A stretch of DNA of 64,000 bases from Actinomycetota bacterium (lineage in GTDB: Bacteria; Actinomycetota; Acidimicrobiia; Acidimicrobiales; Ilumatobacteraceae): positions 28,748-92,747 of the forward strand of contig SYAZ01000032.1 of NCBI GenBank assembly GCA_005788815.1, given 5' to 3'. Under the pieces are notes generated by a model that saw only the letters and a list, made by a program, of their open reading frames with translations, ran no database searches and was not told the DNA's origin. The stretch's first letter is position 1; the number at the start of each line of letters is the position of its first letter. This document shows, piece after piece, positions 1-64,000 of the stretch. A program made the position numbers and the translations under genes.

Positions 1-1
1 T

Positions 2-271
2 ACACCGCTTGCAGCAATGAAGTCATTTTTAGCTGACGGCTTAGCGCCACTTGCTCCGCGGTACTCATCCATAAAAATGCCGTTGTTGTTGTTCACATCA
101 GTGCAAGATCACGTGGTGCAACCAAGTGACAGCGATGCGTTAGCCGCTACCTACGGCGGCACTGTGGAACACGTGATGTTGGAACGCAGTTATCACGTTG
201 CGACGCAGGACTACGACAAAGACATTATTTTTGAAGGCTCTGTTGCCTTCGCGCGACGCGTCACTTCATGA
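2..271 (+). CDS. alpha/beta hydrolase (carboxylesterase-like), C-terminal fragment; 5' end outside the window
   Basis: Frame open from window start; LLLFTSVQDHVVQPSDSDALAATYGGTVEHVML..SYHVATQDYDKD fits the C-terminal Asp/His region of serine hydrolases. Confidence 0.75.
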   Translation, partial: TPLAAMKSFLADGLAPLAPRYSSIKMPLLLFTSVQDHVVQPSDSDALAATYGGTVEHVMLERSYHVATQDYDKDIIFEGSVAFARRVTS

Positions 272-1110
272 TGCTCTCCGCGATTCTCGCGTCAATTCCT
301 AGTCCATCGTCGGGTTCGCTACATCTTGGTCCACTGCGCCTGAACGCATACGGCTTAATGATCGCACTCGGTGTCATCGTTGCGATTCGAATTGCTGGTC
401 GTCGAGCTGAGTCTCAAGGTGTAGGAACTACAGACGACATTTCGTCAATTGCAATGTGGGCTGTGCCTGCTGGTGTTATCGGTGGGCGCGCGTACCACGT
501 CATCACTGACTACGAATTATTTCGCGGTCAGTGGATTGACGCCGTAAAAATCTGGGAAGGGGGCCTCGGCATTTGGGGTGGCGTCACACTCGGAGTGCTT
601 GTTGGTGCTTGGCGTGCTCGGGTGCGTGGCTTAAACGCCTGGGCAATTGTGTCGTGTGCGGTGCCAGCGATAGCGGTGGCACAATCAATTGGTCGCTGGG
701 GCAATTGGTGGAATCAAGAACTCTTTGGCAGGCCAACAACCTTGCCGTGGGGTCTCAACATTTCTGATTACCGCACTGTGAAGATCGGATACCCCGTCGA
801 CACCCTGTTTCACCCCACGTTCTTGTACGAGTCGCTCGGGTGTTTAGTTCTGGCATGGGGACTGATTGCTCTAGAAAAGCGCCTCAACCCTGCACCTGGT
901 CAAATCGTGGCTTGGTATGTGTTGGGTTACAGCGCTCTGCGGTTTGGCGTTGAGGGGCTTCGAATAGATCCTGCTCATTCGGCAGGTGGGTTGCGTCTCA
1001 ACCAGTGGGTTTCCATCGGGGCGTTCAGTGCGGCGGCTTTGTTTGTAGGAATTACTCGTCTGCGTTCTCGTGGCGACCGCGAAGCGTCTACGGTCATTGA
1101 ACATGAGTGA
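268..1110 (+). CDS. lgt: prolipoprotein diacylglyceryl transferase
   Basis: LGPLRLNAYGLMIALGV, GGRAYHVITD, SIGRWGNWWNQELFGRPTTLPWGL, HPTFLYESLGCLV motifs. Confidence 0.95.
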   Translation: MMLSAILASIPSPSSGSLHLGPLRLNAYGLMIALGVIVAIRIAGRRAESQGVGTTDDISSIAMWAVPAGVIGGRAYHVITDYELFRGQWIDAVKIWEGGLGIWGGVTLGVLVGAWRARVRGLNAWAIVSCAVPAIAVAQSIGRWGNWWNQELFGRPTTLPWGLNISDYRTVKIGYPVDTLFHPTFLYESLGCLVLAWGLIALEKRLNPAPGQIVAWYVLGYSALRFGVEGLRIDPAHSAGGLRLNQWVSIGAFSAAALFVGITRLRSRGDREASTVIEHE

Positions 1111-1906
1111 ATGTTTATATGAGGTGCGTGAGCCAGGTATTGGTCTCATTACTTTTAATCGTCCCGACCGTTTGAACGCTTGGACTGGCCGCATGGGCAA
1201 TGAGTACTTTGCTGCGATTGATGCTGCGGTTGCAGATCCAAACGTGCGGGTCATTGTTGTTACCGGCGCGGGGAAGGGTTATTGCGCAGGTGCCGACATG
1301 GGAACGTTGCAAGCAATTCCGTCTGGAGATTCTGCATCCTCAAAAGATGGAGCGAGCATCGTTGAAGGTCGTATGCAAGATGAAATCACGCGTATTACAA
1401 AGCCAGTGATTGCGGCAGTCAATGGCGCAGCTGCCGGACTCGGATTAGTACAAGCCTTGATGTGCGATATGCGCTTTGCTGCAGACACCGCCAAATTCAC
1501 GGTTGCATTTTCAAAGCGTGGACTCATCGGTGAATACGGCATCTCGTGGGTATTGCCACGACTAGTTGGTCAAGCGAATGCTCTCGACCTCATGATGTCG
1601 AGTCGCGTCGTTATGGCGAATGAGGCACAACAGATGGGCATGGTGAACAAAGTTGTTCCTGCAGATCAACTCATGGACGTCGTGCTTGCATATGCGGCCG
1701 ACCTCGCAATGAATGTGTCGCCGTCTTCCATGGCAGTCATGAAGAGACAGGTCTATTCCGACTACGAAAAAGATGTCTCTAGCGCCAGTAAAGAAGCACT
1801 TCGTTTGATGCAGGAATCCTTCACACGGTCAGATTTCAAAGAAGGCGTTCAGAGCTTCTTGCAAAAGCGTCAGGCAGAATTTCCGCCTGTTCATCCGAAC
1901 GCCTAA
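1103..1906 (+). CDS. enoyl-CoA hydratase/isomerase family protein (ORF track start 1070 is likely too early; ATG at 1103 overlaps the lgt stop)
   Basis: ITFNRPDRLNAWTG, GAGKGYCAGADMG, KPVIAAVNGAAAGLGL crotonase motifs. Confidence 0.92.
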   Translation: MSECLYEVREPGIGLITFNRPDRLNAWTGRMGNEYFAAIDAAVADPNVRVIVVTGAGKGYCAGADMGTLQAIPSGDSASSKDGASIVEGRMQDEITRITKPVIAAVNGAAAGLGLVQALMCDMRFAADTAKFTVAFSKRGLIGEYGISWVLPRLVGQANALDLMMSSRVVMANEAQQMGMVNKVVPADQLMDVVLAYAADLAMNVSPSSMAVMKRQVYSDYEKDVSSASKEALRLMQESFTRSDFKEGVQSFLQKRQAEFPPVHPNA

Positions 1907-1950
1907 ATCCGTTTGCGCCTTCTCGCTAGAGGGCTCGTAGGCTAGAAGCC

Positions 1951-2262
1951 GTGACTCAGTCAGGTAGCCCCATTTTCGCATCCGACGTGGCCAAAGTGGC
2001 TCGTTTGGCGCGTCTCGACATTGATGACGCCCAAGTTGCTCACTTCACCGAGCAGTTAGCCAAAGTCATGGGACATTTCAGCGACATCGATGCCTTAGAT
2101 CTTGATGGTGTTGGCCCCATGACGCAGCCGTATCCACTCGTCAACATCATGCGTGAAGATATAGAACTTCCATGTCTCGACACAGATGAAGTGTTGGCTG
2201 CTGCTCCCGCATCTGATGAGCGCCGTTTTCGTGTTCCACCGATTATTGGATTGGACGACTAA
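1951..2262 (+). CDS. gatC: Asp-tRNA(Asn)/Glu-tRNA(Gln) amidotransferase subunit C
   Basis: VAKVARLARLDIDDAQVAHFTEQL; directly upstream of gatA; GTG start. Confidence 0.92.
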   Translation: MTQSGSPIFASDVAKVARLARLDIDDAQVAHFTEQLAKVMGHFSDIDALDLDGVGPMTQPYPLVNIMREDIELPCLDTDEVLAAAPASDERRFRVPPIIGLDD

Positions 2263-2264
2263 CA

Positions 2265-3704
2265 GTGTCTGCTATTCCATCCACAGCATCTGAGATTGCA
2301 GCAGCAGTGATAGCGAAACGCATAACAGCGCGCGCAGTCATTGATGATTACCTTTCGCGCATCGACGCGCGTGAATCTGAGATTCATGCTTTCAACTTGG
2401 TGATGGCACAAGATGCGCGCGCGCAAGCAGATGCGATCGATGCAGATATTGTCGCTGGTCGCCCAGTGGGGCCACTTGCTGGTGTTCCCATTGCAATCAA
2501 AGACAACATGTGCACGCACGGCGTAGAGACAACATGCTCATCAAAAATTCTGGAGGGCTGGAAGCCGCCGTATGATGCAACAGTGATCACGCGTTTGCGC
2601 ACAGCTGGCGCTGTCATCATCGGCAAGACCAACATGGACGAATTTGCTATGGGTTCGAGTACTGAGAACTCTGCGTTCGGTTCCACTCGTAATCCGTGCG
2701 ATGTTTCGCGAGTGCCTGGTGGTTCAAGTGGCGGCAGTGCTGCCGCAGTTGCTGCTGGTTTTTCTCCCGTCAGTCTGGGTAGCGATACCGGTGGAAGTAT
2801 TCGCCAGCCTGCAGCAATGTGCGGTGTTGTCGGCGTGAAGCCAACATACGGAGTAGTCAGTCGTTATGGCCTCGTTGCGTATGCCAGTTCACTTGATCAG
2901 ATTGGTCCGTTTGCCACCACAGTTGCTGATGCTGCACTTCTTACCGAGGTCATTGGTGGACACGACCCCATGGATTCCACGTCTATTCCGCTCGCATCTC
3001 CATCGCTTTTGCCGTCCGTCAGCCAAGGTGTTTCCGGCATGCGTATTGGTCGCGTCACAGATCTTCCTGCTGGTGCAGAACCAGAAGTTGTAGCGCAACT
3101 CAACGAAGCATTTGCTGCATTAGAAGCAGCCGGAGCCACCATTGTCGACATCACGCTTCCGTCATTGTCATATGCATTGACTGCGTATTACCTCATTGCA
3201 CCAGCAGAGGCGAGTAGCAATCTTGCTCGTTTCGATGGTGTTCGATTTGGTCTACGCGTCAATGCAGCAGATACAAACTCAATGTACGGAGCAACGCGTG
3301 CTGCAGGCTTTGGTGATGAAGTCAAGCGACGCATCATGTTGGGAACCTACGCATTGTCTGCTGGTTACTACGACGCGTATTACGGAAAAGCATTGAAAGT
3401 GCGCCGGCTTATTGCACAAGATTTTGAACGCGCATACGAACAAGTAGATGCCATCTTGACCCCTACATCTCCGGTTGTGGCTTTCAAGTTTGGCGACAAA
3501 GTCGACGACCCAATGTCTATGTATCTATGCGACATCTACACAATTCCCACAAACTTGGCAGGCCACCCTGCAATGAGTGTTCCCTTTGGAACAGGCGCAC
3601 ATGGTTTACCAGTAGGTATTCAAGTGTTGGCACCAGCGCTTGGAGAACAAGCAATGTTCAGAGTTGGCGGAGCCCTTGAAGTTGCTGCAGGAGGCGCACA
3701 ATGA
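2265..3704 (+). CDS. gatA: Asp-tRNA(Asn)/Glu-tRNA(Gln) amidotransferase subunit A
   Basis: Amidase signature VPGGSSGGSAAAVAAGFSPVSLGSDTGGSIRQPAAMCGVVGVKPTYG. Confidence 0.97.
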   Translation: MSAIPSTASEIAAAVIAKRITARAVIDDYLSRIDARESEIHAFNLVMAQDARAQADAIDADIVAGRPVGPLAGVPIAIKDNMCTHGVETTCSSKILEGWKPPYDATVITRLRTAGAVIIGKTNMDEFAMGSSTENSAFGSTRNPCDVSRVPGGSSGGSAAAVAAGFSPVSLGSDTGGSIRQPAAMCGVVGVKPTYGVVSRYGLVAYASSLDQIGPFATTVADAALLTEVIGGHDPMDSTSIPLASPSLLPSVSQGVSGMRIGRVTDLPAGAEPEVVAQLNEAFAALEAAGATIVDITLPSLSYALTAYYLIAPAEASSNLARFDGVRFGLRVNAADTNSMYGATRAAGFGDEVKRRIMLGTYALSAGYYDAYYGKALKVRRLIAQDFERAYEQVDAILTPTSPVVAFKFGDKVDDPMSMYLCDIYTIPTNLAGHPAMSVPFGTGAHGLPVGIQVLAPALGEQAMFRVGGALEVAAGGAQ

Positions 3705-5173
3705 GCGATAGTCCTCTTAGTTCCATAGTTGCAACCGAAGATCAAATGCTTGAGGGTGGTTGGGAACTCATTGTTGGTTTAGAAGTGCATGTCGAATTGG
3801 CGACGCGCACAAAACTATTCAGTGGTTCACCAAACAGATTTGGCGACGAGCCAAACGTCAACATTGACCCCGTCACGTTGGGCTTGCCTGGTGCGTTACC
3901 AGTGTTGAATAGGCAAGCAGTCGAACTTGCCATGCGTATCGGTGTTGCGTTGAACTGCAGAATTCAGCCGTGCATCTTTCACCGTAAGAACTATTTCTAC
4001 CCAGACATGCCAAAGGCGTATCAAATTAGTCAGTACGACATTCCATTGAATGTCGACGGCTTTCTTGAGTTGCCGAGTGGAACCACCATTGGTGTTGAAC
4101 GCGCGCATCTTGAAGAAGACACTGGCAAGAGCACTCATGTTGGCGGTGCAACTGGCCGTATTCACGGAAGTGATTATTCGCTCATTGACTTCAACCGCGC
4201 CGGCGTGCCACTTGTAGAAATCGTGTCGCGTCCAGATATTCGCACTAGCGAGCACGCACGTGAATACGTGTCAGAGCTCCGAGCAATTTTGGAAGTCATT
4301 GGCGCATCTGACGCAAAGATGGAAGAAGGCTCCATGCGTGTCGATGCAAACGTGTCAGTGCACAAGCCTGGAACCCCTTTTGGCACACGTTGCGAGATTA
4401 AGAACGTGAACTCCATTCGTGCTCTTGGTCGCGCTATTGATTACGAAGCACGTCGCCAAATTGATGTTCTCGATACTGGTGGTGTCATTCGCCAAGAGAC
4501 CCGACACTGGGACGATGCCGAAGGCCGTACGCATACGTTGCGTGTAAAAGAAGACGCCGACGATTACAGATATTTCCCTGAGCCAGACCTAGTGCCAGTG
4601 GCACCAGATGACGCATGGGTACAAGCAGTGCGCGACAATTTGCCGATGCTTCCGGCTGCACGTCGTTCGGCATTGTCTGCATTGACCGGTTACGACACTC
4701 GGTCTGAAGCAATCATCGTTGTTGTTGAGCGTGCCCAACATGATTACGTGCAAGCAGTAGCAGATGCTGGTGGCGATGCAGTGCGTGCACTCATTTATGT
4801 GCAACAAGCATTTGCTGACGCTGGCCCAACACCGGCCGTGCCTGCAAAAGATTTAGCCGCTCTCACCATTCTTGAGCGCGACGGCAAACTGTCTGCAACG
4901 CAAGCCAAGACCGTGTTGTCTGAACTAGTGGAAAACGGTGGAGGCGACGCTGCTGCCATTGCCGCTGCTAAAGGTTTTGAAGCAATGGACAACTCGGCAG
5001 TGGAAGCAATGGTGGATGAAGCCATTGCCGCTGACCCTGATGCGTGGTCTAAATACTGCGCCGGCGAAGAAAAGGCTGCAGGAGCAATCGTTGGCCGTGT
5101 GATGAAAGCCAGTAAAGGCAAGGCAGATGGCAAGGTTGTCAGTGCCATTATGCAATCACGCCGCGGTTCGTAA
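3701..5173 (+). CDS. gatB: Asp-tRNA(Asn)/Glu-tRNA(Gln) amidotransferase subunit B
   Basis: WELIVGLEVHVELATRTKLFSGSPN, HRKNYFYPDMPKAYQISQYDIPL, EDTGKSTH. Confidence 0.97.
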   Translation: MSDSPLSSIVATEDQMLEGGWELIVGLEVHVELATRTKLFSGSPNRFGDEPNVNIDPVTLGLPGALPVLNRQAVELAMRIGVALNCRIQPCIFHRKNYFYPDMPKAYQISQYDIPLNVDGFLELPSGTTIGVERAHLEEDTGKSTHVGGATGRIHGSDYSLIDFNRAGVPLVEIVSRPDIRTSEHAREYVSELRAILEVIGASDAKMEEGSMRVDANVSVHKPGTPFGTRCEIKNVNSIRALGRAIDYEARRQIDVLDTGGVIRQETRHWDDAEGRTHTLRVKEDADDYRYFPEPDLVPVAPDDAWVQAVRDNLPMLPAARRSALSALTGYDTRSEAIIVVVERAQHDYVQAVADAGGDAVRALIYVQQAFADAGPTPAVPAKDLAALTILERDGKLSATQAKTVLSELVENGGGDAAAIAAAKGFEAMDNSAVEAMVDEAIAADPDAWSKYCAGEEKAAGAIVGRVMKASKGKADGKVVSAIMQSRRGS

Positions 5174-5203
5174 CTAACGAAGCATTCGGCGTACTGTTCG
5201 CCT

Positions 5204-6460
5204 ATGGATTTTGAAATTCCCGCAGACGTTCAGACAACCCTCGACGCTCTTGATGCTTTCATTGAAAAAGAGATCAAGCCGCTACAGGCTCAAGATGACA
5301 ACGAAAGATTCTTTGATCATCGCCGTGAATGGGCGCGTACAGATTTTGAAAACGATGGTGTTCCCCGTGCGGATTGGGAAGCGTTGTTGCGCGAGATGCG
5401 TCGCAGGGCAGACGCAGCCGGCTGGTTACGGCTTGCACTTCCACAAGAGTTCGGTGGCCAGAGTGCTAGCAACTTGAAGATGGCGATCATCCGTGAGCAT
5501 TTGGCAACAAAAGGTCTGGGCTTGCATAACGATTTGCAAAACGAATCAAGCATTGTGGGCAACTTTCCCACTGTGCTCATGATGCGCGATTTTGGAACAG
5601 AAGAACAAAAGAAAGAATGGATGCCTGGGTTCCTTGATGGCACCAAACGGCTTGCATTTGGTCTCACCGAGCCCAATCACGGAAGTGATGCCACGTATCT
5701 AGAGACCACCGCCTACAAAGATGGCGACGAATGGGTCATCAATGGAATGAAGCGTTGGAACAGTGGTCTGCATCACGCCACCCACGACATCATTTTTGCG
5801 CGCACAAGTGGAACACCGGGAGATCCGAAAGGAATCAGTGCGTTCTTAGTCCCTACCGATGCGCCTGGTTTTAAAGTGGAGTTCTTCTGGTGGACATTCA
5901 ACATGCCAACAGACCATGCTGAAGTAAGCATCACTGATGTACGAGTAGGACCCGAAGCATTGTTTGGTCCCGCAGAAATGGGACTCGAACTAGCTCAACA
6001 TTTCGTGCATGAAAACCGAATTCGCCAAGCAGCATCTTCACTAGGTGCAGCGCAATTCTGCATTAACGAAGCTGTGCGATATTCGAATGAGCGAATTACG
6101 TGGGGTAAAAAACTCAGTGTGAATCAAGGTATTCAATTTCCACTTGTTGAACTTCACACAGAGGCTGCAATGTTGCGTCAACTGATTCGTTACACAGCAA
6201 CCATGCTCGACCAAAAGCACCATATGGAAGTCACGCACCTCGTGGCCATGTGCAATTACCGTGCGAACCGTTTGGCCTGTGATGCCGCTGACCGTGCAAT
6301 GCAGACCTGCGGAGGGGTTGGCTACAGCCGCCATATGCCTTTTGAACACATTTATCGGCACCATCGCCGGTATCGCATCACGGAAGGCTCTGAAGAGATT
6401 CAGATGCGTAAGGTGGCCAGCAATCTGTTTGGTTTTGGGTCTTCGAAAGAACGTCGCTAA
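5204..6460 (+). CDS. acyl-CoA dehydrogenase family protein
   Basis: FGLTEPNHGSDATYLETTA, MQTCGGVGYSRHMPFEHIYRHHRRYRITEGSEEIQ. Confidence 0.93.
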   Translation: MDFEIPADVQTTLDALDAFIEKEIKPLQAQDDNERFFDHRREWARTDFENDGVPRADWEALLREMRRRADAAGWLRLALPQEFGGQSASNLKMAIIREHLATKGLGLHNDLQNESSIVGNFPTVLMMRDFGTEEQKKEWMPGFLDGTKRLAFGLTEPNHGSDATYLETTAYKDGDEWVINGMKRWNSGLHHATHDIIFARTSGTPGDPKGISAFLVPTDAPGFKVEFFWWTFNMPTDHAEVSITDVRVGPEALFGPAEMGLELAQHFVHENRIRQAASSLGAAQFCINEAVRYSNERITWGKKLSVNQGIQFPLVELHTEAAMLRQLIRYTATMLDQKHHMEVTHLVAMCNYRANRLACDAADRAMQTCGGVGYSRHMPFEHIYRHHRRYRITEGSEEIQMRKVASNLFGFGSSKERR

Positions 6461-6466
6461 ACGTAA

Positions 6467-7522
6467 TCAGACTGGAAACGACAACACTTGGCTGTTCACC
6501 AGCACACCTACGAAACTGCCTACCTTAGGTAGTAATCGTGAATGTAAACGCGCAGTAATCACGAGGCCGTCTTCGAAGCGCACATCAACAGTGCCATCAT
6601 GACCGAAATATCGGGTCACGAGTACTTCACCAGTCACAACTGCATGTGGATTGTCGGTCTTCACAAGTTCAAATTGTTCGGGGCGAATAATTACGGTTGT
6701 CGGACCAGGGGATTGGGGCCGTAGAAGTTCAATAGATCCGAATCGTGTTGCCACTGATGTGCCGTTCGCTTCGACGGTGCCAGAGAAAGAAACTGCCTCA
6801 CCAATGAAGCCGGCGACTTCGGTTGTTTCAGGGTTGCGATAGGCACTGACGGGGTCGGAGAATTGAGCAATGCGTCCTTTCATAAGAACAGCGACTGCAT
6901 CGGCAACGGAAAGAGCCTCGTCTTGATCATGGGTGACCCACAATGCCGTAGCACCAGCGGTGCGCAAAATATTGACCACTTGCTCACGCAATGTTTCGCG
7001 AAGTCCAGCGTCAAGGGCGGAAAATGGTTCGTCGAGAAGTACCAGGGCTGGCTGAGTGGCAAGGGCGCGTGCAAGTGCAATGCGTTGTTGCATGCCGCCC
7101 GACAATTCAGAAGGACGTTGATCAGCCGAGTCGGGGAGACCAACAAGTTCGAGCATCTCCTTGACGCGGGCACGTGCTTCAGGTGAGCGTCGTTTCTTCA
7201 GACCGAACGCAATGTTTTCACTCACGCTGAGGTGAGGAAAGAGAGCTCCTTCTTGGACGACTATTGAAATACCTCGCTCGTGTGGCGGCACCCATATGTG
7301 TGGATCTGCCACAACGACTCCGTTGATGGAGATAGTTCCATGAGTTGGCCGTTCGAAACCAGCGACGATGCGCAGAAGAGTGGTCTTTCCTCCTCCGGAT
7401 GGTCCAAGTAGTGCAGTGATGCTTCCGTGCTGAATTTCAAGGTTCACTGAGTCGAGCACTTGGTGATCCCCAAAGAAATGGGACACGTTGTTGAGTTGAA
7501 GTGCGCTTGAACTGCTCATCAT
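6467..7522 (-). CDS. fbpC: ferric iron ABC transporter ATP-binding protein (FbpC-like)
   Basis: Walker A GPSGGGKTTLL, LSGGMQQRIALARAL, TOBE-like C-terminus; operon with FbpA/FbpB-like genes. Confidence 0.85.
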   Translation of the reverse strand: MMSSSSALQLNNVSHFFGDHQVLDSVNLEIQHGSITALLGPSGGGKTTLLRIVAGFERPTHGTISINGVVVADPHIWVPPHERGISIVVQEGALFPHLSVSENIAFGLKKRRSPEARARVKEMLELVGLPDSADQRPSELSGGMQQRIALARALATQPALVLLDEPFSALDAGLRETLREQVVNILRTAGATALWVTHDQDEALSVADAVAVLMKGRIAQFSDPVSAYRNPETTEVAGFIGEAVSFSGTVEANGTSVATRFGSIELLRPQSPGPTTVIIRPEQFELVKTDNPHAVVTGEVLVTRYFGHDGTVDVRFEDGLVITARLHSRLLPKVGSFVGVLVNSQVLSFPV

Positions 7523-9042
7523 TTTTGCTCTCTCGAAACGGATAGTGCACCGAGCAATGCTGTGGGTACAGCCGCCAATACCAACATCGACATAGCGTAG
7601 GGACCAACGGCGGCATAGTCGGACAATGCGCTGAAATCCCAGATACGAGTGGACAATGTGTCCATGCCCGTGGGTCGCAGTAGGAGGGTGACAGGGAGTT
7701 CTTTTACTGCCGCCAGCATGGTGAGAGCGATGCCGGCCAAAAGCCCAGGCAGTGCAATTGGAATAGTGACTCGAAGAAGTGTGGTCATGGTTCCAGAACC
7801 AAGACTGTGGGCGACATCTTCCAATGTGGCGGGGGTTTTCTCAAGGGCAGCGCGAATGGACGTAACCATGACGGGAAGAAAAATGATGACTTGACCAAAG
7901 ATGAGGAGTGGGAACTCTTGGTACCACGGACGTACCGCACGTATTCCGACATAAACAACAGAAATGGCAACGACTATTCCGGGCAATGCGTGAGTGATGT
8001 ATGTAGCGCGCTCGGGAATAACTGCCAAGATTCCGCGCATGCGCACTGCACACCATGCGACCGGAAATGCAAGTAGCAATGTGACCACTGCAGTGACAAT
8101 TCCGTTGAAAAATGATTGTTCTGATGCATACCACACAGATGACCATTGGGTATTGCGTGTGGTGTCACGAGTCATCCATTCAATGACACTGACCACGGGG
8201 ATGCCGACAGCGGGCACAAGTACGAGACAACTACCGACGATTGCGATGAATGAAGCTCGGCTATTCCTGTTTCTGCCACGGCGACGAACGGCAGGTCCGC
8301 TTGTGGCGGCATCGCTGCGTCCGCGTATGAATGTTTCGGCATAGGTGAGCGCAAGAGCTGCGGCTAACAAAACAACTGACAACGTGGCAGCGCGAGTGGG
8401 GTTGAAGCCCGCACGATATGCGCCGTAAATCACCCAGGTGAAAACTTCATGTCTCATTGCTGCCACTGCACCGAAATCACTGAGTGAGTACAACGCAACG
8501 AGAAGTGCTCCCGCTGCAATGGGGCGACGTAGTTGCGGTAAAACAACTTCGCGAAGTATTGCGAACTGCGAGCGGCCCATCGTGCGTGCAATTTCTTCGT
8601 GTACTGGGTTGATTGCACTCATCGCAGCAGACACCGGCAGCATGACGTATGGAAAACAAGCAAATGTGAGGACAATGAACGCACCGAGAAAACCCGAGAT
8701 GCCTGGTTGCCATGAGATCCAAGCAAATGCCGAAAGGTACGAAGGGATTGCTAACGGCAATGAGAAGGCGATTGTCAGAAGAAAGCGAACAGGAAGTCCG
8801 GACATAGTGATGACCCAACTTGCAAAGGTGCCGATGATGACGCTGGCACAGGTGACACAGATGGCAAGAGTGACGCTGCGAATAATCAGCGAGAGTGTGC
8901 GATCTTGAAATAGTTCATCTAGGAATGGTTGAAGACCTTGCGACAGTGATTGAACCCCGAGATACCAGAGGGGGACCAAAGAAATGAGAGCAGCAACGAA
9001 CGCAAGGCCAAGGAGAGCGAGAAATCCTTTTGTTCGCTGCAT
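7519..9042 (-). CDS. fbpB: ferric iron ABC transporter permease (two fused permease modules, FbpB-like)
   Basis: Two EAA-like loops (EEIARTMGRSQFAILREVVLPQLRRPI; EDVAHSLGSGTMTTLLRVTIPIALPGLLAG). Confidence 0.85.
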   Translation of the reverse strand: MQRTKGFLALLGLAFVAALISLVPLWYLGVQSLSQGLQPFLDELFQDRTLSLIIRSVTLAICVTCASVIIGTFASWVITMSGLPVRFLLTIAFSLPLAIPSYLSAFAWISWQPGISGFLGAFIVLTFACFPYVMLPVSAAMSAINPVHEEIARTMGRSQFAILREVVLPQLRRPIAAGALLVALYSLSDFGAVAAMRHEVFTWVIYGAYRAGFNPTRAATLSVVLLAAALALTYAETFIRGRSDAATSGPAVRRRGRNRNSRASFIAIVGSCLVLVPAVGIPVVSVIEWMTRDTTRNTQWSSVWYASEQSFFNGIVTAVVTLLLAFPVAWCAVRMRGILAVIPERATYITHALPGIVVAISVVYVGIRAVRPWYQEFPLLIFGQVIIFLPVMVTSIRAALEKTPATLEDVAHSLGSGTMTTLLRVTIPIALPGLLAGIALTMLAAVKELPVTLLLRPTGMDTLSTRIWDFSALSDYAAVGPYAMSMLVLAAVPTALLGALSVSREQK

Positions 9043-9064
9043 GGCTACATCATTTCGTGTTTGC

Positions 9065-10090
9065 TCACTTGGTGAGCAAACCGACTTTTTGAAGCAGTTC
9101 CTGAGTTATATCGAGCGATTTCAAATCGGACAGATCGATAGATGGTGCTTCAAGCGAGTCGAGATCGGGAAGACCCTTTGCCTGCGTGGCTCCTGAGGTC
9201 AAGATGTATTCCCACGTCTTCGTGCGGAAATATTCAGCGGCAGTGTCACTCTGTAAGAACTCAACAAACTTTTGTGCGGAATTCTTGTGAGTTGCTGATG
9301 AGAGGATTCCTACACCAGCGACATTGACAAGACCTCCCGGATCAGAAGGAGCCATGTATTGGTTCTGAGCGACAACAGTATCGGCCCCTTCTGCTGCAAT
9401 CTTTTCGATTAGGTAATAGTGGTTGACTAAACCGAGACTGACTGTGCCGTCGTTGACTGCATCACGTACCGCGCCATTTTTTTCGAATGCAACAGGCTTG
9501 TTGGCGGCGAATGCAGCAAGCCATTTCTCGGCTTGTTCTTCTCCACGCAGAATTCTTAATGCAGTCACGAATGACTGCCACGAAGCATTTGTTGGTGCAA
9601 AGCCAATTTTTCCGGACCATTGACTATCGAGCAATCCGTCAATGGTGGCTGGCGGGTTAGAGGTGAGCGTCGGATTGAAGATAACAACGCGGACACGCCC
9701 CGAGACTCCTACCCATTTTCCACTTTGTGCGGAGTACTTGGTGTCAACCTTCGACAAGATGCTCGCGGGTAGTTGTGCGAGATTCGCTTCGACTGCACCA
9801 AGTGCGCCTGCGTCTTGCGAGAAGAACACATCAGCAGGGCTCGCTGAACCTTCCGTGAGAAGAAGTGATGCCATTTCTCCACTGTCCCCGTATCGAGCAT
9901 CAACAGCTATTCCGGTTTCAGTTGTGAAAGCTGCATAGAGATCTTTCACTAAGGCCTCGCTGCGACCGCTATAGACCGTGACAGATGAATCGTCGGGGGA
10001 GTCTGACGATGAACTCGCGCCACCACACGCCCCAAGAATGAACGTAGCGGCGGCGATAGCGGCGATGGAGCGGATGAGGATTTTCTTCAT
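9065..10090 (-). CDS. fbpA: iron(III) ABC transporter substrate-binding lipoprotein (FbpA/FutA-like)
   Basis: Lipobox LGACGG; VTVYSGRSEALVKDLYAAFTTETGIAVDARYGDSGEMA; LGLVNHYYLIEKI. Confidence 0.88.
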   Translation of the reverse strand: MKKILIRSIAAIAAATFILGACGGASSSSDSPDDSSVTVYSGRSEALVKDLYAAFTTETGIAVDARYGDSGEMASLLLTEGSASPADVFFSQDAGALGAVEANLAQLPASILSKVDTKYSAQSGKWVGVSGRVRVVIFNPTLTSNPPATIDGLLDSQWSGKIGFAPTNASWQSFVTALRILRGEEQAEKWLAAFAANKPVAFEKNGAVRDAVNDGTVSLGLVNHYYLIEKIAAEGADTVVAQNQYMAPSDPGGLVNVAGVGILSSATHKNSAQKFVEFLQSDTAAEYFRTKTWEYILTSGATQAKGLPDLDSLEAPSIDLSDLKSLDITQELLQKVGLLTK

Positions 10091-10108
10091 GTCAGTCTTT
10101 CTGAGGAG

Positions 10109-10146
10109 TTAGGTATACCTTACAAATGAATGATAGGTGTACCTAA
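10109..10146. promoter_or_regulatory. candidate DtxR/IdeR-family operator (double palindrome) in the divergent fbpA / ilvD intergenic region
   Basis: TTAGGTATACCTTA (10109-10122, perfect AGGTATACCT core) and ATAGGTGTACCTAA (10133-10146), centres 24 bp apart; iron transporter adjacent. Confidence 0.7.
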
Positions 10147-10206
10147 CACAAAGGGCAACACGTGCTTTCTAGGAAGCAAGAGAGGCTGTCAGAGTACCGT
10201 TGGACT

Positions 10207-11919
10207 ATGTCACAACACGCAGACGGCACCCCTATCGACATCAAACCTCGCAGTCGCGACGTTACAGATGGCATTCAAAAGGCAGCCGCTCGCGCCATGC
10301 TGCGCGCAGTGGGCTTAGGTGATGACGATTGGGTCAAGCCACAGATAGGTATCGCTTCGGCGTGGAATGAAGTGACGCCATGCAACATGTCATTGCGTCG
10401 ACTCAGTGAATACGCAAAAGCAGGAGTGCGCGAAGCAGGCGGAGTTCCACTCGAATTTGGAACCATCACCGTTTCCGATGGCATCAGCATGGGCCATGAA
10501 GGAATGCGCGCATCGCTTGTTTCGCGTGAAGTCATTACAGACAGTGTCGAAACTGTTGTGCACGGCGAACGCTTCGATGGTTTTGTCGGATTAGCAGGAT
10601 GCGACAAAAGCATCCCTGCAATGTTGATGGCGGCTGCACGTCTGAACTTGGCAAGTGTGTTTGTCTACAACGGATCCACCATGCCGGGTGTCTATAAAGG
10701 CAACAACATCGACATCACCACAGTGTTTGAAGCTGTGGGTGCTTGTGCTGCTGGCACCATCACTGAAGATGAACTCAAAGACATTGAGAAGGCAGCGTGC
10801 CCTGGTGAAGGCGCATGCGGTGGCATGTTTACTGCAAACACAATGTCATCTATCGCCGAAGCGATGGGTATGAGTCTTCCCGGAAGCGCATCGGCACCTG
10901 CAATTGACACAAGCCGCGAAGGTGATGCACAACGTGCGGGCGCAGCGGTTGTGAATATGTTGCGCTTAGGTATTCGCCCTCGCGACATCATGACAAAGAA
11001 GGCATTCGAAAATGCCATCGCTGTTACGAATGCATTTGGCGGAAGCACTAATGCCGTCTTGCATCTTCTTGCAATCGCAAACGAAGCAGGCGTTGCGCTC
11101 GATCTTGACGACTTCAACAGAATCGCCGACAAAGTTCCACACATCGCAGACACAAAGCCAGGTGGAAAGTTCCATATGTCTGACATTCACCGCGTTGGTG
11201 GAGTGCCTGTACTCATGAAGCATTTGCTTGACGCCGGCTTATTGCACGGTGATGTCATGACCTGCACGGGCAAGACAATGGCTGAGAACTTGGCCGAGAT
11301 TAATCCGCCTGCACCAGACGGCATCGTGATTCATCCGTTGAGTGATCCCATCCATACAGAAGGTGGTATCAACATTCTCACCGGCTCACTTGCGCCGAAA
11401 GGTTCAGTTGTAAAAGTTGCTGGCCTTAGCAAAGAGCAAATGCAATTTGAAGGACCCGCACGAGTGTTTGACGGCGAAGACGGCGCGATGAATGCAATCA
11501 TGACTGGCGCAATTAATCATGGTGATGTCATCGTGATTCGATACGAAGGCCCGAAGGGTGGCCCAGGTATGCGCGAGATGCTCGCCATTACTGGCGCATT
11601 GAAAGGTGCTGGTTTCGGTTCAACAGTTGCACTGATTACAGATGGTCGGTTCTCTGGTGGTACGTGGGGATTCTGTATCGGACACGTTGCGCCTGAAGCA
11701 ACCGACGGTGGCCCCATTGCATTTGTGCGCGAAGGCGACATCATTCGTATTGATGTGCCAACAAAGGCACTCGATCTACTCGTGAGCGAAAAAGAATTGA
11801 AGAAGCGTCGCAAGGGATGGGTGCCAAACCCGCCGCGTTACACAACAGGCGTTTTGGCCAAGTTTGCCAAGCTCGTGCAGGGTGCCGAGACCGGCGCCAT
11901 CACCAATCCCACGCACTAA
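10207..11919 (+). CDS. ilvD: dihydroxy-acid dehydratase (ATG at 10207 preferred over 10162)
   Basis: [71 protein letters not shown]. Confidence 0.97.
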
Positions 11920-11958
11920 ATAGCCTGGGAAAGCCTGACGCCATAAGGGCCATATTGG

Positions 11959-12318
11959 GTGACACACCCTCTTGGCATTATGCAAATCCTCATGGCAGAA
12001 ACTTCCCTAAGTAGCGAGGTCGTATCCCTCGCACGTGACATCAACCGTCACCTCACAGACCTTCTTGGTCCTTGTCCTATCCGTAATGCTGAAGCATGGG
12101 TCGTTGTCAATATCAACGACGAAGGACAACCGTCCTTTTCTTTTGCCGCCGCCACAACTCACGAGGCCGAAGCAATGTTGCGTGCCGTTCGTGAAGCATG
12201 TGAGGTCAAGGCGAAGCGCGAGCTGCAAGCTGGTGCTCGCTACAACCCAAACGGCATTGGCATCAACTTTCGTGAGCACCAACGTGCAGAATTCCACGTT
12301 CCGGCGGCTCATCCTTGA
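11959..12318 (+). CDS. hypothetical protein (true start possibly 11980s)
   Basis: Intact ORF between ilvD and a YbjN-like gene, 4-nt overlap with the next ORF. Confidence 0.6.
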   Translation: MTHPLGIMQILMAETSLSSEVVSLARDINRHLTDLLGPCPIRNAEAWVVVNINDEGQPSFSFAAATTHEAEAMLRAVREACEVKAKRELQAGARYNPNGIGINFREHQRAEFHVPAAHP

Positions 12319-13475
12319 GCACAACTCCTTCTTCTTTCACTTTTGAAATCGATGAAGCAGAATTGCGTGATGTCAATAGTTGGGCAGGTCGTTATGCACC
12401 CGTACCCGCTGCAGATTTCACCATTCAATTGTCGTTTCTACCTGGCAAGCATCGTTGGTTAGCCCGCGAAGCAAACGTCACGGCGTGGTGGGATCCGCTT
12501 CCAAGTCGCGGGCCTTCAGAAGGCGTTCTCGCTATCCCATTGTTCTTTCTCAATAATGCTGCAGAACTGTTTTCTGGAAGTGGAGTTGTCACCTTTCATA
12601 TAGATATTGAAAACAAACTGCTGGTTGCTCGCGCCGGCTCCACCGAAATGGGTGTTGACCTTCCCGATCTTCCCGTAGCTCCGTATTCACTCGATTTCGA
12701 ATCTGATCGTCACATTGTTGTGTCCGCAGGAGACCTTGCTCATATGGGATTTGTGATGATGACCATGCCAGTCGATCTTTCAGACAACGAGATGGAGTTT
12801 CCTTTTCCTTTTACATCGATAAAAGTTGAAAAGACATCGCTTCGTGCCACACGTGACTGGCGTTCGTTTGGTGGACCACGTCTTACCGTTGGCGTTCCGG
12901 CACGCTCAGATTTTGAGGGACTCGTCTCATTTTTCTCCGAGGTATTAGGCCGTGAGTTTTTCTGGGCCGATATCGAGGGTGGAGAAACCGATGTTTCGAT
13001 TGCTTTTTCGTCGGTGACACCAAACATTGCAATGCTCACATGCGCCAATTGGGGTCTACGTATCGAACTGGGTTACGAGCAGGTTTTTCGCTATCGCAAG
13101 GAACTCGAAGCAGCCTTGGGTCACGCCGGCTACGACGTCACCCGTGATACACGTATTGGCTGGGATGCAGAAGTGCACTTCACCTACAAAGAGCAAGCTG
13201 TCACGGCCTGCATCGTTCCTGGTGAAACGGTTCATCACACCATGATTCGCTTGTCCACGCTTGTCATGCCAGATGCTCCGTGGAACTTAGACGTTGCAAA
13301 CGAAGTCAACGCGTGGAACAACCAGTGGAAATACGGCAAGTTAGTTTTGCAAGAAAACGACCTCTATGCGTTAAGTGATTTTCCCGCCGCAGAAATTGAA
13401 CATCTGCCAACTTTGGTGTCAGACATTGTGAGTACAACACAACGTGTGCGCGACGTGATCGGTGTATTCCGCTAA
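12315..13475 (+). CDS. conserved hypothetical protein with probable YbjN-like C-terminal domain
   Basis: C-terminus LDVANEVNAWNNQWKYGKLVLQENDLYALSDFP resembles YbjN (LNEWN..) fold. Confidence 0.65.
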   Translation: MSTTPSSFTFEIDEAELRDVNSWAGRYAPVPAADFTIQLSFLPGKHRWLAREANVTAWWDPLPSRGPSEGVLAIPLFFLNNAAELFSGSGVVTFHIDIENKLLVARAGSTEMGVDLPDLPVAPYSLDFESDRHIVVSAGDLAHMGFVMMTMPVDLSDNEMEFPFPFTSIKVEKTSLRATRDWRSFGGPRLTVGVPARSDFEGLVSFFSEVLGREFFWADIEGGETDVSIAFSSVTPNIAMLTCANWGLRIELGYEQVFRYRKELEAALGHAGYDVTRDTRIGWDAEVHFTYKEQAVTACIVPGETVHHTMIRLSTLVMPDAPWNLDVANEVNAWNNQWKYGKLVLQENDLYALSDFPAAEIEHLPTLVSDIVSTTQRVRDVIGVFR

Positions 13476-13489
13476 CTGATTGGGTACTG

Positions 13490-13843
13490 CTACTTAGCAG
13501 TACGACGAGCCAGCACTGCACGCCAGCCGAGCATGGTGGCGCCCAAAAATATGGTGGCAACAATGATGAATGCTGGCGCTGTCCCGCGATCAAATACGTA
13601 ATTGCGCAAGACCATTCCCATCACAATGGTGTATCCCCACACCACATATTTGTTCGGTTCTGCGGGAGTGCGTTGCATGAGTGGCGACACATGGGCAATA
13701 AACACTGCAATCCAAAATGGCGCTGCCACGTAAAGCACTCCACTAATGCCAGTGTCGGTGTCGTGATTACGAGTACCAATAACAATCAACAGTAAGACGC
13801 ACAGAGCGTCTAAGAGAAAGGCTCGAATTGCAGAGCGTTTCAT
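13490..13843 (-). CDS. DUF3054-like membrane protein
   Basis: LLDALCVLLLIVIGTRNHDTDTGISGVLYVAAPFWIAVFIAH; multi-TM small protein. Confidence 0.65.
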   Translation of the reverse strand: MKRSAIRAFLLDALCVLLLIVIGTRNHDTDTGISGVLYVAAPFWIAVFIAHVSPLMQRTPAEPNKYVVWGYTIVMGMVLRNYVFDRGTAPAFIIVATIFLGATMLGWRAVLARRTAK

Positions 13844-13846
13844 GAG

Positions 13847-15172
13847 TTAATCGACGTCGTCGTAGTATTCGCGGCCAAGATGCGTGATCTGGTCTTCGTT
13901 CATCAACCAACGCAAGGTGTTGTGCAGTTTTTCAAGCTGTACAAACAAATCGTGTTCGGCATGAAGGCCAGGTGCAACTTGTGGGCTCTTGTAATAGAAC
14001 GACAACCATTCCTGGATGCCACCAAGGCCTGCGCGCTGTGCAAGGTCTGAATACAAAATGAGGTCGAGTGCAAGTGGGGCAGCAAGGATGCTGTCACGAC
14101 AGAGGAAGTCGACCTTGATCTGCATGGGGTAACCCATCCAGCCGAAGATGTCGATGTTGTCCCAGCCTTCTTTGTTGTCGCCACGTGGTGGGTAGTAGTT
14201 GATACTGACCTTGTGAAAGACATTTCCATACAGATCTGGGTTGTTGCTTGGGTCAAGAATGTCTTCCAGCACACCAAGCTTTGATTCTTCTTTTGTCTTG
14301 AAGTTTTCAGGAGCATCTAGAACTTCGCCGTCACGGTTACCCAAGATGTTTGTGCTGTACCAACCAGCAAGACCAAGCTGACGAGCCTTCAACATTGGTG
14401 CAAGCACTGTTTTCATCAGTGTCTGACCGGTCTTGAAGTCTTTACCGGAAATCGCAACGTTGGTGTCCGTAGCAAGTTGACGAAGGAATGGCATGTCAAC
14501 AGCAAGGTTTGGTGAACCGTTCGCGAAAGGAACGCGCTCAAGAATTGCTGCGTATGCGTACAACATTGATGGCGCGATGGCGTCGTCGTTTGCGTCGATT
14601 GCTTTTTCAAATGCTTCGATGCTTGCGTGCTGTGGTCCCGGCTCGATGTAGATCTCGGTACTTGCGCACCAGATCATGACAAGGCGATCAACCTTCTTCT
14701 CATCGCGGAAGCGGTTGATGTCGGCACGAATGCCATTCAACATTTCTCGCTTGCCACTAACAGCCATGATGTGTTCACCATCAAGGTTGCGAGCGTACTT
14801 GCGTTCGAACGCTGCTTTCATTGGGCGAATATCGCGCAATACATCAGAGATTGCTTCGATGTGCTTGCCCTGTTCCAAAACACCTGCGCGTGACGCTGCA
14901 ACATATGCATCGTCGGGGAATACGTCCCACGCTCCCCAGACAATGTCTTCAAGGCGTGCGAGCGGAACAAAGTCCTGCACCAGTGGGTTGCGCTTTTCGG
15001 TGCGCTTCCCGAGGCGGATGGTGCCCATCTGGGTCATGGAGCCAATGGGCTTGCCTTGGCCACGCTTGGCCAATTCGACGCCAGCGATGAGAGTGGAAGC
15101 CACTGCGCCGAGGCCAACGGTGAGAACACCGAGCTTTCCTTCAGCAGGGGCGATAGTACGGGGTTCAGACAT
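13847..15172 (-). CDS. ino1: inositol-3-phosphate synthase
   Basis: GVLTVGLGAVASTLIAGVELAK; SINYYPPRGDNKEGWDNIDIFGWMGYPMQIKVDFLCRDSILAAPLALDL. Confidence 0.92.
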   Translation of the reverse strand: MSEPRTIAPAEGKLGVLTVGLGAVASTLIAGVELAKRGQGKPIGSMTQMGTIRLGKRTEKRNPLVQDFVPLARLEDIVWGAWDVFPDDAYVAASRAGVLEQGKHIEAISDVLRDIRPMKAAFERKYARNLDGEHIMAVSGKREMLNGIRADINRFRDEKKVDRLVMIWCASTEIYIEPGPQHASIEAFEKAIDANDDAIAPSMLYAYAAILERVPFANGSPNLAVDMPFLRQLATDTNVAISGKDFKTGQTLMKTVLAPMLKARQLGLAGWYSTNILGNRDGEVLDAPENFKTKEESKLGVLEDILDPSNNPDLYGNVFHKVSINYYPPRGDNKEGWDNIDIFGWMGYPMQIKVDFLCRDSILAAPLALDLILYSDLAQRAGLGGIQEWLSFYYKSPQVAPGLHAEHDLFVQLEKLHNTLRWLMNEDQITHLGREYYDDVD

Positions 15173-15252
15173 GGCATTCAGGCTAGGCGAACCGAGACAC
15201 TGTGCCTTGCTTTGCCTACGGTTGCCGTTGCCCCGTATGGCTTTATACGCAG

Positions 15253-16173
15253 TTAGACAGGGTTGGCGGCAATAAATGCATTCACTACTGCAGCGAACTC
15301 TTCGCCCTTGTCTTCCTGCAAGAAGTGGCCACCGCCAGTAATGATGGTGTGTGCCTGCCCTTTGGCTCCAGGAACTTCAAGCTGGAATGTCTTATGTCCG
15401 CCTTGTGTGATGGGGTCTCCGTCGGTAAAAGCCGTGAGTAATGGCTTGTTCCATGCGCGCAGTACTGCCCATGCCTCTGCATTGGCAATGTTTGAGGGGT
15501 GGTCGACGCCGTCTGGGTAGAGGGTGGGAAAGATGCGCGCGGCTGACTTGTATGTCTCGTCGGGAAATGGGGCGTTGTAGGCAGCAATAACGTCGGGGGC
15601 CAATTCAGTTTTTGATCCACCACTCATCATCTTTCCAACATCAAAGACAGGAACTTCTTGCGAGAATTTCTGCCACGCACGAAATGCTGCAGATGGTTCA
15701 CGTGTAGCGAGTGGCAAACCAGTGTTTGCAACAACAATGCGATCGAAACGATTGACGTTGGCGGTGACAAGACGCAGACCAATAAGACCGCCCCAGTCTT
15801 GACCAACAAACGTCATTCCGGTGAAGTCATTTTTGTTGAGCCATTCGTTCATCCACGCAACATGACGTTCGTATGTGTAGTCAGTTGTTTGCAACGGCTT
15901 ATCGCTGCGACCAAATCCAATGAGGTCTGGTGCAATCACACGATGACCAGCTGCGATGTGAAGAGCCATCATCTTGCGATATAGGAATGACCAACTTGGC
16001 TCACCATGCATGAGCAACACAGTTGTCTTTGCATCTTTCGGTCCGCCTTCATAGTGCGCAACGCGCAATGTGTCCGAGGTTCCGTCACCGGCGGAAACAT
16101 CTGTGTACTGAGGTTCGTGTGGCCAGTCAGGGAGATTGTTGAATCGGTCATCGGGCGTGCGTGCAAATTTCAT
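15253..16173 (-). CDS. haloalkane dehalogenase-like alpha/beta hydrolase (HLD subfamily I-like); start ATG at 16173 with GAAAGG SD
   Basis: RTPDDRFNNLPDWPHEPQY, HGEPSWSFLYRKM, VGQDWGGLIGLRL, AYNAPFPDETYKSAARIFP, GGGHFLQEDKG. Confidence 0.8.
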   Translation of the reverse strand: MKFARTPDDRFNNLPDWPHEPQYTDVSAGDGTSDTLRVAHYEGGPKDAKTTVLLMHGEPSWSFLYRKMMALHIAAGHRVIAPDLIGFGRSDKPLQTTDYTYERHVAWMNEWLNKNDFTGMTFVGQDWGGLIGLRLVTANVNRFDRIVVANTGLPLATREPSAAFRAWQKFSQEVPVFDVGKMMSGGSKTELAPDVIAAYNAPFPDETYKSAARIFPTLYPDGVDHPSNIANAEAWAVLRAWNKPLLTAFTDGDPITQGGHKTFQLEVPGAKGQAHTIITGGGHFLQEDKGEEFAAVVNAFIAANPV

Positions 16174-16270
16174 GGGGGCCTTTCGTCGCTTGTTCACACG
16201 CTAAACCCTGGTGGCTTACGATGTATCGAGCAGGTTCTATTCGCTTGCTTGTTATTTGTAGGGGGACTCA

Positions 16271-16576
16271 ATGTCTGATCCATTTTCCACACCACCGCCA
16301 CTTCCATCTGGAGGTAACTCCAAGGACAAGATTGCCGCTGGGTTATTAGCTATTTTCTTGGGCTCAATCGGGGTCCATAAGTTTTATCTTGGTGGTAAGC
16401 AACAAAAGACTGCAGGGATAATCATGCTTGTGATTTCCATTGTTGGATTTTGCATCTTCTTCATTGGACCAATCATCATGGGAATCATTGCCCTTATTGA
16501 AGGAATTATGTATCTCACCAAAGACGACGCTGAGTTTCAAGCAACATACGTTGTTGGAGATAAGGCGTGGCTCTAG
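16271..16576 (+). CDS. TM2 domain-containing protein
   Basis: DKIAAGLLAIFLGSIGVHKFYLGGKQQKTAGIIMLVISIV. Confidence 0.9.
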   Translation: MSDPFSTPPPLPSGGNSKDKIAAGLLAIFLGSIGVHKFYLGGKQQKTAGIIMLVISIVGFCIFFIGPIIMGIIALIEGIMYLTKDDAEFQATYVVGDKAWL

Positions 16577-16890
16577 CCAAAATTGATGCGCGATTGCTGG
16601 GGTTGGCCGGAGTCGTTCTGGCCAGCCCTGTCACGCAAAGGGTGGCCAACTACCTCAACCATCAGCCAAGCCTGTGCCCGCTGCAGCGCTTCACGGGCAC
16701 GGCTTGCCCGAGTTGTGGAGGCACACGCGCTGGTCTCTATGTGCTGTCAGGGGACCTTGTCTCGGCCATCAAACTCAATGCCGGCGTCACCATCTTTCTC
16801 TTGGTCTTGGGGGCTCTCGTGGCCACTGGGCATGTGGTGCCCGCCCAGGTTTTGGGGGTTGCGAACCCGTATGAACGGGTGGCAGACTAA
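16567..16890 (+). CDS. DUF2752-like membrane protein
   Basis: LCPLQRFTGTACPSCGGTRAGLYVLSGD motif. Confidence 0.8.
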   Translation: MALAKIDARLLGLAGVVLASPVTQRVANYLNHQPSLCPLQRFTGTACPSCGGTRAGLYVLSGDLVSAIKLNAGVTIFLLVLGALVATGHVVPAQVLGVANPYERVAD

Positions 16891-16895
16891 ATCCA

Positions 16896-16943
16896 ATGAC
16901 AACGGAGTTCACCACCTCAGTACTCGTCGTAGTAGTTCTGTAG
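16896..16943 (+). CDS. putative ilvB leader peptide MTTEFTTSVLVVVVL
   Basis: 15-codon ORF, last seven residues V L V V V V L before TAG; followed by hairpin and intrinsic terminator upstream of ilvB; too short for the ORF track. Confidence 0.75.
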   Translation: MTTEFTTSVLVVVVL

Positions 16944-16969
16944 CGCGTCGGCACCATGCCGAACGCGCT
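16942..16969 (+). promoter_or_regulatory. leader hairpin overlapping the leader-peptide stop codon
   Basis: AGCGCGTCGGCA-CCA-TGCCGAACGCGCT, 12-bp stem with a single A bulge. Confidence 0.65.
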
Positions 16970-16970
16970 G

Positions 16971-16996
16971 AAAACCACCCTTCCGGGTGGTTTTTT
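16971..16996 (+). terminator. intrinsic terminator / attenuator upstream of ilvB
   Basis: AAAACCACCC-TTCC-GGGTGGTTTTTT. Confidence 0.85.
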
Positions 16997-17046
16997 CATT
17001 TCTCGCCACACTTGTAGTTATCGCAATCACAATTAGGAGACATTAG

Positions 17047-18800
17047 ATGTCCACAAAAGAGACACTCACAGGAGCCGAGGCTCTCATTCGCTCTCTCGAG
17101 TTGGAAAACGTTGAGATCATGTTTGGCCTACCCGGCGGCTGCATCCTGCCGGCGTATGACCCACTGTTGAAGTCAAGCATCAGGCACGTTCTCGTTCGTC
17201 ATGAACAAGGCGCGGGGCACATGGCTCAGGGTTATGCACACGTCACTGGTCGACCTGGTGTTGCCATGGTGACAAGTGGTCCAGCTGCAACCAACATGGT
17301 TACGCCATTGTGCGATGCATTCATGGACAGCATTCCAATGGTGTGTATCACTGGTCAAGTGCCAACATCTGCAATTGGTACAGATGCGTTCCAAGAGTGC
17401 GACACCGTTGGCATTACGCGAAGCGTTACCAAGCACAACGAACTTGTGATGCGCGCAGAAGATATTCCGATGGCAGTTCGCCAAGCTTTTTACATTGCAA
17501 CTACTGGCCGTCCAGGTCCTGTACTTATTGACATGCCGAAAGATGTTTTGCAAAACACGATGACGTGGCACTGGCCAACAGATGAAGAAGTAGTTGATTC
17601 ACTTCCCGGATACCGCCCAAATGTAAAGGGTCATCCAAAGATGATCAAGGAAGCAGCGAAGTTAATTCTTGCTTCTGAAAAACCAGTGCTGTACTTAGGT
17701 GGTGGCGTATTGAAAGCCCGCGCGGCTGAAGTTGTGAAGGAACTTGCAGAGTTGTTGCAGATTCCAGTAGTTACCACACTCATGGCACGTGGTGCATTCC
17801 CAGATAAGCATCCCTTGTGTTACGGCATGCCAGGTATGCATGGAACTGCAACTGCGATCACCGCAATGCAGAAGAGCGACTTGCTGATTGCATTGGGCTC
17901 TCGATTCGATGACCGTGTCACTGGAAAAGTGAATTCGTTTGCACAAGATGCAAAGATCATTCACGTCGACATCGACCCTGCAGAGCAAGGCAAAGTACGC
18001 AAGCCAGACGTTCCTATTGTTGGTGATTGTCGACAAGTAGTTGAAGAAATTCTCAAAGCCATCAAAGAGCTAATGGCTGAAGGTATTTCTGCAACAGACA
18101 TCACTCCGTGGCGTAGCCGCGTGAATGGTTGGAAAGAGCAATTCCCACTTACATATGACATGTCAGGCCCTGGCGACAAACTGAAGCCACAATTCTGTTT
18201 GGAAAAACTGCGCGATGCAGCGCCGGAAGGCACGATTGTTGTCAGTGGCGTCGGACAGCATCAAATGTGGGCAAGTTTGTTCTGGGAATTCAACGAGCCA
18301 TATACATGGGTGAACTCTGGCGGCCTCGGAACAATGGGCTTCTCTGTGCCTGCAGCAATTGGCGCCAAAGCAGCAAAGCCAGATCGTACGGTTTGGGCTA
18401 TCGACGGTGATGGTTGTTTCCAAATGACTGCACAAGAACTTGTTACGGCAACAACTGAAGGCATTCATGTGAAGATTGCCATCATGAACAACACATACCT
18501 CGGCATGGTGCGCCAGTGGCAAGAGATGTTCTACGGACAACGCTATTCCGAAGTAGATCTTGCTGGTTGTCCTGACTTCGTGAAGTGGGCAGAAGCGATG
18601 GGTTGTGTTGGAATTCGTGTGGAATCAGTCGACGAGATAGATGAAGCGATTGCACTGGCGAATAGCATCAATGATCGTTCTGTTGTTGTTGAGTTCCGTG
18701 TTGAAGAATTCGAAAAAGTTTTCCCAATGGTTCCTGCAGGTGCGAGCAACGATGAAGTGTTGTTGCATCCGAATCAAGAGAGCCGAAGGGAGTTCCTCAA

Positions 18801-18804
<4 letters not shown>
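17047..18804 (+). CDS. ilvB: acetolactate synthase large subunit
   Basis: LPGGCILPAYDPL, RHEQGAGHMAQGYAHVTGRPGVAMVTSGPAATN, TPP motif IDGDGCFQMTAQELVTA...NNTYLGMVRQWQEMFY. Confidence 0.97.
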
Positions 18805-20385
<1,581 letters not shown>

Positions 20386-20386
<1 letters not shown>

Positions 20387-20410
20387 TTCCCGAGTTGTTT
20401 GGTCGGGAAT
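20386..20410 (+). other. intercistronic stem-loop between ilvC and metY
   Basis: ATTCCCGA-GTTGTTTGG-TCGGGAAT, 8-bp perfect stem, no U tract. Confidence 0.45.
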
Positions 20411-20431
20411 TGACGGATAGGGTTTCGCCCT

Positions 20432-21745
20432 ATGACAACACCACAGTGGGGCTTCGATACCCGTCAAATTCACGCCGGCCAAACACCAGACTCTGCGACT
20501 GGTGCACGCGCGGTTCCTATCTATCAGACAACGTCGTACCAATTCCGCGACTCTCAGCACGCAGCAAATCTTTTTGCGCTTGCTGAAATCGGAAACATCT
20601 ACACGCGTCTAATGAACCCAACTACTGGTGTTCTTGAAGCTCGTTTGTCAGATCTTGAAGGTGGCACAGCAACTGCAGTTGGCCTTCCTGGAGCCCTCGT
20701 GGTGTCTTCTGGCCAGAGCGCAGCAACGCTCGGCATTCTCACGCTTGCCGAAGCTGGCAGCCACATCGTTGCATCGCCATCTCTTTATGGCGGCACATAC
20801 AACTTGTTGCATTACACGTTTCCCAAAATGGGTATCGAGGTCACGTTTGTTGACAACCCAGACGATCTTGAACAGTGGAAGAGCGCAATTCGTCCAAACA
20901 CAAAGTTGTTCTTCGGCGAAGTACTTGCAAACCCAAAGAACGACATCTTCGACATCGAAGGCGTATCAAAAGTTGCACATGCACATGGCATCCCATTGAT
21001 GCTCGACAACACAGTGCCAACGCCGTACGGCATTCGCCCACTCGAGTGGGGTGCAGACATTGTTGTTCACTCAGCAACAAAGTTCCTCGGTGGTCATGGC
21101 ACAGCAATCGCTGGTGCAATCATCGACGGCGGCAAGTTTGACTTCGCAGCCAGTGGTCGCTTCCCGAACTTCACCGAACCAGATCCGTCGTATCACGGTC
21201 TTGCGTATTGGCCAGCACTTGGTGCAGGTTCATACATCATCAAAGCTCGCGTACAAATGTTGCGTGACCTTGGTATGTCAGCAAGCCCATTCAATGCGTG
21301 GAGCATCTTGCAGGGTGTCGAAACTCTTTCGTTGCGTATGGATCGCCACTGGGAGAACGCAGCAAAGGTTGCAGAGTTCTTGCAGAAGCAAGGTGCTGTC
21401 GCCAGCATCAACTACGCCGGTTTGCCATCAAGCCCATGGCACGATCGTGCGAAGAAATACTTCGGCGGCAAGGGCTTTGGCTCAGTGATCGCATTCGAAG
21501 TCAAGGGTGGCCGCGAAGCTGGTCAGAAGTTTGTAGAGGCATTGCAATTGCATAGCCATGTTGCAAACATCGGTGACGTTCGCAGCCTTGTGATTCACCC
21601 AGCATCTACAACTCACAGCCAGTTGACCGAAGCAGAACAACTTTCTGCTGGTGTTGCACCTGGACTCGTGCGCTTGTCTGTTGGTCTTGAATCAATTGCC
21701 GACATTTTGGCCGACCTTGAATTGGGCTTCGCAGCTATCAAATAA
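20432..21745 (+). CDS. metY: O-acetylhomoserine aminocarboxypropyltransferase/cysteine synthase
   Basis: WGFDTRQIHAGQTPD, YTRLMNPTTGVLEARLSDLEGG, HSATKFLGGHGTAIAGAIIDGGKFD. Confidence 0.92.
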   Translation: MTTPQWGFDTRQIHAGQTPDSATGARAVPIYQTTSYQFRDSQHAANLFALAEIGNIYTRLMNPTTGVLEARLSDLEGGTATAVGLPGALVVSSGQSAATLGILTLAEAGSHIVASPSLYGGTYNLLHYTFPKMGIEVTFVDNPDDLEQWKSAIRPNTKLFFGEVLANPKNDIFDIEGVSKVAHAHGIPLMLDNTVPTPYGIRPLEWGADIVVHSATKFLGGHGTAIAGAIIDGGKFDFAASGRFPNFTEPDPSYHGLAYWPALGAGSYIIKARVQMLRDLGMSASPFNAWSILQGVETLSLRMDRHWENAAKVAEFLQKQGAVASINYAGLPSSPWHDRAKKYFGGKGFGSVIAFEVKGGREAGQKFVEALQLHSHVANIGDVRSLVIHPASTTHSQLTEAEQLSAGVAPGLVRLSVGLESIADILADLELGFAAIK

Positions 21746-21761
21746 TCTGTGGAGACGAGAT

Positions 21762-22640
21762 TTACTCGTCGTCTGATTGACCGCGTAGAAACTCTTCGAG
21801 TTCTGCTGCTAAGTCATCGCCCGATGCGAGAGTCTTTTCAATCAGTTGATCGTGACGACGCTCAAGCATCTTCACGTATGCAGATGCTTCTGGGTCGCCC
21901 TCCACTGCTGCGTCGTGCAGCTCCTGCCAACGAGACATTTCGTCTACAAGGTTGGTGTGGTCTGTTGGAATACCCAACACGTGCTGCAAGTGTTGCAGCA
22001 GTGCAGCCGCACTCTTTGGGTGTTGTGCATGCATGAGATAGTGCGGCACACCTACGCGCAAACTGACACTGGGAATACCAGCTCGGTCGAGAGCGTCGAG
22101 CATGACACCGGCAACACCAGTAGGTCCTTGGTATTGAGGCCTGCTCAAACCAAGGCGCATCGCGAGATCTTCATTGGTGGTGCTGCCCACAACAAGTGGC
22201 ACGCGCGTATGTGGAACTTGTTCAGCCGCAGCGCCAAGACTGACAACTAAGTTGCAGCCCAATCCTTGAGCAACTGAGACGACGCACTGTGTGAACGTGT
22301 TCCACGAAACATGTGGCTCAATACCGTTCAACACGATCATGTCGCGCGCGCCTTCTGGGTAGCGAATGATCATGAACTCATTTTCTGGCCAACGAATTTG
22401 CTTTTCGCCGTCCTCATCAATGAATTGCTCGGGCCGTTCCTGCGTGAAGTCAAAAAATGGATCTGGGTCGATGTCGGCAATCACCAATGCATCGCGTTCC
22501 TTCAGCATCCAGTCGAGTGCAGATGTGGCTACACCTCCAATATCGAATAGTCCACGAAGCGCGACAAGCATGACGGGGTTACGAAGTGGGGCAATGTCAT
22601 CCCAATAGGACTCAAGCACTTCGTTAACTGAAATCGGCAT
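21762..22640 (-). CDS. PAC2 family protein
   Basis: ALRGLFDIGGVATSALDWML, DIDPDPFFDFTQERP, RYPEGARDMIVLNGIEPHVSWNTF. Confidence 0.85.
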   Translation of the reverse strand: MPISVNEVLESYWDDIAPLRNPVMLVALRGLFDIGGVATSALDWMLKERDALVIADIDPDPFFDFTQERPEQFIDEDGEKQIRWPENEFMIIRYPEGARDMIVLNGIEPHVSWNTFTQCVVSVAQGLGCNLVVSLGAAAEQVPHTRVPLVVGSTTNEDLAMRLGLSRPQYQGPTGVAGVMLDALDRAGIPSVSLRVGVPHYLMHAQHPKSAAALLQHLQHVLGIPTDHTNLVDEMSRWQELHDAAVEGDPEASAYVKMLERRHDQLIEKTLASGDDLAAELEEFLRGQSDDE

Positions 22641-22651
22641 CGCCGTTCAAT

Positions 22652-23779
22652 CTACGAACGAAGATGGTCGACCACTACGTCAATACAGGCAGTTAATGCA
22701 GAGATATCGGCTGGGTCGATGGCAGGGAACATGCCAACACGGATTTGGTTTCGTCCCAATTTGCGATAACTATCGGTATCAACCACACCATTTGCACGCA
22801 AAATGGCACTGATCTGGTTGGCATCTACGCCGTCAATATCGATTGTGGCCACTACGTCTGAACGCTGCGCAGGAATAGCAACAAAAGGTGTCGCAAAGGC
22901 ACGCGCCTCGGCCCAGGAGTACATGTTGCGTGCAGACTCTGCACAACGATTCGCAGCCCACGACAAACCACCATTCGAGTTGATCCACTTCACTTGTTCA
23001 TCAAGCATGATGAGAGTGGCTAACGCTGGTGTGTTGTATGTCTGATTTGCAACAGAGTTATCAAGAGCAATGGAGAGGTCGAGCGATGCAGGCATCCAAC
23101 GCTTGCTTGCTTTGATCTCGCGGATTCGTTCAATTGCTGCCGGCGAACAAGCAGCCAACCACAAGCCACCATCAGAGGCGAAACATTTCTGTGGTGCGAA
23201 GTAATACACATCTACTTGTGATGGGTCCCACATCAGGCCGCCGGCAGCAGATGTTGCGTCAACAACGACGAGGCCGTCTTTGGCTGGGCGCACTGGCGAC
23301 ATTGCAACACCAGTTGATGTTTCGTTATGTGGGTATGCATAAATGTCGCATGTTGCATCACTTGCAGCAGCGGGGTGTGTTCCAGGATCTGAGGAAACAA
23401 TGATTGGATCTGCAAGGTGTGGTGCTGCTGCAGACGCTTCTGCAAACTTGGATGAGAACTCGCCAAACACCAAGTGGTGGCTACGCTCACGAATAAGACC
23501 GAATGTTGCGACATCCCAAAAGACGGTTGAGCCACCATTGCCCATCACGATTTCCCAGCCAGCAGGCAGATTGAAGAGTGATGCAAGGCCTTCACGCACA
23601 GACCCCACAATGTTCTTGACGGGAGCCTGACGATGAGAGGTGCCCATCACGGAAGTCATACGAGCCATAACAGCCTCTAGTTGTTCAGATCGTACTTTCG
23701 AGGGTCCACAACCAAATCTGCCGTCCTGAGGCAAAAGTTCGGTGGGAATTTTGAAATCAAGTTGGTTCTTATCGCTCAC
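22652..23779 (-). CDS. serC: phosphoserine aminotransferase
   Basis: [14 protein letters not shown]-like N-terminus, [45 protein letters not shown]. Confidence 0.92.
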
Positions 23780-23797
23780 TATGTAATCCTTTCAGAT

Positions 23798-25006
23798 ATG
23801 CCTGCTCCACAAGAATTGCGACGTGTTTCCGCCCGCCTCGGCGCTATTGCCGAATCGGCTACCCTGGCGGTCGACGCCAAGGCTAAGGCCCTGAAAGCAC
23901 AAGGGCTCAACGTCATTGGGTTCGGTGCGGGTGAACCCGACTTTGCCACCCCAGAACACATCGTTGAAGCAGCCGTAAAGGCATGCCGCGAAGTGAAGTT
24001 CCAGCGGTATACCCCAGCCGCGGGTCTTCCGGAATTGCGTGAAGCAGTTGCAGTAAAGACACTTCGCGACAGTGGATTTTCATGCACTGCAGATCAAGTA
24101 CTTATTACAAACGGTGGCAAGCATGCTGTGTTCACAGCCTTCGCAGCCTTGTGCGATCCGGGCGACGAAGTTATTTGCCCAGCACCATTTTGGACCACCT
24201 ATCCAGAAGCAGTCACGCTTGCTGGCGGTGTTCCCGTCATCATTGACACCGAAGAAGTAAATGGTTTTCGAGTCACGGTTGAACAACTAGACAAAGCCTT
24301 GACGCCAAAAACAAAAGTGTTGCTGTTTGTTTCGCCGGACAACCCAAGTGGTTCTGTGTATCCAGAAGCCGAAGTTCGTGCCATTGGCGAGTGGGCTGTG
24401 AAAAACAATGTGTGGGTTATCACCGACGAAATCTACGAACATCTCACATACGGCGAACACAAGTTCACTTCAATGCCCACATTGGTTCCAGAACTTGCAG
24501 ACCAGTGCATCGTTGTAAATGGTGTAGCAAAAACATACGCAATGACTGGTTGGCGCGTGGGCTGGATGATTGGTCCGAAAGACATCATGAAAGCAGCCAC
24601 CAACTTTCAATCACATGCCACGTCCAACGTTGCAAACGTGTCACAGGTTGCAGCGCTAGCTGCAGTAAGCGGAGACCTTTCTGCAGTGCACATGATGCGA
24701 GAAGCATTTGCTCGCAGAGGTGCACTCATGCACAAGATGTTGTCCACCATCCCTGGCGTCACCTGCATGGAGCCCCAAGGTGCGTTTTATTGTTTCCCTA
24801 ATTTCAGTGGATTGTTGCATCGCGACATCAAAGGAAAGACCGCGAACAGCACATTGGAATTAGCAGACATGATTCTCACCGATGTCAACGTGGCCATCGT
24901 TCCTGGTGAAGCTTTCGGTGCACCTGGATTCGCTCGGTTCTCATTTGCCTTGGGTGATGACGATCTTGTCGACGGTATTCAGCGCATTATTGACTACGTC
25001 AAGTAG
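23798..25006 (+). CDS. aspC: aspartate aminotransferase-like class I/II PLP aminotransferase (ATG 23798; ORF track start is antisense extension into serC)
   Basis: [69 protein letters not shown]. Confidence 0.93.
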
Positions 25007-25080
25007 TTACGGCGCAATTGTGCGTCTTCTGTAAAACATCTGCTACTGTCTGAGTAGTGCGTCACTGAAAAAGACACACA

Positions 25081-25184
25081 GCACACAACCCAGCGAAGTC
25101 CGGTAAAACTCCGGCACTGTCCCGCAACGGTGATGCTGGTCGAAGCAATTCGATCCAGACAAGTCCGGTCGCCTGATTGTGTGC
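25081..25184 (+). ncRNA. cobalamin (AdoCbl) riboswitch aptamer
   Basis: Core GAAGTCCGGTAAAACTCCGGCACTGTCCCGCAACGGTGA...AAGTCCGGTCGCCTG; closing stem GCACACAA (25081-25088)/TTGTGTGC (25177-25184) perfect 8 bp. Confidence 0.93.
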
Positions 25185-25286
25185 GCGAAAAACCGAACCT
25201 CGAAGGAAGGGCGGTCCGCGAAGAGCAGCAATTGCTGGTCTCTCACGACCCACTCTTCTTTCTCCATTTTCCTTGGAGGAAGAACC

Positions 25287-26183
25287 ATGTCAAATATCCG
25301 TTACTCGCGTTGGCGAGTCATTACTGCAGCAATTGTTGCAACAGTCTCACTTGCGGCCTGTGGAAGTGGCACAGACACCGCCGGTACCACTGTTGCTCCT
25401 GAAGCAGCACTAAAGATTGTGAGTTTGTCACCCACAGCAACAGAGATGTTGTACGCCATTGGTGCTGGTGACCAAGTGGTTGCTGTTGACTCCTACAGCA
25501 CATTTCCTGCAGAGACAGCCTCAAAAGTGACCAAGATGTCTGCATTTGAACCAAATGCAGAAGCAATTCTTGGTTACTCGCCTGATGTTGTATTGATTTC
25601 AAATGACATGAACAAGATCAGTGAGCAATTAAAGGCAGGAAATCCGAAAATCCAAGTGTGGATCGGAGCTGCAGCATCAACACTTGATGATGTATATCAG
25701 CAAATTACAGAACTTGGCGTACTGACTGCTCGGGAAGACGCTGCTTCGAGGTTGATTGAATCAATGAAGACACGTATTGCAAAGGCAACAGAGAATATTT
25801 CAGCACCAATGTCGCCAAAGTCATATTTTTATGAATTAGACAACACGTTGTATTCAGTAACATCAAACACTTTTGTGGGCGCATTGTTGAAGCCTTTTGG
25901 CTTCACAAATATCGCCGATGGTGTTGAGGCTGGAAATGATTATCCTCAACTCAATGCTGAGGTGATTGCAAAGGCAAATCCTTCGATTATTTTCCTCGCT
26001 GACACCAAGTGCTGTGCAACTAGTGCAGCAGAAGTTGCCAAGCGTCCAGGCTGGGCAGGAATTGATGCAGTGAAAAATGGCCAAATTGTGGAACTTGATG
26101 ATGATGTTGCCTCACGTTGGGGCCCCCGTGTTGTGGATTTGTTAGAACAAATCTCGGCAGGGATAATGGCCGCGAGTAAGTAA
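25287..26183 (+). CDS. btuF: cobalamin ABC transporter substrate-binding lipoprotein (BtuF-like)
   Basis: Lipobox LAACGSG; KIVSLSPTATEMLYAIGAGDQVVAVDSYSTFP; directly downstream of the riboswitch. Confidence 0.88.
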   Translation: MSNIRYSRWRVITAAIVATVSLAACGSGTDTAGTTVAPEAALKIVSLSPTATEMLYAIGAGDQVVAVDSYSTFPAETASKVTKMSAFEPNAEAILGYSPDVVLISNDMNKISEQLKAGNPKIQVWIGAAASTLDDVYQQITELGVLTAREDAASRLIESMKTRIAKATENISAPMSPKSYFYELDNTLYSVTSNTFVGALLKPFGFTNIADGVEAGNDYPQLNAEVIAKANPSIIFLADTKCCATSAAEVAKRPGWAGIDAVKNGQIVELDDDVASRWGPRVVDLLEQISAGIMAASK

Positions 26184-26186
26184 CCA

Positions 26187-27242
26187 GTGCAGATTTCGAC
26201 TGCAATGAGTATGCGTGGTGCAAGCCGATGGTGGATTCCTGCTGCTGTTGTTGCGCTCGCATGCTCATTGTTGCTCGGAGTAATGATTGGGCCAGCCGGC
26301 CCCACTTGGTGGCGTGTGCCACTAGAACTTTTAAATCGACTTCCATTTTTGTCATTTGATAGTGGATTGACAGAAACACAGTGGGCAATTGTGTGGCAGA
26401 TACGTGCGCCACGTGTCGTGCTTGCTGCATTTGTCGGCTCAACGTTGTCCATCGCTGGTGCCAGTTACCAAGGTGTTTTTCGTAATCCACTCGTAGACCC
26501 ATATCTGCTGGGGGTAGCCGCTGGTGCTGGACTTGGCGCCACCATAGTTATTACCGTGAACCGCTCCGGCACAAGTAGCTGGATCATTGACCCACTGCCG
26601 TTGATTGCATTTGGCGGCGGTCTGATTGCAGTTCTTGTTACGTATCTTGTGGGAACAACAGGTAGGGGTGAACGCAGTTCCATCAGTTTGGTGCTTGCCG
26701 GTGTCGCAGTGACTTCGTTAGCTACAGCAGCGCAAACATTTATGCTCCAACGCAACTCTGACGTTATTCGTCAGGTGTATTCGTGGATTCTTGGCCGACT
26801 ATCTAGCGCAACCTGGAGTGATGTTCGCTTGGTGTTGCCGTATGTGGCCTTTTCCACCATCGTGTTGATGTTGCATCGCCGCTTGCTTGATGTGTTGCGG
26901 GTTGGTGACGAAGAGGCAACTGCCCTTGGCGTGAATGTGTCGCGAGTTAGACTTGTTGTTGTTATCGCCGCAACTCTGGGAACTGCATCGGTTGTGGCAG
27001 TAAGTGGCCTCATTGGTTTTGTTGGCATTATCGTGCCCCATGCAGTGCGACTAGTCGTTGGCACGTCGTATCGACTCGTGTTGCCAATTTCTTTGCTTTT
27101 TGGCGCTGCATTTTTGATTCTCGCTGATATCCCAGGGCGAGTGTTAGATAACCCAGCAGAAACCCCAATTGGTGTTGTCACCGCGTTTCTCGGAGCCCCA
27201 TTTTTCTTGCTTATTTTGCGTACACGAAAGAATGAACGATGA
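26187..27242 (+). CDS. btuC: cobalamin ABC transporter permease (FecCD/BtuC family)
   Basis: WQIRAPRVVLAAFVGSTLSIAGASYQGVFRNPLVDPYLLGVAAGAGLGA; GFVGIIVPHAVRLVVGTSYRLVLP. Confidence 0.92.
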   Translation: MQISTAMSMRGASRWWIPAAVVALACSLLLGVMIGPAGPTWWRVPLELLNRLPFLSFDSGLTETQWAIVWQIRAPRVVLAAFVGSTLSIAGASYQGVFRNPLVDPYLLGVAAGAGLGATIVITVNRSGTSSWIIDPLPLIAFGGGLIAVLVTYLVGTTGRGERSSISLVLAGVAVTSLATAAQTFMLQRNSDVIRQVYSWILGRLSSATWSDVRLVLPYVAFSTIVLMLHRRLLDVLRVGDEEATALGVNVSRVRLVVVIAATLGTASVVAVSGLIGFVGIIVPHAVRLVVGTSYRLVLPISLLFGAAFLILADIPGRVLDNPAETPIGVVTAFLGAPFFLLILRTRKNER

Positions 27243-28024
27243 CATCTTTAGCGTTTGATCAGGTCCGAGTTGATTATGCCAAGCGCACCGCGGTGGCTTC
27301 ATTTACTGACACCGTGAAACCTGGCGAATGGTTGTGCATCATTGGACCGAACGGTGCTGGTAAGTCATCGTTGTTGCGTGCCATTGCCGGTGTCGTCCCA
27401 CATTCCGGTCGAATATTGGTTGACGGATCATCTCTGGCTGCGCGTTCGTCTCGACGTCGCGCTCAACTGATGGCGTACGTGCCGCAGTCACCCGTCTTGC
27501 CATCTGGCATGACAGGGGCAGAGTACGTGCTCCTCGGTCGCAATCCTTTCGTTACTCATTTCGGTCGTGAATCAGAACTTGATCACTCGATGGTTGATGA
27601 CGTGATTGAGCGCCTGGATTTAACTGGCTTTGCAACACGTGATGTGGACACTTTGTCGGGTGGCGAACGCCAACGATTGGTGATTGCTCGAGCCATTGCA
27701 CAAGAAGCACCAATCTTGCTGCTCGATGAACCAACGGCAGCTCTCGATATTGGACATCAGCAACAAGCGTTGGAATTGGTGGACACATTACGACTTGAAC
27801 ATGGACTGACGGTTGTCTCCTCAATGCACGATTTAACACTTGCGGGGATTTACTCGGATCGTTTGGTGCTCATCCACGAAGGCCATACGGTTGCTTCTGG
27901 CATGGCCCGAGAGGTTCTTAACGCCAGTGTGCTCGCAGAGTTTTACGGAGCAAATGTACGGGTGCATCATGAAGACGATGGAACCATTGTTGTGGTTCCG
28001 AGCAAAAGGGAAGTACTTAAATGA
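27239..28024 (+). CDS. btuD: cobalamin ABC transporter ATP-binding protein (BtuD-like)
   Basis: GPNGAGKSSLLRAIAG, LSGGERQRLVIARAIAQEAPILLLDEPTAALD. Confidence 0.92.
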   Translation: MTSLAFDQVRVDYAKRTAVASFTDTVKPGEWLCIIGPNGAGKSSLLRAIAGVVPHSGRILVDGSSLAARSSRRRAQLMAYVPQSPVLPSGMTGAEYVLLGRNPFVTHFGRESELDHSMVDDVIERLDLTGFATRDVDTLSGGERQRLVIARAIAQEAPILLLDEPTAALDIGHQQQALELVDTLRLEHGLTVVSSMHDLTLAGIYSDRLVLIHEGHTVASGMAREVLNASVLAEFYGANVRVHHEDDGTIVVVPSKREVLK

Positions 28025-28590
28025 ACTCAGACGAACCACTCATGGAAGATCCGAGACCTGACTCTCTGTCAACAACAGAGTCTCTTGTTGTTCTGCATAC
28101 TGGGGGTGGCAAAGGAAAGACTACGGCGGCGCTTGGTACCGCCATGCGTGCAGCCGGTCACGGATGGAATGTCGCGTTTTTGCAGTTCATGAAATCTGCA
28201 GATTGGCTGACTGGGGAAGCAAAATCATGTCGGGACCTTGGAATTTATTTCGAGTGTCTCGGTGATGGTTTTACCTGGGATTCAGCTGATATTGATGCTG
28301 ATATCGCACGATCGAAAGATGCATGGAGCAAGGCGCGCTCATTGATCTCGTCTGGAAATCACCAATTGGTCGTGCTAGATGAATTGACGTATCTGTGCTC
28401 ATGGGGCTGGATCGATGTCGAAGACGTTGTCACAGTGATTTCCAACAGACCGAGGCATGTCTCTGTAGTGATTACGGGGCGTGATGCGTTGCCTCAACTA
28501 ATTTCGCTGGCTGACACTGCCAGTAATTCCATGAGTCTTCATCATGCGTATGACCGCGGTGTTGCGGCTCTGAAGGGTATCGATTTCTAG
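28021..28590 (+). CDS. cobO: cob(I)yrinic acid a,c-diamide adenosyltransferase
   Basis: VLHTGGGKGKTTAALGTAMRAAGHGWNVAFLQFMK; LVVLDELTYLCSWGWID. Confidence 0.92.
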   Translation: MNSDEPLMEDPRPDSLSTTESLVVLHTGGGKGKTTAALGTAMRAAGHGWNVAFLQFMKSADWLTGEAKSCRDLGIYFECLGDGFTWDSADIDADIARSKDAWSKARSLISSGNHQLVVLDELTYLCSWGWIDVEDVVTVISNRPRHVSVVITGRDALPQLISLADTASNSMSLHHAYDRGVAALKGIDF

Positions 28591-29123
28591 TGGGGAACTA
28601 TTGGTTCATCACGGGCGGTGTTCGCAGTGGAAAAAGCTATTTTGCCGAGCAGTTAGCTGCTTCATGGAAAACCGAAGTTGTCTTTCTCGCTACGGCTGAG
28701 GCAATTGATGACGATATGACGGAGCGTATTGTTAATCATCAAAAGTCTCGACCAGCAGAATGGATTACGATTGAAGAACCGATGGATGTCAGCGGTGCTC
28801 TTGGTGGCATTCCGTCCTCTTCAGATGTTGTTATAGATTGCCTGACGGTCTGGGTCGGGAATCTTTTTCATCTCGGGATTACCGTTGAAAATATTGAATC
28901 AAGAGCGCATCGCCTAGTTGATCGTCTTGCTCTCAGAGAAGGCCGAACTGTTGTTGTTTCTAATGAAGTAGGGATGGGAATTCACCCAGAATCCGAGATT
29001 GGTCGTCAGTATCGAGATTGTTTGGGTCGCGTAAACTCAATCGTTGCTGCCGGCTCTGCATCCTCGGTCTTCATGTCTGCCGGGAGAGCAGTAATTCTTC
29101 AGGATGTGCAGACTTTGATATGA
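28590..29123 (+). CDS. cobU: adenosylcobinamide kinase / adenosylcobinamide-phosphate guanylyltransferase
   Basis: FITGGVRSGKSYFAEQLA; VFLATAEAIDDDMTERIVNHQKSRPAEW; VVVSNEVGMGIHPESEIGRQYRDCLGRVN. Confidence 0.93.
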   Translation: MGNYWFITGGVRSGKSYFAEQLAASWKTEVVFLATAEAIDDDMTERIVNHQKSRPAEWITIEEPMDVSGALGGIPSSSDVVIDCLTVWVGNLFHLGITVENIESRAHRLVDRLALREGRTVVVSNEVGMGIHPESEIGRQYRDCLGRVNSIVAAGSASSVFMSAGRAVILQDVQTLI

Positions 29124-29881
29124 AGTCAGCAATTCATGATTTAAAAGTTGCGTTTGCATTTCTCACGCGCATTCCTGTCTCACATGGTCCCGTTCTCTCG
29201 ATGGGTGGAGTCAGCTCGTGGTTTCCAATTGTCGGGGCAGTTGTCGGCTTGATAGCCAGCAGTGTGTGGGTTGTTGGAAACACCGTCCTTGCCCCGCTTA
29301 GTGCAAGCGCACTGACAATTGCCGTCATCGTTCTGAGCACCGGAGCTTTTCATCATGACGGCTTGGCAGATTCTATGGATGGGCTCATTGGTGGCTGGAA
29401 TCCTGAACAACGTCGGGAAATTCTTAAGGATTCCCGTCATGGAACATACGGAGTAATGGCGCTGGTGCTGCAAGTGGCAATTCAAGTGTCGTTATTGTCC
29501 GAATTATCGGTTGCCTCAGGCGTTGTTGCCCTGGTGATCTGCCAATCAGTGGGTCGGGCTGCAGCTGTCTGGATCATGAAATCTGGTGTTGGGATAAGTG
29601 AAGGTCTCGGAGCAAATTATGTCAGCGATGTCAAAGGTCGCAACATTGTGTTCGCAACGTTGACGTGCTTTTTGTTGATGGGAAGTTTAATGGGCCCCAT
29701 GTTTGTCATTGTTGCTGCAGTCGTGTACTTGGTGAGCAGATTGTTTGCGCAATGGGCCATCAAGAAAATCGGTGGCATTGTTGGTGATGTCTTGGGTGCA
29801 ACCGAGCAAGTCGGCGAATCCGTTGCACTGTTGACAATTGTTATTTTGGTTCAGCAAGGTGTGGCTATTCCATGGTGGTGA
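29120..29881 (+). CDS. cobS: adenosylcobinamide-GDP ribazoletransferase (start ATG 29120)
   Basis: FLTRIPV; STGAFHHDGLADSMDGLIGGWNPEQRREILKDSRHGTYGVMALVLQ. Confidence 0.92.
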   Translation: MKSAIHDLKVAFAFLTRIPVSHGPVLSMGGVSSWFPIVGAVVGLIASSVWVVGNTVLAPLSASALTIAVIVLSTGAFHHDGLADSMDGLIGGWNPEQRREILKDSRHGTYGVMALVLQVAIQVSLLSELSVASGVVALVICQSVGRAAAVWIMKSGVGISEGLGANYVSDVKGRNIVFATLTCFLLMGSLMGPMFVIVAAVVYLVSRLFAQWAIKKIGGIVGDVLGATEQVGESVALLTIVILVQQGVAIPWW

Positions 29882-31392
29882 GTTTGTCGTCGAATGAACA
29901 TTGGGTTGACAGACTCCGTGAGCGCTATGACGCGATTCTGTTTGATGTAGGAAACACTCTTGTTGAGCAGTCGTTCCCAGGGACGCCGTTGGACGAAGTC
30001 AGAGTAATTGTGCTTCGGGGAGTCGTTGAAGCAGTCGCAGCCCTCGATGGTCGAATTGCCATGGGTCTCGTCTCGAATACAAGCGAGATGGGTGCATCCA
30101 GCATCCGAAAGTTTCTTGACTCGGTTGACCTTGGGTCTCCTTTCCCAGTCATTGTTGCTACCGCTGAATTGGGAATCCATAAACCGGACCCCGCTCCACT
30201 CGTTGAAGGGGCGCAACAATTAGGTGTTGACCCTGTTCGATGCCTATATGTGGGCGATAACGAGACAGATCTGATTGCAGCAACTCGAGCAGGCATGGAT
30301 TTTTGTTTTTCTGGTCCAGATCTTGAGTGGATTCTTTCTCGCTATGCGTGCAACGAAGATTCTCCGTTTGCTCGTGCGTGTGCATTTCAACGCGGAGTCG
30401 ACACGGATTTTGGGCTTCAGTGTGAGGGCGAGATCAACTCGTTGGCAAAGCCACCCGGATCACTGGGAAACCTTGAGACGGCAGCTATACGAATTGCGTC
30501 AATTCAACGCCGAATTGACCCGCGAATAGACCCAGTTGCTGCAGCAGTTTTTGTAGCAGATCATGGCATCGCCGAAAGTGATGTGGTGACGCCATGGCCG
30601 TGGACAATTACAAAGGACATTGCGAAGTTGATGGCGGCGGGGAAGGCGACCGCTTCAATTTTTGCACGTTCGTCAGATGTGTTTCTTGAAATTGTTAATG
30701 TTGGAATAGCCACGGGAGACTCACCCGACGGCGTGCGTGATGAAGTGATACGCAAGGGGACCTCTGACATTCGAAGTGGACAGACAATGTCACCTGACGA
30801 GGTGTTCGCTGCTCTTGATGTTGGTGTAAGCACTGCGTCACGTCTCATCGCTGGCGGCTCACGGATTCTCTGTGTGGGTGAAGTCGGTATTGGAAACACC
30901 ACTGCGGCCGCGGCCCTCATTTCTTGGTGCACAGGGCTCAACCCACGCATCGCAACAGGTGTTGGCTCCGGAATTCCAGAGGATGCGCTTGAACGCAAGC
31001 GTCAGATTGTCGCTGACGCTGTCGAATCACTTGATTCAAATCTTGATGCTCTTGAAGTTCTGGGAAGAATCGGTGGGCTTGAAATTGCCGCAATGGTAGG
31101 TCTCATGATCGAGGCTGCATCGATTGGTGTTCCGGTGATTCTTGACGGTGTTATTACTCTTTCCGCTGCGTGCATTGCTGAAAAACTATGCCCCCAAATA
31201 TCTGCATCAATGATTGCCAGCCATCAGTCGCCAGAACCTGCAACGGTCGCGGCACTTGAGTTTCTGGGTCTTCAACCATTGGTAAATCTGGGAATGCGCG
31301 TTGGCGAGGGAACTGGTGCGTTAGCAGTTGTGCCGCTGTTGCGTTCAATGTGCAATGCGATTTCTGAAATGGCGCGACTTACCGACCTGTGA
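29872..31392 (+). CDS. cobT: fusion protein: N-terminal HAD-superfamily hydrolase-like domain (~29905-30330) + C-terminal nicotinate-nucleotide--dimethylbenzimidazole phosphoribosyltransferase (~30400-31389)
   Basis: HAD motifs FDVGNTL / VSNTS / HKPDPAP / YVGDNETDLIAATRAGM; CobT motifs LAKPPGSLGNLE, VADHGIAE, GIGNTTAAAAL, RVGEGTGALAVVPLL; single uninterrupted ORF. Confidence 0.88.
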   Translation: MVVSLSSNEHWVDRLRERYDAILFDVGNTLVEQSFPGTPLDEVRVIVLRGVVEAVAALDGRIAMGLVSNTSEMGASSIRKFLDSVDLGSPFPVIVATAELGIHKPDPAPLVEGAQQLGVDPVRCLYVGDNETDLIAATRAGMDFCFSGPDLEWILSRYACNEDSPFARACAFQRGVDTDFGLQCEGEINSLAKPPGSLGNLETAAIRIASIQRRIDPRIDPVAAAVFVADHGIAESDVVTPWPWTITKDIAKLMAAGKATASIFARSSDVFLEIVNVGIATGDSPDGVRDEVIRKGTSDIRSGQTMSPDEVFAALDVGVSTASRLIAGGSRILCVGEVGIGNTTAAAALISWCTGLNPRIATGVGSGIPEDALERKRQIVADAVESLDSNLDALEVLGRIGGLEIAAMVGLMIEAASIGVPVILDGVITLSAACIAEKLCPQISASMIASHQSPEPATVAALEFLGLQPLVNLGMRVGEGTGALAVVPLLRSMCNAISEMARLTDL

Positions 31393-31428
31393 GTCAGTGC
31401 TCAAAAGCCTGACCAGTACACTTTTGGC

Positions 31429-32094
31429 GTGCCCCGTCCCTTAGATCCACGTCTGCTTGATTCATGCGTTGAAGGCGTTGCGGCGACGCATCAACGTCTG
31501 TTGGAAGTAGTTGACTCTCTCACTGCAGAACAGTTCGAAGCGCCGTCGTCATTGCCAGGGTGGAGTCGAAGCACATTGCTTGGCCACCTCACTATGAATG
31601 CATTGAGTCATGTGCATCTTATGGAATGTGCATCACGTGGAGAAGTAGGAGATCAGTATCCAGGTGGCACTGATGCTCGCCAACGTGGCATAGATGCGGC
31701 TTCTCAATGGGGTCCAGCACAACATGTGAAGGAATTGCGAAGTGCGATTTATGCACTCGAAGGTGCCTGGGCTAGAGCAACTTTCGAGATGTGGAATCAC
31801 ACCGGAAGATCCGCATCGGGGACCATCGTGGCGATGCATGAACTGCCATTCTTGCGCTGGCGTGAATGTCTGGTACACCTCGTCGACCTCAATATTAGTT
31901 ACACCTACGAAGAGTGGCCAGATTTATATGTGCGTCGTGAATTGGAGCGCCAGAAAATGGCATGGGCGGCGAGTCACCCCATGGGCCTGACCCAGTTGCC
32001 GGCAGATGCAATGAAATTGAATGAGAAGTTGCGCTTAGCTTGGTTATTACAACGCATTGATGTTGAGGGTCTACCGAAAGGCCCTGGCATATGA
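31429..32094 (+). CDS. maleylpyruvate isomerase family (mycothiol-dependent, DinB-like) protein
   Basis: LTAEQFEAPSSLPGWSRSTLLGHLTMNALSHVHL; LPFLRWRECLVHLVDLNISYTYEEWP; GTG start. Confidence 0.82.
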   Translation: MPRPLDPRLLDSCVEGVAATHQRLLEVVDSLTAEQFEAPSSLPGWSRSTLLGHLTMNALSHVHLMECASRGEVGDQYPGGTDARQRGIDAASQWGPAQHVKELRSAIYALEGAWARATFEMWNHTGRSASGTIVAMHELPFLRWRECLVHLVDLNISYTYEEWPDLYVRRELERQKMAWAASHPMGLTQLPADAMKLNEKLRLAWLLQRIDVEGLPKGPGI

Positions 32095-33707
32095 GACAGC
32101 GAATCATTGTGAGTCTTGTTTCATTTGTCGCTGCTATTACATGTCTGTTGTCTCTTTCCTCGTCGTCTGCAAGTGCTCACGCAATTCTCGATTCATCTAC
32201 ACCAAGCCCGTCATCTGTAGTCGCAGTTTCACCAAGTGAGATTCGTTTGGATTTCAATGAACAAGTGGAAGCTAGTTTTGGTGACATCAGACTCTTTGAC
32301 AGCAAACAAAGAGAAATAGTCATTGATGAAACGATTCGTTCTGATGTAGATAATTCAATTGTCTCCGCACAGTTACCAGCATTGAAGGATGGCGTGTATG
32401 TAGCGGTGTGGCGAGTTGTAAGCGCCGATGGTCACCCCGCAAATGGTGCTTTCCCATTTGAAGTAGGAGAGACATCTTCTGGCAATTCAAATGACTTGTT
32501 GCAGAAGATCCTTCTCGGTCTAAATAAGACTTCCGATTTGGAAACCCCCATGGCCCTCATGCGTTTCGTTGCCTTCTTAAGCACGATGATTCTTATTGGG
32601 TCCGCCACTTTGGCACGACAAGGGCAGCATTTTTCGGTGCGAGGGCTTGTACGCCTTGCTCAATATGCAACTATTGGAATTGCATTTGGCTCGGTGGGCG
32701 TTCTGTTGCTGCAAGGACCAATTGTTACTGGGCGTTCGTGGGGTTCAGTATTTGATGGTGCTGTACTGGGCGATGTAATTACAACACGCCTTGGTGTTGC
32801 GGTGTTACTACGACTTGTGTTGGTAGTGGTGTGGGGTGGGCTATTGCTCTCCGCAGTTTCTTCCACACATCGTCAATGGAAGTCGACAGCTGTGATCACT
32901 TCAGTTTTGCTCGTTGCAACTTTCTCTTTCAGTGGTCATCCAAGTGCGGCCCCAAACTCTCTTTTCTTTATTCCCATTGACATAGCGCATTTTCTATTGC
33001 TCTCAATGTGGGTAGGTGCTCTTTTTGCGCTCGTTGTTGTTTCACGTACTGAACACGTTCAGGAGTATGTGCAGAGGTTCTCGCGCATTGCCACTTTCGC
33101 AATGCCTGTTGCGGTAGCCACGGGTGTTATTCAAGGCCTGCATCTTGTGGGAGGTGTCAGTGCCATTACGAAGTCTGACTATGGGCGACTATTGGTATTG
33201 AAGACATTGTTGGTTCTTCTCGTGGTTGCATTAGGTGCGCGTGCTCGACGCAGACTGCACCTCACTCAGACAAACAGCGTGTCAAAAGTAATTCAACTTG
33301 AAGCACTCGTTGTCGTGGTGATTGTGGCTTGCACGGCTTTGCTCGTGGGCAAATCTCCAGTTGTTGCTGATTCATTTGATGATCTCACCTTTAGTGCGTC
33401 GCTAGTACAAGCAAATGTGGTGGGTGATTTTTCGGTATTGCCCACCAAAGTTGGTGCAGCCGAGGTGCATGCAATTATGTCGCCCCCTGGGGGAGCCATG
33501 TCGCCCGTTGTAAACGTAGTAGTCACTTTTGCGTTGCCATCGCGGGGTATCCCGGCAATCCCGGTTGTCATGTCAAGCGTCGGACCCAATCATTGGGTGG
33601 GTGTTGTTCAGTTTCCGTATGAAGGAAATTGGCAAATGGAGATACGAGTTAGTCCAACAAAGAATGAAACTCTGCTGTATAAATCAGAGGTAGAGGTCGT
33701 CGGCTAA
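32091..33707 (+). CDS. copper resistance protein, CopC-CopD fusion with extra C-terminal domain
   Basis: Signal peptide ...ASAHAILDSSTPSPSSVVAVSPSEIRLDFNEQVE (CopC), VSADGHPANGAFPFEV, then multi-TM CopD region. Confidence 0.87.
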   Translation: MRQRIIVSLVSFVAAITCLLSLSSSSASAHAILDSSTPSPSSVVAVSPSEIRLDFNEQVEASFGDIRLFDSKQREIVIDETIRSDVDNSIVSAQLPALKDGVYVAVWRVVSADGHPANGAFPFEVGETSSGNSNDLLQKILLGLNKTSDLETPMALMRFVAFLSTMILIGSATLARQGQHFSVRGLVRLAQYATIGIAFGSVGVLLLQGPIVTGRSWGSVFDGAVLGDVITTRLGVAVLLRLVLVVVWGGLLLSAVSSTHRQWKSTAVITSVLLVATFSFSGHPSAAPNSLFFIPIDIAHFLLLSMWVGALFALVVVSRTEHVQEYVQRFSRIATFAMPVAVATGVIQGLHLVGGVSAITKSDYGRLLVLKTLLVLLVVALGARARRRLHLTQTNSVSKVIQLEALVVVVIVACTALLVGKSPVVADSFDDLTFSASLVQANVVGDFSVLPTKVGAAEVHAIMSPPGGAMSPVVNVVVTFALPSRGIPAIPVVMSSVGPNHWVGVVQFPYEGNWQMEIRVSPTKNETLLYKSEVEVVG

Positions 33708-34147
33708 ATACGGCGAAACACGTTGTGGTGGGGCATGCCAGTTGGTTCGTCAACGTATCCAGGGCCAATTTCGGCAAAGCCGCATTGAAGATAAAAGCCC
33801 AATGCAGAATCTCGAGCGCGAGCCCACACGACATTTGCACCACAATCACGTGCATGTGCAACACCGGCAGAAATGATCATTGCACCAAGGCCTGAACCCT
33901 GTAGAGATTCGTCAACAGCCATACCCTTGAGTTGCACGGCCGCCTCGCCGACAAGATTGGGGCATTCTGTGCGAAACCAGCTTGATGTGCCAATCACAAT
34001 GCCAGCGTGTCGCACACCCAAGTGGACCACGTCTTCGTACGCATCTTCGGGATAATTGCAATGCGTCACTGGAGTGTCTTTGCGCAAGACCTTCACACGA
34101 AGCGCCATGATGTCTTCAAGGGTGAGTGCAATTACTTCATACGTCAT
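33704..34147 (-). CDS. GNAT family N-acetyltransferase
   Basis: AVQLKGMAVDESLQGSGLGAMIISAGVAHARDCGANVVWARARDSALGFYLQCGF. Confidence 0.88.
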   Translation of the reverse strand: MTYEVIALTLEDIMALRVKVLRKDTPVTHCNYPEDAYEDVVHLGVRHAGIVIGTSSWFRTECPNLVGEAAVQLKGMAVDESLQGSGLGAMIISAGVAHARDCGANVVWARARDSALGFYLQCGFAEIGPGYVDEPTGMPHHNVFRRI

Positions 34148-35193
34148 TGCACTATTGATTCAACTGCAACCGATTGACCTTCACTACGCGCACTGGCATA
34201 CATTGCTTCCACAATGCGATGTGCTTCTAGGGCAATTGAAAAATCTGGGAACCCGGGAGTTTTTTCAACGCATGCCTTTACAAACGCGCCATCTGGGTTG
34301 GGATCTCCCACAGCTAAAGGCATGGTCTTTTCCAGGAGGTCATCACCTTGTAGTGAGCCATGAGTGCCATCGGCATCGCTCCACGTAACGGGTCCAAACC
34401 AATCATCACCGGCAATAGTGATGGTTCGGTTCTCGCAGAACACTTCTACGTTTCGCAGCGACGGCCGTGACAAATTGTCGTGCCAAATAGTGGTCAGCGT
34501 TCCTACGGCACCATTGTCAAACGTCATGGAAGCAGCCACAACATCTTCTATGCCTTCGATGGCATGACGATATGTGGCGCGTGCGCTCACGCTCTTCACA
34601 TCCCCAATAAGAAAGCGCAACATGTCTACGTCATGGATGCTGTGTTCTAACAGCGTTCCTGCTCCTGCCTTGGAAACATCACTTCTCCACGTAGATCCGT
34701 AGTGGCCCTGAATAGGGATGAATTGATCGTCACGAAACACCACCGCCATTGGAGCCCCCGCCTTGGCATCGGTAATCAATTCGCGCGCCCATAGGTAAGC
34801 AGGCGAGCGGCGAAGTATGAGTCCGCATTGATGGGTCAATGAACTTCGTGCTGCAACTGTGGTCATCTGTTCAGCTTGCGTGAATCCGATGGAGAGTGGC
34901 TTTTCGCAAAAGAACGGCTTGCCTGCTGCGATGCACATCTCGACTAATCGTTGATGTTCGCTTGTCCATGTGCAGATGTAGATGATGTCGCATGATGCAA
35001 TGACATCTTGTTCGGAACTCATCACTTGATGACCAGAAGCGGCAGCGAATTTTTCTGCTCGTGTTGTGTCAATGTCGAAACATCCGCCGCGCGATAGTGG
35101 GACTCCACTGATCTTCAACATCTTTGAATGGAAGGTGGCGATGTGACCTGTTCCCAGAAACCCAATAATCGGGAGAAGTGCAGTAGTGCTCAC
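34144..35193 (-). CDS. Gfo/Idh/MocA family oxidoreductase
   Basis: IIGFLGTGHIATFHSKML; CDIIYICTWTSEHQRLVEMCIAAGKPFFCEKPLS. Confidence 0.88.
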   Translation of the reverse strand: MSTTALLPIIGFLGTGHIATFHSKMLKISGVPLSRGGCFDIDTTRAEKFAAASGHQVMSSEQDVIASCDIIYICTWTSEHQRLVEMCIAAGKPFFCEKPLSIGFTQAEQMTTVAARSSLTHQCGLILRRSPAYLWARELITDAKAGAPMAVVFRDDQFIPIQGHYGSTWRSDVSKAGAGTLLEHSIHDVDMLRFLIGDVKSVSARATYRHAIEGIEDVVAASMTFDNGAVGTLTTIWHDNLSRPSLRNVEVFCENRTITIAGDDWFGPVTWSDADGTHGSLQGDDLLEKTMPLAVGDPNPDGAFVKACVEKTPGFPDFSIALEAHRIVEAMYASARSEGQSVAVESIVQ

Positions 35194-35247
35194 ACGTATG
35201 ACGCTAGTTCTGTGTAGTTACATCAGAGATGATTGAACCGGTAAAAC

Positions 35248-35295
35248 ACAAAAGGCCCGATTCATCACTTCCCAGTGACAAACCGAACCTTTTGT
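35248..35295 (-). terminator. rho-independent terminator downstream of the HU gene
   Basis: Minus strand ACAAAAGGTTCGGTTTGTCACT-GGGA-AGTGATGAATCGGGCCTTTTGT (22-bp stem with G-U pairs) then GTTTTA. Confidence 0.7.
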
Positions 35296-35335
35296 TCGTT
35301 TGGTGTCGATAGCAGGCCAGAGACCTGCGAAAGGA

Positions 35336-35806
35336 CTAGCGCTTCTTCTTCGCTGCCTTCTTAACGACTTTCTTCTTTGCTGGTGCAGCCTTCTTCTTTG
35401 CAGGAGCGGCTTTCTTCTTTGCTGGTGCAGCCTTCTTCTTTGCAGGAGCAGCTTTCTTCTTTGCAGGAGCAGCCTTCTTGACTGGTGCAGGAGATGGCTT
35501 GCGAACAGTTGCAATCTTCGGTGCTGGAGCGACGCCAAGAGCAATGTCCTTGAAGCCCTTCAGTGCGGTGATTTTTGCAACTGTCTTTGCCTTGATCTTG
35601 ATCGTTTCGCCAGTGGCTGGGTTACGACCCATGCGTGCTGGACGCTTGATCTTTGCGAACTTTGCAAAGCCGGAGAGATTTACAATCTCACCTTTTGCAA
35701 CGGTCGCGAGGATCACGTCAATAGTTCCTTCAACCAATCGGGCTGCTGTCTTGTTATCGACATCAGCGTGAATGGCTACTGCTTGAATGAGTTCACGTTT
35801 CTTCAT
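35336..35806 (-). CDS. hupB: HU-family DNA-binding protein with Lys/Ala/Pro-rich C-terminal tail (HupB-like)
   Basis: MKKRELIQAVAIHADVDNKTAARLVEGTIDVI...GRNPATGETIKIKAKTV; tail (KKAAPAK)n. Confidence 0.92.
   Translation of the reverse strand: MKKRELIQAVAIHADVDNKTAARLVEGTIDVILATVAKGEIVNLSGFAKFAKIKRPARMGRNPATGETIKIKAKTVAKITALKGFKDIALGVAPAPKIATVRKPSPAPVKKAAPAKKKAAPAKKKAAPAKKKAAPAKKKAAPAKKKVVKKAAKKKR
35376..35480. repeat. 21-bp tandem repeat, 5 units, encoding AAPAKKK in the HU tail
   Basis: TTTGC[A/T]GG[A/T]GC[A/G]GC[C/T]TTCTT[C/G] units in the + strand; last unit degenerate. Confidence 0.85.
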
Positions 35807-36115
35807 GTCTCCGAAGTTATTCCATGCCAGTGCCAAAAAGGTGGATATCCATTGACTTTTTTGTCACTAGGAAAAAGTGACAATTTGAACCTGGTGAAAG
35901 TAACAAGCACATGTCATGGCGAAGGAATGTAGAAGGATTCCGACCTGACGATTTATAGACCGATTGGCAGTCGGCGGCACGGCAAAAATCGACGCACCAG
36001 GTCCGTGGCCCGCTCGCAGCCCGAGGGGTGGTTTTCAAGCAAAAATGCCGTGGAAACCCTTTGTCTGGGCGTTTCCGACCCATAATTGGACAAAATATGC
36101 AATAAAGTGAACTCG

Positions 36116-39100
36116 ATGTGGTTCAAGCAGCGATTTATTGCCGTAGTGGTAACGGTGGCGTTCGTGGTAGCTGCTTGTTCCGGGGGCAGTTCAACACCAG
36201 TTGACCCGAACGCACCCGATATTCGCAATGTGTCGTTGACCTCTGCTGCGAGTGGAATCAATCCGGCTCTTGACGGCTTCTCTTTCCCAAACTTTGCTGC
36301 ATCAGCAGTAAACGAAGAATTCAATACCGACGACATGGTGACGATGTTTGGCAACGGTCCCGATGTTTGCGTCAAAGGTGCAATGCCCTGTGAATTGACT
36401 GCTGAGGCATCTGGCTGGGCTCGCATGGTGAATCAAGCACGATCCTCTGGCCATTGTGAAGGTTTGGCCGTTTTGTCTCAGGAACGATTTAACGAAAAAG
36501 CGATTCCCAAGACATTTTCTTTGAACAACACGGATGATGTATCTCATGCAATTATGAGGGCGTTCTCCACTCAATTTTTAAATGAGGTGCAAAGCGCCAC
36601 CAAGTCATACGCCAAAATGTCTATGCGTGAGATTGTGACGACGTTGGCAGAAACCCTAAAGAAGGGAACTTCCCAATACACATTGGGTGTTTATACGCAA
36701 AGCGGTGGTCATGCCATCTTGCCCTATGCAGTTGAGATGCAGTCAAAAGACAAAGCCATCGTCAAGGCCTACGACTCAAACTGGCCGGGCCAAGATCGAT
36801 TCGTTGCATTTGATTTAGAGAAAGACACGTGGGAGTTTTCATTCTCAGGACGAGATCCAAACAATGACCCGAATCTTTGGCAAGGCGGAAAGGGTGATGT
36901 CGATCTTTCTCCCATTCAGGCTCGCACACAGGGAACATGCCCGTTCTGTGGAGATAAAAACGCGGTTGGTAAATCAACATTGTTGATTCGTTCGTCAGCG
37001 CCCGACTGGTCAATTGAGTCAAATGATGGCCAGTTGAACCCAGGGTCGTATGTTCAAGGCAACAGTGTGGTGCGGCCGCTCCGTTCTGGTCGATTCAACG
37101 CAGAGTCAGGTAAAGATGCAGCGCCCACTGATTATTTGGTATCAACAGACTTTGGTGGCGGCAATGTCAAACTTCGTCTGAAATCGGCTGCACAGATTGT
37201 TGGAGTTACTCCCACTTCTACATTTGAAGTGTCATCGCCAAGCAACATGACTTTGGAAAGTACTCCAGTTATTCTCGCGAACTCATCGATTCAAGTCGAT
37301 AACCCCAAGGTTACGTTGACTCTTGCACAAGAAAACTTTGCTGCGTCTTCAACAGGTTCAGAGAACATTCTGTCTACATCGAGTAAGGGAATCACGGTTC
37401 AGTTGGCTGCTGCAGACGGTAGTCAGATCGAGTTTTCAACCACAAAAGAAGTACCTGCATTTGCTATTCGAACTGGTGAAGCACTTGGACAGTCCACCAC
37501 CACAAAGTATGAGGTCACTACACAAATCACTGAAAAGCAAATTGAAACAACCGTGGTGAAGATTGACGGTGCAAAGGTTGTGAAAACTGAAGTGGGAGTT
37601 CTGGATAACCAAAAGATCAGTATTGAATTGCCGCCAGAACTCGTAGCGCCCCCAACAAAAGGAGAATTGCCTGCGGTTGTTGAGCGAGACCTCTCCATTG
37701 TTGAACTAGTCGCACCTCCTCCTGATCCGCCGTCGGAATCAACGGTCATGACGCTTGCTGTTGTAAACCCTCAAGAGCCATTGGCAACGATGAATGATCC
37801 ACAACCTGGTCGACCTATTTCCGTGCAGTATTCAGGTTTCCGCCCGGGTGAGTGGGTGCAATTGATTGTTGCATCCACGCCACGTGTGTTGTCTACGGTC
37901 AAAGCAGACGAAAGTGGAACAGTACGAATTAGTGCTGCATTACCCACCGATCTGGATGAAGGTGATCATCACTTGGTCATCTACCGACCAGCGCTCAAGA
38001 TGGGTATCAGACAACCATTTCGCTATCAAAGACCTCTCGTAACGACCACGACTTCGACAACGACAACAACTGTTCCGAAAACTACGACGACTACTTCCAC
38101 AACCACAACAACTATTCCAAAGACCACCACAACAACGTCTACAACGACAACCACCACAACAACGACAACCACCGCAACAACGTCTACAACGACGACAACT
38201 ATTGCGCCAGTTATTGTCTCTTTGAATCCAGTGCGCAACCTGCGTGCCACACCTATCTCGAATGGGAGTGTTCAATTAGATTGGGACGCACCAATGTCGT
38301 CGAATACTCAAGTCGACAAGTACATGATCAATTATTACGACCTGAATCAGATTGGTGGAACAGCATCTGGTGGATGGGGGATCTATGTCTCGGGTAACAC
38401 GACCACGTACACCTTCGAACCTCATATGTTCGAAGGTGGTAATGAGGTAACAACTGGTTTTGGACCCGTTCGTTTCGAGGTGTATCCAGCAGATGCAAAC
38501 TGGGTGTATGGCCCGCGAGTAGATGTAGATGCAACTGTTTCTGCACCGACCACCACAACAACATCGACTACAACAACAACGCTCCCACCACAGGTGCCAC
38601 CTAGCGCGCCACTTTCATTGTCTTCAACTAAAGGCACGAACGCAGTGTCGCTCACATGGAATGTGCCGACTACACCCGGCAGCGCAGCAATCTCTGACTA
38701 CGTGGTTTCGTATTCGCAATCAGCGGCTGGTTCTTACACCGTGTTTAACGATGGTGTATCTACTAACACCACGGCCACCGTTACCGGGCTCACTAATGGG
38801 TCGTCGTATTATTTCAAGGTTGCGGCTGTGAGCTCTGCAGGTACTGGCGCTTTGACCTCTGCAACGCCAGCCGTTGCTCCTGCGCAACCATGTTCAAGTG
38901 TATGTGCCGTCGGAGATATTGGCCCTGGTGGTGGAATCATCTTTATTACGCCTGCAACAAGTGGTAATTCAAGCGGCCAGTATTTTGAAGCCGCACCGAA
39001 TAATTGGAATGGCGGCGGAGACCCGAATGTGGCTTGGTGTAACGGCGCGTCCACTTCTATTTCGGGTTCCACCGGAACGTCCATTGGTTCGGGAAAGTCA

Positions 39101-41329
39101 AATACTGCAGCCGTTGCCTCAACCTGTGTCTCTGGTGCGTCAGACACTGCAATTGCATATAACGGTGGCGGATTCTCTGACTGGTACTTGCCATCAATAG
39201 ATGAACTACTGCAGATGTACACACAGCGTGTGGCCATTGGTGGTTTTAAAGCTGGCGCCCAGTTGTCAACAGGAATTTCGACGACTACCTATTGGAGTTC
39301 AACACAGAACTCTGCAACACAGGCTCGTAACTGGTCATTTGCTGATAACAGCAATGACAACTGGACCAAGTCTTTAGGATTCAATGTGCGCCCAGTTCGT
39401 TCGTTCAGTGCGCCATCCCAACCATTATCCGTAAGTGCAAGTTCTGGTGATGCCGAAGCTGAACTTTCATGGAGTGCTCCGAGTTCAAGCAATGGATCAT
39501 CAATTACGGATTACGTCATCAAGTACGCCACAACAAGTGGCGGCCCGTACACAACCTTTAATGACGGAGTAACTACTTCGCGTACAACCACTGTCACTGG
39601 GTTATCAAACGGAGTTCCGTATTACTTCACAGTGTCAGCGGTGAACGCTGCAGGCACAGGTCCGGAGAGTGTGGAAACTGCCGCGGTCACACCGTTGGCT
39701 CCGGCGCCAGTCATTTCATCGATTACGGGCAGCAACGGCCAAATTGATGTCACATGGGGTGCGGTAAATCATGGCGGCGATAATTATCAGATTTGGTGGG
39801 GTACCGATCCAACATGGGAATCTAGTTACACCTACACAGGTACGACGAACACCACGTACAACATTGCTGGCTTAGTAAATGGCACTACGTATTATGTACG
39901 AGTTGCTGGTTGGAATAACTCGTTGTCGCCACAAGTTGGAACAACTCCGTGGAGTAGTAACGCTTCTGCAGTTGCAGGAGGCGTTGCCCCACTAGCGCCT
40001 GCATCGATCAGTGCTGAAAGCGTATTTCTTGGGGCGAACTTGGTAGTCAATCCGGGCGCAGAGTCAGGCACAGATGGTTGGTCTTACACAGGCGATTGGT
40101 ATGTGGGTCCTGGTTGGAAAACGCCACACTCAGGCACACAGTCAGTGTCCACGTCATACAGCCTCGCTACAAGAACTCAGACTGTCAGTCTCTCCTCTGA
40201 GACGACTACATACTTAGACACGTCTCCAGATATTGAAGTAAGCACCTGGTTCCATGGACTTTGTGGAACGCGGTTCTTCATGCGGGCTGAGTTGTTAGAT
40301 GGCAGCGCCAATGTTCTTGCGACACAAAACTTTGGTTCTGAGAATGCGTTAATGGCAAACATTGACCTTGTGTGGAACAAACGGACTTTACGGTTTAGTG
40401 GGTACCCGTCGGGTGTGCGTTCAGTTCGTTATACCGACGGCGGCATGGACGGCTGTTTCTGGGCCGGCTATTACGGCGCTGCAATGGATGACACCAGTGT
40501 CAAAGTTCGCCAGCCATCAGTCTCGGGTATTGCCCAGGTGAATCTTTCATGGGCGGCTGCGGGCCTCAACGGTGGTTCAGCCATTACGGACTACATCGTG
40601 GAGTACGCAACATCAAGCGGTGGTTCATTCAGTGTGTATAACGATGGAGTACACACCGGCACTTCGGCATCAATTAATGGTCTGACAGGAGGAAACACTT
40701 ATTTCTTCCGTGTGAAGGCTGTGAGTTCAGGTGGAACATCTAGCGCATCAAGTGAGTCCTACGGCGTGTATGTTCCAGTCGCTTCTTGCGCCAACGGAGG
40801 TCCATGCTCGATAGGGGATGTTGGTCCTGGCGGTGGGACTGTTTTCAGTGTTCAAAGTTCACCAATCAATGCGTACTCGGGAGTCTCAACAGGTGGCATT
40901 TATCTTGAGTATGGTCAAGAAAGTTCCGGTGCTTTTGGATGTCGCGGAGGGTCATCTGCGGGGTATGGATTGAATATCGGTACGGGAGCTGAGAACACCG
41001 GGGTGTTCGCCTCAATATGTGCGGACAGTAACGCGACAACTGTGTTGAATTTGGTGGAAGGTGGGAAGTCCGATTGGTTCTTGCCTTCGCTACTTGAATT
41101 AAACGAGTTATGCAAGTTTGCCCGAAATCAATGGTCGGCCATTGGAACAGCCGCGACGTGCGATTCAAGTGGGTCGTTGCGCAGCGGTTTCACTGATGGC
41201 TTTTATTGGAGTTCTTCGTCGGCTAGCTCACTAAGTGCTTACACCCGAAGTTTTTCTAATGGCACAGTCGCCAATCCACAAAAGTGGGATTCCCACCTGT
41301 ACCGACCTATCCGCGCTTTTGGTAACTGA
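36116..41329 (+). CDS. giant multidomain surface lipoprotein: N-terminal papain-like (Cys/His/Asn) domain candidate, Thr-rich linkers, about five Fn3-like domains, two DUF1566/Lcl-like modules, one FBA-like domain
   Basis: Lipobox VVAACSGG from ATG 36116; GHCEGLAVL/GGHAILPYAV/YDSNWPG; (T)n linkers; repeated SWSAPSSSNGSSITDYVIKYATTSGGPYTTFNDG; VGDIGPGGG...YWSSTQ..NVRPVRSF twice; NLVVNPGAESGTDGW.. Confidence 0.85.
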   Translation: MWFKQRFIAVVVTVAFVVAACSGGSSTPVDPNAPDIRNVSLTSAASGINPALDGFSFPNFAASAVNEEFNTDDMVTMFGNGPDVCVKGAMPCELTAEASGWARMVNQARSSGHCEGLAVLSQERFNEKAIPKTFSLNNTDDVSHAIMRAFSTQFLNEVQSATKSYAKMSMREIVTTLAETLKKGTSQYTLGVYTQSGGHAILPYAVEMQSKDKAIVKAYDSNWPGQDRFVAFDLEKDTWEFSFSGRDPNNDPNLWQGGKGDVDLSPIQARTQGTCPFCGDKNAVGKSTLLIRSSAPDWSIESNDGQLNPGSYVQGNSVVRPLRSGRFNAESGKDAAPTDYLVSTDFGGGNVKLRLKSAAQIVGVTPTSTFEVSSPSNMTLESTPVILANSSIQVDNPKVTLTLAQENFAASSTGSENILSTSSKGITVQLAAADGSQIEFSTTKEVPAFAIRTGEALGQSTTTKYEVTTQITEKQIETTVVKIDGAKVVKTEVGVLDNQKISIELPPELVAPPTKGELPAVVERDLSIVELVAPPPDPPSESTVMTLAVVNPQEPLATMNDPQPGRPISVQYSGFRPGEWVQLIVASTPRVLSTVKADESGTVRISAALPTDLDEGDHHLVIYRPALKMGIRQPFRYQRPLVTTTTSTTTTTVPKTTTTTSTTTTTIPKTTTTTSTTTTTTTTTTTATTSTTTTTIAPVIVSLNPVRNLRATPISNGSVQLDWDAPMSSNTQVDKYMINYYDLNQIGGTASGGWGIYVSGNTTTYTFEPHMFEGGNEVTTGFGPVRFEVYPADANWVYGPRVDVDATVSAPTTTTTSTTTTTLPPQVPPSAPLSLSSTKGTNAVSLTWNVPTTPGSAAISDYVVSYSQSAAGSYTVFNDGVSTNTTATVTGLTNGSSYYFKVAAVSSAGTGALTSATPAVAPAQPCSSVCAVGDIGPGGGIIFITPATSGNSSGQYFEAAPNNWNGGGDPNVAWCNGASTSISGSTGTSIGSGKSNTAAVASTCVSGASDTAIAYNGGGFSDWYLPSIDELLQMYTQRVAIGGFKAGAQLSTGISTTTYWSSTQNSATQARNWSFADNSNDNWTKSLGFNVRPVRSFSAPSQPLSVSASSGDAEAELSWSAPSSSNGSSITDYVIKYATTSGGPYTTFNDGVTTSRTTTVTGLSNGVPYYFTVSAVNAAGTGPESVETAAVTPLAPAPVISSITGSNGQIDVTWGAVNHGGDNYQIWWGTDPTWESSYTYTGTTNTTYNIAGLVNGTTYYVRVAGWNNSLSPQVGTTPWSSNASAVAGGVAPLAPASISAESVFLGANLVVNPGAESGTDGWSYTGDWYVGPGWKTPHSGTQSVSTSYSLATRTQTVSLSSETTTYLDTSPDIEVSTWFHGLCGTRFFMRAELLDGSANVLATQNFGSENALMANIDLVWNKRTLRFSGYPSGVRSVRYTDGGMDGCFWAGYYGAAMDDTSVKVRQPSVSGIAQVNLSWAAAGLNGGSAITDYIVEYATSSGGSFSVYNDGVHTGTSASINGLTGGNTYFFRVKAVSSGGTSSASSESYGVYVPVASCANGGPCSIGDVGPGGGTVFSVQSSPINAYSGVSTGGIYLEYGQESSGAFGCRGGSSAGYGLNIGTGAENTGVFASICADSNATTVLNLVEGGKSDWFLPSLLELNELCKFARNQWSAIGTAATCDSSGSLRSGFTDGFYWSSSSASSLSAYTRSFSNGTVANPQKWDSHLYRPIRAFGN
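38041..38206. repeat. low-complexity Thr-codon repeat (protein linker)
   Basis: ACN-rich tract encoding TTTTSTTTTTVPKTTTTTSTTTTTIPKTTTTTSTTTTTTTTTTTATTSTTTTTIA; a second short tract near 38549-38584. Confidence 0.9.
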
Positions 41330-41353
41330 CGAAAAGTTCCGAACCCGTCGAAT

Positions 41354-41989
41354 TTATTTTTGATGTTCTGGTGACAAAACTGCTTCTAGAGCAATCAACG
41401 ATGTCTCAACCCACTGCGCGCCAATGTCGGTCGTTTCATTTCCGAGGTCGAGCAAGATGCGACCGAAAAACTGACCTTGAATCCAGTATGAAACTGCCAA
41501 TGTGTCAATGTCTTTTCGAACGACACCGTTCTTTTGTGCGATGACCAGGCTTTCGGCGTAATACCGTGATTCAGTTCGTTGTGCTTCAACGATTGCCTCT
41601 TGTACTTTTTTGTTATGAAGTGCTGCGGTCATTAGCCGAGTACGAGAACGTCGAACATCTACGCCACGATCTGGACTGTCTGCTCGCATAAACAAGGTCA
41701 CGATGTCGAACAATTCTTTGAAGGAGGTGCATTGTTCAAACATTTTTCGTTGCACGACGTTTTCTGCATGCATGGAACTTCGGATGATTTCTATTTCCGC
41801 AGCGGCAATGAGGCCGGCTTTGTTATCGAAGTGGTGATACAACGAACTGCGTGCCACGCCTGTTTGAGTCAGAACAGAATCCATGTCGAACCCAGATTCA
41901 CCATTAGTTTCCAGCTCGGAGATGGCGGCGTCCATGAGTGTCTGCATCGTGGCTAGGCCATCGAGACGCTTCTTTTTCGGTGGGGTCAT
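41354..41989 (-). CDS. TetR family transcriptional regulator
   Basis: LMDAAISELETNGESGFDMDSVLTQTGVARSSLYHHFDNKAGLIAAAEIEI. Confidence 0.92.
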   Translation of the reverse strand: MTPPKKKRLDGLATMQTLMDAAISELETNGESGFDMDSVLTQTGVARSSLYHHFDNKAGLIAAAEIEIIRSSMHAENVVQRKMFEQCTSFKELFDIVTLFMRADSPDRGVDVRRSRTRLMTAALHNKKVQEAIVEAQRTESRYYAESLVIAQKNGVVRKDIDTLAVSYWIQGQFFGRILLDLGNETTDIGAQWVETSLIALEAVLSPEHQK

Positions 41990-42081
41990 TGGCTGAATCC
42001 TAGTATTTATTGGGCTTTGGCCCTATGGAGATTTTTTCTGTCATTTGTGCTCTGTCCATCGGAAGGCATCACCCATTCACT

Positions 42082-42135
42082 TAGATTTTATGTCCATCTT
42101 GCCTTGTATTCATCACTAATTAGTCATAAAATCTA
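42082..42135. promoter_or_regulatory. inverted repeat in the divergent TetR / FBA-lipoprotein intergenic region (possible operator or 5'-UTR hairpin)
   Basis: TAGATTTTATG (42082-42092) and CATAAAATCTA (42125-42135), perfect 11-bp arms, 32-bp spacer ending in the palindrome ACTAATTAGT (42115-42124). Confidence 0.55.
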
Positions 42136-42165
42136 GTTTCATTATTCGTGTCTCGAAAGGCAAAA

Positions 42166-43377
42166 ATGAAACAAAAGACCAAATTACTCGCTGCTTTCGC
42201 GGTGACTAGCGCACTGATCTTCGCATCATGCTCTAACTCCGACGAGTCTGGTAGCCGTACCAAGAATGAAGCATTAACCCCAGAATCATCTGACGGTGGA
42301 TTCGGACCAAACCTTGTAGTTAATCCGAGCAACGAAAACAATCGGGACGGTTGGGCCTACTCAGGTAGTTGGTATGTCGGAAAGGGTTCCGGTTACGGCG
42401 GTGACTGGCAAAGGCCCCGCAGCGGAACAAACATCGCCTCCACCTCCTTCAGACTTGGTACACGTAATCAAGTCATCAGCCTCTCTTCAGAGTCAGACGA
42501 GTATCTCGATACATCACCGGAGATTACGGTGAGCACCTGGTTCAACGGTCGCTGTGGCGGTCGTTTCTTCATGCGCGCGCAACTGCTCGATGGGTCGGGC
42601 GTTGTTATCGATACCAAGAACGTAGGGTCCGAGAACTCATTGCAGAATGTTCACATTTCTGACTGGACAGATCAGTCATGGGTTCAACACTCAGTGTCCT
42701 TCACTGGGTACCCAGCAGGTGTTCGTTCAGTGCTTTACACAGACGGTGGAAGAGATGGATGCTGGTGGGCCGGGTTCTACGGTGGACAAATGGATGACAC
42801 CGAAGTACGTGTCAAAGCAAATGTTGCCACCACATCGGTAGCGCCTGAAATTCCAGCGGAAGTTACAACAACGACAGTTGCAGATAGCACTCCAATCGAA
42901 ATTACATCGCTACCTGAAATTGCTGTTGATCCAACTGCAACCGATTACTCATGCACATCTGAGTGCGTGAAGGGAATCGCAGCTGCAGCTGGACTTCCAG
43001 ATGGTGTTGTATCAGTCAGTGTTGACGGTGGAGCACCAGTTGTTCTCACAGGTGAAAACGCAGTTGCCTTGGCATCAGGTTCTTCCAAGTTGACTTTCTC
43101 GGTTGCCGCAAATGGCACCACAAAAGAAATCACTTCAGGTGTGAAGCGTTCAGCAGGTGCAAAGCAGACAGATCTACCGACTGCAACGAGTGACACTACT
43201 GTTGCTCCTGCTGAGGAATCAGATACCACTATTGCTGCGGTAACTGAGACCGAGACAGAAACTGAGACTTCAGATGACAGCAGTGGATCCTCACCGATTC
43301 TCTGGATCATCATTGCGTTGATCGTGATCGCAGTTATTGCGTTCCTCGTTCGTCGCAGTCAGGCTTCTAAGGCCTAA
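42166..43377 (+). CDS. lipoprotein with FBA-like domain (~42304-42825), Thr-rich region and C-terminal TM anchor
   Basis: Lipobox LIFASCSN; NLVVNPSNENNRDGWAYSGSWYVG...EYLDTSPEITVSTWFNGRCGGRFFMRAQLLDGS...GVRSVLYTDGGRDGCWWAGFYGGQMDDTEVRV; TM SPILWIIIALIVIAVIAFLVRR. Confidence 0.85.
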   Translation: MKQKTKLLAAFAVTSALIFASCSNSDESGSRTKNEALTPESSDGGFGPNLVVNPSNENNRDGWAYSGSWYVGKGSGYGGDWQRPRSGTNIASTSFRLGTRNQVISLSSESDEYLDTSPEITVSTWFNGRCGGRFFMRAQLLDGSGVVIDTKNVGSENSLQNVHISDWTDQSWVQHSVSFTGYPAGVRSVLYTDGGRDGCWWAGFYGGQMDDTEVRVKANVATTSVAPEIPAEVTTTTVADSTPIEITSLPEIAVDPTATDYSCTSECVKGIAAAAGLPDGVVSVSVDGGAPVVLTGENAVALASGSSKLTFSVAANGTTKEITSGVKRSAGAKQTDLPTATSDTTVAPAEESDTTIAAVTETETETETSDDSSGSSPILWIIIALIVIAVIAFLVRRSQASKA

Positions 43378-43402
43378 ACCCCACACGACTGGGTAGTCCG
43401 GG

Positions 43403-43444
43403 AAACCGTGGCTGGCATAGCGAAAGTTATGTCGGCCACGGTTT
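43403..43444. terminator. bidirectional terminator between convergent genes
   Basis: AAACCGTGGCTGGCATA-GCGAAAGT-TATGTCGGCCACGGTTTT, 17-bp stem with two wobble positions, A/T tracts on both sides. Confidence 0.8.
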
Positions 43445-43449
43445 TGTCG

Positions 43450-44073
43450 TTATGACACAAGTGCGAGCGATGAAGATGACAAGAAATCTGCTTCTGAATG
43501 ATCGTGTGTGACGAGGACTGATGTCACTGAAGAGGACTGCAGGATTGACTTCACCTGATGCATTAATGCATCGCGTGTTTCATCGTCTAGCCCTGTAAAG
43601 GGCTCGTCGAGTAACAAAATGCTTGGCGATGGAGCAAGGGCTCTAGCAATGGCAATTCGTCGTGATTCGCCTCCAGAAAGGCTATGAATGTCTCGATGAG
43701 CAAAGTCGGAAAGGCCAACTAGCTCCAGCATTTCTTCCACGCGGTCCGATGTTTCTCTCGGTGAGGTACCCCGCAAGCGCAATCCGAATGCAATGTTCTG
43801 TGAAACCGTGAGATGCGGGAACAAATCGTTCGACTGCGTCACCATACCGATACCGCGCTTATGGGTGGGTAACTGCGTGATGTCACGATCATCAATAAAA
43901 ATTGCTCCCTCAGCAATTCGCACGAGGCCGCATATCGCCTGCAACACAGTGCTCTTTCCAACTCCCGATGGTCCTGTGATGGCCAATGTGGTGGCGGTGG
44001 GTACTTCAAATGACAGGTCAGAGATGATTGGCGCGCCTGCATAGGACACGGAGAGTTTTGAAACTTTAAGCAC
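43450..44073 (-). CDS. thiQ: thiamine ABC transporter ATP-binding protein (ThiQ-like)
   Basis: GPSGVGKSTVLQAICG, LSGGESRRIAIARALAPSPSILLLDEPFTGLD; TPP-riboswitch operon. Confidence 0.82.
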   Translation of the reverse strand: MLKVSKLSVSYAGAPIISDLSFEVPTATTLAITGPSGVGKSTVLQAICGLVRIAEGAIFIDDRDITQLPTHKRGIGMVTQSNDLFPHLTVSQNIAFGLRLRGTSPRETSDRVEEMLELVGLSDFAHRDIHSLSGGESRRIAIARALAPSPSILLLDEPFTGLDDETRDALMHQVKSILQSSSVTSVLVTHDHSEADFLSSSSLALVS

Positions 44074-45634
44074 GACTTGTTACCCCCATGGTGAGCACAA
44101 TAAGGAGTGAAGCCAATACGTACCCCGACTGTTGGGTTAGTGCACCGGGGCGGCCGAGCAATTGTGAAATCGCCATAGTCAAAGTGGTGGAATTGGATCG
44201 CGTCAGAAATGAAGTAACCCCAAATTCGCCTAATGAGATTGCAGCCGAGATACCAACACTGCGCAGCAGTGCAGGACGAAGAAGCGCAATGTCTATACGC
44301 AACCAAGTGTGCCATGGTGATGCACCCAATAGTGCTGCTCCTACGCGAAGTGATGGTGGGATTGCCTGCACTGCTGGTTCCAGTATGCGAATGGCAACGG
44401 GAAGAGCAATAAGGGCATGAACAACTGGAATGAGCCATGTGTGACTCCGCCATGCAAACGGATCTGTGTTGTATGTGATGACAATCCCAAGACCGAGAGT
44501 CGCTGCGGAAACAACGAGAGGTAACGAGGTAACAAAGCGAAGTATGCGATGTTGCTCTGCATAGTGAAACCATTGGCGCCCCATTTGTTGTGCAGCAATA
44601 AGTGCAAGAGCCACGGCCAAGATGGCTGTTGCAAGTGAGAACAGGAGTGATGTGACGATCACTCTCCACGTAGAGACAGTGAGTTGGGGCAATGTTCCAC
44701 CGAGCACCGAGCTCCACGCATGAAATGAAAGACGACCTCGATACGAAATGGAACGTATCAATGTGGCAACAAGAGGAAGAGCCACAACAATGACCGGGAC
44801 AACAACCGAGACCAGAACAATCCAGCGACCGCGGGGTTTCGTATGCAGCGGTATTGGTGCCGAACTCACATGTGTGGAAGTTGTCTGCAGCGGTGATGGC
44901 CGTGAGATTTGGAAGACCAACAACACCACAACCATTTGAAGAACAGCAAGAGTGATAGCAACATCGGTGTTTCCTAATCGAACCGACTGCGTGAATATCT
45001 CTGTCTCAATGGTTCGTCGCGAAAAGCCGCCAACGATTGAAATGACTCCGAAGGATGTGAAGCAATATGTGAACACAAGTGCAGCAGCAGAGTTAACGGC
45101 ACTGCGTATGTTGGGCCACATAATGTGGGCAAAGGTTTGCCATGGTGACGCACCTAATGTTGCGGCGGATTCTTCGTATCTGGGGTTCAAGAGGGCCCAA
45201 CGAGGACTCACTATCCGTAAAACAACTGCCACATTAAACACAACATGCGCCCAGAGGATTGAAATAACGCCTGTGCGTTGAGATATCGCAAGTACGCCGG
45301 CCGCCACAACAATGGAAGGCAATACAAATGGTGTTGTCAGTAGTCCACGACATAAGCGTGCGCCAGGAAATTGAAAACGTGAGAGTGCCCAGGTGGCAGG
45401 TATGGCAAAAATCATCGTGGCAAGAACAGATAACACCGCTTGCCACAGGGAGAACCAAAGAATGCGAAGTATTGAAGGGTCTGAAAGCACGTCTCGACTG
45501 GTGCTCACGCTAAAGAATGTGGCAACAGTGTTGAGAAATGGCAGAACAAGAAAGACGGCAACGAATCCCACGGGAAGAAACGAAAGCAGTCGTCGAGTGG
45601 TCATAGCAGTATTGCTCTCCACTCGTTCAGCCAC
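44066..45634 (-). CDS. thiP: thiamine ABC transporter permease (ThiP-like, fused modules)
   Basis: Multi-TM, two EAA-like loops (EESAATLGASPWQTFAHIMWPNIRSAV; LRVGAALLGASPWHTWLRIDIALLRPALLRS). Confidence 0.82.
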   Translation of the reverse strand: MAERVESNTAMTTRRLLSFLPVGFVAVFLVLPFLNTVATFFSVSTSRDVLSDPSILRILWFSLWQAVLSVLATMIFAIPATWALSRFQFPGARLCRGLLTTPFVLPSIVVAAGVLAISQRTGVISILWAHVVFNVAVVLRIVSPRWALLNPRYEESAATLGASPWQTFAHIMWPNIRSAVNSAAALVFTYCFTSFGVISIVGGFSRRTIETEIFTQSVRLGNTDVAITLAVLQMVVVLLVFQISRPSPLQTTSTHVSSAPIPLHTKPRGRWIVLVSVVVPVIVVALPLVATLIRSISYRGRLSFHAWSSVLGGTLPQLTVSTWRVIVTSLLFSLATAILAVALALIAAQQMGRQWFHYAEQHRILRFVTSLPLVVSAATLGLGIVITYNTDPFAWRSHTWLIPVVHALIALPVAIRILEPAVQAIPPSLRVGAALLGASPWHTWLRIDIALLRPALLRSVGISAAISLGEFGVTSFLTRSNSTTLTMAISQLLGRPGALTQQSGYVLASLLIVLTMGVTSRA

Positions 45635-46590
45635 TTCTCACGATTGCCTTCTATGTCTTGCGGGCTGACAGTAAGTGGGTTCTTTGCTCGCACGGCAAAC
45701 TTCACAAATAAATCTGGCAACACAGCTTCCTTGTTCACTGGAAAGACAAACAGTGAGAGCGGCATTGACTCTTGGAATCTTTTGCCCAAGAGGTACTTCA
45801 CCAATGTTTCTGCAGCAGGGGAGTTTGCACTTCCTCGCATCACGCCCACGTATTCGGTTTGTCGGAAACATGTTGACTCAATTACAGACGTAGTGGGTTC
45901 AGTTATGGGGTTAGACGGATCTGCATACAGCACTTCGGCGGGTGGGCTTGAGCCGTAGCTAACTACAAGTGGGTATTTGCCATTGCCTGAACTTCCAGAG
46001 AAATCAACGGTGTATGCAGTTGTCCAGTCGGGTGCGATGTGCACATGGCCCTTCAACGCTTCCCAGAATGTTTGCCACTTACCCTCGCCGAAGTGAGCGA
46101 TTGTTCCGAGCAAGAATCCAAGACCAGGGGATGAAGCAACTGGATCTTGTGTAACTAACAAACCTCGATACTGAGGAAGCACTAAGTCTTCTAGGCGAGT
46201 AGGTATCGGGACATCGCTATTTGCAAACCACTCTTTGTCGGCGTTGATACAGATATCGCCGGTGTTGACTGGTTCGTAACTTGTAAGCAGAGATGCTTGT
46301 TCAGCTCTCGACAACATGGTGTTATCCACGCCCCACAGCACGTCACCTTCAGGATTTCCGGCAGTGAGAATTGCTTTGGAAACGAGGACTCCGGAATCAC
46401 CACCTGTGATGACTTTGACCGTGATACCAGTGTCATTCGTGAATTCGTCAAAAATTCCTTCTTCAGGTGTGAATGCGTCGTACGCCAAGAGGGTGACAGT
46501 TGCTGGCTTCTTCTCGACATTCTCTGATGTGGAAGAAGTGCATGCTGCAAGTGATGCCACAGCGACAGTGAATACAAATAGTCGTTTCAT
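45601..46590 (-). CDS. thiB: thiamine ABC transporter substrate-binding lipoprotein (ThiB/TbpA-like)
   Basis: Lipobox LAACTSS; LLAYDAFTPEEGIFDEFTNDTGITVKVITGGDSGVLVSKAILTAGNPEGDVLWGVDNTMLSRA. Confidence 0.87.
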   Translation of the reverse strand: MKRLFVFTVAVASLAACTSSTSENVEKKPATVTLLAYDAFTPEEGIFDEFTNDTGITVKVITGGDSGVLVSKAILTAGNPEGDVLWGVDNTMLSRAEQASLLTSYEPVNTGDICINADKEWFANSDVPIPTRLEDLVLPQYRGLLVTQDPVASSPGLGFLLGTIAHFGEGKWQTFWEALKGHVHIAPDWTTAYTVDFSGSSGNGKYPLVVSYGSSPPAEVLYADPSNPITEPTTSVIESTCFRQTEYVGVMRGSANSPAAETLVKYLLGKRFQESMPLSLFVFPVNKEAVLPDLFVKFAVRAKNPLTVSPQDIEGNREKWLNEWRAILL

Positions 46591-47231
46591 AGATTTCCTC
46601 CGAGGAAAAAGGGTTGGATGATTGCTACTGCACCATGGGAGACAGTGACAGAAACATTTGAGTTGGTAGCTGTGTTGCTCACACCACGTGAAGCAAATGC
46701 TTGAAGTTCTTCGTTAGATAAATTCCATTGCAAACCAGTTGTGGAAATCACGCATGACCCGCCAAGGGGAATGAGCGAGATTGTGTCGTCAACAGAAACC
46801 GACAAACTCGCTGGTACGTCGGGTCGTGCAAAACATATGCGTGCGTTACCTATGTACAGAGTGCAATGTGTGGCCGCAAGTGAATGAACCATTCCGAGTA
46901 GATGATCGAATCGATCGCCTCCACCAGATACCACCGTGATATTGGTGATTCCGCGTTGCATTGCGTTATAGACAGCAATCTCGGTGTCGGTTTCATCTTT
47001 GGCCGTGTCGAATGTATGGATGTCTACGTTGCGTGCTTGAGCGTCGGCAACATCAGACGCTGCAATGGAATCCATGTCGCCCACGAGGAGATGTGGCTGC
47101 ATGCCAAGTGATTGAGCATGGCCGTAGCCAGAATCCGCGGCGATGACAAGTGCATCATCAATGAGATGCTCTAAAACTTTCGCATTGGGTGGATTGCCAC
47201 CAGTAAATATGACTGCGTGCGTTAACGCCAT
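46587..47231 (-). CDS. thiN: thiamine diphosphokinase (ATG at 47231 immediately after the riboswitch SD)
   Basis: AADSGYGHAQSLGMQPHLLVGDMDSIA; DTAKDETDTEIAVYNAMQRGITNITVVSGGGDRFDHLLG. Confidence 0.88.
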   Translation of the reverse strand: MALTHAVIFTGGNPPNAKVLEHLIDDALVIAADSGYGHAQSLGMQPHLLVGDMDSIAASDVADAQARNVDIHTFDTAKDETDTEIAVYNAMQRGITNITVVSGGGDRFDHLLGMVHSLAATHCTLYIGNARICFARPDVPASLSVSVDDTISLIPLGGSCVISTTGLQWNLSNEELQAFASRGVSNTATNSNVSVTVSHGAVAIIQPFFLGGNL

Positions 47232-47328
47232 GTTGTTTCCCTCCGCTGGCATTACCCAGATCAGGTTCTCGGGTCGGCCACCGCAGTGACCCTCTCAGCC
47301 CGCTGATCGCGCGAGCTCCCCATAAGTT
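47232..47328 (-). ncRNA. TPP riboswitch (THI element)
   Basis: Minus strand TATGGGGAGCTC..GCGGGCTGAGAGGG...GACCCGAGAACCTGATCTGGGTAATGCCAGCGGAGGGAA. Confidence 0.96.
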
Positions 47329-47455
47329 GTAAGTGAAGTTTATACGGATTGTTGGGCCATGGCGCATTCACGGTTGCCTTATGGCTTCCTTCATGCATGC
47401 GTCTAAGTTGTGATGAGGGTAGGGCAGCGTATGGATTCGCTGAGAGGAGAAGATC

Positions 47456-48244
47456 ATGGGCTCATTAGACGGTCGAATTGCACTCGTCACCGGAGGAGGT
47501 CGGGGAATTGGTAAGGCAATTTCTCTTGCGTTGGCAAACGAAGGGGCAACTGTTGCCATCAACTATCGGCGTGACAAAGAATCTGCCGAAGTCACTCAAC
47601 GTGAAATTCTTGATGCAGGTGGAATCGCAACTATTCATCAAGGGTCAAACGACATCCCCGAGGAAAACGTGGCCTTGGTGAAAGATGTGTTGTCTGTGCA
47701 TAGTGGTATTGACATTGCAGTTCTCAACGGCGGTATTGCGTCAAAGGGCAGAAGCGTGGCTGATACCGAAGCAGAAGAATTGTGGAATCTGGTGGCAACA
47801 CACGCTCTGGGACCACATCAACTGTGTCGGGCCCTCATTCCATCGATGCGTGCACGTGGTCGCGGCGATATCGTGTTCATCTCTTCGGTAGCCACATCTG
47901 GAATGTCTGCAAATGGCGCTCCCTACAACATGGGCAAAGCAGCGATGGAAGCACTGGCGCTTACTTTGGCAAAGGAAGAACGGCCACACGGTATTCGTGT
48001 CAACATCGTGGCTCCTGGCCTCGTGGAGACAGACATGGGTGTTCGTCTTGCACGCGCCATGACCGGGCGACGAGAGATGGAAGATCTGAGGTCGATGGAT
48101 GACGCTGCTCCATTTGGACGCGTGTGTCAGCCAGAAGACATTGCCGCAGCAGTGTTGTGGTTCTGCTCACCGTCGGCTTCATACATCACGGGTCAACGCA
48201 TTCAGGTCGATGGCGGTGGGTCAACCCTTCGGGTGGGTCAATAA
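47456..48244 (+). CDS. SDR family oxidoreductase (FabG-like)
   Basis: ALVTGGGRGIGKAISLALANEGA; YNMGKAAMEALALTLAKE; GQRIQVDGGGSTLR. Confidence 0.92.
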   Translation: MGSLDGRIALVTGGGRGIGKAISLALANEGATVAINYRRDKESAEVTQREILDAGGIATIHQGSNDIPEENVALVKDVLSVHSGIDIAVLNGGIASKGRSVADTEAEELWNLVATHALGPHQLCRALIPSMRARGRGDIVFISSVATSGMSANGAPYNMGKAAMEALALTLAKEERPHGIRVNIVAPGLVETDMGVRLARAMTGRREMEDLRSMDDAAPFGRVCQPEDIAAAVLWFCSPSASYITGQRIQVDGGGSTLRVGQ

Positions 48245-48303
48245 CCGCTCGGAGAGCCAGTTTCGGCTATTCGGCGCACCTAATACTCGGTAGCCTTCAC
48301 AGT

Positions 48304-48924
48304 GTGAGTCCTCTTGCCCCCCAAAACACAGACACCATTATCGAAATCACTGATGAAGCACTTGTGCAACTGAAGTTGTTGCGAGATGAAGAACCAGAAA
48401 AAGAACGTTTGGGTCTTCGCCTTGAAGTGATGGCGAATCCAGGTGAAGAATTTCAATACGACTTGTCATTCGACATCGTGACGCAAGCTGCATTCTCTGA
48501 TGAAGTGCGCACAATTAATGGCCTCAAGGTCATCATTCCATTGCCTTCGTTTGAACACATCAACGGAGCCACTCTTGACTATTCAGAGCGTCAAGGATTA
48601 ATTATTCGCAATCCAAACAAGCCACCTGCGCCAATGATTGAGGGTCTTGTTAATGACGATGCATTCTCAGCTTCTATCGAGGCAGTCATCGCAACCGATG
48701 TAAACCCAGCGCTTGCTGCACACGGCGGTTTTGTCACCTTCGTTGGACATGACACTGAAGGCATTGCGTATCTCACCATGGGTGGTGGTTGTCACGGTTG
48801 TTCAATGAGCAAAATGACAATGTTGGACGGCGTGCAAACAACTCTTATTGAACAAGTTCCTGGCGTTGTAAAAGTTCGCGACATTACAGACCACGCAAGT
48901 GGTGCGAATCCGTACTACAGCTAG
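48304..48924 (+). CDS. nfuA: Fe-S cluster carrier, NfuA-type (IscA-like + NifU C-terminal domain); GTG start 48304 preferred
   Basis: IIEITDEALVQLKLLRDEEP; HGGFVTFVGHDTEGIAYLTMGGGCHGCSMSKMTMLDGVQTTL with CxxC. Confidence 0.85.
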   Translation: MSPLAPQNTDTIIEITDEALVQLKLLRDEEPEKERLGLRLEVMANPGEEFQYDLSFDIVTQAAFSDEVRTINGLKVIIPLPSFEHINGATLDYSERQGLIIRNPNKPPAPMIEGLVNDDAFSASIEAVIATDVNPALAAHGGFVTFVGHDTEGIAYLTMGGGCHGCSMSKMTMLDGVQTTLIEQVPGVVKVRDITDHASGANPYYS

Positions 48925-48932
48925 AGACAATC

Positions 48933-49772
48933 ATGCAGATCTCTCAATTGTGGACATACCCCGTGAAGTCCATGGTGGGTGTTACTACCGAGTCTGTTGA
49001 ACTTTCGTCGCTTGGCATCGTGGGAGATCGTCATTGGGCGATTCGCGATAATGAACGCGGTGGCATTCGTGGCGCAAAGAAAATTGGTGAACTCATGCAG
49101 TTCAGCGCACGCCCCGTCAATGACGGGTCACATCATGTAGCAATTACTTTTCCAGATGGCTCTGAAGTTCTCAGTAGCGCACCAAACATTTCGCAATTGC
49201 TGAGCGACGCCTTGCATCGATCCGTCACTCTGGAGTCTTTGCCTACCGATGGTTCGTTAGAGCATTTTCGTCGTGGTCCTGCAGATTCATCTGATGTCAT
49301 GGAAGAACTTCGCGGCATCTTTGGGCGCGAGGTAGAAGAGCCACTTCCAGATTTCAGTGCGTTTCCTCCAGAGGTTGCAGAGTTTGAGTCGCCTCCAGGT
49401 ACGCATCATGATTGTTGGCCATTGCTCGTGATGACAACATCTGCACTTCAGGCTCTTTCTGATGCTGTGCCAGAGTCTCACATCGATGTTCTGCGCTTTC
49501 GTCCGAGCATTGTGATTCAGACAGACAATGGGGCCGGCCATATTGAGTTTTCATGGAAAGGCAAGACTGCTTCATTGGGAACTGCAGTGGTCGAATTTCT
49601 CGATCCGTGTCCGCGCTGCATCATGATTACCCGCAAGGTCAATGACGAACTACCTGAAGACCGTGCAATTCTGCGTCACGTTGTTCGCGACCTCAACCAG
49701 GCCGTTGGCGTATACGCACGAATCATTACGCCTGGTCGTGTTGCTTTGGGCGACGCTCTCACGTTTCATTAG
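48933..49772 (+). CDS. MOSC domain-containing protein
   Basis: QISQLWTYPVKSMVGVTTESVELSSLGIVGDRHWAI; LDPCPRCIMITRKVN. Confidence 0.88.
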   Translation: MQISQLWTYPVKSMVGVTTESVELSSLGIVGDRHWAIRDNERGGIRGAKKIGELMQFSARPVNDGSHHVAITFPDGSEVLSSAPNISQLLSDALHRSVTLESLPTDGSLEHFRRGPADSSDVMEELRGIFGREVEEPLPDFSAFPPEVAEFESPPGTHHDCWPLLVMTTSALQALSDAVPESHIDVLRFRPSIVIQTDNGAGHIEFSWKGKTASLGTAVVEFLDPCPRCIMITRKVNDELPEDRAILRHVVRDLNQAVGVYARIITPGRVALGDALTFH

Positions 49773-49814
49773 TGCTGGCTCTCGGAAGGTACACCCGAGA
49801 CGTAGGGTGCGTGT

Positions 49815-50510
49815 ATGGGAATTTTTAGTGCCATTAAGCAACGTGCAGCCAACAAGGCATTAGCAAAAGCAAATCGGCAGTATGGGCAAGAGTTAGCAAA
49901 TTGGACAAAGGACTCAGCCGCACTTGAAGAGATGCTCACAATTACTCGTGATTGCGCAACTGGAAAAGCAAGAGAACATTTCGTTGACAACGATGATTTC
50001 GGATTCATGCTGAAAGCCGATGAGTTTGCCATGGCGCATTTGCAAGGTGTCATGTATCTCGAAGTTGTGAAGGCGCCCACGCGTTACAGCGGCGGATACG
50101 GGGGCGTGTCATTTCCGCTTTTTGGGCGGGTGCGAATAAACACAGGCCGCACAGGCGGTCAGATAACTCCAGGTGAAGAATCTATTGATGTCACCGATTC
50201 AGGCAATGCACTCATTTCAAATAAGCGCATTATGTTTGCCGGAACAAAGCGCACGCATGAATGGAAATTCGACAAGATGATGAGCTGTTCGCATATGGAT
50301 GGCGGCATGACCATTTTTGCAATGAGCACTGGTAAACCTGCCGGACTTGGCTATGGCGACGGATCCGCTACTGAAGTGCAATTTCGCATAGAACTCGCAG
50401 CAGCAATGGCGCTGGGAACACTTGAACGATATGAAAGTGAGTTGCTAGCTGAGAAGGCTCAGTTGGAAATGGCCAAACCTGTTGCGCCGGCACCAATAGC
50501 TACTACATAG
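49815..50510 (+). CDS. hypothetical protein
   Basis: Long intact ORF, codon usage consistent with neighbours; family not recognised. Confidence 0.7.
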   Translation: MGIFSAIKQRAANKALAKANRQYGQELANWTKDSAALEEMLTITRDCATGKAREHFVDNDDFGFMLKADEFAMAHLQGVMYLEVVKAPTRYSGGYGGVSFPLFGRVRINTGRTGGQITPGEESIDVTDSGNALISNKRIMFAGTKRTHEWKFDKMMSCSHMDGGMTIFAMSTGKPAGLGYGDGSATEVQFRIELAAAMALGTLERYESELLAEKAQLEMAKPVAPAPIATT

Positions 50511-50522
50511 ATACAGATTTAC

Positions 50523-51089
50523 TTAGCGGCGCTTGCCTTGCTGCTTTGCTTTGGCAGCTTTTTCTTCAGCCTTGCGCGCTTTACGTGCTTCACGTTTTGC
50601 GGCTTGCGCGGCTTCGTCTACTTCACGTAAAGCAGTAACAGGTGCAGGCCCAGATGGTGCAAACCGTTCGTCGCTTGCAACAAGTTGACGGAACCCTTTG
50701 AGTGAACGTGAATACTGAATAACCATCAGACGCACTGCGTCAAGACCGTATTCGTTGATTGCTTCTGGAAGTACTGCATGTAGTTCTTCGAGAGTGGGGT
50801 CTTCAGATGATTCACCCAATTTGTCGATTGTCCACTGTGTGCATGGTTCAGCAAGAACAACTCCGGCGTCATGTGCCACGCGACGCTTGGCAATTCCATT
50901 GCGCACTTCAACACCGAGTGATGCTGGATTTTCGTATGCGTCTGCTGGCAAGCCAACGATCTGTGCGAATCCGTCACGAAGGTCGCCTTCAAGTGCAAGG
51001 GCAAGAGTTCCAAGAGCAGAGTCGTCAAGGTTGTCGAAAGCTGCTGTATAGCGGCGGTCAAGTAGGAAGCGATCTTTGTCGTCGTTCAT
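50523..51089 (-). CDS. hypothetical protein with basic C-terminal tail
   Basis: Intact ORF ending AKREARKARKAEEKAAKAKQQGKRR. Confidence 0.7.
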   Translation of the reverse strand: MNDDKDRFLLDRRYTAAFDNLDDSALGTLALALEGDLRDGFAQIVGLPADAYENPASLGVEVRNGIAKRRVAHDAGVVLAEPCTQWTIDKLGESSEDPTLEELHAVLPEAINEYGLDAVRLMVIQYSRSLKGFRQLVASDERFAPSGPAPVTALREVDEAAQAAKREARKARKAEEKAAKAKQQGKRR

Positions 51090-51134
51090 CGTGGGCCTTT
51101 CAGGGGTACCGCACGAGGTTATTGCCTGAAAGGG

Positions 51135-51968
51135 TCACCGCGACAATGCTTGGAGTTCACGAACGTAGGCGTCAAGACCAGTACCCGTTCGAATACTGGG
51201 AAGAGAGCCCCCAACGCCCAGGCTTGAGCGCCACGTAACAGCCCAATTGATGGTCATTCGTGCACGAAACGTGGTGCGAGAGCGAGTACGAGAACTGTGG
51301 TCGTAGGTGTACATGCATGGAGAGGTAGCAGTGTCTCCAAGCGAAGTCGTCCATGGGCGTCCTGGCCCCACGCATGAAACGGTGTCGTTCCCGTCACCGG
51401 GTGAATACATGAGGGTCTTTGGAGTTGCTGTGGTTGTCACACTGATGGGGCCAGCAGACGTGGGTATGTATGCAGTAACGCTGATGGGTTTCCAGATACT
51501 TCGCGGAACCCAGAACCACGTTCCAACATGTACCACCATCTTGTCTGCGGGAGGTGCTGTCTTTGTGAGCAACATATTCACCAATCGCGACACACGATTT
51601 TTGGAGTGCTCGGCAATACGAGGTGATACGGAATCTGCAATCCAGTGATACGAACTTGTGGTGGGGCCGCACACACGGGCATACAGCGTCTCTAACACTC
51701 CGTTGCGGTTTCGTATCACGATGGCTCCCGTGCGTGGCCCAGGGGTCGGTGTGATGCTTGTGACGACGCGCCACGAGCATTGTTCGCCAGTGCCGGCAGT
51801 TGGCGGTGCGTCGTAGCGCACCATGGCTTCAATGCTGTCTCCCACGGTGGAGCCGCTGCCCTCACCGGCCGCCATCGCAACGGGAGGTCGCGATATGAAA
51901 CCTGCGAATCCGCTGAGGAGAAGGCTGGTGGCGACGGCAAGTGGGAGAGCGCGTAAGTGGCGGTTCAT
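51135..51968 (-). CDS. secreted hypothetical protein
   Basis: N-terminal signal peptide LPLAVATSLLLSGFAGFISRPPVAMAA; four Cys in mature part. Confidence 0.75.
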   Translation of the reverse strand: MNRHLRALPLAVATSLLLSGFAGFISRPPVAMAAGEGSGSTVGDSIEAMVRYDAPPTAGTGEQCSWRVVTSITPTPGPRTGAIVIRNRNGVLETLYARVCGPTTSSYHWIADSVSPRIAEHSKNRVSRLVNMLLTKTAPPADKMVVHVGTWFWVPRSIWKPISVTAYIPTSAGPISVTTTATPKTLMYSPGDGNDTVSCVGPGRPWTTSLGDTATSPCMYTYDHSSRTRSRTTFRARMTINWAVTWRSSLGVGGSLPSIRTGTGLDAYVRELQALSR

Positions 51969-52082
51969 ATCACTACTTTCATGAAGGAAATGGGGTCAGG
52001 AGTCTGACGAATGCTGCGCAAAATGTGCAGTCAGGAGGGGGTTATCTGGGCGACGAGTAATGAATATGTGTACGCCGATAGC

Positions 52083-54248
52083 ATGTCTAGACCCCGAAAA
52101 CGGGTCGTCAGCGTGGAAAGCGAATTGGTGTCTATGACCCAGCAGCACCCAGAGTTGCAAGAGGAGCAGGACTACATCCTGCACGCGTACGAGTGCCTGG
52201 AAGCTAGCCGTACCGGCGCGATGAAGATTCGTGAACTCACGTCGTCTGGGCCTGGAGGCACGTTTCAAGCGCGCCTCGAACGCAACGTATTTGACGAAAA
52301 TTTGGTGCATCGACTTGAACAATTAGAACTTGGTAACGCCGCACTTGTGTTTGGTCGCATCGATCGTCATAAAGATGACGTTGAAGGAATCGAGAGCTTC
52401 CACATTGGTCGTCTTGCGGTTGCCGATGCACAGCGTGAACCAGTTGTTGTGGACTGGCGTGCACCTGTTGCAGAGCCTTTTTATCGCGCCACCGGTCGAG
52501 ACCCGATGAGTTTGTTGCGCCGTCGACATTTTGTTGTTGATGGTCCAACATTGCTTGCACTTGAAGATGAACTTTTTGGAGAAGGACATTTAGGGGTCGG
52601 TCAAGACGACGGACTCAGTGACGACCCGCGTCAAGGTTTGCGTGGCTACAGCACGTTGCTCACAGCGTTAGGTCGTAGTCGTACTGGTCAGCTTGGCGAC
52701 ATCGTTGCAACTATTCAGTCAGAACAAGACGAAATCATTCGTTCACCGCAAGCAGGAGTTCTTGTGGTGCAAGGTGGACCAGGTACAGGAAAGACAGTTG
52801 TTGCACTGCACCGCGCTGCGTACTTGTTGTACACGCATCGGTTCCCACTTGAAGATCAAGGTGTTCTTGTTATTGGGCCGAACCGTGTGTTCCTTCGCTA
52901 TATCGAACGCGTGCTTCCATCATTAGGTGAAGCTGGTGTGCAACAAGTCATCTTGGCTGATCTTGTTCCTGATGTTCAGTTCGGTGGTCGTGATACATCT
53001 GAAGTTGCGCGAGTCAAAGGCATCAAGAAAATGTCAAAGGTCATCGACAAAGCAATCTCAGATCGTGAGCGCCCACTTCGCGAAGACGTAGTGCTGCCGT
53101 TTGGTACGGGCTTTATTCGTTTGCGTGCTGAAGAATCTCTCAGCATCGTAAAGGCTGCTCGCCGTCGTTATCACCGGCATAACCAAGCACGACGTTTTGT
53201 TGAAAACGAAGTATGGGAATCCATGGCTGCCACAGTGCGCAGCGGGGCAGATGCCGAAGATGTTCGCGAAAAGTTGCGTGCCACTCCTGAAATGCGTGCG
53301 GTGTTTGAACGCATGTGGCCACTGCTGACTCCTGCGCAATTGCTACACGATTTGTTTGGTTCAAAGGCATTGCTCAAGCTGGCTGCGTCAGGAATTCTTC
53401 CTGAAGCCGATTACCTCGCTTTGTATCGCGCACGTTCAGAATCTGTTGAAGACGTGCGGTGGTCAACAGCCGATGCAGCGCTGCTCGACGAAGCACGATT
53501 CCTTTTGGGTCCTCGTCCTCGTCGCAATGGCAAAGTGGATGAGAAAGATGAAATCCGCACCTACGGTCACATTGTTGTCGACGAAGTGCAAGATCTCACG
53601 CCTATGCAATTGCGCATGGTCACTCGTCGCTCCTTGAGTGGTTCGATGACAGTGGTAGGCGATATCGCTCAAGCCACCGGACCGCTTGCGCCGAACAACT
53701 GGGACGATGTTCTCGCACACCTGCCATCACGTAAAACACCACGAGTGGTTGGCCTTTCTGTTGGGTATCGCATTCCGTCTCAGATCATGGATCTTGCAGA
53801 CAAAGTGATGCATGTTGCAACGCCCGGTTTGCGTTCGCCGCGCAGTGTGCGCGATGGCGACGAAGTGCCTCTTATCTTGCCAGTCGCAACACACGACGAA
53901 TTGTTGGCAACTGCAGCACGGCGCGCAGCGGAACTGGTGCAACGTGAAGATGCAGGTCGTGCAGCAATCATTTGCCCAGACGACCTAGTGAACGACATGT
54001 CAGCAGCACTCGATGCGGCGTCGTTGCCACACGGTCGCGCACAAGCTGCTGGCTTGGATCAAGGTTTGTCTATCGTGCCAGCGTCATTGGCGAAAGGCCT
54101 TGAGTTAGACGATGTGATTGTGGTGGAGCCAACAGCCATCGTCGCCGACGATGCTCAAGGCTTGCGTTTGCTGTACGTGACTCTTACGCGTTCAACACGC
54201 AGCCTCACAGTGGTGCATGCGGTGCCATTGCCAGACGCAATGCTGTAA
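52083..54248 (+). CDS. helD: HelD-like UvrD/Rep-family ATPase (RNA polymerase recycling factor type)
   Basis: VVVDWRAPVAEPFYRAT; GGPGTGKTVVALHRAAYLLYTHR; IVVDEVQDLTPMQLRMV; split helicase motifs typical of HelD. Confidence 0.87.
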   Translation: MSRPRKRVVSVESELVSMTQQHPELQEEQDYILHAYECLEASRTGAMKIRELTSSGPGGTFQARLERNVFDENLVHRLEQLELGNAALVFGRIDRHKDDVEGIESFHIGRLAVADAQREPVVVDWRAPVAEPFYRATGRDPMSLLRRRHFVVDGPTLLALEDELFGEGHLGVGQDDGLSDDPRQGLRGYSTLLTALGRSRTGQLGDIVATIQSEQDEIIRSPQAGVLVVQGGPGTGKTVVALHRAAYLLYTHRFPLEDQGVLVIGPNRVFLRYIERVLPSLGEAGVQQVILADLVPDVQFGGRDTSEVARVKGIKKMSKVIDKAISDRERPLREDVVLPFGTGFIRLRAEESLSIVKAARRRYHRHNQARRFVENEVWESMAATVRSGADAEDVREKLRATPEMRAVFERMWPLLTPAQLLHDLFGSKALLKLAASGILPEADYLALYRARSESVEDVRWSTADAALLDEARFLLGPRPRRNGKVDEKDEIRTYGHIVVDEVQDLTPMQLRMVTRRSLSGSMTVVGDIAQATGPLAPNNWDDVLAHLPSRKTPRVVGLSVGYRIPSQIMDLADKVMHVATPGLRSPRSVRDGDEVPLILPVATHDELLATAARRAAELVQREDAGRAAIICPDDLVNDMSAALDAASLPHGRAQAAGLDQGLSIVPASLAKGLELDDVIVVEPTAIVADDAQGLRLLYVTLTRSTRSLTVVHAVPLPDAML

Positions 54249-54249
54249 A

Positions 54250-54678
54250 TCATTTATTCAGTAGTTGCGGAACGCTCTCAAGCATGAGAGTTGTAAATCG
54301 AACAGCTTTGTCTGCGTCGGCGGGACGCTTACGCTCGGCTGCCGTGTGAAAGAGGTCCACAATGCGCTTTACATCTTCTGCAATATCGATTTTTGATTCA
54401 AGAATTTGTGGCTCTATCGCAACCCAAATCGCATCGGCTCGCGCCACGATGAGCGCAGCTTCCGAAGTTTTTCCATCGACTACTAATTGACCAAGACCAG
54501 TGGCCTCCGTATGCAATTGCGTGAGCAGTGATTCGATATCGCCGATGGGAGCAGGAAGTGTGGTTGTGGTGGTGACAACGGGGATTGTTGATTGGGTAGA
54601 ACCCACAATTTCAGTGGCGCATGCACTGAGCGAAGTTGCACCAACTATGAGAATGACACAACGTTGAAAAACCTTCAT
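54250..54678 (-). CDS. small lipoprotein, hypothetical
   Basis: MKVFQRCVILIVGATSLSACATE lipobox (LSAC). Confidence 0.7.
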   Translation of the reverse strand: MKVFQRCVILIVGATSLSACATEIVGSTQSTIPVVTTTTTLPAPIGDIESLLTQLHTEATGLGQLVVDGKTSEAALIVARADAIWVAIEPQILESKIDIAEDVKRIVDLFHTAAERKRPADADKAVRFTTLMLESVPQLLNK

Positions 54679-54691
54679 GTGATAACGCGCC

Positions 54692-55354
54692 TTAAATGGT
54701 GACGAGCATGCGCGCTGTGGCAAATGCATCAACATCGATCTCGTGACCGTCGACCTCAACGGTCATTTCACCAAGACGTGAGTTACGACGAACAGTTCCG
54801 TGTGACCCTGGTACGAGATGAGATTTTTCTAAGAACTCGAGCATTCCGGGAGTGAATTCCAATTCCTCTGGAATACGTGACACGGTGAATTCTTGACCAG
54901 AAGAAAGTTCTGATAAACGAACTGCTGCAGGTGGTTCATAGTTCGTGCCTGGGATGGGGTTTCCGTGCGGGCAAGTAGTGGGGTCTCCAAGAACACGCGC
55001 CATTGCAGTTTCGACCGCTTCTGACATGACATGTTCCCAGCGGCCTGCTTCTTGGTGAGCAAGTGACCAAGAGAGTCCGAGAACATCTGTCATGAAGCGT
55101 TCGGCAATTCGATGTCGGCGCACAACGCGCACTGCAATTTCTTCTCCGATGTCAGTGAGAGAAATCTTGCCACCTACGACCAAGATGATTTTCTCTTCGG
55201 CCATGCGTTTGATCATTTCCGAAACAGACGGACGCGAGACGCGAAGTCGCTCGGCTATTCGAGCTTGAATAATGTCAACGTCATCTTCGCGAAGGTCAAA
55301 AATACATTCGCAGTACTCTTCGAAGGCTGGATGGTGTTCACCAGGGTTTGGCAT
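54692..55354 (-). CDS. DtxR-family (IdeR/MntR-like) metal-dependent regulator with FeoA-like C-terminal domain
   Basis: IIQARIAERLRVSRPSVSEMIKRMAEEKII, VVRRHRIAERFMTDVLG, HQEAGRWEHVMSEAVE, HGNPIPG. Confidence 0.93.
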   Translation of the reverse strand: MPNPGEHHPAFEEYCECIFDLREDDVDIIQARIAERLRVSRPSVSEMIKRMAEEKIILVVGGKISLTDIGEEIAVRVVRRHRIAERFMTDVLGLSWSLAHQEAGRWEHVMSEAVETAMARVLGDPTTCPHGNPIPGTNYEPPAAVRLSELSSGQEFTVSRIPEELEFTPGMLEFLEKSHLVPGSHGTVRRNSRLGEMTVEVDGHEIDVDAFATARMLVTI

Positions 55355-55392
55355 GGTGTCAGCCTACTCCTCGGTGACTCAGAGGGGTTTCG

Positions 55393-56010
55393 TCAGTTGA
55401 TTGGCGCTGTGCGAGTTTGGCCAACTGAGCGCAACCCGCCCCAGGCAAGTTCAGCAACAGCTCGGCCCAATGCCTCTGGTTCAAAATCACGACCGTGACG
55501 AATGACCTGACGACTAACGGTCTCTGCCATTCCAACTAGTCCCACTGCGAATGTGATTTGGTCCTCTTTGGATACATCTGCAGCAATGAACGGCGCAATG
55601 GCACGAGCAGCAGCATCTTCGAACTCGCTCACAATGTCAGCAAATTCTTCATCAACGCGAGCAGAACTTTCGAAGAGCAACGAGAAGGCTTCTCGATTGT
55701 GTGCCACCCATGTGAAGTAAGCAATCATGCCGCGTTCAGTTTGTAAACGCGGTTCGCCGGCCGCAGCAACAGCGGTGGTAACTGCCTGCACGAGGTCTGC
55801 ACCAACATGGTGGAGTAGTTCTAGATACAACGCACGCTTCGAATCAAAGTATTGGTACACCACAGGTTTTGTCATTGACAGCGCATCGGCAATGTCATTC
55901 ATCGATGTGTTGTGATATCCAGACGTAGAAAATGCCGTCAGTGCGACTTCAAGAATTTGTGAGCGACGAAGAGCAGATGCAGATGACATATTTCTAGAGA
56001 CCGTTTTCAC
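55393..56010 (-). CDS. TetR family transcriptional regulator
   Basis: ILEVALTAFSTSGYHNTSMNDIADALSMTKPVVYQYFDSKRALYLELL. Confidence 0.93.
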   Translation of the reverse strand: MKTVSRNMSSASALRRSQILEVALTAFSTSGYHNTSMNDIADALSMTKPVVYQYFDSKRALYLELLHHVGADLVQAVTTAVAAAGEPRLQTERGMIAYFTWVAHNREAFSLLFESSARVDEEFADIVSEFEDAAARAIAPFIAADVSKEDQITFAVGLVGMAETVSRQVIRHGRDFEPEALGRAVAELAWGGLRSVGQTRTAPIN

Positions 56011-56257
56011 GATCTTCGCGCTCGGCTGCTTTTACCGCGTAACCAATCACAATCGAAGGAGCAAGCAAGATGGAGCCGATGATGATGCACACCGTCACGG
56101 CAGTAACAAGCGGCCCCTTGAATCCGAGAGCGAATGCCATCAGAAAACAACCAATTGCAACCGCCCAGAACAAGTAGCCGATGCGATTTGCTAACAAGTT
56201 GTACTTTGCGATGCGGGCGCGTTTAACGCGGACCGCGTCGTTCTGGTGCTCAGACAT
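55994..56257 (-). CDS. small two-TM membrane protein
   Basis: Two hydrophobic segments; overlaps the TetR start. Confidence 0.7.
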   Translation of the reverse strand: MSEHQNDAVRVKRARIAKYNLLANRIGYLFWAVAIGCFLMAFALGFKGPLVTAVTVCIIIGSILLAPSIVIGYAVKAAEREDRENGL

Positions 56258-56299
56258 AACAACGATGGTAGGGGCTAGTGCAGCCTCTTTGCTATTGGC

Positions 56300-57175
56300 C
56301 TACAAATTGCTGGGAAGGATCCGAGTGATCTGGGTAAAGAACACAAAAAGAGTGGGCAAGAAAACTACGACCGCCAGTGGGTAGAAGAGAAATGGTCGGT
56401 GATAACGACGCACAAGTCGAGGGGTGCCCATAACGATGACAGTTAGTGCAATGAATAAGGCGAGAATCGCTGGCCACGTTGAAACATCATGAAACCATCC
56501 TTGACTCAATGGGGCTACTTCTTCGGGTGTTGCAATCACCGCGGGCTGAAGGGGTGGGGCTGCTGCAACAATTTCTGCTGTGACGATGAGACGATTCGTT
56601 GAGGTCCATTTCGGATGGCAGGTAATCAACGTCAGTGTGGTTCGCGTTGGGTCAACAGTGGTAGCAACTTCGACCGCAGTTGCTGGAACAATCGTTGGGT
56701 CCCCATACGCGATGTAAGTAAAGGTTCCTTCCGCGGTAGTGACTTCAATTTTGTCGCCCTCTTTGACTTCATTCAGTTTTTCGAACGGAGCGCCAAACGT
56801 CGTTCGGTGGCCAGAGATTGCAAGATTTCCCGGACGCCCTGGTAGGGGTGAGCCGGGAAAAATTCCGGGTCCCTTTTCTAGATTTTTGTAGTCCACTCCC
56901 ACCACAATCATTTTTGAAAGACCGATGGACTCGATGCTGAGTTTTCCTGCGACTTCTCCATATTTAGGAATCACAAACTGTGGAGTAGGCGCACGACGCG
57001 CCTCAAACGTTTTTTCGAGTGATTTTTGGGCACGGAGCTCCATGATTCCTGTTCCCCATAGTTGATACCCCGTGAACAGAAGTAAAAGCAGTCCTGTTGA
57101 GAGACAGATTCGTCCAATGACATCAAGGCTGCGGTTCCAGCGTGGTCTTGATGGGTGGGATGACATAGCCATCAC
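56300..57175 (-). CDS. class E-like sortase
   Basis: N-terminal TM; NLAISGHRTTFGAPFEKLNEVKEGDKIEV; TLTLITCHPKWTSTNRLIVTAE (catalytic His/Cys/Arg). Confidence 0.88.
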   Translation of the reverse strand: MMAMSSHPSRPRWNRSLDVIGRICLSTGLLLLLFTGYQLWGTGIMELRAQKSLEKTFEARRAPTPQFVIPKYGEVAGKLSIESIGLSKMIVVGVDYKNLEKGPGIFPGSPLPGRPGNLAISGHRTTFGAPFEKLNEVKEGDKIEVTTAEGTFTYIAYGDPTIVPATAVEVATTVDPTRTTLTLITCHPKWTSTNRLIVTAEIVAAAPPLQPAVIATPEEVAPLSQGWFHDVSTWPAILALFIALTVIVMGTPRLVRRYHRPFLFYPLAVVVFLPTLFVFFTQITRILPSNL

Positions 57176-57227
57176 GCTAATCGTCGCGTTGGTTGTTCTG
57201 TGGGGAGGTCACTAGCGTGAGGAGGGC

Positions 57228-57863
57228 ATGGACTCGGTGATCGAACTAAATGATGTCGTTGCCGTTCTCGGTCAATTTCCCGCTTTAGCTGGTGCAAATC
57301 TTCAGGTATCTCAGGGGGAGATTGTTCTTCTGCAAGGGCCCAACGGTGCAGGCAAAACATCCATTCTTCGTGTGTGCGCTGGCTTGCTTCCTATCGAACG
57401 TGGGTCAGGACGAGTACTAGGGATCGACCTTGTTGCTCAACGAGATGAAGTGCGTTCCAGAGTTGGCTTACTCGGTCATTCAAACGGTTTGTATCTCGAT
57501 CTCACCGTGGAACAGAACGTTCGCTTTTGGGCATCAATGGTGAACGCAACAGAAGAAGAAATAGTGCGCGCAATGTCGTTGATGCGCATTGACGGGCGAT
57601 TGTCGTCAGTGAAAACAGCACGACTCTCAGCAGGACAGCGTCGTCGCTGTGCTCTTGCCAGTCTTATTGTTCGTCGCGCAGAGATTTGGTTGCTCGATGA
57701 GCCGCACGCCGGCTTAGATGCGCAGGGTCGCGATGAACTCGACAGTGTGTTACGTAACGCTGTATCTGCTGGCGCAACCATCGTGCTTGCAAGCCACGAG
57801 ATGGAGCGCGCATCCGCACTTGCAACTCGCGTGGTCACCGTTGATGGCGGGGGCGTGCAATGA
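57228..57863 (+). CDS. ccmA: heme exporter ATP-binding protein CcmA
   Basis: GPNGAGKTSILRVCAGLLPIERGSGRVLG; LSAGQRRRCALASLIVRRAEIWLLDEPHAGLD. Confidence 0.9.
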   Translation: MDSVIELNDVVAVLGQFPALAGANLQVSQGEIVLLQGPNGAGKTSILRVCAGLLPIERGSGRVLGIDLVAQRDEVRSRVGLLGHSNGLYLDLTVEQNVRFWASMVNATEEEIVRAMSLMRIDGRLSSVKTARLSAGQRRRCALASLIVRRAEIWLLDEPHAGLDAQGRDELDSVLRNAVSAGATIVLASHEMERASALATRVVTVDGGGVQ

Positions 57864-58555
57864 GTTCTGTGAAATCACGTCGAACCATTGTTGTGGCTGT
57901 AGCGCGTAAAGATTTGTCGATCGAGTGGAACAGCCGCATTCTCACGAATCAAGTTGCACCGTTTGCGGCCATTGTGATGGTGATGTTTGCGTTTGCACTA
58001 GACAACGAAGGCATTCTGCAGCGTGTGGCGCCTGGCTTAATGTGGCTTGCCACGTTGTTCAGCATGTTGATCGTGGTGCAGCGCTCTTTCACTGTGGAGT
58101 CTGCTGATGGCGCTCTTGATGCGTTGCGTGTTGCGGGTGTAGACACCGGGGCGATTTTTGTTGGAAAATCGCTTGCGTTGATGGTGCAGTTGTTTGTTTT
58201 GGAAGTTCTGCTCTTGGCTACAGCCGTTGTGTTGTACGGGGTTGAAATGACCGCCGTGGGTCTCCTTGAGGCATTCGTCACCATGGTGGTGGCTACTGCG
58301 GGACTCGGTTGCGTAGGTACCCTGTACGGAGGTCTTGCGGCTGGTGCCAAAGGGCGAGAGACACTTCTTCCGCTTCTTTTGTTGCCCGTCGTAGCGCCTG
58401 TCCTTATTGGTGCTACCCGCGCCACGGAGGCAGCGTTTGGCAGTGGCGGAACCGCCGTGTCCGAGGGGTGGCCATGGATTGGTCTTCTCGCGGTGTTTGC
58501 GGTGATTTTTGCTGTTGCTGGAACTGTTGCTTTCGGACCGTTGGTAGATGAATAA
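57860..58555 (+). CDS. ccmB: heme exporter permease CcmB
   Basis: VARKDLSIEWNSRILTNQVAPFAAIVMVMFAFALD; E..DGALDALR; order ccmA-B-C. Confidence 0.87.
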   Translation: MSSVKSRRTIVVAVARKDLSIEWNSRILTNQVAPFAAIVMVMFAFALDNEGILQRVAPGLMWLATLFSMLIVVQRSFTVESADGALDALRVAGVDTGAIFVGKSLALMVQLFVLEVLLLATAVVLYGVEMTAVGLLEAFVTMVVATAGLGCVGTLYGGLAAGAKGRETLLPLLLLPVVAPVLIGATRATEAAFGSGGTAVSEGWPWIGLLAVFAVIFAVAGTVAFGPLVDE

Positions 58556-58599
58556 GGTCCGATTTTTCTCATCCGCTGTAGGCGGTCAGACTTAATGAA

Positions 58600-59349
58600 G
58601 TGGAAGTGAACATGACCCCGAACTCGGGCACCGGAACTTCTGCCACACGTCGACTGGGCGTGCTGGTAATCGTGCTTGTGATTTCGCTCGCACTGTTTGG
58701 CTTGCAATTCTCTGCCGAAGATGTTGTACAAGGGAGCACTGTTCGCATCATGTACGTGCACGTTCCGTCTATCTGGACTGCATATATTGCTTTCTTTTTG
58801 ACGGCAGTGTGCTCCGGCGTGTATCTGTCGCGCCGTCAACGATCACTTGCATGGGATCGCGTCGCTGGTGCGTCGGCTGAAATTGGCGTGTTGTTCGTTG
58901 CTGTTTCATTAGTGACAGGCAGCTTGTGGGGCAGATTGACATGGGGAACATATTGGGTGTGGGATGCGCGTCTCACCAGTACTGCGTTCCTATTCATTAC
59001 ATATGTTGGGTATTTGGCTGTACGTCGCCTCGACGGGACGCATCGTCAACGCGCACGCAGATCTTCTGTCATGGCGTTGTTGGCAGTCCTTGAAATCCCA
59101 CTCGTGCATTTCAGTGTGAATTTGTGGCGATCATTGCATCAAGATGCATCTGTTGCCGACCCGAATGCAAAAGTCAAACTTGATGGCCTCATGTTGTTCT
59201 CGTTATTCCTTGGTCTTGTCACGTTTACGTTGTTGTTTGTATGGCTAGTTCTTCACCGTCAACGCACCATGTTGTTGGAAGATTCATTTGCCGACCGCGG
59301 ACTCGATGTTGCAATCGCTGAACGTCGAAATGAAGCAGGAGTGCAATAG
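58600..59349 (+). CDS. ccmC: heme exporter/apoCcmE loading protein CcmC
   Basis: MYVHVPSIWTAYIAF; GSLWGRLTWGTYWVWDARLTSTAFLF (tryptophan-rich motif); VHFSVNLWRSLHQDA. Confidence 0.93.
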   Translation: MEVNMTPNSGTGTSATRRLGVLVIVLVISLALFGLQFSAEDVVQGSTVRIMYVHVPSIWTAYIAFFLTAVCSGVYLSRRQRSLAWDRVAGASAEIGVLFVAVSLVTGSLWGRLTWGTYWVWDARLTSTAFLFITYVGYLAVRRLDGTHRQRARRSSVMALLAVLEIPLVHFSVNLWRSLHQDASVADPNAKVKLDGLMLFSLFLGLVTFTLLFVWLVLHRQRTMLLEDSFADRGLDVAIAERRNEAGVQ

Positions 59350-59351
59350 CT

Positions 59352-59486
59352 ATGGATCATGCAGCATTTATTTTGGGTTCGTGGATTGGAACCGCTGTTG
59401 CAGTTATTGCATACGCAGCGTGGGTGTTGCGTCGCGGTCGTGCGCTGTCGAAGCACGCGAGTACTGAGGAAAAACCGTGGACCTAA
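59352..59486 (+). CDS. ccmD: CcmD-like small membrane protein (44 aa, not in the ORF track)
   Basis: MDHAAFILGSWIGTAVAVIAYAAWVLRRGRALSKHASTEEKPWT: one TM then basic stretch, located between ccmC and ccmE. Confidence 0.8.
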   Translation: MDHAAFILGSWIGTAVAVIAYAAWVLRRGRALSKHASTEEKPWT

Positions 59487-59962
59487 CACCGCGTACAAAT
59501 GACGAAAGCTCAGTTGCTTCCAAGAAGAAACGACGCTGGATACCTATTGTCATGGTTGTCGCCGCAATGAGTGCTGGCGGAGTAGTGGTGACGAAGTTTT
59601 TGACGAGCGCAATTGACTATTACTGCAACGTTGACGAAGTGGGTTCACGGGCTGGCTGTGAGGGTGATCGCCGATTGCGGGTGCAAGGAATTGTGGAAGA
59701 GGGATCAGTGCAGCAACAAGACGGTGGCACATCTTTCGTCATGGTGTTCAATCTTGAGAAAATCAAAGTTGTATACGCCGGTGACCCTGGCGGCGTGTTC
59801 CAAGAATGTATTCCGGTGGTAGCTCATGGTCGCGTTGTCGATGGAACTTTTGAAAGTGATCGCATCGAAGTTAAGCACTCCAATAGTTATGTGGAGAAAA
59901 ATAAGACGCGTTTAGATACGGCTAATGAAGAGGCAGCAGCATGCTCAGTGTTGGAGGGCTAA
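59477..59962 (+). CDS. ccmE: cytochrome c maturation heme chaperone CcmE
   Basis: N-terminal TM; VAHGRVVDGTFESDRIEVKHSNSYVEKNK with HxxxY heme-binding motif; GTG start. Confidence 0.88.
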   Translation: MDLTPRTNDESSVASKKKRRWIPIVMVVAAMSAGGVVVTKFLTSAIDYYCNVDEVGSRAGCEGDRRLRVQGIVEEGSVQQQDGGTSFVMVFNLEKIKVVYAGDPGGVFQECIPVVAHGRVVDGTFESDRIEVKHSNSYVEKNKTRLDTANEEAAACSVLEG

Positions 59963-61902
59963 GCGGCCCTATTGGCCGTGCTTGTCTATTAGTTGGCATC
60001 ATCGGCGCATTCTTCGGGCTGTTTGCTGCAGTGTCGGGCACGCGACAGTCTGACGAAAAGGTCATGCGTCTCGTTCCGCGCTTTGCTTATCTTTCATGCG
60101 CGGCAGCCATTGCTGCGTTCGCAGCAATGGAATGGGGAATGATCACGCGTGATTTCTCACTTGCATATGTACAAAAAGTGGGCTCGTACAGCACCCCTGC
60201 GTTGTATAACTTCACAGCAGTGTGGAGCGCACTAGAAGGTTCCATCTTGCTGTGGCTACTCGTGCTCGCATGTCTCACTGTGGGCATCGTGGTGAAGTAT
60301 CGCACTCGATTAAACGACCCGATGGTGGGCTGGGCATTAGCAACCATGAACATTGTCATGTTGTTCTTCTTTGTGCTCACACTGGGACCAGCGAACCCAT
60401 TCAAATTGGGTGCGCCTGGCGTACTTGACGGACCAGGGCCAAACCCGTTGTTGCAAAACCACATCTTGGTGGTGTTTCACCCGCCCATTTTGTATTTGGG
60501 GTATGTAGGCATGACCGTGCCTTTTGCTTTTGCAATTGGTGCACTCATTACTGGTCGTGTTGGTGAAGGTTGGCTTGTTGAGACTCGTAGATGGGCATTG
60601 TTTTCCTGGGGCTTTCTCACGTTCGGCATCATCTTGGGTTCGTGGTGGAGCTATGAGGTGTTGGGCTGGAGCGGCGTGTGGGCGTGGGACCCAGTGGAGA
60701 ACGCATCGTTCATCCCGTGGCTAACAGCTACTGCCTACATTCACTCGGTTCTCGTGCAAGAGCGTCGCGGCATGTTGCGTGTGTGGAACTTGTCGTTATT
60801 GATTTCCACTTTCAGTCTCACAATTCTTGGAACCTTTCTGACACGTTCTGGAATCCTGAACAGTGTTCACGCATTTAGTGATTCCGACATCGGTCCGTTC
60901 TTGTTGACGTTCTTTGCAATCATCGTTGTTGTTTCGGTGGCTCTCATCGGGTGGCGTGGCGACAAACTGCGCGCACCAGGAACAATTGACTCGCCGCTCT
61001 CTCGTGAGGGTGCGTTCCTTGCAAACAACGTCATCTTTAGTGTGTTCGCCTTTGTTGTTTTATTGGGAACTGTTTTCCCACTCATTGTTGAAGCACTGCA
61101 AGATCGTCAACTAGTAGTAGGTGAGCCTTTCTTTGACACGTTGGCAGTTCCAGCAGGACTTACTTTGTTGTTCCTTATGTGCATTGCGCCGGTGTTGCCA
61201 TGGCGTAAGGCATCAGGCGAATTGCTGTCGCAACGTTTGTTCTGGCCGGCGTGGGCAGGCATTGCTGCGTTGGCACTCAGTGTTGTGTTGGGCGCTACCG
61301 GAATAAATCCATTGCTCACATTTACTCTTGGTGGTTTTGCTGGCGGTGCGGCACTTCGCCAGTTGGTATTAGCCACACGTCGACAAGGAATGCGCGGACT
61401 TGTGGGTCGTGCCAACGGTGGCATGGTGGTGCACATCGGTGTGATTCTGATTTCTGTGGCGTTGGCCGCATCAAACAGTTACACACACAGCCAGGAACTT
61501 ACGTTGAAAAAAGGTGTTGTTGCATCATTTGGTGGACACACCTTCGAACTCATGGGATTTGAACAATCAGCCGATGATCGTCGTTCGGTGATGTCTGCCG
61601 TTGTGAAGGTAGATGGCGCACAGAGTTATGCGCCGGCCATCAGTAAATTCACTTCGATGGGAATGAACATCGGTACCCCATCAGTGAAATCAACGTTGAC
61701 AAAAGATATTTACATCACGCTTGAGCCGCCAGTGAAGCCAACAAGCGATTCAGCAAAGATAAAAGTGTTCATCAAGCCAATGATTATGTGGTTATGGATT
61801 GGTGGCGGTCTCATGGGTATCGGAACCTTGCTATCTGCATTCCCTGGTAGCCGCCGCCGCCCTACAGATCCAACTTCAGCTCCGATTGGCGTGTCGGTAT
61901 GA
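59941..61902 (+). CDS. ccmF: heme lyase CcmF/NrfE family protein
   Basis: WSALEGSILLWLLVLA; FHPPILYLGYVGMTVPFAFAIGAL; GSWWSYEVLGWSGVWAWDPVENASFIPWL. Confidence 0.95.
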   Translation: MLSVGGLSGPIGRACLLVGIIGAFFGLFAAVSGTRQSDEKVMRLVPRFAYLSCAAAIAAFAAMEWGMITRDFSLAYVQKVGSYSTPALYNFTAVWSALEGSILLWLLVLACLTVGIVVKYRTRLNDPMVGWALATMNIVMLFFFVLTLGPANPFKLGAPGVLDGPGPNPLLQNHILVVFHPPILYLGYVGMTVPFAFAIGALITGRVGEGWLVETRRWALFSWGFLTFGIILGSWWSYEVLGWSGVWAWDPVENASFIPWLTATAYIHSVLVQERRGMLRVWNLSLLISTFSLTILGTFLTRSGILNSVHAFSDSDIGPFLLTFFAIIVVVSVALIGWRGDKLRAPGTIDSPLSREGAFLANNVIFSVFAFVVLLGTVFPLIVEALQDRQLVVGEPFFDTLAVPAGLTLLFLMCIAPVLPWRKASGELLSQRLFWPAWAGIAALALSVVLGATGINPLLTFTLGGFAGGAALRQLVLATRRQGMRGLVGRANGGMVVHIGVILISVALAASNSYTHSQELTLKKGVVASFGGHTFELMGFEQSADDRRSVMSAVVKVDGAQSYAPAISKFTSMGMNIGTPSVKSTLTKDIYITLEPPVKPTSDSAKIKVFIKPMIMWLWIGGGLMGIGTLLSAFPGSRRRPTDPTSAPIGVSV

Positions 61903-62468
61903 GCGCATCGCCGGGCTCTCGCCCTGTTGCGCCGTTCATCGCAGGCGCTGTCGGAACAGTTCTGCTGTTGTTTCTTGTGGTCTTAGCGCTCGCTAAGCCG
62001 GGCAAGTCAGATTCTGCGTCGTCTCCGTTACTTGGTGAACCAGCACCCGTTGTGAAGTCCACTACGACCAACAATGAACCTTTTGATTTAGCTCGTCGTA
62101 AAGGCAGTTGGGTCGTTCTCAATTTCTTTAACTCAACATGTGTGCCGTGTCGACAAGAGCATCCGTTGCTTGTTTCGTTTGCTAAAGAACAATTGACATC
62201 AGAAGATCCAGTTGAGTTGTACACCGTGGTGAATGATGACTCTGATGGTGCCGTGAATGCTTTCTTCGAAACAAATGGCGGAGATTGGCCAGTTGTACGA
62301 GATGATGACGGCTCCATTGCTGTTGCGTTTGGTATTGCAAAAGTGCCGGAGTCTTGGGTGATTGATCCGAATGGTTTTGTGCGGCTTCGTATTTTGGGCG
62401 CACTCACCGAAGGATTTCTCGCGCAGCGACTCACTGAATTAAAGACACAGTTCGCAGGTGGATCATGA
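61899..62468 (+). CDS. ccmG: thiol:disulfide interchange protein CcmG/DsbE
   Basis: VVLNFFNSTCVPCRQEHPLLVSFAKE thioredoxin-like CxxC. Confidence 0.9.
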   Translation: MSASPGSRPVAPFIAGAVGTVLLLFLVVLALAKPGKSDSASSPLLGEPAPVVKSTTTNNEPFDLARRKGSWVVLNFFNSTCVPCRQEHPLLVSFAKEQLTSEDPVELYTVVNDDSDGAVNAFFETNGGDWPVVRDDDGSIAVAFGIAKVPESWVIDPNGFVRLRILGALTEGFLAQRLTELKTQFAGGS

Positions 62469-62950
62469 AGAAGTTGAAGTCGTGGCCCGTGTGGATGTTG
62501 ATGGGGTTCCTTGTTATCGCTTTGCTGGCAGTTGGTTCCACTCGCGACGCTGGCCCGATGACACAAAGTGATCGCATTGATTCCATTACCAAACACATTG
62601 CATGCCCAACCTGCGATGGTGAAAGTGTGTATGTCTCGCGTGCAACGTCTGCAGAAAACATTCGCAAACAAGTAGCTCGTGATGTTGCTGCGGGCGAGTT
62701 ATCGGACGATGAGATTATTGCTTCGATTGCTCGTACCTTCAAAGCCCAGGTACTTCTGGTTCCTCGAGCAACCGGATTCGATTCGCTCGTGTGGGTGTTA
62801 CCTATTGCGGTGCTCATTTGTGCGGTTGCTGGATTGTGGGTGGCCTTTCGCCGGTGGCGCGGGCAAAACGTCTTGGGTGCAACTGATGAAGATGTTGCGC
62901 TTGTTGAAAAACTCTTGGCTGAAGACCCCACTGATGAGGAAAATGTCTGA
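62465..62950 (+). CDS. ccmH: cytochrome c maturation protein CcmH
   Basis: HIACPTCDGESVYVSRATSAENIRKQVARDVAAGELSDDEIIASI. Confidence 0.88.
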   Translation: MKKLKSWPVWMLMGFLVIALLAVGSTRDAGPMTQSDRIDSITKHIACPTCDGESVYVSRATSAENIRKQVARDVAAGELSDDEIIASIARTFKAQVLLVPRATGFDSLVWVLPIAVLICAVAGLWVAFRRWRGQNVLGATDEDVALVEKLLAEDPTDEENV

Positions 62951-63669
62951 TGTCTGAAGAACTGCGTGATGAACAACAGTTCTTATTGTCATCTCTGCGT
63001 GATTTAGAGAAAGAGCGCTCAGCGGGGGACATCGATGACAACGATTACGCAGCTCTTCGCGAGGGTTACATTGCCCGAGCCGCGGCCATTACACGTGAGA
63101 TAGACGGAGCACATCTTGAGAAGGTCGTCGAACCGCGTCGATGGGCACAGCGTCTCGTCGTGTCGCTTGTTGTCCTATCACTTGGCGTGGGTGCCGGCCT
63201 GGGGGTGGCGCGTAGCTCTGGTCAACGGTTACCTGGCGACTCTGCCACCGGTGGCATCGAGCAAAGCACGGCAACAATGCTGGCAAATGCGCGGCAATTG
63301 AACTTCTCTGATCCGTCGAAAGCTATAGAGATTTATTCCGAAGTCTTGAAACTGGAGCCCGATAATCCAGAGGCACTGACGTATCGGTCGTGGATTCTTG
63401 CGTTGACCGCACGTGACGCAACGGGAAGCGTGAAGCAATTGGCGCTGGCGACTGCAGTGACAGACTTGTTGCGCGCGCAAGCGGTGGACCCTGAATACCC
63501 AGATGCTCATTGCTTTTTAGGAATCGTGTATTTCCGTTTTCTAGACAACGAGGGTCTGGCACAGAAACAACTGCAAGTGTGCCAAGTGCAGAACCCGCCA
63601 AAAGAAGTGAAGGCGTTTGTTGAGGCAATCGTGAAAGAAGTCGATGCCGCTGTGAAGCGCGGCGAATAG
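62950..63669 (+). CDS. ccmI: CcmI-like TPR protein
   Basis: EEQQFLLSSLRDLEKERSAGDIDDNDYAALREGYIARAAAI; TM; TPR-like repeats; operon position. Confidence 0.8.
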   Translation: MSEELRDEQQFLLSSLRDLEKERSAGDIDDNDYAALREGYIARAAAITREIDGAHLEKVVEPRRWAQRLVVSLVVLSLGVGAGLGVARSSGQRLPGDSATGGIEQSTATMLANARQLNFSDPSKAIEIYSEVLKLEPDNPEALTYRSWILALTARDATGSVKQLALATAVTDLLRAQAVDPEYPDAHCFLGIVYFRFLDNEGLAQKQLQVCQVQNPPKEVKAFVEAIVKEVDAAVKRGE

Positions 63670-63684
63670 CTTTCAGGCCACGAA

Positions 63685-64000
63685 CTACACCGTTGGTGGG
63701 TCCCAATACTCGGCGCGCACAAATACGCCGTCTTCGCGGTGCAACACAAACAAGCTGGCCTTCTTCAGTGCACGTGGCGCGTCAGTCATGTCCATGCCGC
63801 GGCGGAACAAACCATTCACCATGTCGGGGATCACATCGCCGTGACTACACAACACTGCGTTGTCGGGCGCGTCTTCAAGCACGGCTAAGGACTTTTCAAG
63901 AGGCGAGTCTTCTTCAATGCGGGGCTCCACAACAACTGGCAGCCCGCACAGTTCGCTCAGTGGCTCCAAGGTCTGAATGCAACGCAGGTAGGGGCTAGAT
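63685..64000 (-). CDS. histidine phosphatase family protein (SixA-like), C-terminal fragment; 5' end outside the window
   Basis: SSPYLRCIQTLEPLSEL...VLCSHGDVIPDMV; frame open to window end. Confidence 0.8.
   Translation of the reverse strand, partial: SSPYLRCIQTLEPLSELCGLPVVVEPRIEEDSPLEKSLAVLEDAPDNAVLCSHGDVIPDMVNGLFRRGMDMTDAPRALKKASLFVLHREDGVFVRAEYWDPPTV

Follow-up and report, generated by a model that had tools for sequence, protein, structure and literature searches.

The locus and its lipoprotein genes

Two neighbouring, co-oriented genes for lipoproteins, each with an FBA domain (Pfam PF04300), lie in the 64,000-nucleotide stretch of DNA that was analysed (the window). The features of the locus are as follows.

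36086..41329, + strand: gene 1, a modular lipoprotein of 1747 codons from the listed TTG; the ATG at 36116 is the likelier start
36206..37045, + strand: N-terminal domain of gene 1, which starts behind the lipobox Cys31 and ends near residue 320
39134..39400, + strand: first Lcl_C domain (PF07603) of gene 1, by Pfam
40034..40513, + strand: FBA domain 1 (PF04300), residues 1317–1476 of gene 1, by Pfam, PDB search and model
41354..41989, − strand: TetR-family regulator between the two FBA genes, its position conserved in the related loci L007 and L008
42148..43377, + strand: gene 2, a lipoprotein (lipobox FASC, Cys28) with an FBA domain, a Thr-rich linker, a C-terminal transmembrane helix and a basic tail
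42307..42819, + strand: FBA domain 2 (PF04300), residues 54–224 of gene 2

The lipobox of gene 1, VVAAC with mature Cys31, and the transmembrane helix of gene 2 were read from the sequence. Behind the N-terminal domain of gene 1 come Thr-rich linkers, fn3 modules, Lcl_C, FBA, fn3 and Lcl_C; by Pfam, the fn3 modules make up five stretches and Lcl_C two domains. The initial annotation had placed an FBA domain in a surface lipoprotein beside fn3 modules, and the lipobox and the fn3 modules bear out that setting; it did not include the FBA domain of gene 2.

The N-terminal domain of gene 1 has no Pfam match and no PDB match. Its family is multi-copy, is matched in 31 of the 32 genomes of the genus and is marked by the motifs GHCEG, GGHA and YDxNWP. 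Cys124, His209, Asp230 and Asn232 are invariant in the 16 aligned members, and the Cys/His/Asp order, the sole basis for this reading, suggests that the domain is probably a papain-like enzyme. Since the paralogues carry other C-terminal parts (in open frames of up to 2819 amino acids, in G018:C21), FBA appears to be an exchangeable module within this family.

The trio of FBA 1, TetR and FBA 2 is syntenic in two further MAGs of the genus (L007 and L008), with the same ABC transporter genes alongside. In the tree, the FBA 1 and FBA 2 groups each hold one copy per genome from three genomes, and the duplication that gave rise to them is therefore older than these species. Both domains are under strong purifying selection, with dN/dS of 0.05–0.20. 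An assembly artefact or eukaryotic contamination might be feared, given that the source MAG is fragmented (112 contigs) and 68% complete. However, three MAGs of the genus have the same trio and its ABC neighbours, two of which correspond to public records under different names, and the open reading frames are uninterrupted and carry bacterial lipoprotein signals. We regard the chance of an artefact as negligible, and contamination was rejected.

The orthologues differ in their additional modules. The L008 orthologue of gene 1 (a 1323-aa ORF, 1–3969) contains an inserted SUEL lectin domain (9e-10), and that of gene 2 (a 596-aa ORF, 4774–6561) an inserted PA14 domain (1e-8). These additions imply that binding modules have been gained or lost between close relatives.

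As to the surroundings, the conserved ABC transporter genes beside the FBA pair (43450–46590, minus strand) encode an ATPase, a permease and a binding protein, and resemble those of an importer for iron or thiamine. At 35336–35836 a gene encodes an HU-like DNA-binding protein whose C-terminal tail consists of AAPAKKK repeats.

Family membership and predicted fold

The segment that had been likened to the FBA domain of FBXO2/FBXO6 (40031–40515) has a translation identical to the one then quoted, and the domain bounds were refined to 40034–40513. Pfam assigns it to a single family, FBA PF04300, with an E-value of 6e-19 and 68.9 bits, well over the curated cut-off of 32.4 bits, and the match covers profile positions 9–175 of 175. 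In the PDB, phmmer found FBXO44 (4.8e-16), FBXO2 (6.8e-15) and FBXO6 (3.5e-13); beyond the structures of these three proteins (4.8e-16 to 2.2e-10), the sequence search gave none below 0.1. It follows from the Pfam score and from PDB sequence matches to Fbs proteins alone that the segment is a true FBA family member by homology, and chance resemblance was rejected. FBA domain 2, which shares 61% identity with FBA domain 1, likewise scores over the cut-off of 32.4 bits (E-value 6.9e-18, 65.5 bits), its match too taking in almost all of the profile. Neither protein is an F-box protein: Pfam gives no F-box match in either, and both have, as read from the sequence, an N-terminal lipoprotein signal with a lipobox, which speaks against a cytosolic location.

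We also considered that the domain might be a carbohydrate-binding module (CBM) of another family, sharing with FBA only the fold and the NLxxNPGAE...GW start. Modules with this start motif do exist (L013, L014 and L015), and carbohydrate-binding modules have this fold too. Yet the genomes of L013 and L014 give no PF04300 match, while the domain in the window matches the FBA profile in its entirety, the GGxD..(F/W)WxGxYG block included. This explanation, to which we give next to no credence, is refuted by the PF04300 profile score; L013, L014 and L015, which share the start motif of CBM-like modules alone, were not counted as FBA.

The AlphaFold models reach a mean pLDDT of 66.4 (FBA 1) and 64.1 (FBA 2), and their first and last parts are weak. 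They were built with seven sequences, the myxobacterial ones being left out, and this small usable set accounts for the middling confidence. In Foldseek searches of the PDB, the ten best matches of each model are all structures of Fbs1, Fbs2 or FBG3, with E-values down to 3.3e-8 and 1.4e-7; the next matches, with much weaker E-values, are carbohydrate-binding modules and phage depolymerases. Both domains are thus modelled as the Fbs-type, galactose-binding-like β-sandwich. With middling pLDDT and weak ends, the models are to be read for fold, as their pocket geometry is unreadable.

Binding-site residues and proposed role

The residues of FBA domain 1 that correspond to the binding site of Fbs1 are the following.

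40157..40159, + strand: Tyr1358, at the position of Fbs1 Phe177 (alignment)
40262..40264, + strand: Cys1393, equivalent to Fbs1 217, in the β5–β6 loop
40454–40456, + strand: Cys1457, equivalent to Fbs1 278, the predicted disulfide partner of Cys1393
40457..40462, + strand: Phe1458-Trp1459, at the positions of Fbs1 Tyr279-Trp280 (alignment)

Stacking on GlcNAc-GlcNAc by Phe177, Tyr279 and Trp280 is indispensable in Fbs1, where the β5–β6 loop is also pivotal (PMC4603797). The aromatic triad of FBA 1 is Tyr/Phe/Trp, identical to that of FBXO6; the Phe-Trp pair emphasised in the initial annotation is kept, and the alignment places the same pair in FBXO6. FBA 2 has Phe/Trp/Trp. A tyrosine at the Fbs1 177 site suits binding: the double change F173Y and E174R made human Fbs1 bind complex glycans more tightly, and F173Y, at the human counterpart of mouse position 177, was selected in higher-affinity Fbs1 variants (PMC5457524). 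By alignment, the cage aromatics are present in all six actinobacterial domains. Of 20 bacterial domains, 17, 16 and 18 have an aromatic residue at the three cage positions, and the losses are confined to repeats of myxobacterial tandem arrays. The equivalent of Fbs1 Lys281 is alanine, as in FBXO6; the six actinobacterial domains all have a gap at the Asp216 position (alignment), and their β5–β6 loop is two residues shorter than in Fbs1.

Among the characterised proteins, FBXO6/Fbs2 (PDB 8zuh, a bovine structure solved with Man3GlcNAc2) shares with FBA 1 homology over the full FBA length (3.5e-13), the fold, and the Tyr/Phe/Trp cage followed by Ala-Gly. Unlike FBXO6, the protein described here is an exported lipoprotein with no F-box/Skp1 partner, and it has two pocket-loop cysteines and lacks the Asp of the β5–β6 loop. 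FBXO2/Fbs1 (PDB 1umh, 2rj2) resembles it in fold and sequence (PDB E-values of about 1e-11 to 2e-10), but has a Phe/Tyr/Trp cage, Lys281 and Asp216, and is a cytosolic ubiquitin-ligase receptor. FBG3/FBXO44 (PDB 3wso) is the best sequence match (4.8e-16) and also has a cysteine in the β5–β6 loop.

FBXO44 calls for caution: it keeps the binding residues, yet does not bind sugar, owing to its different loops (PMC4603797). Thus, conserved residues alone are no proof of sugar binding. FBA could have kept its fold while binding protein rather than glycan, as a structural spacer or a protein–protein module, as is thought for FBXO44, and the altered β5–β6 loop with its missing Asp216 would agree with this. 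On the other hand, the cage is aromatic in all six actinobacterial and most other bacterial domains, the modules added in the orthologues (SUEL, PA14) are of lectin type, and A217C alone caused no loss of Fbs1 binding (PMC4603797). We therefore consider the protein-binding alternative unlikely, if worth keeping in mind.

In all six actinobacterial domains there are exactly two cysteines, which occupy the Fbs1 217 and 278 positions. The side chains at these positions are adjacent in Fbs1, where a modelled Cys217 clashes with Val278 (PMC4603797). It is probable, from the sequences, that a disulfide joins the two pocket loops, β5–β6 and β9–β10. Twelve of twelve myxobacterial domains also have exactly two cysteines, one at the 217 position and the other in the β7–β8 region; L044, a more distant thirteenth domain, has a third kind of pair, and the Flavobacteriales domain has no cysteine. 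Different clades thus seem to have locked their pocket loops by different predicted disulfides, which would fit an extracellular domain.

The reading we favour, and hold to be likely as a whole, is that FBA is an extracellular glycan-binding module on a modular surface lipoprotein, with a role in attachment. Homology, fold, cage residues, export signals, synteny and purifying selection are the observations on which it builds. FBA would stand outside the cell as one module of the long lipoprotein, with the second copy alone on the small neighbouring lipoprotein. Its β-sandwich would display the Tyr/Phe/Trp cage on the β3–β4 and β9–β10 loops, and the disulfide between β5–β6 and β9–β10 that we infer for the actinobacterial domains would probably hold the cage in shape. 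The cage would stack on a glycan, most likely a β-linked GlcNAc core or a comparable polysaccharide unit, which algae, detritus or neighbouring cells might supply. In this manner FBA would anchor at the glycan surface either the cell or the enzyme-like N-terminal domain of gene 1. Such glycan binding by an adhesin, which had been proposed as the function, is a plausible candidate.

The proposed role is like that of a CBM. CBM22, CBM16, CBM27 and CBM4 likewise have a galactose-binding-like fold and a presumed role on a modular secreted protein, although none has a significant sequence match to FBA here. The setting is also of this type, namely an exported multidomain protein with fn3 and Lcl_C, with SUEL and PA14 in the orthologues and NAGPA in a myxobacterial relative.

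Distribution and origin of bacterial FBA

FBA domains were found in three of 32 genomes of the genus. They are absent from all 296 other sampled Actinomycetota, and the samples of the family and of the phylum held no FBA beyond the genome of the window itself. Clear FBA domains, scoring as high as 113 bits, occur in five of 195 sampled Myxococcota genomes, often as tandem runs of two or three. A scan of the species collection also found FBA with a type IX secretion tail in a protein of a marine Flavobacteriales MAG; among 396 Bacteroidota, the starting genome alone was over the FBA cut-off. Matches in G584, G833 and G836 were sub-threshold or fragmentary and were left out of the counts. Viral contigs, phage records and plasmids yielded no FBA relative, and there is thus no sign of spread by such elements.

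The myxobacterial proteins (L039–L043) resemble those of the window: they have no F-box, mostly carry export signals, mostly keep the cage aromatics and have two cysteines per domain. They differ in that four of them (L039, L040, L042 and L043) have two or three FBA domains in tandem, in that the second cysteine lies in the β7–β8 region, and in the attached domains. Thus, the array of L042 adjoins a phosphodiester glycosidase NAGPA (9.6e-16), and L040 has a metallopeptidase-like domain, the match of which is sub-threshold. The last FBA repeats of L039, L042 and L043 have degenerate pocket residues. As far as signal sequences tell, most bacterial FBA proteins appear to be exported.

The domain had been labelled eukaryotic-type and said to bear on the origin of the eukaryotic domain. 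The label is misleading on origin, as exported FBA is found also in Myxococcota and Flavobacteriales; the bearing on origin is real, and the tree, which nests neither bacterial nor eukaryotic copies in the other, does not settle it. The actinobacterial domains and the three vertebrate domains that stand for eukaryotes (FBXO2, FBXO6 and FBXO44 only) each form one clade (100/100), neither inside the other. Placing actinobacteria and eukaryotes together was not rejected (p 0.495), nor was vertebrates with Myxococcota (p 0.146).

A recent transfer from a eukaryote into these actinobacteria would account for the patchy occurrence, in three of 32 genomes of the genus and nowhere else in the sampled Actinomycetota. 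However, the actinobacterial clade sits on a long branch outside the vertebrate clade, its mean identity to eukaryotes (33%) is no higher than that to Myxococcota (34%) or Flavobacteriales (36%), and the G+C (51.8 and 52.8%) matches that of the window (51.2%). A recent transfer is thus improbable. An ancient one, in either direction, is compatible with the tree, given the p of 0.495 for the joint clade with three vertebrate rows only. More tentatively, and as a possibility that we would not press, an exported bacterial FBA binding GlcNAc-rich or N-glycan-core-like sugars could be the older form, from which the eukaryotic Fbs domain descended, the bacterial branches then locking this one pocket by differing disulfides.

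The papers that we found describe FBA as a quality-control lectin of the eukaryotic cytosol, and our search of the open-licence literature found none on bacterial members; Pfam or InterPro may already list such members without comment. With extracellular relatives in bacteria that keep this aromatic cage, the origin of the domain becomes testable. The animal FBA has exported bacterial cousins, which probably aid the cell in holding glycans, and the FBA lipoproteins offer small lake actinobacteria a concrete candidate means of attaching to glycan-rich particles or cells. Engineered Fbs1 is already in use for N-glycan capture (PMC5457524), and bacterial FBA domains are possibly comparable scaffolds, stabilised by disulfides.
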